Shown here: positions 1-34,023 of the stretch, one piece after another | Layout: each line of letters opens with the position of its first letter | How positions within the stretch are numbered: position 1 is the first letter of the stretch | Source of the DNA: a virus | Reading direction: 5' to 3' (one strand) | Length of the DNA: 34,023 nucleotides | IMG/VR virus record: IMGVR_UViG_3300037264_002118 | Coordinates: 1 to 34,023 of that record | The notes under the pieces: generated by a model | Databases searched by the model: none | Seen by the model: the letters and a program-made list of their open reading frames with translations, nothing else | What the model was told of the DNA's origin: nothing | Position numbers and translations under genes: made by a program

Positions 1-93
1 GTAGGCAAATGAAATTAATGTTCCACGTGGAACACCTACATGTAGGCAAATGAAATTAATGTTCCACGTGGAACACCTACATGTAGGCAAATG
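1..93. repeat. Tandem 41-bp repeats with parS-like palindromes
   Basis: Two complete identical 41-base units (1-41 and 42-82) are followed by the first 11 bases of a third (83-93), so the array may extend beyond the left edge. Each unit contains the perfect palindrome TGTTCCACGTGGAACA (19-34 and 60-75). This matches the bacterial chromosomal parS centromere site in the variant form known from Pseudomonas and Myxococcus. The unit junctions form a second perfect palindrome, CCTACATGTAGG (35-46 and 76-87). Both could be binding sites for ParB or for a phage repressor. No parA or parB gene is visible in the window. Confidence 0.85.
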
Positions 94-112
94 TCCGGGA
101 CCGGCCGGGCAT

Positions 113-142
113 AAAAACCCGGGGGGCCGCACTGCCCCCAGG
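113..142 (-). terminator. Rho-independent terminator for the left minus-strand genes
   Basis: Read on the minus strand there is a GC-rich stem (142-134 pairing with 127-119, one mismatch) with a six-base loop, followed by a run of five T (117-113). It lies about 110 bases downstream of the stop of the small minus-strand gene ending at 250 and would end that transcript before the parS-like array. The stretch 143-249 holds no convincing gene. Confidence 0.6.
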
Positions 143-249
143 CGATCGAAATCGCGTGTGAAAATTCACGGCATGCCAGCTAGCGCGTGCGCCTTGGCAT
201 AGAGCATGCATGACGCCGCCCGCCGCCGTTGCAATTTGCGGTGGAGCCT

Positions 250-402
250 CTAGACATGAGGCAAGATGTCGCTCCGCCTCTTCCGCCGCCGCTCGCGCAG
301 CTGTGCGGCCCGTGCGAGGAGCACGTCGATCCGCGCGATCCGCAGCCAAAGGAGCCGCTCCCAGTAGCGTGACTCGCGGGTCAGGTGGCGGTAGCGGGTC
401 AT
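250..402 (-). CDS. Small basic hypothetical protein (50 aa)
   Basis: A 50-residue, strongly basic protein beginning MTRYRHLTRESRYW and ending with an arginine-rich stretch. Its ATG (402-400) overlaps the stop of the reading frame upstream (TGA 401-399) in an ATGA arrangement, the usual sign of translational coupling. This supports both this gene and the broken 3' end before it. A terminator follows at 142-113. I recognise no domain. The basic, probably helical composition would fit a small nucleic-acid-binding protein, but that is a guess. Confidence 0.5.
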   Translation of the reverse strand: MTRYRHLTRESRYWERLLWLRIARIDVLLARAAQLRERRRKRRSDILPHV

Positions 403-530
403 GGGAGCAGTCCCTCGGTGGTCTCCTCGTCGGTGGTCCCGGGCTCCACGGCGCTCAGCTCGTCGAGCGCCTGGCGGTGGAAGTCCTCCCACGACGAGGG
501 CAGGTCACCCCTCTCCCCACCGGCGCGCCA
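399..530 (-). pseudogene. Detached 3' end of the neighbouring minus-strand gene
   Basis: This stretch encodes 43 residues that read like ordinary protein (…LPSSWEDFHRQALDEL…, ending TEGLLP) but have no start codon. They lie in a different frame from the gene ending at 536. Removing the 53 bases 531-583 joins the two frames exactly (…EFDLAPW + RAGGERGDLPSSW…) and gives a continuous 172-residue protein whose stop overlaps the next ATG. I therefore read this as the original C-terminus of the 536-970 gene, cut off by a recent insertion or an assembly artefact. Confidence 0.6.
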
Positions 531-585
531 GGACGCTACTTCCGCCTCGCCCAGCCCTCGTCGTGGGAGGACTTCCGCCGCCAGG
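470..585. repeat. 35-bp inverted repeat within a 53-bp insertion
   Basis: Arms at 470-504 and 551-585 are inverted copies with two mismatches (478/577 and 502/553), separated by 46 bases. The right arm lies inside the proposed insertion 531-583, which is bordered by the seven-base microhomology CCTGGCG on the minus strand. An inverted copy of neighbouring sequence joined at microhomology is what replication template switching leaves behind. A chimeric read from amplified DNA could give the same pattern. Confidence 0.75.
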
Positions 586-970
586 GTGCGAGGTCGAACT
601 CGACGACAATCCCGGAGGCATCGAGGTCGCCGAGTACCGCGCTCCAGTAGCCGGCGTAGGTCCAGGCCTTGGCGGCTGGACACCAAACGGCCGAGCCGCA
701 GGAGTAGATGCCGTCCAGCCGGGCCGCAGCGGCGATCTGGCTGCAGAGCACCTCGTCGGCGACCCCGGCCCCGGACCCGGCGCACCACTCGGAGTAGTCG
801 ACCTCCTCGGTCTCCAGGTCCCACGTCAGCTCGTCGACGGCCCAGGTACAGAGTCCGTCGGCGTACACTACGTAGTCGGCGCCGTCGACCTCGACCCGGG
901 CGACGAGCGTCAGGTCGGGCCAGCGGTCGGCGGGGAGCATCGGGGTGGTGGCGGTAGTGGGTCGGGTCAT
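536..970 (-). CDS. Hypothetical acidic protein, C-terminus altered
   Basis: The start is ATG at 970-968, preceded by a good ribosome site (AAGGAG, six bases upstream). The product is 144 residues as it stands: mostly acidic, cysteine- and tryptophan-rich, without a signal peptide or membrane segment, and not recognised. The last residues (…RRKSSHDEGWARRK) are encoded by the inverted insertion described at 531-583; without it the protein would run to 172 residues and end at 399. It heads a leftward pair with the 50-residue gene at 402-250. A candidate promoter lies at 1075-1047. Function unknown. Confidence 0.6.
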   Translation of the reverse strand: MTRPTTATTPMLPADRWPDLTLVARVEVDGADYVVYADGLCTWAVDELTWDLETEEVDYSEWCAGSGAGVADEVLCSQIAAAARLDGIYSCGSAVWCPAAKAWTYAGYWSAVLGDLDASGIVVEFDLAPWRRKSSHDEGWARRK

Positions 971-1046
971 TGTTGGCTCCTTGAGTAGCGTGGCCATTGC
1001 GCAGCGCGTCATCGCAGTCTCCCGGGGCGCTTGCCCCATGCCAAAG

Positions 1047-1075
1047 AGCTTAGCGCCGGCCCCAATAAATGTCAA
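1047..1075 (-). promoter_or_regulatory. Candidate sigma-70-type promoter, leftward
   Basis: On the minus strand TTGACA (1075-1070) is followed after 17 bases by TAAGCT (1052-1047), a perfect -35 with a weak -10. It sits about 75 bases upstream of the ATG at 970. An AT-rich stretch lies just upstream (1076-1110). Similar CTTGAC elements occur at 1132, 3883 and 8051 in front of other transcription units. Confidence 0.45.
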
Positions 1076-1163
1076 GGATATTCGGATAAATAATTAAGAA
1101 TGCGCTAAGTACCTGATATCGCTGACCGGACCTTGACATAGCCCAAGACCCGCGCAAGACGAT

Positions 1164-1180
1164 GTAGGTGTAACACCTAC
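1164..1180. promoter_or_regulatory. Operator-like palindrome
   Basis: GTAGGTGTAACACCTAC is a perfect 17-base inverted repeat around one central base. It shares the AACACCTAC half with the 41-base repeats at the left end, so one protein could bind both places. It lies between divergent transcription units, where a repressor operator would be expected. Confidence 0.45.
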
Positions 1181-1318
1181 GTCCGCAACCGGCAATCAGC
1201 GATGTTTGATTCCGTTAATTAATTGACGTCGTACTAAAAACTACCTGTAAGGAAATGTAGGGAACCCCGCGCAAGCGTGGGCCGCGGTTACCTACACGTA
1301 CCTACTATTGAGGGAAAA

Positions 1319-1823
1319 ATGACTTGCTCGGGGCAGGCAGTCGGAAGAGGGGGGAATTTGCAAGGTGCCGATATGCTTGGACAATGTAGCGCAAGTCATG
1401 ACTTTGACGCAGCGCGTCGCCGTCGCTGGACCTTGGCCGGGAAGTCATCGATCGGCCCCTATGGGAATGGTGATATTGACGCGGCGCGTCATCGTCGGGC
1501 GTGGTAAAAACGATGCGTTTTGCGACAAACCCTCTCAGACGATCCTCTAGACCAAGTCATACTCATACTTTCTAGTTGCTAGATTTTTGATCTTGTATGG
1601 AATATACCTACATGGCCATTAGGGAAAAAACCCGTGCCAAGCGGCGCTAAACCGGGCGCACCTGCGCCCGGTCCCGCCAGGGGAAGCATGACTATGACTT
1701 GGAAAACGACCCCGAATCACGCCTAGGCCTATAGTATCGTTCTGGAATCGCCTGCCAAGTCACGCCTGTCTCATTTTCGGCAGCGACGAGAGGTCAGAAA
1801 GGGGGGCGGAAGTGATGACTTGG
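1319..1823. repeat. Dispersed ATGACTTGG / CCAAGTCAT repeats
   Basis: A 9-base motif recurs in both orientations. Exact ATGACTTGG or CCAAGTCAT occurs at 1552-1560, 1694-1702 and 1815-1823. Near matches lie at 1319-1326 (ATGACTTG), 1392-1399 (CAAGTCAT, inside the 12-base palindrome AAGTCATGACTT at 1393-1404), 1442-1448 (AAGTCAT) and 1755-1763 (CCAAGTCAC). Seven sites in 505 bases, flanking an AT-rich patch, resemble initiator iterons or a cluster of regulator sites. Confidence 0.6.
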
Positions 1824-1836
1824 GGCGATGAGTCGG

Positions 1837-2092
1837 GGCCCTGCGCTGGACCTTGGCCGGGCGCAGCTCGAGCCCTGGCCCTGCGCTGGCCCTGCGCTGG
1901 CCCTGCGCTGGCCCTGCGCCGGCCCTGCGCTGGCCCTGCGCCGGCCCTGCGCCGGCCCTGCGCCGGCCCTGCGCCGGCCCTGCGCCGGCCCTGCGCCGGC
2001 CCTGCGCTGGCCCTGCGCCGGCCCTGCGCTGGCCCTGCGCCGGCCCTGCGCTGGCCCTGCGCTGGACCTTGGCCGGGCGCAGCTCGAGCCCT
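1837..2092. repeat. 11-bp tandem array between 40-bp direct repeats
   Basis: Seventeen head-to-tail copies of GGCCCTGCGC(T/C) fill 1877-2063. The only variation is T or C at the last base. A further copy opens the left flank. The array is bordered by identical 40-base direct repeats (1837-1876 and 2053-2092; the right one includes the last unit), and 17 bases of the same flank (GCTGGACCTTGGCCGGG) also occur at 1425-1441. Since 11 is not a multiple of three, all three forward frames read through the array with an 11-residue periodic product, which explains apparent ORFs there. Eleven bases is close to one helical turn. Confidence 0.85.
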
Positions 2093-2173
2093 AGTGTAGC
2101 TGGAATTGTTAGATGGGGTTAGATTGTGGAAATAATAGTTGACCTGGGGTCGTGGGCGTGCGATGGATGAGGG

Positions 2174-3334
2174 ATGCGACTGTCCCCGGCTAGGTTGGGC
2201 GCTTGGCGAAGGTGTGGGAAGTACTACTACTATAGGTACTTGCTCGGGCGTGAGACTCCGCAGACGCCCGCCATGCGGCGCGGCTTGGACGTCGAGGCCC
2301 AGCTAGTGCGGTACCTGCAGGGGGGACAGATAGACCTTGAACTTGCCGAGGGGCGCTGGGCTCTCGAGGCGGCGCAACACCTGCCAGCGCCGGGCAAAGA
2401 GAGGATCGAATTTCAGCGACACCTGGAATTTTCGATCGGGCCAATCGAATACCACGGATACGCTGACATAGTTTGGTCGCCGGCGCAGTACGAGACGCGC
2501 TTGGTGGATCTGAAAACCACTAGCGATCTGATCTGGGCGCGCACTACCGAGGAGCTGACGGCCGACCCGCAGCGCGTAATCTATGCCTATGCACTGTGGG
2601 TCGCGCACCACAAGCCCGTGCGATCGCAGTGGATATATGTCGAGGCCACCAAGTGCCCAGCGTCAAAAATCGTCGAGGTCATGAGGTACACAGCGGCAAT
2701 AGAGAGCGACATGCGCACTCTGCATGTCACTGGCCTAGAGATATCTACGGCAGTCGCTAGCGGATCGGACGATGCGTTTGTGCGCAACACCGACGCGTGC
2801 GATCAGTACGGAGGATGCCCCTACAGGAATGAATGCCAGCCAGCAGTTAGCGGTCAATCGATAATACGATCTGCATTCGCACGAGCGAATCGCAAAAGCA
2901 AACGTGCCGCCGAGACGGCGGCGAAGGAGTCGATCATGGCTACTCAAGAGGAAGTGCTCGCCCGGCTGAAAGCACGCGCCGGTATTACGGACGATGCAGC
3001 GCCGCCCCCTGCACCTGCACCTGCACCTGCACCTGCACCTGCACCTGCGCCCGCCGTACATGTCGCGCCAGCCGCCGCTGATGTCCCCGCTGCACCCAAG
3101 CGCGGCCCAGGCCGTCCGCGCGCCGCGCAGGTAGCGCCCACGGCGGCGACAGAGCCCGCGCCTGCCGCGCCTGCCGCGGATGTCTCCGCTGAGGAGGAGC
3201 GGCGGCCCCCAGGGCGCCCTCGGGCAAATACGCACGAGCTGGATGCGCTGCGTACGATCCTCGAAGCGGTCAAGGGGTTGGCCGCATCGCGCGCCCTGGC
3301 CACGCTCGCGGCGGCAGAGGCGTTGATCGAATGA
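2174..3334 (+). CDS. RecB/Cas4-like Fe-S PD-(D/E)XK nuclease with AT-hook tail
   Basis: 386 residues. The N-terminal 225 residues have the RecB-family nuclease pattern: an opening LGAWRRCGKYYYYRY as in AddB/RecB/Cas4 proteins, D98 in GYADIV, D112 and K114 in VDLKTT, and Q133 in DPQRVIYAY. Four cysteines, C14 and C209-X5-C215-X5-C221, are placed as in nucleases whose catalytic domain is closed by a 4Fe-4S cluster. Residues about 276-290 are an Ala-Pro repeat, and two AT-hook cores follow (GPGRPR near 312, PPGRPR near 345) before a helical C-terminus. Family knowledge suggests DNA end processing for recombination or replication; the hooks would add minor-groove binding. Its stop overlaps the methyltransferase start (ATGA), so the two are probably co-translated. 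It is the first gene right of the repeat-rich region. Confidence 0.85.
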   Translation: MRLSPARLGAWRRCGKYYYYRYLLGRETPQTPAMRRGLDVEAQLVRYLQGGQIDLELAEGRWALEAAQHLPAPGKERIEFQRHLEFSIGPIEYHGYADIVWSPAQYETRLVDLKTTSDLIWARTTEELTADPQRVIYAYALWVAHHKPVRSQWIYVEATKCPASKIVEVMRYTAAIESDMRTLHVTGLEISTAVASGSDDAFVRNTDACDQYGGCPYRNECQPAVSGQSIIRSAFARANRKSKRAAETAAKESIMATQEEVLARLKARAGITDDAAPPPAPAPAPAPAPAPAPAVHVAPAAADVPAAPKRGPGRPRAAQVAPTAATEPAPAAPAADVSAEEERRPPGRPRANTHELDALRTILEAVKGLAASRALATLAAAEALIE

Positions 3335-3876
3335 GCGCTAATGTACTGCATAGCGCCAATAGGCCAGACTGGCATACTCCAGCATGGCTGGTCGAGATGG
3401 CGCGATCTGTACTCGGCACTATCGATCTAGATCCCGCGAGCGATGAGCGGGCGCAACAGGTCGTGCAGGCTGGGCGTTGGCTCGGAATCGATAATGCGGA
3501 CGAATGGCCTCACGATTGTAGCGTGTTCCTGAATCCGCCTGGGGGGCTAGTCTGCCGGAAATCGCAAGCGCTGCTATTCTGGAATGCGCTCGCCTGGTAT
3601 CGCATGCGCTTGCGCCTGCGACATGCGATATTCGTAGCATTCAATGCGGAGTTGTTGCGCTCGTCGCAAATCGGAACCGGCCCATCGATAGCCGATCCCG
3701 CGTTCGTGATCTGCGCGCCGCGGCAGAGGATCGCGTTCTGCGACCCGGTGACCGGACAGCGGAGCAAGAGCCCGACGCACCACAACCTGATCGTGTACGT
3801 GCCCGGCATGGTGGATCAGTCCGCGTTGTTCGCGCAGGTCTTCGGCACGCTTGGCGCCATTTTGCGCGGCGTGTGA
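3331..3876 (+). CDS. Phage Dam-type DNA N6-adenine methyltransferase
   Basis: 181 residues, the usual size for the phage Dam family (PF05869). Hallmarks in order are W14-x-T16-P17, the IDLDPAS motif (31-37) that follows the AdoMet-binding strand, and the catalytic motif at NPPGG (68-72). Family members often have NPPY; Gly replaces the aromatic residue here, though I recall related phage proteins with NPPGG, so loss of activity cannot be concluded. The likely role is adenine methylation of phage DNA for protection from host restriction or for regulation. It overlaps the nuclease gene by four bases. Confidence 0.85.
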   Translation: MSANVLHSANRPDWHTPAWLVEMARSVLGTIDLDPASDERAQQVVQAGRWLGIDNADEWPHDCSVFLNPPGGLVCRKSQALLFWNALAWYRMRLRLRHAIFVAFNAELLRSSQIGTGPSIADPAFVICAPRQRIAFCDPVTGQRSKSPTHHNLIVYVPGMVDQSALFAQVFGTLGAILRGV

Positions 3877-3883
3877 TTTATTC

Positions 3884-3911
3884 TTGACAATCTGTAGCGT
3901 ATAGCTATCGT
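3884..3911 (+). promoter_or_regulatory. Candidate promoter for the gene at 3957
   Basis: TTGACA (3884-3889), 16 bases, then TATCGT (3906-3911). It lies 45 bases before the ATG at 3957, which has a good ribosome site (AAGGAG). The position immediately after the stop of the methyltransferase gene suggests a new transcription unit starts here. Confidence 0.5.
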
Positions 3912-3956
3912 CGACAAACGCACGGCAATCGTGCTCACCCCTACCAAGGAGTCAAA

Positions 3957-4463
3957 ATGTCGAGACGGAAGAAGGGCAGTGATGCGGCGGAAACGCCAGC
4001 TAAGGCTGGCCGGAAGATCATTAGCGATAGCCCGATCAATCGTGCGGCCCGTGAGAGGCGCAAGCGCGCGGCGGCTACGCCGCATCGCGACCGCGTGATC
4101 GCTGGCATGGCGCGATGCGTCCGATCTATCGAGCTACTGCGCCTGGCGCGGTGTGATGATGTGCTGGGGGACGATTTTGCGGCGGCCCGTGCTGCGCTGG
4201 ACACGCGGCTTACCGAAGTTGCCGATGGCCTGGATATGTTGCCCGGAGATTTCCGCTTGCCGCGGCAGAGCGCAGGCCGCAAGCCGTCGCTAGATGTTGG
4301 CGATAGCTGCGTCTTCAAGGCGCGATTCGCGGAGCGCTGGCGCGAAATGTTCGGCGACGGGCCGCACGAGGTCATGGAGCAGGCCAACGGTTACGTTTTC
4401 TTGACCACGGCCAAGGGCTCTCTCCTCGGCATCCCGCGGGCTCAGTTGTCCGCCGCCCTGTAG
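3957..4463 (+). CDS. Hypothetical basic protein (168 aa)
   Basis: Starts with ATG after AAGGAG and has its own candidate promoter. The first 60 residues are rich in Lys and Arg (MSRRKKGSD…, ARERRKRAAA) and look disordered. A helical middle follows, then a C-terminal part (about 110-168) with alternating strands (GDSCVFKARFAERW…, NGYVFLTTAKGSLLGIP) that could form a small SH3-like beta barrel. I do not recognise a family. The basic tail and early-region position would suit a DNA- or RNA-binding role, but nothing shows it. Confidence 0.6.
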   Translation: MSRRKKGSDAAETPAKAGRKIISDSPINRAARERRKRAAATPHRDRVIAGMARCVRSIELLRLARCDDVLGDDFAAARAALDTRLTEVADGLDMLPGDFRLPRQSAGRKPSLDVGDSCVFKARFAERWREMFGDGPHEVMEQANGYVFLTTAKGSLLGIPRAQLSAAL

Positions 4464-4472
4464 GCTTCGCCT

Positions 4473-4493
4473 CCCCCGCGTTTGCGGGCCTTT
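4473..4493 (+). terminator. Possible weak terminator
   Basis: A five-base-pair stem (CCCGC at 4475-4479, GCGGG at 4484-4488, loop GTTT) is followed by CCTTT. It lies ten bases after the stop of the 168-residue gene. The stem is short and the T-run poor, so termination would be inefficient. Confidence 0.25.
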
Positions 4494-4527
4494 GCTCCCT
4501 CCTTATCTTCAGCTATCCTCGGCTCTC

Positions 4528-5193
4528 ATGAGCCACGACCCACTACACAATATTCGTACTCGAGTCACAGCATGGGTCGCGGCTGCTCGCGACGCGTTAG
4601 GCGCCGCGAAGTTTTTGCTCGTGGATACCGCCGACGGCACGCTGCTAACGAAAGACGCCGCCAGCGTTCGTCTGCCTGAGCTTGTCGACGTAGATTACGC
4701 TGCGTTGAATGTCGCCGCCGCTCAGACGTTCCTGCTAATGATCGATAGAGACAACGGCTCTGGCGCGTACAAACATGTAGCGGGCGATGGGATCAAGGTC
4801 GCCACCATTGATGGCGTGCTGATCAAAAGTAGCGCGTCTGCCATGTGGCTATCTCTGTTTGGGATCATCCTGGCTATCGATGGCACGAATGCTACGATTG
4901 CATACCTGCGATTCGGATCGGTGTTAGCGCAGGACAACGCATTTGCGCAAACATCGTACAGCTACTCCGCGTTGCCAGCTCGCATAGATTGCACAGTAGC
5001 TGGCGGTGGTTTTACAAAGATTGCGGCTGGCTTTGTAGAGGTCACAGCGTTGGTCAATACTGGCATCACGCTGCCTAACGTGCTAAGTGCGCCGACTACT
5101 CCGGCCGTCGGAGACGCCGTGATCAAGCTCGTGCGCGCGTCAGGATCTGGCACAGCCATTATCCACTACTCTGTACTGTATGAGGTTAGCTAA
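4528..5193 (+). CDS. Hypothetical beta-rich protein (221 aa)
   Basis: I chose the ATG at 4528 (MSHDPLHNIRTRV); no clear ribosome site precedes it. A short N-terminal helical part is followed by about 180 residues dominated by Val, Ala, Gly, Thr and Ser in alternating patterns, suggesting a beta-sandwich or barrel. The segment around 105-130 (MWLSLFGIILAIDG) is hydrophobic but reads like buried strands rather than a clear membrane helix. Its last base overlaps the next ATG (TAATG). The composition resembles virion decoration or fibre-tip proteins, yet it lies outside the virion operon. Function unknown. Confidence 0.6.
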   Translation: MSHDPLHNIRTRVTAWVAAARDALGAAKFLLVDTADGTLLTKDAASVRLPELVDVDYAALNVAAAQTFLLMIDRDNGSGAYKHVAGDGIKVATIDGVLIKSSASAMWLSLFGIILAIDGTNATIAYLRFGSVLAQDNAFAQTSYSYSALPARIDCTVAGGGFTKIAAGFVEVTALVNTGITLPNVLSAPTTPAVGDAVIKLVRASGSGTAIIHYSVLYEVS

Positions 5194-5573
5194 TGGCAGT
5201 GGCGAACGCGTCTGACTATGCTCCGACTCGGGGCACACAGATTTTGCAGACAGGGTATGGCGTAGTGGCGGGCTCTAGCTCCGACGACATCACGTACACA
5301 ATTCCGGCCGGCAAGATGCTTACGGTGACCGTGTTCCGTGGCGGTTCGTCTGGCATAGGCAGTTGTGAGGTTGTACTACTGCGACGGTCACAGGGTGTCG
5401 AATCTGTAATAGAGTCTGCGTATGGCGGCGCTGTGGCAGGTAATTTCGCCGGCGCGTTTAATTATGCAGTCGCGTTTGTAGGGGACGATGAATTGCAGAT
5501 CGTGCTGCGCCGAATCAACGCAGCGTTGACCCCGCAATCGATCTTCGCTAAGTGGGCTGGCGTTCTGGAGTAG
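5193..5573 (+). CDS. Hypothetical beta-rich protein (126 aa)
   Basis: Translationally coupled to the preceding gene through TAATG. The protein is almost entirely predicted strand (TYTIPAGKMLTVTVFRGG…, LQIVLRRINAAL), with no signal peptide or membrane helix. The phrase YTIPAGKMLTVTVF resembles beta-sandwich domains of phage structural proteins. Its 3' end overlaps the end of the convergent primase-helicase gene by 26 bases, so the two transcripts would be complementary there. With its partner it may be a virion accessory pair or a moron; function unknown. Confidence 0.6.
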   Translation: MAVANASDYAPTRGTQILQTGYGVVAGSSSDDITYTIPAGKMLTVTVFRGGSSGIGSCEVVLLRRSQGVESVIESAYGGAVAGNFAGAFNYAVAFVGDDELQIVLRRINAALTPQSIFAKWAGVLE

Positions 5574-7983
5574 CGTCGATAGTTGCTGCAGTATCTACCA
5601 GCCATCGGCCCTTATCATCTCTCCGCAACGCCCGCCCATCTAGCACAGCGTCACGTAGCCTCCGCAGGATCCATCCTAATTTGCGCACGTCGACGTCCGC
5701 CCCTTTCTCCTGCGCTTCGTGGCAAATAGCGGCCCACAGCTCCGCGCGTTCGTCCGTGTCTTTGATTTGCGCCCCCGCAAAACCGCGCTTTGGTTGCAAC
5801 GTCGTTAGCAGATCGTTGCCTAGGATAGGCCCGTGCGCAGCGATCCAGTCTAGCATACGTCTGTGCATGTCATGACCAGCGTCTCGGTCTATCAATTGCC
5901 TGCGCGATTCAGCCGGGTCCGGCCTGCCTAGCCAGGTCAGTACCTGCCGCACCGGAGTCCATCCTGCGACTGTCGCCCACGGCTTCACTTGCCCTGGCCT
6001 ACCGGCGGTCAGCCAGGCGCGCCACACGGTCAATAGAGAGCCGCAAAGCTGCAGGCGGTGGCGTTGCACGTAATCGAACAACTGCGGTTCTGCGAGGTCC
6101 GTACGCTCCTCTGGTGCATCGGTTGGAGGGGTTAGTCGCAAGAATAGCGCCCTGGGAGCCAAGTCGCCACCGATCGATAGCCCGTTGCCTGTGATGACTA
6201 CGATCGGATGAAATGGCACATCCCACGGCTGTTGTGTAAAATACCGGCGTTCGGTAATGGAGCCTTTTGTCAATGCGCCGTCGAGTGCCGCTGATTCCAG
6301 CACGGCGCCGTTTCTAACGTTGTCGAATAGCACAAAGCGTCCGTCGGCGGCGCATCGGTTATGTAGCTTCGTATTCATCCTATCATCATCACTCGACCAG
6401 CGATCGCCGTCTGCCCGTCTACCGCGCTGTATGATCGAAATGCAATCCGCCAACATCGACTTGCCGGACTGTTTCTTTGTAGCGTCGAATACGCCGATTG
6501 GCGCTGGGCCGTCGAGAAAATCTCTCGCTACGGCGGTTAGTAGGTATGCTGTGTACACTGTTCTTGACACACGGCCGTCCCACGGGAATTGCCGAAACAC
6601 GTGCTCCACTGCCGCGAGTGCCGACACAGCATCATCGCGTGTTGGCGATGCAGGGATCTCTACGTGCTCCGACAAATACACCGATCTAGTGGCCCTGTCG
6701 TATCCTGGCGTAGCTAGTATGGTGCCGTCGCTGCGCATGGCAGGAGCGGATATTGCGCCGCGTACAGTGCGCACGCTAGGTAGCACAGGCATGGACAATA
6801 TCTCCTCTGCGACCCATTGCGGCACTACGGTACGTTCCCAATATCCGTTATCGCCTTCCTTCTTAGGCGCTTTCCACGCGAAGCAATGCGCGAAGTGCGT
6901 AAGCAGTGAGTGCAGCCTAGGTCGCTCCATCGGTGCAAACTCATCGTCCGGAGTAAGCTCGCACAGTCGACCGCCGTATTCGTAGACATAGTCCGCACGC
7001 TCGGCCAATATTGATAGCAGCCTGGCATTGGTAATTGTGTGGTCGCGGTATATCTTAGCCGAGGACGCGATAGCGCACCCAACGGCATTGCGTCTATATA
7101 GGTCGATGTTCGATAGTATCTCCTTGTCTATGACGTCGATGCGCTCCGGAGGGTTGCACGTAGCGTTGTAGTCCATGACTATGGACCTCGTCCTGTCGAT
7201 CGATAGGGCGTAGTCTCGACAGTACTGTGCTAGTCGAAATAGTGCGCCGTGCCGTTCGCCAGCCTGCGCAGGCGCTAGCGTGCGGGCATGCTCGCTTACT
7301 GCCCGTTCCATCGTGACATGATCGAATTGCGCTAGTTCGTGGTCGGTAGGGGCTCGTATCGGTTTATCTGGGTCGGCAAGATCGAATTGATATGGGTCAA
7401 GCCACGTGCCGTCTGGGCATAGCTGTGTCAGGTACCATCGCGACGTGTCGGCTATAGCCGGTGTGTAGTACCCGTGAGACGGCGAGCTAGTCTGCCGATC
7501 CAACGTACCGCCTAGGTGCATGTTGACTATGCGCCATAGCTGCACGTAATGCTGCGCTGCTACCGGCCTAGCTAGCGGTATTAGAATTCGTCCGCGATCC
7601 GCAGCGCCTGACGGCGAGGGGAATGCACAGGCAGTGATGCCTAATTGCCGAATGCGCGCGATCGATGCAGCTAGCCCGCCGCATAGTTTGTGCTGGGCGT
7701 GCGCATTGAATCTGCACAGTCTACCGGCTTTGCATGCTGCGCATGGATCGATATCCAGGAATAGCACCGATACATCTAGGACGTCCGCATTGCAGCGTCG
7801 CCCGCCCGGGCGCAGGTGGGCGCCGTGCCAGAACGACAATCGGTCTTTGCCGCCATCGGGCAGTATCTCAGGATGCGCGCAGTACGTTGTGAGCGTCGAC
7901 CACGAGAGCGTTTCCGATACGCCTTGGTCGGTGGCATAACGATTGGGATAGACAGTTATGGTTAGCTGGGGTAGATTGGGCAC
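5548..7983 (-). CDS. Bifunctional primase-helicase (AEP-like plus P-loop ATPase)
   Basis: 811 residues from GTG at 7983 (GGGAG just upstream). An open frame continues upstream but reads across the terminator and opposite the next gene, so it was not used. The N-terminal third resembles archaeo-eukaryotic-type primases: VLFLDIDP with D77 and D79 as metal ligands, a cysteine cluster directly after (C-X2-C-X5-C and further Cys/His) that may bind zinc, then FPSPSGAADRGRILIPL. The C-terminal half is a phage/plasmid replicative ATPase: Walker A-like DATKKQSGKSM (about 500-508), Walker B-like FVLFDNV (about 549), then VITGNG and RALFLRL as sensor and arginine motifs. Expected role: unwinding and priming at the phage origin. 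It is the only minus-strand gene in the middle of the window. Confidence 0.8.
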   Translation of the reverse strand: MPNLPQLTITVYPNRYATDQGVSETLSWSTLTTYCAHPEILPDGGKDRLSFWHGAHLRPGGRRCNADVLDVSVLFLDIDPCAACKAGRLCRFNAHAQHKLCGGLAASIARIRQLGITACAFPSPSGAADRGRILIPLARPVAAQHYVQLWRIVNMHLGGTLDRQTSSPSHGYYTPAIADTSRWYLTQLCPDGTWLDPYQFDLADPDKPIRAPTDHELAQFDHVTMERAVSEHARTLAPAQAGERHGALFRLAQYCRDYALSIDRTRSIVMDYNATCNPPERIDVIDKEILSNIDLYRRNAVGCAIASSAKIYRDHTITNARLLSILAERADYVYEYGGRLCELTPDDEFAPMERPRLHSLLTHFAHCFAWKAPKKEGDNGYWERTVVPQWVAEEILSMPVLPSVRTVRGAISAPAMRSDGTILATPGYDRATRSVYLSEHVEIPASPTRDDAVSALAAVEHVFRQFPWDGRVSRTVYTAYLLTAVARDFLDGPAPIGVFDATKKQSGKSMLADCISIIQRGRRADGDRWSSDDDRMNTKLHNRCAADGRFVLFDNVRNGAVLESAALDGALTKGSITERRYFTQQPWDVPFHPIVVITGNGLSIGGDLAPRALFLRLTPPTDAPEERTDLAEPQLFDYVQRHRLQLCGSLLTVWRAWLTAGRPGQVKPWATVAGWTPVRQVLTWLGRPDPAESRRQLIDRDAGHDMHRRMLDWIAAHGPILGNDLLTTLQPKRGFAGAQIKDTDERAELWAAICHEAQEKGADVDVRKLGWILRRLRDAVLDGRALRRDDKGRWLVDTAATIDATPERQPT

Positions 7984-8010
7984 GATTCTCCCTGGGGTAG
8001 GGGTGAGTCT

Positions 8011-8050
8011 AGGGCCCTGACATGCGAGTGTCAGGGCCCTTTTAATTTTC
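8011..8050 (+). terminator. Strong rho-independent terminator before the virion operon
   Basis: A perfect 12-base-pair stem (AGGGCCCTGACA 8011-8022; TGTCAGGGCCCT 8029-8040) with a six-base loop, followed by TTTAATTTT. The T-run works only for rightward transcription. No plus-strand gene ends nearby, so it would stop transcripts running rightward from 3957-5573 antisense to the primase-helicase, insulating the virion promoter. Confidence 0.85.
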
Positions 8051-8051
8051 C

Positions 8052-8081
8052 TTGACGCACGCACAACTACATGCGTCACTA
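8052..8081 (+). promoter_or_regulatory. Possible late promoter and operator-like inverted repeat
   Basis: TTGACG (8052-8057) lies directly after the terminator and 33 bases before the first virion gene. No good -10 is present at 16-18 bases. GACGCA (8054-8059) and TGCGTC (8072-8077) form an inverted repeat separated by 12 bases, a possible site for a late activator or repressor. Position supports a late promoter; the sequence support is weak. Confidence 0.3.
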
Positions 8082-8089
8082 AGGGAGCA

Positions 8090-9163
8090 ATGACTCTACC
8101 GCATCCGGAACAGACCGGGCAAGCCCTGGTCGCATTGGGGGCGACGCTGGACCATGCAGCCTCTAGGACCACTGCCAATGGGTACCTGGTAGTGCCTGCG
8201 GTCCTGGCGCGTACCGGGATCGTTGACCTCGGGCCTGGCGAGCGGCACAGTTTCCCCCCCGAGGCGCTGTTCTCTTCGGCGGCGCTGTCCGATTGGGCGG
8301 CACAGGTCGTCACGGACGAACATCCGACCTTGCCCGACGGACGCACTATCCCTGTCACGTCCGCAAATGCGCGTAGCGTAGCCGTCGGATTTGTGTCCGG
8401 TCCTGTAGCTGCTACGTCGGACGGGCATTTGCTAGCATCATTGACGATTACTGATCAGCAATCAATCGATGCAATTCGATCCGGCAAGCGCGAATTGTCG
8501 ATAGGTGCGTTCCTTTCGCGTGCGCCGTCGAAGAAAAAGACGCACGATTGGGATGTGACCGCAGTTGAGCCTAACCACGTTGCGCTCGTGCATCGAGGGG
8601 CTTGCGGCCCGTCGTGCCGAGTGTCTCTAACTACACCCGTCGTAACCGCAGGAGCGCCCGCAATGGCATGCACATGTGGATCCGATACCAAGGTCATCGA
8701 CCTCGAGACGCGCCTGGCCGCTGCGGATGCGGCGCGCGCGACTGCGGACGCGGCTATGCAGACGGAGCGGGCTCGCACAGAGACTGCGCTGGCGCAGCTT
8801 GCCGCACGCGACGCGACCGAAGGGCAGCGTATCGAGGCCAGGATTGCGCTACTGTCGCGAGCGCGCGCCGTGCTGGGTGCCGAGTACGCTCCACCGGCCG
8901 GCGCTTCCGATCTGGTCGTGATGTCCGCAGTAGTCGGCAAGATTCTGCCGGGCATGGCCAAGAGCGTCTCAGACGCTGCGACCGCCGGTAACGCCGCGTA
9001 CGTCGAGGCGAGCTACGCTGCCGCCATGGCGGTTCCGCTGGCGCCTGCCAGCACAGCCGCTGCGCAGGTGTCGGCGGCGGCTGGCGCGTCTCCTACGGCC
9101 CCTCCTCAGACGCTGGAGAGCATGCGCCTGGCGCTTATCGCTGCACAGGCACGACGCGCCTAA
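8090..9163 (+). CDS. DUF2213 capsid maturation protease/scaffold
   Basis: 357 residues, ATG preceded by AAGGGAG. Residues 1-175 match the DUF2213 pattern (GYLVVPAVLARTGI at 31-44). Candidate His-Ser-His catalytic residues, as in prohead proteases, are H78 (DEHP), S136 (ELSIG) and H162 (PNHVALVHRG). Residues about 200-265 are an Ala/Glu/Arg-rich coiled coil, followed by an Ala-rich low-complexity tail: the usual layout of a protease fused to its scaffold. A cysteine cluster (GACGPSC…CTCGS) sits at the junction. It should direct capsid assembly and then be removed. The gene opens the virion operon. The protease role is known for the group; the catalytic residues here are my reading. Confidence 0.8.
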   Translation: MTLPHPEQTGQALVALGATLDHAASRTTANGYLVVPAVLARTGIVDLGPGERHSFPPEALFSSAALSDWAAQVVTDEHPTLPDGRTIPVTSANARSVAVGFVSGPVAATSDGHLLASLTITDQQSIDAIRSGKRELSIGAFLSRAPSKKKTHDWDVTAVEPNHVALVHRGACGPSCRVSLTTPVVTAGAPAMACTCGSDTKVIDLETRLAAADAARATADAAMQTERARTETALAQLAARDATEGQRIEARIALLSRARAVLGAEYAPPAGASDLVVMSAVVGKILPGMAKSVSDAATAGNAAYVEASYAAAMAVPLAPASTAAAQVSAAAGASPTAPPQTLESMRLALIAAQARRA

Positions 9164-9211
9164 CCGGTGCTCCTTTTGCTGGCGCATGACGCGCCGTCGG
9201 AGATAGTGATC

Positions 9212-10015
9212 ATGTCGCCACAGCTAAACTACACGCCGCCGACGCAGGGATTGCCCGGACAGTTGGCAGGCACACCGCCGGGCAACGTCGACTCTGCGCT
9301 ATACCCGCGACAGGCGCAGGTCAGTACGATCACCGTGTCGGATTTCGACAACGGTACATATACGATCCGCATCACCTCGCCCGACGGGTCATTCGTCGAT
9401 GTTTCGTTTGTGGCGGTGGGTTTGACCGTCGCGCAGATCACCGCGGGGTTGCGCGCCGCGGTCAATGCAGAGCTTGCACTGTCGGGGATCGTCTCGGCCG
9501 TCGATACCGCCACTACTGTGGTGCTGACGTTCGTCGAATTCGCCGCGCTATACGGTGTCTCGTTCCCGAGCAACCCCGGACCTGGCAACATGGTGGCTGC
9601 GCTCACTGTCGATCCCAATCGCGCGACGTTGCCGATTGGAATCGGTGCGGTGAGTCTGTCGGGGGGCACTGTCCGTCAACCGACCGCTGGCGATCTGGCT
9701 GCCGCTATCGACGGGTTCGTGATCCGCAATGATGCGGAGATCAATCCGCGTGGCGGGCTCATCGACAATGCCGAGGGCTACGCCGCTGGGTCGGCTGTGC
9801 CCATGGCCAAAGATGGTGATTACTGGTGCGACGTCGAAGGCGCCGTGACCTACAACGGCGCCGTGTTTTGCCGCGTAGTCGCGACCGGTGCTGAGGTTGC
9901 CGGTGCGCTTCGAGCCGATGCGGACGGCGGCGACGCGGTGGCCATCAACGCGATCTTTAGGCGCGCCACGACCGGCGCTGGTCGGTCGATCGTTCGACTC
10001 CTTGGGCTGCCGTAA
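9212..10015 (+). CDS. Capsid decoration/cement protein with inserted beta module
   Basis: 267 residues from ATG 9212 (GGAG upstream). The C-terminal half (about 150-267) resembles phage structural cement proteins that sit between protease and capsid genes, including the typical ending GALRADADGGDAVAINAIFRRA. The N-terminal half contains a roughly 90-residue beta-rich module (about 38-125: YTIRITSPDG…VAQITAGLRAAVNAEL…VVLTF). The same pattern recurs in the tail terminator and sheath proteins encoded here. The protein probably binds and stabilises the capsid surface. Confidence 0.7.
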   Translation: MSPQLNYTPPTQGLPGQLAGTPPGNVDSALYPRQAQVSTITVSDFDNGTYTIRITSPDGSFVDVSFVAVGLTVAQITAGLRAAVNAELALSGIVSAVDTATTVVLTFVEFAALYGVSFPSNPGPGNMVAALTVDPNRATLPIGIGAVSLSGGTVRQPTAGDLAAAIDGFVIRNDAEINPRGGLIDNAEGYAAGSAVPMAKDGDYWCDVEGAVTYNGAVFCRVVATGAEVAGALRADADGGDAVAINAIFRRATTGAGRSIVRLLGLP

Positions 10016-10051
10016 CCTAACCGAGGCGTCGCCTCGACGGAGATACATTCA

Positions 10052-11077
10052 ATGGAATTCCAAGAGCCGTATAACCTGACCCCCGATTCCGTTGTCGAGG
10101 CTGCGCACGCATGGCGCGTTGCGCACGGGCGTGGGCCGATCTTGCAGGGGCGCGCTGCGGACGCCTACCGCGCGTGCAGCGCGTTCAAGGGCGCGGCGGC
10201 CTCGTCCTCGATCTTCGTAGAGGACCTCGTTCGTGACACGATCGCCGGGCTGTTTGCGCACAAGTATCCCGCTGCGCGTTTCGCGTCGGGCGAGCTGATC
10301 ACGATCGTGACGCAAGGTGATCGCGGTCAGCTTGCTTTCGGCTGGCACGAGCTAGACCGCACGGGCGTCAACGCAGCCAGCGGCATCGTCTCGGAGTCGG
10401 GAGACAACGTGAAGGGCATCGGACTTCGCGGCGCGCAGAAGATCCAGCCCGTGCACACCGTGGCTCGGTCGTTCGATTACACGATGATCGACCTCGATGC
10501 CTCGGCGATGCAAGGCGCGTTCGATCTGGTAGCGGAAAAGGCGCGTGCTGTGCGAGAGCAACTAGATGAGGACTTTGATTCATACATCGCAGACGGCGTG
10601 CCTGGGGCCGGCTGGCCGTCGCTGTATGCCTACCCTGGTGGGATGTCTGTCGCGGCGACCGTCGGAACGTGGGCCACTGCGGACAGTGCTGAGATTGTCG
10701 CCGACGTCGGCGCAGCGATTGACGCGCAGTTGAATCTGACTACCGGGGTAGAGCAGTCGGATACGGTCCTCTTCGCTCGTCAGCAGTGGACACTCTTGCG
10801 CCAGCCGTACGGTCCAGAGGGTACGCGGTCGCGGCTGGATCTTCTGCGCTCGACATACCCCGAGATTGCGCGTTGGGACTGGGAGCGGCACTTGCCGAGC
10901 GGCAAGGCATTCTTCTACCGCAACGATCCGACCAAGGTTGCGGTTCGTGCTCCGGTGCGCTTTGAATTTCTTCCGCCAGAAGTTACTGCCATGGCATTCC
11001 GCGTGATCGTGCGCAATCGATTCGGTGGATGCTACTCGCCGGCTCCTCGGTCAATGGTCATGCTGACCGGGCTGTAA
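10052..11077 (+). CDS. Major capsid protein (DUF2184-like, HK97 fold)
   Basis: 341 residues, ATG preceded by GGAG. The layout fits DUF2184 major capsid proteins: an N-terminal helical arm, a central region (VTQGDRGQLAFGWHELD…, GLRGAQKIQPVHTVARSFDYTMIDL), a helical spine (…AREQLDEDFDSYIADG) and a C-terminal part ending in RNRFGGCYSPAPRSMVMLTGL, typical of capsid proteins that bind neighbours through the last strands. Position after cement and before connector genes agrees. No N-terminal delta domain is obvious. It builds the icosahedral shell. Confidence 0.85.
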   Translation: MEFQEPYNLTPDSVVEAAHAWRVAHGRGPILQGRAADAYRACSAFKGAAASSSIFVEDLVRDTIAGLFAHKYPAARFASGELITIVTQGDRGQLAFGWHELDRTGVNAASGIVSESGDNVKGIGLRGAQKIQPVHTVARSFDYTMIDLDASAMQGAFDLVAEKARAVREQLDEDFDSYIADGVPGAGWPSLYAYPGGMSVAATVGTWATADSAEIVADVGAAIDAQLNLTTGVEQSDTVLFARQQWTLLRQPYGPEGTRSRLDLLRSTYPEIARWDWERHLPSGKAFFYRNDPTKVAVRAPVRFEFLPPEVTAMAFRVIVRNRFGGCYSPAPRSMVMLTGL

Positions 11078-11111
11078 GCCTAGTCCGGTAGGCGGTCGTG
11101 TCGGAGGGACC

Positions 11112-11486
11112 ATGGCGCAGCGCTTGGCGACTATCGCAGAGGTAGAGGCGGTGTTCCCTGGCGCTGTGACCATGGACCCTGACACGGTCGCGTTGTTCAT
11201 GGAGGCGGCCGGTAGCACGATCGATCTAGGCGTATGGGGGAGCAAGGCCAGTTTCGGGCATGCGTTTCTGTCCGCGCATTTCCTCGCGGTGGCTGGTAAC
11301 ACGGTGACAGGTGGCGGCGAGTCTGGCCCGTTGGTTACGCGCACGTTCGACAAGATGACCGAGCAATACGCCGTGGCTGCTACGATCGTCGGCACTAGCG
11401 GGTATTCGTCGACACGTTTCGGTCGCATGTACGAGTCAATGCTAGCGTCACTAGTCCGTTGCTACGGCGTGGCGGGTCGCGAGTAA
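11112..11486 (+). CDS. Head-tail connector protein (DUF4054-like)
   Basis: 124 residues, ATG after GGAGGG. The helical pattern matches DUF4054: an opening VEAVFPG, then DTVALFMEAAGSTIDLGVWG, FLSAHFLAVAG and a Gly/Ser-rich loop before SVSY-like residues. In this lineage it follows the capsid gene and forms the adaptor ring beneath the portal. Its stop overlaps the next ATG by one base (TAATG). Confidence 0.75.
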   Translation: MAQRLATIAEVEAVFPGAVTMDPDTVALFMEAAGSTIDLGVWGSKASFGHAFLSAHFLAVAGNTVTGGGESGPLVTRTFDKMTEQYAVAATIVGTSGYSSTRFGRMYESMLASLVRCYGVAGRE

Positions 11487-11977
11487 TGGCCGATGCGAAA
11501 ACAGAAATCAAGGGCTCGTTGCAATTCTCTCGCTCGATTTTGCGCGAGTTGACCAAGCTCGGCGAGCTAAAGGCCGCGATGGTGATCAAGGGGCAGTATC
11601 CTAACGGGCGATCGGTTGCGCAGATTGCGGCCATCCAGGAGTTTGGTACGGCGCGCATACCGGCGCGTCCGTTCGTGCGCCACGCGCTGCGCAGCGTAGG
11701 CGAAGTGCAGGCGGTCTTGCGCGCAGAGTCCGCGGCGATCACGTCGAAGAACCGCAAGGCGCCTACCGCGTGCCGGCGCGTCGCACAGGCGATGGCTGCG
11801 CTGGTCGTGCGAGCAATCGACGAGTCTCCTGGATGGGCTAAGCCCAATGCGCCTGAGACTGTCCGGCGCAAGGGTAGCGATCACCCGTTGATCGACACGG
11901 GGCTATTGCGCCGGTCGGTGCACTGGCGCGTGGTGCGAGGGAGTGCGACTGCGGAAGAAGGGCCGTCGGTAAAATGA
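11486..11977 (+). CDS. Neck/tail-completion protein (HK97 gp10 / Mu gpG type)
   Basis: 163 residues from ATG 11486, which overlaps the preceding stop. It carries the classic motifs of this family: AAIQEFGTARIPARPFVRHAL (about 46-66) and LIDTGLLRRSVHWRV (about 134-148). The protein probably completes the head-tail interface or the tail end. It overlaps the next gene by four bases (ATGA). Confidence 0.8.
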   Translation: MADAKTEIKGSLQFSRSILRELTKLGELKAAMVIKGQYPNGRSVAQIAAIQEFGTARIPARPFVRHALRSVGEVQAVLRAESAAITSKNRKAPTACRRVAQAMAALVVRAIDESPGWAKPNAPETVRRKGSDHPLIDTGLLRRSVHWRVVRGSATAEEGPSVK

Positions 11978-12333
11978 CGCCGTTCTCGTCGCCTGACCTT
12001 GTTGCCAATTTCAGCGTCGGACCTGTGTCCGGAGAGCGCCCTGCGTTGGCGCAAGATGTTGACGGGGTATGGGTTGAGGGTGCGCCGACTGCGCTATTAT
12101 TTGACCCTATCGCTATTACAACTTCGCAAAAGCGCGATTCTCTTGACCTGACTCGCGGCGAGGTTGACCGTAAGGTGCAACGCAAGCGCTGCTACACCGC
12201 GATCGAAATCGTCGCAGGCGATCGGCTATTTTACGCCGGGGGAACCTGGCGCGTGATCAATGTCGAGCCGTACGATGCGGCCGGCGGTGTTTGGATCGGG
12301 GATGCGGAGTTAGTAGAAGCGGTGGCGCCATGA
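11974..12333 (+). CDS. Head-closure/stopper-like protein
   Basis: 119 residues, predicted as a small beta barrel (GDRLFYAGGTWRVINVEPYD near the C-terminus). Its position between the gp10-like protein and the tail terminator is where head-closure (stopper) proteins are found in this lineage. The assignment rests mainly on position, size and beta-barrel pattern. Confidence 0.6.
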   Translation: MTPFSSPDLVANFSVGPVSGERPALAQDVDGVWVEGAPTALLFDPIAITTSQKRDSLDLTRGEVDRKVQRKRCYTAIEIVAGDRLFYAGGTWRVINVEPYDAAGGVWIGDAELVEAVAP

Positions 12334-12349
12334 TTGAGCGACGGGTGGC

Positions 12350-13231
12350 ATGAGCCTGCTTCTCTTCGGCGGCGGGCAAGCGCCAGCTAACTACACAGCT
12401 CCCGTGCGGCTGGACCGGCTACGCGCCGGGCTTTACGCTGCGCTCACCTTGGCGCTTGCGCCTGTCGTGATCTCTTGGGGGCGCGGCAACCCCGCTAGGG
12501 ATGCGCTTCCCGCGGCCTGGTGCTCCCTGCAGGTCCTGAGCGGGCCTAGCCCGCACAAGTGGTCACGGGCGCGGGGCTGGCACGTGCCGCGGATTGACGA
12601 TGCCACGATCACGATCGCGCCCGTGGCGCCGGCCGTGGCTATCGTCGAAGGCGATGCGGCGATCGTCGAGGTCAACAAGATCAGATTCCGGTATGACGTC
12701 GGAGCAGGAGACACGCCCGAGATTGTGCGAGACGCACTGCTAAGCGCGCTTGCTGGGGAACCAGGCATTGTTGCCGTGCCGCTAGGGTCCGATAGCATGA
12801 CGTTGGTACCGATGTCCCTAGGCGGCCTGTGGCACGTGTCAGGCGCTGGCGTCGCTAGTGCCGACGTCGCAGACTCGGGCGAGATTCTGTCTCTGACCGC
12901 CGGCTTGTATATGATGCGCATTGAATTGCAAGCGTTCGGGCGACCGCCGATGGATGCGCAGTCGCTGGCCGCCGGCGCGCAGCATGCCCTATTGACCGAC
13001 GCAGTGTCGGAACATTTGCGCGAGTACGGCATTGGGCTAGGCGCACGTAACGCGGCAATCACTGACCTGTCCGCCATCGCTGGCGGCTACTGGGAATCGC
13101 GAGCGGCGTTCGTGTTCGAGGCAATCATGCTAGGCGCGACGGCTAGGCCGATCGATCCGATCGAGAATGTCCAAGGGCGTATCGCTGCATCGATTGACGG
13201 CGTAGTGGTCGACGTAGACTTTTCTTTTTAG
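12350..13231 (+). CDS. Tail terminator protein with inserted beta module
   Basis: 293 residues, ATG at 12350. The ends match phage neck/tail terminator proteins: DRLRAGLYAALTLALAPVVISWGRGN near the start and ESRAAFVFEAIMLGATA near the end. Such proteins are normally about 150-200 residues; here roughly 90 beta-rich residues (about 85-175: AIVEVNKIRFRYDVGAGDTPEIVRDALLSAL…) appear inserted, with the same strand-helix-strand pattern as in the cement and sheath proteins. The protein caps the tail tube and limits its length. Confidence 0.7.
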   Translation: MSLLLFGGGQAPANYTAPVRLDRLRAGLYAALTLALAPVVISWGRGNPARDALPAAWCSLQVLSGPSPHKWSRARGWHVPRIDDATITIAPVAPAVAIVEGDAAIVEVNKIRFRYDVGAGDTPEIVRDALLSALAGEPGIVAVPLGSDSMTLVPMSLGGLWHVSGAGVASADVADSGEILSLTAGLYMMRIELQAFGRPPMDAQSLAAGAQHALLTDAVSEHLREYGIGLGARNAAITDLSAIAGGYWESRAAFVFEAIMLGATARPIDPIENVQGRIAASIDGVVVDVDFSF

Positions 13232-13264
13232 CCGGGCCCGTAAACGGGGCAGGAGCGCACGCTA

Positions 13265-14698
13265 ATGGCCGCACCGATCACGCAACATGTAGATGTATCC
13301 GTACTCGTCGAGGGTGCGCTAGGCGAGTCATTCAATTTCGGCTCTCTCATGGGCGCATTTACGCACACAATCACGGGCAACCGCCTCGACGGCCCGTATG
13401 CATCGACAACGGAATTGGCGGCCGCTGGGTTCACGTCGACGGCTGCCCCTGAAATCAATGCATGGGCGGCTACTGTGTTTGGCCAGCCCAACGGTCCCAT
13501 CAAGCAGATTTACGTGGGCCGCATCGATGCAGGCGATGCTGATATTACCTCGTCGCTGGATGCGATCGAGGCTGTAGACTCCGAGGCGTTCTATCTGGTC
13601 AACATCGAATCCCGCGAAGCTGCCGATATCCTCGAGGCCGCTACGTGGTGCGAATCCCGAAACGGCGATTCGCTGAAATTCGGTATTTGGCAATCAGCCG
13701 ACGGCTCGTTCCTGAATGGCACGGGACCCGTTCATACGGCCACCGTCGGCGGCACGCCTACCGATGGCGACTACGTAATCACGTTTACCGGGTTCGGCTT
13801 GCTGGCGCCTGTGGTCGTTACCGTGTCGCGCGTGGCTGGCGTGCCTGCGACTAATGCAGCTCTCGCTACCGCAATCGACGCAGCGATCGATGCTCTCATT
13901 CCTACCACGCTGGCCAACGTCGTAACTGCGTCCACCGTGTTAGGCGCTGTAGTTACGATCACGCTGGCGCGCGGGCTCGCTACTGGCGTGATCTCTCAGT
14001 CTGCCCCTGCGCCAGGTACCATCACGCTGGTGAATCCCGATATCGACATCATGGGGCAACTGGACGCAGGCGCGTATCGTCGGTCGATCCTGATGTATCA
14101 CCAGTTTGATGCAGGCACTACGGGATACAAAGACGGCGCCGTCGCTTCTCGTATGGGCGGGTTTCGACTGGACGAGCCGTCCGGCGCTGCCGCCCTGGCG
14201 TACAAGGAGCTTTCGATCGCTCCGTACTCGCCGCTGTCTACGCCGCAGGCGCTGGCCATCGTCAATGGCAAAGGCAATTACCACGGACGTAAGCGTGGCT
14301 TCTCGTTCATTTGGAACGGGCAGACTCCGGCAGGCCCTCCGTACTACGCCGATATTACGACGTCGATCGATTGGTTTGTGCGCCGCACCGAAGAAGCGAT
14401 CTTGCGGTTGCAGGTCGGCACTCCTACGAAGATCGGTTTCGACCAAGCCGGCATCTTGAAGTTTGTCAACGCCGTGCAGGGGGTGCTGAATAACGGCGTG
14501 CGCAACGGGCACTTCCTCGGCGATCCTGGATTCGAGCCGTTCGTATTCGCGCCGCCGATTGCCAGCATCTCTGCGGCAGACAAGGCCGCACGCATCCTGC
14601 GCCTGACATCGACCATGAATAAGGCCACCTTCAACGGGGCTATTCAGAAGGTCGTGATCGTGATGAGAATGAACTTTGGCGATGATCAGACGGCGTAA
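13265..14698 (+). CDS. Tail sheath protein (DUF3383-like)
   Basis: 477 residues, ATG preceded by AGGAG. The N-terminal and C-terminal parts match DUF3383 sheath proteins: AAPEINAWAATVFGQPNGPIKQIYVGR early, YKELSIAPYSPLSTPQALAIVNGKGNYHG in the middle, then DWFVRRTEEAILRL. About 95 residues (158-252) interrupt it with a strand/helix/strand module (DGDYVITFTGFG…NAALATAIDAAIDALI…VVTITLARG). Sheath subunits form the contractile outer cylinder, so this phage has a myovirus-type tail. The tube gene follows, as expected. Confidence 0.85.
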   Translation: MAAPITQHVDVSVLVEGALGESFNFGSLMGAFTHTITGNRLDGPYASTTELAAAGFTSTAAPEINAWAATVFGQPNGPIKQIYVGRIDAGDADITSSLDAIEAVDSEAFYLVNIESREAADILEAATWCESRNGDSLKFGIWQSADGSFLNGTGPVHTATVGGTPTDGDYVITFTGFGLLAPVVVTVSRVAGVPATNAALATAIDAAIDALIPTTLANVVTASTVLGAVVTITLARGLATGVISQSAPAPGTITLVNPDIDIMGQLDAGAYRRSILMYHQFDAGTTGYKDGAVASRMGGFRLDEPSGAAALAYKELSIAPYSPLSTPQALAIVNGKGNYHGRKRGFSFIWNGQTPAGPPYYADITTSIDWFVRRTEEAILRLQVGTPTKIGFDQAGILKFVNAVQGVLNNGVRNGHFLGDPGFEPFVFAPPIASISAADKAARILRLTSTMNKATFNGAIQKVVIVMRMNFGDDQTA

Positions 14699-14742
14699 CG
14701 GTAGCCAGTAGGCACAGTTTCGCCAGCAGAAAGGAGCGGCCA

Positions 14743-15192
14743 ATGGCGCCGTCGTTCGACGCAACATACAGCATCGACCGTGAGGTAATCACTTGGCAAG
14801 GTGTAGACATTACGCAAGCCATTGCCGAGGGTGACGGGTCGATCACTGAAACCCTTGAGGGCGCATCGGGCTGGTCACAGAAGGGGAACGGCGTTGGCGG
14901 CGCTGTGCAGTCGTTCAACCCCTCGACGAGGGGGACGATCAAGATCAAGGTGTCGATGGAACACCCAGTTCATACGCAGCTTAAAGCCCTAGTGCGCGTA
15001 GACCAGCTTACTCGGGCAATCGCTGCACCTATGACACGCCTGCGCAATAGCGGCGAAGTGATCACGTACGAGAACGCACGCGTTACTCGTGTGCCGGACG
15101 AGGGCGGCGGATCTACCGCTGGCGAGTCTGAATGGGAATGGATCTTCACCCGCAAGGTCAGCAATGCGGGCGTCCTCTTGAATGTCATCTAG
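14743..15192 (+). CDS. Tail tube protein (DUF3277-like)
   Basis: 149 residues, ATG after AAGGAG. The beta-barrel pattern and phrases (VDITQAIAEGDGSITE…, TIKIKVSMEHPVHTQLKALVRVD, ESEWEWIFTRK) fit the DUF3277 tube family, which follows the DUF3383 sheath gene in related phages. Hexamers stack to form the inner tube through which DNA passes. Confidence 0.8.
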   Translation: MAPSFDATYSIDREVITWQGVDITQAIAEGDGSITETLEGASGWSQKGNGVGGAVQSFNPSTRGTIKIKVSMEHPVHTQLKALVRVDQLTRAIAAPMTRLRNSGEVITYENARVTRVPDEGGGSTAGESEWEWIFTRKVSNAGVLLNVI

Positions 15193-15239
15193 CAGTCTGA
15201 CAGGGGACGCCTCCTGGTGCAATAGGGGCGGAGGGATAC

Positions 15240-15683
15240 ATGGCTACGGATGCGCTAAGTAGGCACGTCACAGTGATCGATAGTGTGACGTATGAGGCCG
15301 TCGCATGGCCCGCTACGCAGTCGATGCGTATGTCGGGCAAAGCGTGTGAGATATTTGGCGACGCTGGCGTGGGGCTGCTCCTGCGCGCATTGGGCGTATC
15401 CGAACTGGGCAGCCAATTGTCGGACAAGAAAGGTGCCGCGCTTGGCGTGGCGCTGGCTATGGCCGCCGCACAGACCGGCCATGCCGACGATTTTGACGTG
15501 TTCGTACGTTCGTGCTTCAAAGCTGTATCGTCCCCGCAAGTACGTATAGGCGACGTCGAGACGCGCGAATCTGTGTATGAGCATTTCGATTCCCATTTCA
15601 TGGGCCGATTGCCTCATATGTACTTGGTGTTTACTTGGGTATACTCTGTTAGTTTTACCCGTCCCGACGGCGCAAGCCGCTAG
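15240..15683 (+). CDS. Tail assembly chaperone, short form
   Basis: 147 residues, ATG preceded by GGAGG. It lies between the tube and tape-measure genes, the invariant place of the tail chaperone. The protein is mostly helical (VGLLLRALGVSELG…, GVALAMAAAQTG) and ends TRPDGASR. Such proteins coat the tape measure during tail assembly and are made in a short form and a longer frameshifted form; evidence for the second form is given at 15240-15943. Confidence 0.7.
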   Translation: MATDALSRHVTVIDSVTYEAVAWPATQSMRMSGKACEIFGDAGVGLLLRALGVSELGSQLSDKKGAALGVALAMAAAQTGHADDFDVFVRSCFKAVSSPQVRIGDVETRESVYEHFDSHFMGRLPHMYLVFTWVYSVSFTRPDGASR

Positions 15684-15943
15684 CCGCCTGGGAGCCGTTT
15701 CGCGGCGACAATCCTGCGCAGGGGAAGCACGTTGGAATTGAGCCGAGCAACGTCCCGTATCAGATATATCTAGCGTGCACAAACCGCGAAGGTATCGATG
15801 TTGCGACGTACGAAGCGCTAAGCTCTCGCATCGACGTAGACGGGTTGCACGATCTGCTAGAGATGCGAGAGGTCAACGCGTCATGGGAGGCAGCGATCCG
15901 TAAGAACGTGGCAGACCATGAGCGTAAGAGGAGCCGAGGTTAG
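15240..15943 (+). CDS. Tail assembly chaperone, -1 frameshift long form (predicted)
   Basis: After the short-form stop at 15681-15683 the -1 frame is open from 15653 to a TAG at 15941-15943. It has protein-like composition (WEPFRGDNPAQGKHVGIEP…, ending HERKRSRG) but no usable start codon near its beginning. The -1 frame has its own stop at 15650-15652, so the shift must fall between there and 15681. The best site is AGT TTT ACC: the tRNA on TTT (15654-15656) can re-pair perfectly with TTT at 15653-15655. This is not a canonical X XXY YYZ heptamer. The fusion would be 234 residues. Long chaperone forms made by -1 shifting are known in lambda, Mu and many other tailed phages. Confidence 0.6.
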
Positions 15944-16207
15944 ATGGCCGCGCCTCGCCGCATGTCGTCAGACGATCGCGCATTGCGCTTTCGCGCGCAG
16001 CATGAACGGCGCATGCAGCATAAGCGAATGCTGGCGTCCAACATGTACTCTATACGCAATAGGCGCATGCCGCACGGGGCGAACGTAGCGTTAGCGGAGC
16101 TACGCCTAGCGGCCCCGTTTCGTGCGGTCGAACGCACAGACGCAGAGGTGCGCAGGCTATTGCGCCAAGCGCGTGCGCAGCTTTCGCGCAAACTAGGTAA
16201 GCCGTAA
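15944..16207 (+). CDS. Small basic hypothetical protein (87 aa)
   Basis: Its ATG follows the stop of the chaperone extension directly (TAG-ATG) and its stop overlaps the tape-measure start (TAATG), so it is tightly coupled in the operon. The protein is highly basic and helical (RALRFRAQHERRMQHKRML…, RRLLRQARAQLSRKLGKP), with no membrane segment. I do not recognise it. Position suggests an assembly factor or small tail component. Confidence 0.55.
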   Translation: MAAPRRMSSDDRALRFRAQHERRMQHKRMLASNMYSIRNRRMPHGANVALAELRLAAPFRAVERTDAEVRRLLRQARAQLSRKLGKP

Positions 16208-17877
16208 TGGCCGGTACAGTTATCGACGAAATGCTAGTAGTGCTTGGCGTCGATGTTACGTCGGCCAAAGCAGCTACGGCTACGATCGATTCGCTGGAGA
16301 AGGAGATCAGAGGCGTAGGCCCGTCGGCAGACAAGAGTTTCTCCGAAGCTAAGACCGCTATGGAGTCGTTCACCGACGGAGCCAAGGCCGCTAAAGCGGC
16401 TGTGTCGAAGGTCTTTGATGGCGTCGGCGGGATCCTCGGCAAGATCAAATCCGAGGCGTTCGGCGCATTCGAGGCTGTCAACAAAGGCGTCGAGGAGCTG
16501 GACAAAGTCGCGAAGAAATCTCGCGCCACCGGTATCGGCGTCGAAGAATTGCAGCGACTGACATTCGTTGCAGGACAGGCCGGTACCGATGTCAACGCCC
16601 TGGCCAAAGCGTCTAGCAAGCTCAACAAAGACCTATTCGCCATTTCTGCAGGCGGTGGCAAAAAGACAGTCGAGAACCTGGCCCTGTTGGGGCTGACCGC
16701 CCAACAGCTTGCGCCCCTGTCGGTCACTGATCGACTGGCGCTGCTTGGCGATCGACTAGCGCTCGTCGATAACGAAACACAGCGGGTCGCCTTAACGACG
16801 CGGCTGCTAGGTCCGGCCGGGAATAAGCTCGCGTCGTTCCTGGCCGACGGCGGCGCGGGCATCAAGGAGATGGCAGATAAGGCGCAGGTAGCTAGCGCCG
16901 CCACTGTTGCCGCCGCCGAAAAGCAGAGCGACGAATACGGCGTACTGCAGAATCAGCTAAAGAGTTTTCGCACTACAGCGCTTGACGCAGCGTTGCCCGC
17001 TACAAAGGCTATCACCGACGCCATGAATGAATGGCTCGCAACTAATCGAGCATTTATACGCGAGCGTATCCACGAGGCTGTGACGGTATTGGGCGACGTT
17101 GTAAAAGACCTTGTGCCCCATATCAAAGACCTTGCGGATAGCGCCGCGGCGTGGGTGAAAGAAAACGCTGCGCTCATTCGGCAAGAGCTGCCGGGCAAGT
17201 TGAAAGAAATCGGTAGTGCCATGAAAGACATGGCGGGCTTCTTTTTGTCGGTAGTGGATGCAGGTCGCGCGGTGGCCGCTGCCATCAAGAGCATTGACCA
17301 GGCGTTGACACCGGATTTCGTGCTCAAGATCAAGGCGCTTGAGAAATCTCAGAAGGGCCAAGAGGATATCGCCAAACGTGCCGAGCGGCGCGACGAACGC
17401 GAGCTAGGGCGCGCTACGCCGCGCATCGTCGGCGGCGTACCGACTGGGGAGGAGGTCGAAGTGGGCGGCGTCTCGTTGACCGAGATCCGCAGACGTGTGC
17501 TAGAGGACCGACGAAAAGATTTCGCAGAGCGACAGAACAAGCTATTGCGGGATCGCCTGGAATTGCTGCGCGCAGGGAAGGATAAGAAGGGCCCGAAGAG
17601 GAAAGAGCCGACCAGCAAGATCAGCCTAGAGGAGTTTTTGATCAAGGTGTCGAGCGGCGAGGACCCGAGCGCCGACGTTAAAACGCTAGCGTCGCAGACG
17701 CCGTCAAGCAAAGACATCAAGCCGACGGTGGCGATCGACTACTTTAGCTTCATCGTGACGCAGAACATTACCTCTACCGATCCGCGCGCGGCGGGGGATG
17801 AGAGCGCAGCGCGTATCAAAGGCGCATTCCAAAAGGCAACCGCGTTGAATGCTCCAGTCGGCAGCGTGGTGCGTTAA
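16207..17877 (+). CDS. Tail tape measure protein
   Basis: 556 residues, long and helical, Ala/Lys/Glu-rich with coiled-coil stretches. Typical tape-measure phrases are KSRATGIGVEELQRLTFVAGQAG and LGLTAQQLAPLSVTDRLALLGDRLALV. A weakly hydrophobic stretch lies near 335-350. It follows the chaperone pair. Length sets tail length at about 0.15 nm per residue, which suggests roughly 80 nm if the whole protein spans the tube. The C-terminal third (after about 390) is charged and probably interacts with the baseplate hub. Confidence 0.85.
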   Translation: MAGTVIDEMLVVLGVDVTSAKAATATIDSLEKEIRGVGPSADKSFSEAKTAMESFTDGAKAAKAAVSKVFDGVGGILGKIKSEAFGAFEAVNKGVEELDKVAKKSRATGIGVEELQRLTFVAGQAGTDVNALAKASSKLNKDLFAISAGGGKKTVENLALLGLTAQQLAPLSVTDRLALLGDRLALVDNETQRVALTTRLLGPAGNKLASFLADGGAGIKEMADKAQVASAATVAAAEKQSDEYGVLQNQLKSFRTTALDAALPATKAITDAMNEWLATNRAFIRERIHEAVTVLGDVVKDLVPHIKDLADSAAAWVKENAALIRQELPGKLKEIGSAMKDMAGFFLSVVDAGRAVAAAIKSIDQALTPDFVLKIKALEKSQKGQEDIAKRAERRDERELGRATPRIVGGVPTGEEVEVGGVSLTEIRRRVLEDRRKDFAERQNKLLRDRLELLRAGKDKKGPKRKEPTSKISLEEFLIKVSSGEDPSADVKTLASQTPSSKDIKPTVAIDYFSFIVTQNITSTDPRAAGDESAARIKGAFQKATALNAPVGSVVR

Positions 17878-18239
17878 TGGCCGTACCCGGCAAAGAGCCT
17901 ACCGAGCGGCGTATCAGAGCGATGGCAGTGGAGCAGGTCAACGGCGAAGCTGGTGACTTGTTCCCCCATACTATCGGCACTTGGGCGCACATCGTCGATA
18001 AGTTAGCGTTTCCTATTGTGGCGTTCGGCGTGGCTGTAGCGTTGGCGGTAGGCTACCACAATCACGTGCGGCAAGATTCTGCCGCGGTGCGCATGCATTT
18101 CTCTCAGCAGGTCGACAAGTTGACTAAGGCACAGAGGGATGACCGCGACGCCTTGATCAAGGCGTTAGAAAAACAGACTGCATTGCTGGAGCGCATCGAG
18201 CAACGTTTGTTGACGGCCGTAGGCGCGAGGGGCAAATGA
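17877..18239 (+). CDS. Small membrane protein with coiled coil (holin-like candidate)
   Basis: 120 residues; the ATG overlaps the tape-measure stop. One clear membrane helix (about 43-63, LAFPIVAFGVAVALAVGY) is followed by a charged coiled coil (about 70-112, QVDKLTKAQRDDRDALIKALEKQTALLERIEQRL). The amphipathic N-terminus is probably cytoplasmic. The architecture fits a class III-like holin or a membrane partner of the next gene product, but holins have no diagnostic motif. It is inserted between tape-measure and baseplate genes, away from the amidase. Confidence 0.6.
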   Translation: MAVPGKEPTERRIRAMAVEQVNGEAGDLFPHTIGTWAHIVDKLAFPIVAFGVAVALAVGYHNHVRQDSAAVRMHFSQQVDKLTKAQRDDRDALIKALEKQTALLERIEQRLLTAVGARGK

Positions 18240-18505
18240 GCGACGGCGCGCCTGGCTCGACAGAAGGGGCGAGCAAGTGGCTGGACACCCTCGACAAGGC
18301 CAACCGCCTGGGGTTGATCCCCCTCATCCTTGCGCTTGCGATCGGCTACATGCATTGGACCGCGCAGGCGCAGTACAGGGCTGACCTGCAGGCCGCAGAG
18401 GCGCGTACCAGGGAGGCGTTGTCCGAGTGCCGCGCTAGCGCTACAGCCGAACACAAGCGGACACGTGAAGAGGTCCGCAAGGTCGGCCGCTCGGCCGCGC
18501 CATGA
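18236..18505 (+). CDS. Small membrane protein (i-spanin or holin-like candidate)
   Basis: 89 residues, overlapping both neighbours by four bases (ATGA). One N-terminal membrane helix (about 28-45, LGLIPLILALAIGYMHW) precedes a soluble Ala/Glu/Arg coiled coil (YRADLQAAEARTREALSECRA…). An N-terminal anchor with a periplasmic coiled coil is the layout of inner-membrane spanins such as lambda Rz. The lipoprotein-like gene at 31809 could be a distant partner. Function inferred from topology only. Confidence 0.55.
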   Translation: MSDGAPGSTEGASKWLDTLDKANRLGLIPLILALAIGYMHWTAQAQYRADLQAAEARTREALSECRASATAEHKRTREEVRKVGRSAAP

Positions 18506-19242
18506 CCGCATCACTGGGGATCACAGTAGGTGTCGGGGCCCTCTTCGAGGTCTCCCCCCTCGGCGGAGTGCTGGGCGCCTCGACGTGTTCGATCTTTCGG
18601 CTCGACCCGTTCACGGGGACCGTGCCGCTGGAGCCATTGATCGATTTGGTGCCGGGCGTGACGCCGCTGCGGGTCACGTTCGACATGATCGATGATGAGC
18701 TGATAGAGCACAGCTATGCGTTGACTACGCACGCGCTGCAGGACATCAGCGACGCAACCAGCAACGTGCACAAGCAATTGCGCAAGCTGACTGTTAGCGG
18801 CACGTTATCTGCGAATCTACCAATACCGTCGCTATTCCCGTTGCCGTTCACTGCGTTGCCAAATCCGCTCGGGCTATTGCGAATCGACCTGATCAGGCTA
18901 CGGCACTTGCAACAGATCGCAGACGACAGACAACCGGTCATGGTAGTGACTCCTCGCTACGCCATGGCTCGAGGATTCATCGAATCGATCAAGCGCAGTT
19001 GGAAACCGGACGATGGCGATTCGTCGAACGTGGTTGTGAGTTTCCAAGAGGCGAGGATCGTCAAGCCCTCTGTGGGTCCTGCCATTCAGGCCGACACACC
19101 TAACCAACTGCCTGGCAACAATGCAGCCGCTGGCGGAGGGCAGGCTGCCGGTGCCTCGTCTGCAGCGTCGGCTACGCCTAGCGGTACGGCGGGCATACCG
19201 CCATCGCCCATCGGGCCTATATCCAATCCGTCGGGGGGCTAG
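18502..19242 (+). CDS. Baseplate distal-tail-like (Dit-like) protein
   Basis: 246 residues, coupled by ATGA to the preceding gene. The core fits Dit-like/gp48-type proteins that follow the tape measure: DDELIEHSYALTTHALQDISDATS, then RKLTVSGTLSANLP, and QPVMVVTPRYAMARGFIESIKRSW followed by VVVSFQEARIV, a strand order seen in tail proteins that bind the tube end. The last 45 residues are a Gly/Ala/Ser/Pro linker. Likely role: first ring of the baseplate around the tube. Confidence 0.65.
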   Translation: MTASLGITVGVGALFEVSPLGGVLGASTCSIFRLDPFTGTVPLEPLIDLVPGVTPLRVTFDMIDDELIEHSYALTTHALQDISDATSNVHKQLRKLTVSGTLSANLPIPSLFPLPFTALPNPLGLLRIDLIRLRHLQQIADDRQPVMVVTPRYAMARGFIESIKRSWKPDDGDSSNVVVSFQEARIVKPSVGPAIQADTPNQLPGNNAAAGGGQAAGASSAASATPSGTAGIPPSPIGPISNPSGG

Positions 19243-19247
19243 AGCAA

Positions 19248-19610
19248 GTGGCCACGCCGATCACGTTCGAGCTAATCTCTTTACCAGTGCAGCCTGACCA
19301 CAAGGTCACGCATTTCGATGCGACGATCAGACTAGGCGATCGTGCCTGGTTCTTTTCGTTCTACACCAATAGCGAGGGTGGCTGGTTCATGAACATCGGC
19401 ACCGATCCCAGCACGCCTGTCATTGCAGGCATCGGTATCGCTACTGGGCTGGACTTGCTGTTTCCGTTTCGTCACCTCGACGTACCGCCTGGCCCCTTGT
19501 GGGTGCTGGATAGGAACAATTCCGACGCGGACCCTGACGATACGGGGTTTGCCGATGGCAGGTACTCGCTGGTGTATGTCGACCTAGCGGCGTCGACGTT
19601 GGAAGCATAG
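19248..19610 (+). CDS. Baseplate plug-like protein (Pam3 gp18-like)
   Basis: 120 residues from GTG at 19248. The pattern LISLPVQPDHKVTHFDATIRLGDRAWFFSFYTN…GWFMNIGTD…GLDLLFPFRHLDVPPGPLWVLDRN…DGRYSLVYVD matches the small beta proteins placed between Dit-like and hub genes in contractile phages with DUF3383 sheaths, described in cyanophage Pam3 as the baseplate plug. The start codon overlap with the next gene (TAGTG) suggests stoichiometric expression with the hub. Confidence 0.65.
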   Translation: MATPITFELISLPVQPDHKVTHFDATIRLGDRAWFFSFYTNSEGGWFMNIGTDPSTPVIAGIGIATGLDLLFPFRHLDVPPGPLWVLDRNNSDADPDDTGFADGRYSLVYVDLAASTLEA

Positions 19611-20539
19611 TGGCCGCCGCTGCACAAGTGCCGTTCACGCGATTTCTGAACGTCTCTGCGGCCGTCGAAATCGGTACCGTGCCGAAGGTCTTCGTCAATG
19701 CACTGAAGGATGACGGGCTATTCGTCGAATGGAAGATCAAGAAGACTAACAAGAGTGAAGCCGACACCATGGAATTGTCGATCTACAATCTACCGCCCGA
19801 CGTACGCAAGTCGATACAGGCATACGCATCCAAGCCGCCAGGTATCCCGACCCTGGATTACCAGGTGCGATTGTCCATCGGCTGGGATGGCCAGGTCATG
19901 CAGGTTTTCAAAGGTCGGGTGAAGCACGTCGAAGCAGAGCGCAGCGCCAAGGCAGGCGACCGCAAGGACGCCATCACGTTCCTTCGCGTGCTCGACGGTG
20001 TAGAGAAGAGCGATATCCCTAAAGGCGATGGCACGAATAGTCTAGCAGCCGCCGGGGCCATCATCGCTAAACACGTCGGCATACTGAAGATTGGTCCACT
20101 GACCAGCAAACAGATCGGCGTTATAGCGAAAGCTGCCAAGAAGCTGCCGTTAGATTTCTTTCGTGTCGCTGCCGGCGGTACGGACCCAAAGAAGACTCTT
20201 GATGCTGTGTTTGAAACATTGAACCTGTCGTGGAGTATCCAAAACGGTAAGATCGTAATATACGACCGCGGCATCAATAGCGAGGCATTACACGTCGTAC
20301 TCAATCCGCAGTCTGGGCTATTGACGTACGAGGTCAAAGACGACGGCAATATCAAGATCAAGGCGCTGGCCAACCCTGCGGTCTTGCCCGGCGGGCCGGT
20401 CACCGTGTACGACAAGGATAACCAGGTAGTGACAGGCGCACCGCTGCGCGTCGAGAAGGTCGAATTTGAAGGAGACACAGAGAGCAAATCGCTTATGACT
20501 ATTCTAGGTCGTAAGCCCACAGTCGGTGGCGAGAAATAG
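19610..20539 (+). CDS. Baseplate hub protein (gp27/gp44-like)
   Basis: 309 residues from GTG 19610, overlapping the preceding stop by one base. The protein has the two-barrel hub pattern: WKIKKTNKSEADTMELSIYNLPPDVR and VRLSIGWDGQVMQVFKGRVKHVEAER early, then a helical insertion, then LDAVFETLNLSWSIQNGKIVIYDRG and a final barrel ending SLMTILGRKP. This is the architecture of Mu gp44/T4 gp27-type hubs, which join tube to spike. The order hub then spike agrees. Confidence 0.8.
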   Translation: MAAAAQVPFTRFLNVSAAVEIGTVPKVFVNALKDDGLFVEWKIKKTNKSEADTMELSIYNLPPDVRKSIQAYASKPPGIPTLDYQVRLSIGWDGQVMQVFKGRVKHVEAERSAKAGDRKDAITFLRVLDGVEKSDIPKGDGTNSLAAAGAIIAKHVGILKIGPLTSKQIGVIAKAAKKLPLDFFRVAAGGTDPKKTLDAVFETLNLSWSIQNGKIVIYDRGINSEALHVVLNPQSGLLTYEVKDDGNIKIKALANPAVLPGGPVTVYDKDNQVVTGAPLRVEKVEFEGDTESKSLMTILGRKPTVGGEK

Positions 20540-20541
20540 CA

Positions 20542-21273
20542 ATGGCCGAACAACGGACAGGAACATACGAGCCGGAGTTAGGGGAAGACGGCGAGTATGA
20601 GCTGAACGAAAGCTACTTCAAGGCATGGACTCGCGCTGTGCAATTGGAAGTGCGTACTCACGTGCCTTGCACCGTGACCAAGTACGACGCCGCTACGCAG
20701 ACGGTGGACGTCACGGTCGACCATTTGACCGTAGTCAAGGCCAGCGACGGTAAGAAGCCCGCAGCCGCTGTGTCGACGATCGGCGAAGGTGCGGACATGA
20801 GCGCCGTGCTAGAGCCCATGCGGTTGACCGGATTGCGCGTCTGTTGGCCGTCGACAAAGGCCGGCTACCTGACCCTTCCCCTGGCGCCCGGCGACACAGG
20901 GGAGCTGCACGTCTCCGACCGGTCGCTGACTCGCTGGCGCAAAGAGGGCAAGCCAGTTGACCCACTTCTCGGGCTACTGCACCAACTCGTCGACGGGAAT
21001 TTTTACCCTGGGCTGTGCCCGGACAAGGGTGTCATCCAGCCCGCCGCAGATACCGAGGCTGCGGTGTTGCATGGCCCCAAGGTCAAGCTGGGTCGAGATG
21101 CGCAGGAACCTATTGCACTCGCTGGGCTTGTGCGGGATTATCTACTCGGCATGCTCGACGCCATGGCTCCAGTTGCTGGTGACGGCGGCGCGGCCGCAAT
21201 CGCAGGCGCCAAGGCGTACGTGAACGGTCACCCCGCCGAAGACATGGGCGCTGATACAGTGCTGGCGAAATGA
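20542..21273 (+). CDS. Baseplate spike protein (gp138 N-terminal OB fold)
   Basis: 243 residues. The region about 35-140 resembles the Gp138 N-terminal OB domain: HVPCTVTKYDAATQTVDVTV, then a region on pipe proteins with GYLTLPLAPGDTGELHVSDRSLTRW. The part around 170-195 (AAVLHGPKVKLGRDAQEPIAL) is like the beta-helical stem/tip of gpV/gp45 spikes. The last 45 residues are helical and Ala-rich. As a trimer it should form the membrane-piercing tip. Confidence 0.8.
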   Translation: MAEQRTGTYEPELGEDGEYELNESYFKAWTRAVQLEVRTHVPCTVTKYDAATQTVDVTVDHLTVVKASDGKKPAAAVSTIGEGADMSAVLEPMRLTGLRVCWPSTKAGYLTLPLAPGDTGELHVSDRSLTRWRKEGKPVDPLLGLLHQLVDGNFYPGLCPDKGVIQPAADTEAAVLHGPKVKLGRDAQEPIALAGLVRDYLLGMLDAMAPVAGDGGAAAIAGAKAYVNGHPAEDMGADTVLAK

Positions 21274-21295
21274 CACCCGCAGCGCAGGATGCAAC

Positions 21296-21712
21296 GTGAG
21301 CGACTTCGCGCTAGACAACGGCGGCATTGGCTATGACATGGCTATTGTCGATAAGCCAAACGGCAAACGCGATTACGCGATCGTACGCGGTCGACCTGCT
21401 ATTGCGCAGCGCGTGCAAATGCGCACGCGTACATTCCTAGGCGAGAGCAGATACAATCGTCTGGCCGGCATGCCATGGACACAAGCTGTGTTTGTCAAAG
21501 GTGTCAATGCTACCGCGGCACGTGCGATCATGGAACAGCACGTGCTAAACACGCAAGGCGTGAAGCGTGTGGACGATATGTCTCTGACATTCGTACCGCG
21601 CACACGTGTGTTGAGCGGCACTGCCAGAATAGTAGGCGACGACGGCGACCCGCTTGACGTGCCGATTGAGATTGCCAAAGTGCTGCCACCTGGCGCTGGA
21701 TTTGTGCCATGA
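21296..21712 (+). CDS. Baseplate wedge protein W (gp25/DUF2634-like)
   Basis: 138 residues from GTG 21296 (AGGA upstream). The small LysM-like wedge pattern is visible: IAQRVQMRTRTFLGESRYNRLAGMPWTQAVF, then ARAIMEQHVLNTQGVKRVDDMSLTF, as in T4 gp25/Mu gp46 proteins that start sheath assembly. Its stop overlaps the amidase ATG (ATGA). Confidence 0.75.
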   Translation: MSDFALDNGGIGYDMAIVDKPNGKRDYAIVRGRPAIAQRVQMRTRTFLGESRYNRLAGMPWTQAVFVKGVNATAARAIMEQHVLNTQGVKRVDDMSLTFVPRTRVLSGTARIVGDDGDPLDVPIEIAKVLPPGAGFVP

Positions 21713-22416
21713 GAATCGACGCTGGCGGAATGCTAATAGCCGACGGCAACGACCCCCGCGTTATAGTCGTGCCGTCGATGAAGTATTACGCGCTCGACGT
21801 GCCGCAACCTATTGCACAGGTTTGGCACTACACCGCAGGACAGGGCGATGGAAACGAAGAGTACGATTTCGATCATCCAGATCATGCGCTAGCTGCGTTA
21901 GTTGACCGCGTAGCGTCGCGCGGCGGTAGGCAGGTTAGCGCGCATGATTGGATCGCCAAAGACGGTACGATCTTCCAGTCTGTGAGCTACCTCAAAGGCG
22001 CGTGGCATGTCGGTCGCGGGGGCGACGTCGGCGGTAGGCACTGGGGGAATGTCAATCGCTGCACTGTAGGTACAGAGATGGAAAATGCAGGTCGTTTGAA
22101 ATCGATAAACGACCGGTGGTATTGCTGGCCGTATCGCATCGCAGGTCAGTTGACCCCATCGCCCAATTGTCTGATCTCCGACGATCGCGCAGGCCATGCA
22201 GAATTTGGCGGCGTGTTTGACAAGTTCACAGCGGAGCAAGAGGAGTCTGCTACGCGATTGCTGCAAGCCAAGGTAGAAGCGTACGGATGGGACCGCGCAG
22301 CGTGTTCGTACGGGCACGTGGATTTCGATTCACAGAATCGCGAGGATCCGGGACCCTTGTGGCGCGACGAGGTACTGCCGCGAATCCTTGCTGCGGTATT
22401 TGGCGAGGCGCCATAG
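21709..22416 (+). CDS. N-acetylmuramoyl-L-alanine amidase (Amidase_2)
   Basis: 235 residues. Zinc ligands are visible as H40 (VWHYTAG), H203 (YGHVDF) and D213 (EDPGPLW); E123 in GTEMEN is the likely catalytic acid/base. These match Amidase_2/PGRP-type enzymes that cut the bond between muramic acid and L-Ala in peptidoglycan. No signal peptide and no separate cell-wall-binding domain are seen. It sits between baseplate W and J genes and overlaps W, so it could be a virion-associated lysin used at entry; it may equally be the endolysin, since no other is present in the window. Confidence 0.8.
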   Translation: MRIDAGGMLIADGNDPRVIVVPSMKYYALDVPQPIAQVWHYTAGQGDGNEEYDFDHPDHALAALVDRVASRGGRQVSAHDWIAKDGTIFQSVSYLKGAWHVGRGGDVGGRHWGNVNRCTVGTEMENAGRLKSINDRWYCWPYRIAGQLTPSPNCLISDDRAGHAEFGGVFDKFTAEQEESATRLLQAKVEAYGWDRAACSYGHVDFDSQNREDPGPLWRDEVLPRILAAVFGEAP

Positions 22417-23643
22417 ATGCCGTTCGTTTTGACCGACGCAGGGCTATTGACCGAGACGCAAGCGGAGGCTCGTGCCGCGCTGCTAGCGCGTATCCGGCTG
22501 GCGTTCGGCGATGACATGGACGATGCGACGGAGTCGATCAATGGGCAATTGGTGGACATCCTCAGTGAGTACATGGCCACCTACCAACAGGTCACTCTTG
22601 ACGGCCATCGCGCATGGGATCCGGCGGCTGCGCGTGGCGTGCAGCTAGACCAGCGATCGGCCTTGACCGGCTCGCGGCGTCGCGCGGCTTACGGCTCGTC
22701 GGTCGTACTGACCCTAACCTTTACCTCCGCCGGTTCTGTGGTAGACGGGAACCTGGTCAAGCTCAGCTCCACCGGTACCGAATGGGCCGCCGTTGATGGG
22801 CCCTACACGGCGGCTGGACCGTTCCCGCAAGACGTACAGGCCACCTTCCGCAGCGTCGACACGGGCCCCGTCCCTGCGCTTGCAGGCTCCGCTTGGGAAC
22901 AGGTCGACTTTATCGCCGGGCTCGACGATATCCAGAACGCCGAAGATGCGGTGCTCGGGGCAGTAGTAGAAAGCGATCCCGATTTCCGTGTGCGCCGGCA
23001 ACGCGAGCTGTTCGCCACCGGGCAGGGCCCACTATCGACGATCACGGCGCTGGTATCTCGCGTGGTCGGAGTCGTGTTCGCACGTACGTACCACAATCCA
23101 GCGACGCAGCCCGCCGACGCTGATGGCATCCCCTTCAAGGCGTTCAACGTCGTCGCGCGTACTGATCCTAATCCTCCGAGCGCCGAGCTACGGCAAGAGA
23201 TCTTTGATGCGATCTTCAAAGCGCTCGGCGCAGGTGGCCAGGCGTACGGTACTGACGAGGTAGGCACCTCTGTCGATACCGAGGGCAAGGCGCATCCCGT
23301 AGCATTCGATCTGGTCGCGGATGTACAAATTGAATTGGCCATCAACCTTGTAACGTCGACGTCTGAGATTGCGATCACGCCTAACATCGAAGCAATAGTG
23401 AAGGCCCACGTGCTGGACGTGGCGAAGTCTCGACACGAGGTCATTGGTCGTGACGTGCGGATGTGGGACTACACTTCCGCAGTCGGCGAGCTTGTTACCT
23501 CAGGGCAAATCACTGGAGTAGATCAAGTGATCTCGTCTGGCCGTCGGGTCGGAGATGCACTCTTCACGACGGGCAAGCGCAGCATCGGCATTAGACAGCT
23601 ACCGGTATTCGATTCATCGAGGATCGTAGTGGTGCAGACGTAG
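22417..23643 (+). CDS. Baseplate J-like protein
   Basis: 408 residues, ATG immediately after the amidase stop. The N-terminal GLLTETQAEARAALLARIRLAFG and the central phrases (RGVQLDQRSALTGSRRRAAYGSSVVLTLTF…, ESDPDFRVRRQRELFATGQGPLSTITALVSRVVGV) are typical of baseplate J/T4 gp6-like wedge proteins. The C-terminal part has the alternating pattern (VDVQIELAINL, NIEAIVKAHVLDVAKS…) seen in the outer domain. It links hub, wedge and fibre proteins. Confidence 0.8.
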   Translation: MPFVLTDAGLLTETQAEARAALLARIRLAFGDDMDDATESINGQLVDILSEYMATYQQVTLDGHRAWDPAAARGVQLDQRSALTGSRRRAAYGSSVVLTLTFTSAGSVVDGNLVKLSSTGTEWAAVDGPYTAAGPFPQDVQATFRSVDTGPVPALAGSAWEQVDFIAGLDDIQNAEDAVLGAVVESDPDFRVRRQRELFATGQGPLSTITALVSRVVGVVFARTYHNPATQPADADGIPFKAFNVVARTDPNPPSAELRQEIFDAIFKALGAGGQAYGTDEVGTSVDTEGKAHPVAFDLVADVQIELAINLVTSTSEIAITPNIEAIVKAHVLDVAKSRHEVIGRDVRMWDYTSAVGELVTSGQITGVDQVISSGRRVGDALFTTGKRSIGIRQLPVFDSSRIVVVQT

Positions 23644-23674
23644 TGGCGCATACGCAGCCAAGGAGCAGCCGCCA

Positions 23675-24100
23675 ATGGCAAACAACGTTACGCTTCCAGG
23701 CACTGGTCAAGTAGTCGCTACTACTCAGGTCGGTACCGTCCATCATCAGCTCGTCAAGCCCACGTTCGGCGGCGACGGCGTTGGCACCATGGTATCTGCT
23801 ACTACGCCGATGCCTGTGTCCGAGCCGGAGCAGACGTTTACCAACATCGCCGACCAGCCGGTGGGCGCCGCATCCGCGGAGCTATTTGCGGCAGCCGCTG
23901 CCGCACGGACGGCATGGGTCGTGGTGCCGCCTGACGCGGACACTGGCATCAGGATCGCTTTCGGCGCAGCCGCTGGCGCGACCAGCTTCCTACTTCCAAA
24001 AGGCTTCGCAGGGAAGTTCCGTACACGCCAGGCGATCAACGCTATTCGAGCTGGCGCCGTCGACGTGAGTGTCAGCAAGTCGACGTCGGTGGATAGCTAG
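23675..24100 (+). CDS. Hypothetical virion protein (141 aa)
   Basis: ATG preceded by AAGGAG. The protein is Ala/Val/Thr-rich and mostly beta (NNVTLPGTGQVVATTQVGTVHHQLV…, RIAFGAAAGATSFLLPKGFAGKF). Its opening resembles small adaptor or fibre-associated proteins of other phages, and the location between baseplate J and the TIG/SGNH protein suggests a fibre attachment or baseplate accessory role. I cannot name a family. Confidence 0.5.
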   Translation: MANNVTLPGTGQVVATTQVGTVHHQLVKPTFGGDGVGTMVSATTPMPVSEPEQTFTNIADQPVGAASAELFAAAAAARTAWVVVPPDADTGIRIAFGAAAGATSFLLPKGFAGKFRTRQAINAIRAGAVDVSVSKSTSVDS

Positions 24101-24102
24101 CC

Positions 24103-26259
24103 ATGAGCCGCATCACCAGGGGCTTTGTCGGTACCGGGCTATTCGCACCGGGCGTAGCACCGTACACTAGCGAGTTTGGCGGGCCGCCGTTGATCGCTGC
24201 TTACTCCGTCGACAACGGCGTGCCAGGCGATGTGATCACGGTGAGCGGCGATAACCTAACCGCAGTCACTGCGGTTACGGTGTGCGGCGTTGCTGCCATG
24301 TTCGCACCGTCGGGCGCCGACCTACTGGTGACGGTTCCGGAAGGCGTTTGCCAGGTCGGCGTGATCTCGGTAACCGCTCCGCTCGGGAGCGACGACGGGC
24401 CGGCGTTCACGCTGCTAGTATTCCGCTACCGCTTCGACGATCCCGCAGTGGCTGCGCTTCCGCCCGGGCTGGTGCAGACCTACGGCGCTGCACTGCCCTC
24501 GCGCGCGGTAGCGCTCACGGCAGCTACCGCAGCGATCGTGACAGGCAACGGGCCTACGTTCGATTGGCGCCAAGTGCGCGGGCTGTGGCTGGCCAATCTC
24601 GAAACTACTAACGAGGCGCCTCGCAACATGGAGGCGCTATTTGTGGGGTCCATCGGATTCGTCAATTCCGAGGTAATCACAGACGGGTATGGAGTCGGCC
24701 CAGATGGCGCGGCCGGAAGCGCCACACAAGTCGATCCCAATGGCGGTTTTTGGGTCGATCTGCCCGACGGAACATTTACCCCGGTCGGTCGCATGTGCGG
24801 CGTTACGATCTGGGTTAAGGACGATCCCCTCGACCCGCCAGCCAATGGCCCTGGCTCTGTCTCTCCGTCGTGCAACGTCAACCAAGCGCGGTCATATCTA
24901 TCAGGCGGCGCATGGCGGCGCATCGTGATTGGCGATGCGGCACGCGCGAAGACCCGCGCATGCATGCGCCTGTTCTGCTCTGGCCAACCGCCAGCTAGTG
25001 CCCCTGCCGTCGACTACTATAGCGGTGGCACAGTGTCGTTCTTTGCAGGCAATGGGTCATTCTTGTTCGCACTAATCGGTGCGTACATGTCCAGGTTCTC
25101 CGACCTACCGCCAGCGTTTGACAATCCAAACACAGCAACTGTGCTCCCGTCGCTGCACACTGCGGTGTCTGGCGCGTTTGCTTCGCAGATCATGGGTACC
25201 GTGCTGAATGGCGATGGTACGATCGATGTTCAGATCGATCTAGTAGACTCCCGTGTCAAGAGCCTTGATGGATTCACAAAGGATGATGCGAACAACCAAA
25301 AGCTCCGCGTCATCACAATGGCTACGCCCGACGGGGAATGGTCCATCGACATGCAGAAGAAGGGGTGGCTGGCCAAGGTCGCTGGAGTAACCGCCGGTCT
25401 CACGAGCGGAGTCGTGGGCCTTGGCATTCTCGGCGGAGACCAAGTGATACGGTTTCGCATGCGCAACGACCCTACCGCCAATCGCACAATCGTCCGCGCG
25501 TACGTTGCCGGATGCGTCGACATCAACGCCGTTGCCGACGTGGCCAGCGTCGGTGCTAACTCCGCGCCTACTGCGATCCATCCTGGCAGTGACGCGGCAA
25601 ACGCCGAACCTATGGAACGTATCGTACCGCGCATGCAGCGTCTGCCCGCTGGCACCGATATTGACCCCGAGGAGTTTGTCGTCATTGGAGACTCTACCAG
25701 CGGCACGTTTAACAGCGTGCCTCCGACCGGGGGCTACATCTACACGGCGCAAGAATCGCTCGATCGTGCAGGCATCGCCAACTACGCGCTTGCCGGCGGT
25801 GGCGTGGTCAATCAGCGCGCCCTATGGGATGCCGGTCCCCACAAGGGCAAAGACGCCACCGTCAAGGCCATCATATTCGACGGGCTTGGCCATAACGATA
25901 TCGTCAGTGTCGGAGATTTCGATATCATAGAGCCGTTCTACTCGGCATGGCTGGCGAACATTCGTACCACCAACCCGACGGCAAAGATCGTATGGGTCAC
26001 CATGAATCCCAGCAACGCCACGCTAAGCGCACCGCTGCAAGCGGAGCATGCGCTTATGCAGACTGCGATCCTAGGAGGCGGTCCCGCGCCGTTTGACTCC
26101 GATGCCACGGTGGACGCTCGCGATGACCTCGACACAGATAGCAGCGGCACGATCGACACGGCGTTTTCTCCGGACAGTCTGCACCCATACGAGGTCACTA
26201 AGCGCACGATCAAGGGCCCACTCATCCGCGCCGCGTTGGTGTCGCTCGGATTGCTGTAG
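24103..26259 (+). CDS. Tail fibre-type protein with TIG domain and SGNH esterase
   Basis: 718 residues. After a short N-terminus, residues about 30-107 form an IPT/TIG immunoglobulin-like domain (GVPGDVITVSGDNLTAVTAVTVCGVAA…, VTVPEG). The long middle (about 110-510) is beta-rich and unrecognised. The C-terminus is an SGNH/GDSL hydrolase: block I GDST with S531, a Gly-rich block II (ALAGGGVVNQRA), block III GLGHND with N598, and block V DSLH with D691 and H694. All four catalytic blocks are intact. Such enzymes remove acetyl or acyl groups, so this protein may deacetylate a surface polysaccharide receptor. The next gene starts seven bases later. Confidence 0.8.
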   Translation: MSRITRGFVGTGLFAPGVAPYTSEFGGPPLIAAYSVDNGVPGDVITVSGDNLTAVTAVTVCGVAAMFAPSGADLLVTVPEGVCQVGVISVTAPLGSDDGPAFTLLVFRYRFDDPAVAALPPGLVQTYGAALPSRAVALTAATAAIVTGNGPTFDWRQVRGLWLANLETTNEAPRNMEALFVGSIGFVNSEVITDGYGVGPDGAAGSATQVDPNGGFWVDLPDGTFTPVGRMCGVTIWVKDDPLDPPANGPGSVSPSCNVNQARSYLSGGAWRRIVIGDAARAKTRACMRLFCSGQPPASAPAVDYYSGGTVSFFAGNGSFLFALIGAYMSRFSDLPPAFDNPNTATVLPSLHTAVSGAFASQIMGTVLNGDGTIDVQIDLVDSRVKSLDGFTKDDANNQKLRVITMATPDGEWSIDMQKKGWLAKVAGVTAGLTSGVVGLGILGGDQVIRFRMRNDPTANRTIVRAYVAGCVDINAVADVASVGANSAPTAIHPGSDAANAEPMERIVPRMQRLPAGTDIDPEEFVVIGDSTSGTFNSVPPTGGYIYTAQESLDRAGIANYALAGGGVVNQRALWDAGPHKGKDATVKAIIFDGLGHNDIVSVGDFDIIEPFYSAWLANIRTTNPTAKIVWVTMNPSNATLSAPLQAEHALMQTAILGGGPAPFDSDATVDARDDLDTDSSGTIDTAFSPDSLHPYEVTKRTIKGPLIRAALVSLGLL

Positions 26260-26265
26260 CCGTCC

Positions 26266-27018
26266 GTGCTGCTACTTCTGCTACACGGCGATATCGTCGA
26301 GGGTTGCGGCGGCGCGGATAGTGACCTTACCGGATTTGCGCCCGGGGCAGGGGACATTGACGATCGCGTGCTCGTCCAAATGGATGACACGGAGGGGGGC
26401 GAGAAAACACTAGAGGCGCCAGGTTCAAGAAATTTTCGATGCCTGATCTTCCTCCTCGCCGAACGCTGGTTACGCCATATCGATACCGTGCGCAATTTGC
26501 CTGGTGCGTACGACGTCGACACATCGACAGGCGCACAGCTAGACGTCATTGGCAGCATAGTAAATCTGCCGCGTCGTGGATTCGGCGATGCCAGGTACCG
26601 CGTCTTTCTAAATATCCAGATCCAGTTACTGCTATCGTCAAAGACAGAGACAGGTAATTGGACAGGCACAACTCAGAACCTGGTCAGCATCGTACGCACG
26701 TTCGTAGGGGGCGAGCCGGGCTCGACGTTGATCAATTTGCACAATGCTCCACCGTACGCATACGTGCTGTCCGCAGAGGGTGTGCCGCTCGATGAGATTG
26801 ATCTATTGGCCTACTTTCTTTGCCGCGCTGCGTACGCTGGCGTGTTAGGGCATGTACTATACAAACTGGCCGACAATTCCCTATGGGATAGCGACCACGC
26901 GGGGGCGCCAATCGCAGACACTGGCGTATGGGGTAGCGATCATCCAGGCTCATTCATTGCCGACGTGTCGACGTGGGGAACACACGTTGTGATCGGCGGC
27001 GAAGGTCGCGACTGTTAA
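26266..27018 (+). CDS. Baseplate/tail protein (DUF2612-like)
   Basis: 250 residues from GTG 26266. The central part fits DUF2612 and related tail-protein-I-like wedge proteins: LDVIGSIVNLPRRGFGDARYRVFLNIQIQLLLSSKTE, then IVRTFVGGEP. The last 45 residues contain a repeated WDSDHAGAPIADTGVWGSDHPGSFIADVSTWG segment that probably reaches to the fibres. It is followed by the fibre gene. In many related phages this protein comes before the fibres and connects them to the baseplate. Confidence 0.65.
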   Translation: MLLLLLHGDIVEGCGGADSDLTGFAPGAGDIDDRVLVQMDDTEGGEKTLEAPGSRNFRCLIFLLAERWLRHIDTVRNLPGAYDVDTSTGAQLDVIGSIVNLPRRGFGDARYRVFLNIQIQLLLSSKTETGNWTGTTQNLVSIVRTFVGGEPGSTLINLHNAPPYAYVLSAEGVPLDEIDLLAYFLCRAAYAGVLGHVLYKLADNSLWDSDHAGAPIADTGVWGSDHPGSFIADVSTWGTHVVIGGEGRDC

Positions 27019-27027
27019 GGGGATATT

Positions 27028-28869
27028 ATGGCAACTAAGCCGACAGTACTTTTCGACATCGCGACGAATGACAATTACGACACTGGCCCCCGCACCGGCG
27101 AAGCCACTAAGCTTCCCATTGCAGATGTAGGCAATGGGTTAACGCCCGGTACGCCGGTCACGCCAGAGCAAATCAACTACCCGCTACACTACACGGGCAA
27201 GTGGTTGCAGTGGTTAGATGACCTGGCAAACCACGATCTACTATGGACGGTAGATCAGACGTTCGGCAAGGCGGTCACGCTCGGGCAGAGCATGATCACC
27301 GAAGCGTTCGCGCTTCTGCCGCGCATTCTGATTCCGCTATTCGTCGGCGCAGGTGCAGCGGTCAGTGACAAGGTCAATGTCCTAGAAGTTGTACTTGTAG
27401 GAACGAAGGTAGGCATTTGGGTCGATCGCGTACCTACGCTGATCTTTGTGGCAAACGCATCATGGGACAACGCTACCGATCTGTGGTCTAAGCACACGGC
27501 CGGCATTGATGCTCATATCCTCCGCATGTCCGTCGCTGGCCCAGTGCTAGCGGTTAAGGCGAGTACGGAGGACGCCGCATGGTCCGACACGCTGGATGCC
27601 CCGACTGGCTGGACCAAGTCCCTTCTGACGTACGCTACTGGCGCGTTGACGATCCAGACGTTGATCGCGACCACGCTTAGCTCCGGGTTCGCAGGCGCAA
27701 TATCGGTACTGTCGCAACTGTCTTGGCCGGCTACGGTATCGGTCACACTGGCGCGTTTGTTGTTCGCGCGCCACGCAACCGAAGACCGCACGCCGATTAG
27801 TTCGTTCGCCAACGGCGGCTACAAGATCCACGTCTACTATTCCCTAGCCGAGGGGTTAGAGGTTGCGTTCAACGCGTTGTGGGCGCCGTCCACTGACGTA
27901 TGGTCCGCAGACGGTAACACCGCGACCCCTGCCGTACTGTTCCAATTCTCGAAGACCGGGCTGAACGTTCTGCGCAGAATTACTCCGACGGGCACTTGGG
28001 CACACGCCGCGTGGGCGCAAGCGTGGCCGATCGTCGACGTCGATAATGGGCTTACCTTCCCTAGGTTGCTGGTCGACACGCTGCGCGGCTACCTGAACGA
28101 TCAGATTTCGGTCGAGCAACCGCTACTGTTTCCGTTTGGTGCGTTTGATTCTGACGAAGCGCGGCTAGTGGTAGAGCACGATAACGACTCGGCGCAATTT
28201 ACGTTCGTCTGCGACATACCCAATATAGCCGTTGGCGCAGAGGCGAATCAGGTCAAGGTATACCGATTCGACATAGGGTACGCGGTGGCGTTCAACTGCG
28301 AATGGTCAGAATCTGCGCTGAAATGGAACGCCATTAGCACGGCTCAAACGGCCAGCTTGTGGGTCAACCGTCGAGGGATCTTCGAGGTCTACCGCAAGGT
28401 AACAACCACTACGCCGTGGACGCACAACTCGGCGGGCTGGGCCGACGGCTTTCCGTCGCTGCGATTGGACGGTAGCGACAAAAATCCAAACCCCGCTACG
28501 GGCTTCACTAACACCGTCACGCCGAAAAACACAGCCAAGGCGATTGCTAAGCTGACTAATACGGCAGGCACAATCGCTATCATATTCGACGGCTCTACGA
28601 ACATCGCTAGCGCGACGGCTATTAGCTCCACCGAAATCGAGGTGACATTTACTGACCCGATGGGGTCCGCGAATTACGTGATATTTCCCCTCATGACCAG
28701 GTCCAGCATCGGCGGCGTGCCTATCATAGCAAGAGTATCGCTGCGCGTGAGCGTAGGGCAGACGGCGTCCGTGTTTGCATTCGACCTGATCGGCGATAGC
28801 GGCGTAATAGATTTGACCACGGCCGGGTTGTTCATCGAAATGTCAATCATGGTAATGGGTGCGCAATAA
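27028..28869 (+). CDS. Tail fibre protein with three ~140-residue repeats
   Basis: 613 residues, ATG after AAGGGG. The N-terminal 70 residues should attach to the baseplate. Three divergent Trp-rich modules follow at regular spacing, marked by VANASWDNATDLW (near 141), VAFNALWAPSTDVW (near 279) and VAFNCEWSESALKW (near 420). The second and third also share a later W-x-H-x(2-3)-W element. The C-terminal 110 residues contain EVTFTDPMGSANYVIFPL, like the receptor-binding tips of other fibres. Likely role: host recognition. Confidence 0.75.
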   Translation: MATKPTVLFDIATNDNYDTGPRTGEATKLPIADVGNGLTPGTPVTPEQINYPLHYTGKWLQWLDDLANHDLLWTVDQTFGKAVTLGQSMITEAFALLPRILIPLFVGAGAAVSDKVNVLEVVLVGTKVGIWVDRVPTLIFVANASWDNATDLWSKHTAGIDAHILRMSVAGPVLAVKASTEDAAWSDTLDAPTGWTKSLLTYATGALTIQTLIATTLSSGFAGAISVLSQLSWPATVSVTLARLLFARHATEDRTPISSFANGGYKIHVYYSLAEGLEVAFNALWAPSTDVWSADGNTATPAVLFQFSKTGLNVLRRITPTGTWAHAAWAQAWPIVDVDNGLTFPRLLVDTLRGYLNDQISVEQPLLFPFGAFDSDEARLVVEHDNDSAQFTFVCDIPNIAVGAEANQVKVYRFDIGYAVAFNCEWSESALKWNAISTAQTASLWVNRRGIFEVYRKVTTTTPWTHNSAGWADGFPSLRLDGSDKNPNPATGFTNTVTPKNTAKAIAKLTNTAGTIAIIFDGSTNIASATAISSTEIEVTFTDPMGSANYVIFPLMTRSSIGGVPIIARVSLRVSVGQTASVFAFDLIGDSGVIDLTTAGLFIEMSIMVMGAQ

Positions 28870-30243
28870 GTGGCAGCGCAATCGCCAGCGCAGATGCTTC
28901 GCGCCATGTCGCCGGTATTCCGGCGACAATGGTTCGCCACGCTATCGCCAAATCTACGTTTGGAGTTAGCGCAGACCGCGGAGTTTTGGTTGCGCCCCGA
29001 GCAGCACGAGCCGACGCTTACGCCGGGCGTGGAGGGCGATTACTACCTCTGGCTTTTGATCACCGGGCGCGGTTGGGGGAAGACGCGCACGGCGGCGTCG
29101 CTGGTGCATCGCTGGGCTCGGGATCGTCGGAGCATCGGGTCAGGAGTGATCCTCATCGCTGGGCCAAACTACGGCGACGTACGGCACAAGATCGTCGAGG
29201 CGCAAGACTCTGGCATCCTGGCCCTGGCGCACCGCAACTTCCGCCCGGAGTGGTCCCCCGCCAACGGGCGCGGCATCCTGCGATGGCCCAACGGGGTAGT
29301 GGGCGTGTGCGTCTCAGGCTCGGACCCTGACGCGTTTCGCGGGTTCAATGCCTCGAGGCTATGGGCAGAAGAGCTAACCGCATGGCAAGATCCTGAGAGG
29401 GCGTGGTGCGAGGGCATTGCTCCTGCACTCAGGCGCGGCGCGAACCCCCGCGCGATCGTGACCTGCACTCCCCTGCCGCTGTCATTCCTGGGCTGGCTGA
29501 TGCAGCGCAAGCGCGCGATCGTCACACGCGGCACGCTATTCGACAACGATGCGCTGGCGCCGGCATATCTCGAGCAAATGAAAGACCAGTACGAACAAGG
29601 CTCACCGCTTTGGCGGCAAGAGATCATGGGCGAGATAGTGCGGGACAACCCGCGCGCGCTGTTCCGTCATGATTGGTTCGCTGCGGGGCGGTTGCATGAA
29701 ACGCCTACGAACATCGTACGCAAAGTGATAGGCGTTGACCCTGGCGTAGTCGGAGACTCTGCGCAAGGTAACCAGTGCGGTATCGTAGTCGTGGCGCAGA
29801 CGGCGAACGGACATTACCACGTGCTCGCCGATGCCTCGTGCTCTGGCGATCCGCTCGTCTGGGCGTCCGAAGTTCGCCGCGTGTTCGAGACGCACGGCGC
29901 AGACCTAATAGTCGCTGAGCGCAACAACGGCGGCAAGCTCGTCGAGATGGCGATCAAAGCGGCTGGCCCCGGAGACGTGCCTGTCAAATTGATCTGGTCC
30001 TCGCACGGTAAACTAACACGTGCGGAGCCTGTGGCGCAACTGTATCGCCGAGGACTGGTGCACCATGTCGGCGCATTCCAGGCGCTAGAGCAACAGGCGG
30101 CGCAGTGGTGGCCGGGCTCTAGTCTGGCGTCGCCCGACCGTATGGATGCGCTTGTTTTCGCCGTCGCAGAATTGGCAGGGCTGGGCCAGACGCAGGACGC
30201 GGCAGAGCCTGACCGCAACGAAACGATCGGGGCATACGCATGA
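28870..30243 (+). CDS. terL: Terminase large subunit
   Basis: 457 residues from GTG 28870, directly after the fibre stop. The ATPase domain shows Walker A GRGWGKT (66-72) and Walker B RLWAEE with E167/E168. The RNase H-like nuclease domain shows D290 (GVDPG), E350 (VAERNNGG) and D426 (PDRMDAL). It cuts and packages phage DNA. No small terminase subunit is recognisable next to it. Its place after the fibre genes, some 20 kb downstream of the capsid cluster start, is unusual for this lineage. It overlaps the portal gene (ATGA). Confidence 0.92.
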   Translation: MAAQSPAQMLRAMSPVFRRQWFATLSPNLRLELAQTAEFWLRPEQHEPTLTPGVEGDYYLWLLITGRGWGKTRTAASLVHRWARDRRSIGSGVILIAGPNYGDVRHKIVEAQDSGILALAHRNFRPEWSPANGRGILRWPNGVVGVCVSGSDPDAFRGFNASRLWAEELTAWQDPERAWCEGIAPALRRGANPRAIVTCTPLPLSFLGWLMQRKRAIVTRGTLFDNDALAPAYLEQMKDQYEQGSPLWRQEIMGEIVRDNPRALFRHDWFAAGRLHETPTNIVRKVIGVDPGVVGDSAQGNQCGIVVVAQTANGHYHVLADASCSGDPLVWASEVRRVFETHGADLIVAERNNGGKLVEMAIKAAGPGDVPVKLIWSSHGKLTRAEPVAQLYRRGLVHHVGAFQALEQQAAQWWPGSSLASPDRMDALVFAVAELAGLGQTQDAAEPDRNETIGAYA

Positions 30244-31523
30244 CACGCAAGCGCAAGGGGCAGGGCCCGCCGTCGGCGCCAGCGAGCGCAGAGAAATTCG
30301 CTCTCGCAGGTTGGGGCAACAGCCTGACCGAGGTAGGGATTGAGGACTACGGCCAGGACAAGAGCCGCTACTCGCGCATGCGCTCGCGTCGGCCGATACC
30401 GCCCGAAGAACTCGAGGCTCTCTACACGCAATCGGCCTTGGCCCGGCGCATTGTCGACCGGCCCGCAGACGACGGCGTGCGCGAGGGATTCCATTTCCTG
30501 GACCTGCCGACAAACGTGGTCAGTAACCTAGAGCAGATCGAATCAGCGCTGGAAGATCTGGAAGTGCTGGCGACCCTCGCCGAGGGCGCCAAGACCGCAC
30601 GCCTTTACGGCGGCGCACTGGTCGTGCTCTTGACCGACGACGGGCCAGCGACTGCGCCCCTACAACCCGAGTCGGTTTCAGAAATTACCGGGTTCGAGAT
30701 CGTCGCGTCGCCCGATGCTGTGCCAGTAGCAGGCAATGCCACAGGCTCGCGAGCGTGGACGCATCCAGACGGCTACCGCATCTTCAACCAACAGTTGGTG
30801 CACACCTCGCGCGTGATCCGATTCGACGGCGTGCCTGTTCCTCGGCGCATGCTAGAGACAACGAAAGGTTGGGGGCTGTCTGAATTGAATGCATCATACG
30901 TAGACCTCCGCAGGCTGGGCATGGTACGAGCGTATATGGAATCGCTGGCGCACAATGTATCAGTGTCAGTTATGCGCATAGGCGGGCTTGGCAAGGCACT
31001 ACTCGGCGGGCCCGAGAACAAGGCCAAAGCGAAAGCGGCAGTGCTGGAATTGCAACGGCAGGTGGACAACCTTCACTGGCTAGCTATTGACAGGGACGAT
31101 TCTTTCGATGTCTCGTCGCGACCGATGCAGGGGCTCAAAGAGGTCGAAGAGCGCGCGGTCGAAGCGGTCGTCATGAGCACGGATATCCCGCGAGAGATTC
31201 TCACAGGCACGTCACCAGGCGGGCTGAACACAGGCACGAACGAGGGGCCAATCAGGACCTATTACGATTCTGTGCGATGGGCGCAGCGCAACAGGTTGAC
31301 CCCTGCGCTGAACCGGATACTGGCGCCCATGTTCGCGGCGCTCGGCATGATCGTCCCGACATGGTCAATTGAATGGAATCCGCTATGGGCGCGTAGCGAT
31401 CAAGAGCTAGCCGCCACCAGGAAAACCAACGCAGATGCGGACGCGATTTATATTGACCGCGGCGTTGCGACTGCGCAGGAGATCAGAGCGCAGCGAATCG
31501 CAGATGGAACAATTGTCGTATGA
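30240..31523 (+). CDS. Portal protein (DUF1073-like)
   Basis: 427 residues. Phrases typical of DUF1073 portals are present: ALARRIVDRPADDGVREGFHF near 65-85, SRVIRFDGVPVP and TKGWGLSELNASYVDLRRL in the wing, and VVMSTDIPREILTGTSPGGLNTGTNEG in the stem/crown region. Twelve copies should form the DNA channel at one capsid vertex. Overlaps with the terminase gene before it and the next gene after it (ATGA both sides) indicate coupled translation. Confidence 0.85.
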   Translation: MTRKRKGQGPPSAPASAEKFALAGWGNSLTEVGIEDYGQDKSRYSRMRSRRPIPPEELEALYTQSALARRIVDRPADDGVREGFHFLDLPTNVVSNLEQIESALEDLEVLATLAEGAKTARLYGGALVVLLTDDGPATAPLQPESVSEITGFEIVASPDAVPVAGNATGSRAWTHPDGYRIFNQQLVHTSRVIRFDGVPVPRRMLETTKGWGLSELNASYVDLRRLGMVRAYMESLAHNVSVSVMRIGGLGKALLGGPENKAKAKAAVLELQRQVDNLHWLAIDRDDSFDVSSRPMQGLKEVEERAVEAVVMSTDIPREILTGTSPGGLNTGTNEGPIRTYYDSVRWAQRNRLTPALNRILAPMFAALGMIVPTWSIEWNPLWARSDQELAATRKTNADADAIYIDRGVATAQEIRAQRIADGTIVV

Positions 31524-31819
31524 CCGCGCTCGCCGGCCCGCCTCGTGACGCGCAGGACTTGGTCAAGGAGGGCAAACAGCGCGCGCTTGAGCTATTCTTG
31601 ATGGCGCTCGACGTGGCTAAGATCGTCATGGCCGCTGGGCAGGATCAGCACAAGGTAGCGGCCTGTCGATTCGTGCTCGACGCTGTCAGCAAGGGGCCGT
31701 TCGCGCATGCGACAGAGACGGCAAACGAGACGATCGAAAACGATCGCCTGGCTGCGCAAGCGGCGGAAACGATCGCCGATCTACTGGGGCTCGCGGAGGC
31801 GCCTGCCGATGACTCGTGA
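31520..31819 (+). CDS. Small helical hypothetical protein (99 aa)
   Basis: Overlaps the portal stop by four bases and the next gene by eleven. It is a predominantly helical, acidic protein (DLVKEGKQRALELFLMALDVAKIVMAAGQDQHKVAACRFVLDAV…). No DNA-binding motif is evident. Since the small terminase subunit is missing and this gene is coupled to terminase and portal, it is one candidate for a packaging accessory protein; that is inference from position. Confidence 0.55.
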   Translation: MTALAGPPRDAQDLVKEGKQRALELFLMALDVAKIVMAAGQDQHKVAACRFVLDAVSKGPFAHATETANETIENDRLAAQAAETIADLLGLAEAPADDS

Positions 31820-32144
31820 CCGATTGCTAGCCGTCGCGCTTGCGCTAACTACGCTGGCACTACTGGCCATTCTGTTCCTGGGAATCGGGTGTGCTGCATC
31901 GGTGGACTGTCCGCTAGGCACATACCCGCGCAAGGCGTCGGTCAGTACACAGACCACGGGATCGGTGTCGGTACTGACCGAAACCGGCAACGTCGAACGC
32001 GCGACCGCGACCGGCTACGAATGCGCGCCAATCTGCCCGCGAGGTTCGCTGACACGACTGCACGAAGGAGAGAAGGGGCGACGGTTAGAGTGTGTGCCAA
32101 TCGATGGGCGAGACGGAGGAAGCGGGCGCGACGCGCGGCGCTAG
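31809..32144 (+). CDS. Lipoprotein-like small protein (o-spanin candidate)
   Basis: 111 residues from ATG 31809. The first 27 residues are a signal sequence (LLAVALALTTLALLAILFLGIGC) ending in a Cys that could be lipidated, though the box LGIGC is not a perfect lipobox. Four further Cys lie in the mature part (VDCPLG, YECAPICPRG, LECVP). Short phage lipoproteins near the end of a late operon are often outer-membrane spanins. It is the last gene of the operon and overlaps the convergent VRR-NUC gene by four bases; no terminator is visible between them. Confidence 0.55.
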   Translation: MTRDRLLAVALALTTLALLAILFLGIGCAASVDCPLGTYPRKASVSTQTTGSVSVLTETGNVERATATGYECAPICPRGSLTRLHEGEKGRRLECVPIDGRDGGSGRDARR

Positions 32145-32623
32145 TACCCCAGCTTGGTCAACCATGCGATGGCGTCGCGCGCGCCGTACGCCACCTTGAC
32201 GCGCCAGCCCAGCGTCTCTAGCTGTTGCAGCCACAAGCGCTGGTGCGGCGTAGCGCCGCGGGCTCTAGCGCCTGGTGCGTGGGCGCGTTTCAGCTCCACT
32301 GCCGCCCCTCGAGGGGCGGCAGGCGCTGGCGTAAAAACCAGATAGTCCGGCGCTCCCTTGGCCAGGCCCTCCCGGCGGGCCTTGGCAGCCGCTTGCGCCG
32401 TCCGCACGCCTTCATTGGGGACATGCAGGAACACTAGCCCGGTCCGACTGCGAAGCCAGTGGGCCAGGTCTTGCGCCTCGTGTGACTCGGTTCGCGCCCG
32501 CAAGCGGAGCGGCAGCGCATCCGCCTTTTCGGTCGGCCAATAGCGTGCGTTGCGCTGCCCGCGCAATGCCGGCAAGGGCTCAGTAGGCGGGTCGTGCATT
32601 CCAGACAGTTCAGGTCGTTTCAT
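32141..32623 (-). CDS. VRR-NUC domain nuclease
   Basis: 160 residues. The C-terminal hundred residues form a VRR-NUC PD-(D/E)XK fold: HVPNEGVRT, then KGAPDYLVF (metal-binding Asp), AVELKR (catalytic E-x-K), and TPHQRLWLQQLETLGWRVKVAYG with the family's Gln and helix. Phage members are structure-specific or nicking nucleases and are often encoded with replication genes. The start overlaps the clamp gene by 14 bases, consistent with joint expression. A 24-base perfect palindrome lies inside the gene between the Asp and E-x-K motifs. Confidence 0.85.
   Translation of the reverse strand: MKRPELSGMHDPPTEPLPALRGQRNARYWPTEKADALPLRLRARTESHEAQDLAHWLRSRTGLVFLHVPNEGVRTAQAAAKARREGLAKGAPDYLVFTPAPAAPRGAAVELKRAHAPGARARGATPHQRLWLQQLETLGWRVKVAYGARDAIAWLTKLGY
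32299..32322. repeat. Perfect 24-bp palindrome inside the VRR-NUC gene
   Basis: Twelve-base arms (CTGCCGCCCCTC and its complement) meet without a spacer around a CTCGAG centre. It encodes part of the Pro/Arg/Gly loop between two catalytic strands. It could form a stable mRNA hairpin or be a protein-binding site; no T-run follows it, so it is not a rho-independent terminator. Confidence 0.8.
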
Positions 32624-33497
32624 CGGCGCTCCTTCTCACTCTGGTACGCCAGGCAAATGCATTTAGGCGGCACGGCATGGTGATGACGGTGATGGACCGA
32701 TCCGCCTTCTCCGCTGCGTCGGCGAATAGGATAGGGCTGTACTCGTCGGTGAAATGCGCATGCACCGTGCGCCCCGGCATCACGGCTAGCGCGTCCAGGA
32801 GGTACCGCCCATTCGCGCCGATGGTCAGACGCGCAGCGCCCGGGCATGCTAGGTCGCACGGTACCGACACGGTGTCACATCCCTCAGCGTCGACGCGGAC
32901 CCCATTGGGCGCCAGCGACAGGCGCAGCATTTCGCGCTGCGCCGCGAAGCGCTGGCGCAGCTGGCGCAGCTCGCGCCGCTCAGCGCCCGTCTTGCACGCG
33001 CCAATCTCTCCGGCGAGCTGCGACGCGAGCACCGCTTTTTTCTGGGCGAGCACAGCTTTCAGCGCCGCGGTCAAGCTCTTTTTGTCGACGGCTGCGCAGA
33101 ATCTCGCCACCGCTGGCGGCATGACCGCTCGCCAGTCGGGGAATTTCGCCTCGATGCCGGGGCCGCTCGCCAGCACCGCGGTGCTGGCGTAGACCGCCAC
33201 CGGGCCCTCAGCGGTCGGCGCCGCGAGGCGTACCTCAGTAGCCGCGTGCACGGTCGCGAGCCCGACGCAGAGGGCGGTCAGGGTATCGGCCGGCAGCAGC
33301 CCAAGGCCGTGCGGCGCGTCGATCGCCAGCTCGCCGCTGCGCTCCGCAAGCGCGAGCCGGCGGCCGTCGCTGGCGATGAGCAGCGTGCGGCCGTCGCGCA
33401 CCTCTACGGCCGCGCCCGTCATGTGTACTCGCGTTTCGTCGCGCGAGACGAACGGCGCTACCTGGAGCAGCATGGCGCGCAGACTTCCGGCGGTCAT
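32610..33497 (-). CDS. Phage sliding clamp (beta-clamp type, apparently two domains)
   Basis: 295 residues with an excellent ribosome site (AGGAGGTG) before ATG 33497. Residues 1-127 match domain 2 of bacterial DnaN: LRAMLLQVAPFVSRDETRVHMTG, ASDGRRLA (42-49; ATDGHRLA in DnaN) and KFPDWRAVMP (118-127; FPDYRRVLP in DnaN). Residues about 135-278 match domain 3: IGANGRYLLDALAVM and the closing VITMPCRL (VVMPMRL in DnaN). No equivalent of domain 1 precedes them. A charged helical insertion lies at about 140-195 and a 17-residue basic tail follows the canonical end. Bacterial clamps are about 370 residues, three domains and dimeric. It should tether a polymerase or nuclease to DNA. Confidence 0.85.
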   Translation of the reverse strand: MTAGSLRAMLLQVAPFVSRDETRVHMTGAAVEVRDGRTLLIASDGRRLALAERSGELAIDAPHGLGLLPADTLTALCVGLATVHAATEVRLAAPTAEGPVAVYASTAVLASGPGIEAKFPDWRAVMPPAVARFCAAVDKKSLTAALKAVLAQKKAVLASQLAGEIGACKTGAERRELRQLRQRFAAQREMLRLSLAPNGVRVDAEGCDTVSVPCDLACPGAARLTIGANGRYLLDALAVMPGRTVHAHFTDEYSPILFADAAEKADRSITVITMPCRLNAFAWRTRVRRSADETT

Positions 33498-33830
33498 TGG
33501 GCACCTCCTGCGCGCTGTCGCAGGTCCGCTAGCGCGTCGGCAGTCGACGCGTAAAAATCTGGCACGTAGCCGGCCGACGCCCAGTAGATCAGCGCTCCGG
33601 CCACGGCTGGCCCGAGCCGCGCCTCTAGTGCGTAGCCAGCCGATCCTGCCGTACGTCCAACTGCGCTAGTGTGATCATGCCTGCCCCTCCTCCAATGCTC
33701 GACGCATGTACCATGACCAGGTACGCTTCTGACCTCCGTCAACCTCCGCAGGGTTGCGGACCTCAAACCCCATCGCCCGTTGCCACCTGAGCACCCACGA
33801 CGTCTGGTTTATCGCGCAATGACCGTCTCC
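33494..33830 (-). pseudogene. Degenerate DUF4406 (deoxyribosyltransferase-like) remnant
   Basis: Three successive reading frames together spell most of a DUF4406 protein. Frame one reads RAMGFEVRNPAEVDGGQKRTWSWYMRRALEEGQA (stop at 33675-33677). Frame two begins MITLAQLDVRQ (from 33678, stop at 33625). Frame three reads GSAGYALEARLGPAVAGALIYW to a stop overlapping the clamp ATG. The family has the same order: (R/L)G(F/Y)EVxNPAE, W-x-x-M-R, a hydrophobic strand, then SxGAxxE. The N-terminal nucleotide-binding strand (YIAGPM) is absent, as the preceding gene ends where it should be. Two frameshifts and a missing start suggest a dead gene, unless the indels are sequencing errors. An alternative is three tiny coupled ORFs. 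Confidence 0.5.
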
Positions 33831-34023
33831 TCATAGTAGGTTTCGATTCCCGGGATAGCGTCGCCATCCCTGACGGCCGCGGATACTCTGTGCTCGTCGA
33901 GCGAATAGTACTCTCTAGGGATTAACGCCGCATCGACCACGCGCCATCGCAGTATTGATCTGGTGGCCACCGGCACGGACTGCACGGCAAGGGCCCTGCC
34001 TGGGTCTCCTTCTGCGATAGCTA
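33809..34023 (-). CDS. Partial conserved phage protein (C-terminus only)
   Basis: The last 71 residues of a protein whose start lies beyond the right edge; stop TAA at 33811-33809. The motif order ILRWRVVDAALIPREYYSLDEHRV then DGDAIPGIETYYEETVIAR is one I recall from the C-termini of phage proteins encoded beside recombination/replication genes; their function is not established. It would be the upstream member of the leftward replication cluster with the clamp and VRR-NUC genes. Confidence 0.7.
   Translation of the reverse strand, partial: AIAEGDPGRALAVQSVPVATRSILRWRVVDAALIPREYYSLDEHRVSAAVRDGDAIPGIETYYEETVIAR

Follow-up and report, generated by a model that had tools for sequence, protein, structure and literature searches.

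A phage derivative of the bacterial beta clamp made up of domains 2 and 3, without domain 1

Sliding clamps are taken to be six-domain rings, and a gene near one end of a viral DNA record raises the question of what a bacterial-type clamp chain without domain 1 could be. The record (IMG/VR IMGVR_UViG_3300037264_002118, 34,023 nucleotides, referred to as a whole as the window) belongs to a myovirus-like phage that encodes a major head protein, a tail sheath, a baseplate and a terminase, and also a PD-(D/E)XK nuclease. The features of the clamp locus are listed in Table 1.

Table 1. Features of the clamp locus, in window coordinates
Feature	Position	Strand	Remarks
VRR-NUC nuclease, 160 aa, overlapping downstream	32141..32623	(-)	Pfam VRR_NUC E=4e-6; PHROG 824 E=1e-25
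Beta-clamp relative without domain 1, gene	32610..33497	(-)	295 aa; profile matches, AlphaFold2 and Foldseek
C-terminal tail past the usual end, codons 279-295	32613..32663	(-)	Adjoins the pocket; low model confidence
Complete clamp domain 3, codons 133-278, ending MPCRL	32664..33101	(-)	
Lengthened first helix of domain 3 and added second helix, codons 139-187	32937..33083	(-)	About 31 extra residues; net charge of the stretch +8
Clamp domain 2 (DnaN ~129-250), codons 1-129, ASDGRRLA and FPDW	33111..33497	(-)	
Upstream 90-codon ORF, stop overlapping the clamp ATG	33494..33766	(-)	Weak PHROG 31265 match; not domain 1
Shine-Dalgarno sequence AGGAGGT	33503..33509	(-)	5 nt upstream of the clamp ATG

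The clamp ORF runs from an ATG at 33497–33495 to a stop codon at 32612–32610 on the minus strand, and no in-frame ATG, GTG or TTG occurs upstream of this ATG, which itself overlaps the stop codon of the ORF before it. The pattern AGGAGGT-N(3–8)-ATG occurs at a single site in the 34-kb window (0.22 expected), which is that of the clamp gene. The GC content of the gene by codon position is of the coding type, and its neighbors overlap it on both sides.

Profile comparison revealed where the homology begins. The DnaN profile TIGR00663 (E=2e-16) aligned residues 4–278 of the protein with profile positions 132–367 of 367, at a score of 59.9 bits that lies below the curated full-length cut-off of 137.65; the best profile match, PHROG 947 (E=1.4e-19), started from position 132 of 368. 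Therefore, the homology extends from domain 2 to the usual end of the clamp. Pfam matched domain 3 at E=3e-6; its match to domain 2 (E=3e-4) falls short of the cut-off. The initial annotation, made from the sequence alone, had described DnaN domains 2 and 3 with nothing before them, and the three sets of profiles bear this out; the motifs read ASDGRRLA, FPDW and MPCRL. These results show that the protein is a phage derivative of the bacterial beta clamp, which has lost domain 1 and kept domains 2 and 3.

The domain-1 family PF00712 matched neither the clamp protein nor any other part of the window, and a domain-1 HMM made in this analysis from 61 phage clamps, run at maximum sensitivity without filters, found no match in any frame of the window. 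A wrong start or a frameshifted domain 1 was rejected on these grounds. The window is a linear fragment that stops 526 bp upstream of the clamp gene, so that a separate domain-1 gene beyond the end of the record is possible. It is very improbable that domain 1 exists and was lost by frameshift, wrong start or contig end: the metagenomic origin of the fragment, its nearby end and a possible frameshift within the upstream ORF speak for such an artefact, but the domain-1 signal is absent in every frame, the Shine-Dalgarno sequence and the start–stop overlap are placed exactly at the start of domain 2, and complete phage genomes commonly carry clamps without domain 1. The upstream ORF matches PHROG 31265 only from residue 34, and another frame reads MITLAQLDVRQDRL just before this point; the ORF may thus contain a frameshift or begin elsewhere.

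The structure of the protein was predicted by AlphaFold2 with 66 relatives (pLDDT 87.9, pTM 0.86). The model contains exactly two complete clamp domains (residues 1–129 and 133–278) and no third one, as the initial annotation had supposed, and a Foldseek search with it matched bacterial beta clamps (E of about 1e-16). The charged helical insertion and the basic tail that had been read from the sequence were also recovered: the former comprises a 28-residue helix (residues 139–166) and a second helix (residues 171–187) with a net charge of +8, and the latter has 17 residues and a net charge of +2, with low confidence in the model. The helical stretch is 47 residues long, compared with 16 in E. 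coli and 14–17 in 61 three-domain relatives from IMG/VR, none of which has the insert; the three-domain phage clamps of PHROG 947, the nearest named relatives among them, all include domain 1 and are 353–385 residues long. The insertion site is the first helix of domain 3, which in E. coli carries the dimer-contact residues I272 and L273. Replacement of both residues by alanine makes beta monomeric (PMC4041429).

The binding pocket and the DNA-facing surface were compared with E. coli DnaN by means of 18 pocket positions listed in PMC11139829 and an E. coli sequence of which the length (366) and the identity of 36 landmark residues were checked. The pocket of the window clamp is identical to that of E. 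coli at 11 of the 18 positions, compared with 36 of 215 elsewhere (p=8e-5), a comparison in which the pocket partly anchored the family. In the three-domain phage clamps, the mean pocket identity is higher (90%). Residues L155, T172 and V360 are conservatively replaced in the window clamp, and the positions of H175 (to R), R246 (to A), V344 and M364 are changed; as the pocket is less well kept than in these relatives, with H175 and R246 replaced, it may fail to recognize standard motifs. Of 7 basic DNA-contact positions, only 1 is kept, whereas the three-domain relatives keep 4.9 of 7 on average and only 1 of 61 has a count as low. In E. coli, R197 and K198 line the pore and R152 is required for viability (PMC5042465); the corresponding residues of the window clamp are A, D and R, respectively. 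The basic insert might substitute for the lost basic residues of the channel. At the dimer interface, the I272/L273 pair corresponds to A/Q, where the insert begins, and E300/E301/E303/E304 are replaced by V/S/P/C. The pocket is thus the best kept part of the protein, and the interface helix is rebuilt.

Scanning IMG/VR and the GTDB genomes directly with the window protein gave no relative; therefore, relatives were gathered by alignment queries. The nearest named ones, from Microcystis phage Mae-JY04, Aurantimonas phage AmM-1 and Paracoccus phage Psul1, are three-domain clamps with 26–33% identity. Three IMG/VR scans, one of them seeded with a short clamp so that the counts depend on seeding, yielded 163 distinct relatives: 93 three-domain clamps, 60 short clamps consisting of domain 2 and the C-terminal half of domain 3 (58 identified by script, L157 and L162 by inspection), 9 proteins cut by contig ends, and 1 protein (L072) with domains 2 and 3. 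The L072 protein (positions 3746–4720 of IMGVR_UViG_3300048598_000494) has complete domains 2 and 3 behind an unrelated start of ~80 residues without a match to any domain-1 model, and possibly represents a second architecture without domain 1. An apparent 190-residue N-terminal domain in L009 was dropped from consideration: the arginine-rich start is probably an extension of the ORF, and the protein is probably another short clamp. L004 (CAKLQH020000026.1, "Acinetobacter phage MD-2021a") holds rpmH-dnaA-dnaN-recF-gyrB and is bacterial chromosomal DNA.

The short clamps cover HMM positions 137–252 and then 317–364, and in two named phages the Pfam domain 3 match is confined to positions 68–121 and 73–121. 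A short clamp was modeled with a pLDDT of 93, and the top matches of its fold search were beta clamps. All 36 aligned members have the equivalents of R152, Y154, L155, G157, P242 and R246, and nearly all retain MPxR. Domain 1 was encoded in none of 20 short-clamp records, compared with all 4 control records with three-domain clamps. A single short-clamp query retrieved 204–224 phage records, most of them covering at least 80% of the query and a few of them three-domain clamps. The short clamps constitute PHROG 3007, which PHROGs labels "RusA-like Holliday junction resolvase", but no RusA match (Pfam) was found in the window protein or in the short-clamp members, which match clamp families. The label has spread into phage records, although members of PHROG 3007 and 12598 (for example, L168:3058–3573, L169:2986–3504 and L170:2998–3579) consist of clamp domain 2 and half of domain 3; names given by depositors to some of the short clamps include "DNA Pol III b subunit fragment" (Bcep781-15) and "possible moron gene product". 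Loss of domain 1 is common among phages, and the window clamp falls in a wider, mostly unnoticed and mislabeled set of phage clamps without this domain. The initial annotation had asked whether related phages share the domain loss; the loss itself is shared, but no other protein of the IMG/VR sample combines, as the window protein does, a chain that begins directly at domain 2 with a complete domain 3. The PHROG 3007 profile matches the window protein (E=3.8e-5). An AU test of the kinship of the window protein with the short clamps gave nearly equal values (p=0.53 against 0.51), and domain-2 trees, in which the window protein forms a long branch, leave it unplaced.

Comparison with known clamps revealed that (i) the window clamp shares with DnaN the sequence of domains 2 and 3, the predicted fold, part of the pocket and the final MPxRL, but lacks domain 1 and most of the basic DNA-facing residues, and has an insert at the dimer-interface helix and a 17-residue tail; (ii) it resembles the PHROG 3007 short clamps (BcepC6B gp31, Sodalis phage SO-1 gp07 and Bcep781-15) in the absence of domain 1, in FPDW and in an acidic residue at the position of K198, but these proteins have about 170–260 residues and only the C-terminal half of domain 3, whereas the window clamp has a complete domain 3 and the insert; and (iii) it has two clamp domains per chain like PCNA and T4 gp45, but carries the sequence of DnaN domains 2 and 3 and has no Pfam match to those families at E up to 10.

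The gene for the VRR-NUC protein is the probable operon partner of the clamp gene. The clamp gene faces the upstream structural genes; an orientation against the head genes, with a nuclease gene close by, is also frequent among the short clamps, as in BcepC6B, Bcep781, AB4P2 and KpV2811. In AB4P2 and KpV2811 (L172 and L173), the short clamp belongs to a small cassette, opposite to the adjoining genes, with a ParB-like protein and an HNH nuclease or endonuclease VII, and the KpV2811 cassette also has a methylase. A stable link with VRR-NUC was rejected: this nuclease occurs in 17 of 36 short-clamp records but adjoins the clamp in only about 2. BLASTP gave no alignment between the nucleases of the window and BcepC6B. 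No convincing clamp-binding motif was found in the neighboring proteins; "ALPLRL" in the VRR-NUC protein was discarded, as the leading Gln is missing. None of 24 records, the window among them, yielded a phage Pol III alpha, and polymerase A is present in only some of them; the absence of Pol III alpha suggests that the partner would be the host polymerase or another phage enzyme. Elsewhere in the window, a 936-codon primase/polymerase-like ORF (5548–8358, minus strand) lies opposite to the structural genes; its start overlaps the head protease ORF (8090–9163), and the true start is probably further in. Among the tail genes, residues 527–695 of a 718-codon ORF (24103–26259, plus strand) weakly match GDSL lipase/acylhydrolase (E=1e-4), and judging from this match the product is perhaps a virion deacetylase.

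How could such a chain work? The initial annotation had considered that the two-domain subunit would trimerise, as in PCNA, or join a host subunit. In a homotrimer, three such subunits would close a six-domain ring and serve a phage or host polymerase, with domain 3 docking on domain 2 of the next subunit, perhaps via the helical hairpin. The arithmetic fits, as two complete clamp domains per chain times three make six, and the rebuilt interface helix and the basic insert could provide a new subunit interface as well as new contacts to DNA. A precedent for the idea is E. coli beta*, which Skaliter, Livneh and colleagues (J Biol Chem, 1996) reportedly described as a UV-inducible C-terminal part of beta, said to have two domains and clamp activity and to have been proposed as trimeric. 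By these accounts beta*, like the window clamp, is a two-domain DnaN product without domain 1; it differs in that it arises from the host gene through internal initiation and has the sequence of beta, whereas the window clamp is the product of an independent, diverged phage gene with an insert. In addition, beta domains 2 and 3 align with the two domains of PCNA (PMC8357120). Against the homotrimer, the conserved DNA-facing basic positions are mostly gone, the rebuilt interface helix speaks against a simple trimer, no relative of the same architecture points to selection for a trimer, and no Pfam PCNA or gp45 match was found. In related phage clamps, moreover, domain 1 is missing along with the interface-bearing half of domain 3, which cannot give such a ring, and loss of domain 1 in phages therefore does not imply a rebuilt six-domain ring. 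On this balance, we regard the homotrimer as rather unlikely, and the fuller proposal, in which the basic hairpin would serve as both interface and DNA contact and the phage would have taken an independent route from dimeric to trimeric clamps, as unlikely.

Two other readings account for parts of the same evidence. The long branch, the eroded pocket and DNA contacts and the lack of a close relative in IMG/VR or GTDB would suit a truncated, drifting leftover without function. This is quite unlikely, given an intact 295-codon frame with a perfect Shine-Dalgarno sequence, a GC pattern across codon positions typical of coding DNA, neighbors that overlap the gene at both ends and a confident two-domain model, and given that short clamps are conserved and widespread. 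A still less probable reading holds that the protein joins the host beta clamp in a hetero-ring or as a poison subunit: contact between its domain 3 and domain 1 of host beta is conceivable in principle, and the wrong subunit would leave the ring open. However, the residues that contact the host subunit are replaced at both the I272/L273 and the E300/E301/E303/E304 sites, and two plus three domains cannot close the usual six-domain ring. The mismatch at the interface is only moderately telling, because three-domain phage relatives diverge at these sites too (mean identity 0.15).

The explanation that we tentatively favor is that the window clamp is a pocket protein descended from a clamp, which captures those replication or repair proteins that bind clamps and does not act as a standard closed ring around DNA. 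The single conserved basic DNA-contact position, the rebuilt interface helix and the better kept pocket count against a conventional ring. The reading is favored by the short clamps, which keep pocket residues without domain 1 or the N-terminal half of domain 3, and by the gene context, which resembles theirs in the orientation against the head genes and in the adjoining nuclease. It is weakened by the pocket being worse kept than that of the three-domain relatives, by the basic insert and the complete domain 3, which a protein acting only by its pocket would not need, by the neighboring proteins, which show no clear clamp-binding motif, and by the AU test, which gives no preference for kinship with the short clamps.

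We infer that such a protein would act through the pocket between domains 2 and 3, which would bind proteins carrying a clamp motif; candidate partners are the host clamp-loader delta subunit, the polymerase III alpha subunit, a translesion polymerase or a phage protein, which could be either recruited or titrated. The basic helical hairpin and the tail may make a different contact to DNA or to the partner. The affinity of delta for monomeric beta is about 50 times that for the dimer (PMC11139829); a ring-less clamp would therefore be a good sink for delta, and by this preference the host clamp loader could be taken over or blocked. As a pocket protein, the window clamp would represent the less reduced stage of a trend whose end point is the short clamps of PHROG 3007, in which little beyond the pocket is left.

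Phages thus repeatedly carry clamp relatives that are unable to form the usual dimer: a single one has exactly two domains, whereas about one and a half are present in many. The Holliday junction resolvase label in PHROGs hides the question that the short clamps pose. Small soluble proteins, some of them from phages of laboratory E. coli strains, make two readings testable: either phages build rings in another way, or they use a freed clamp pocket to control replication proteins.
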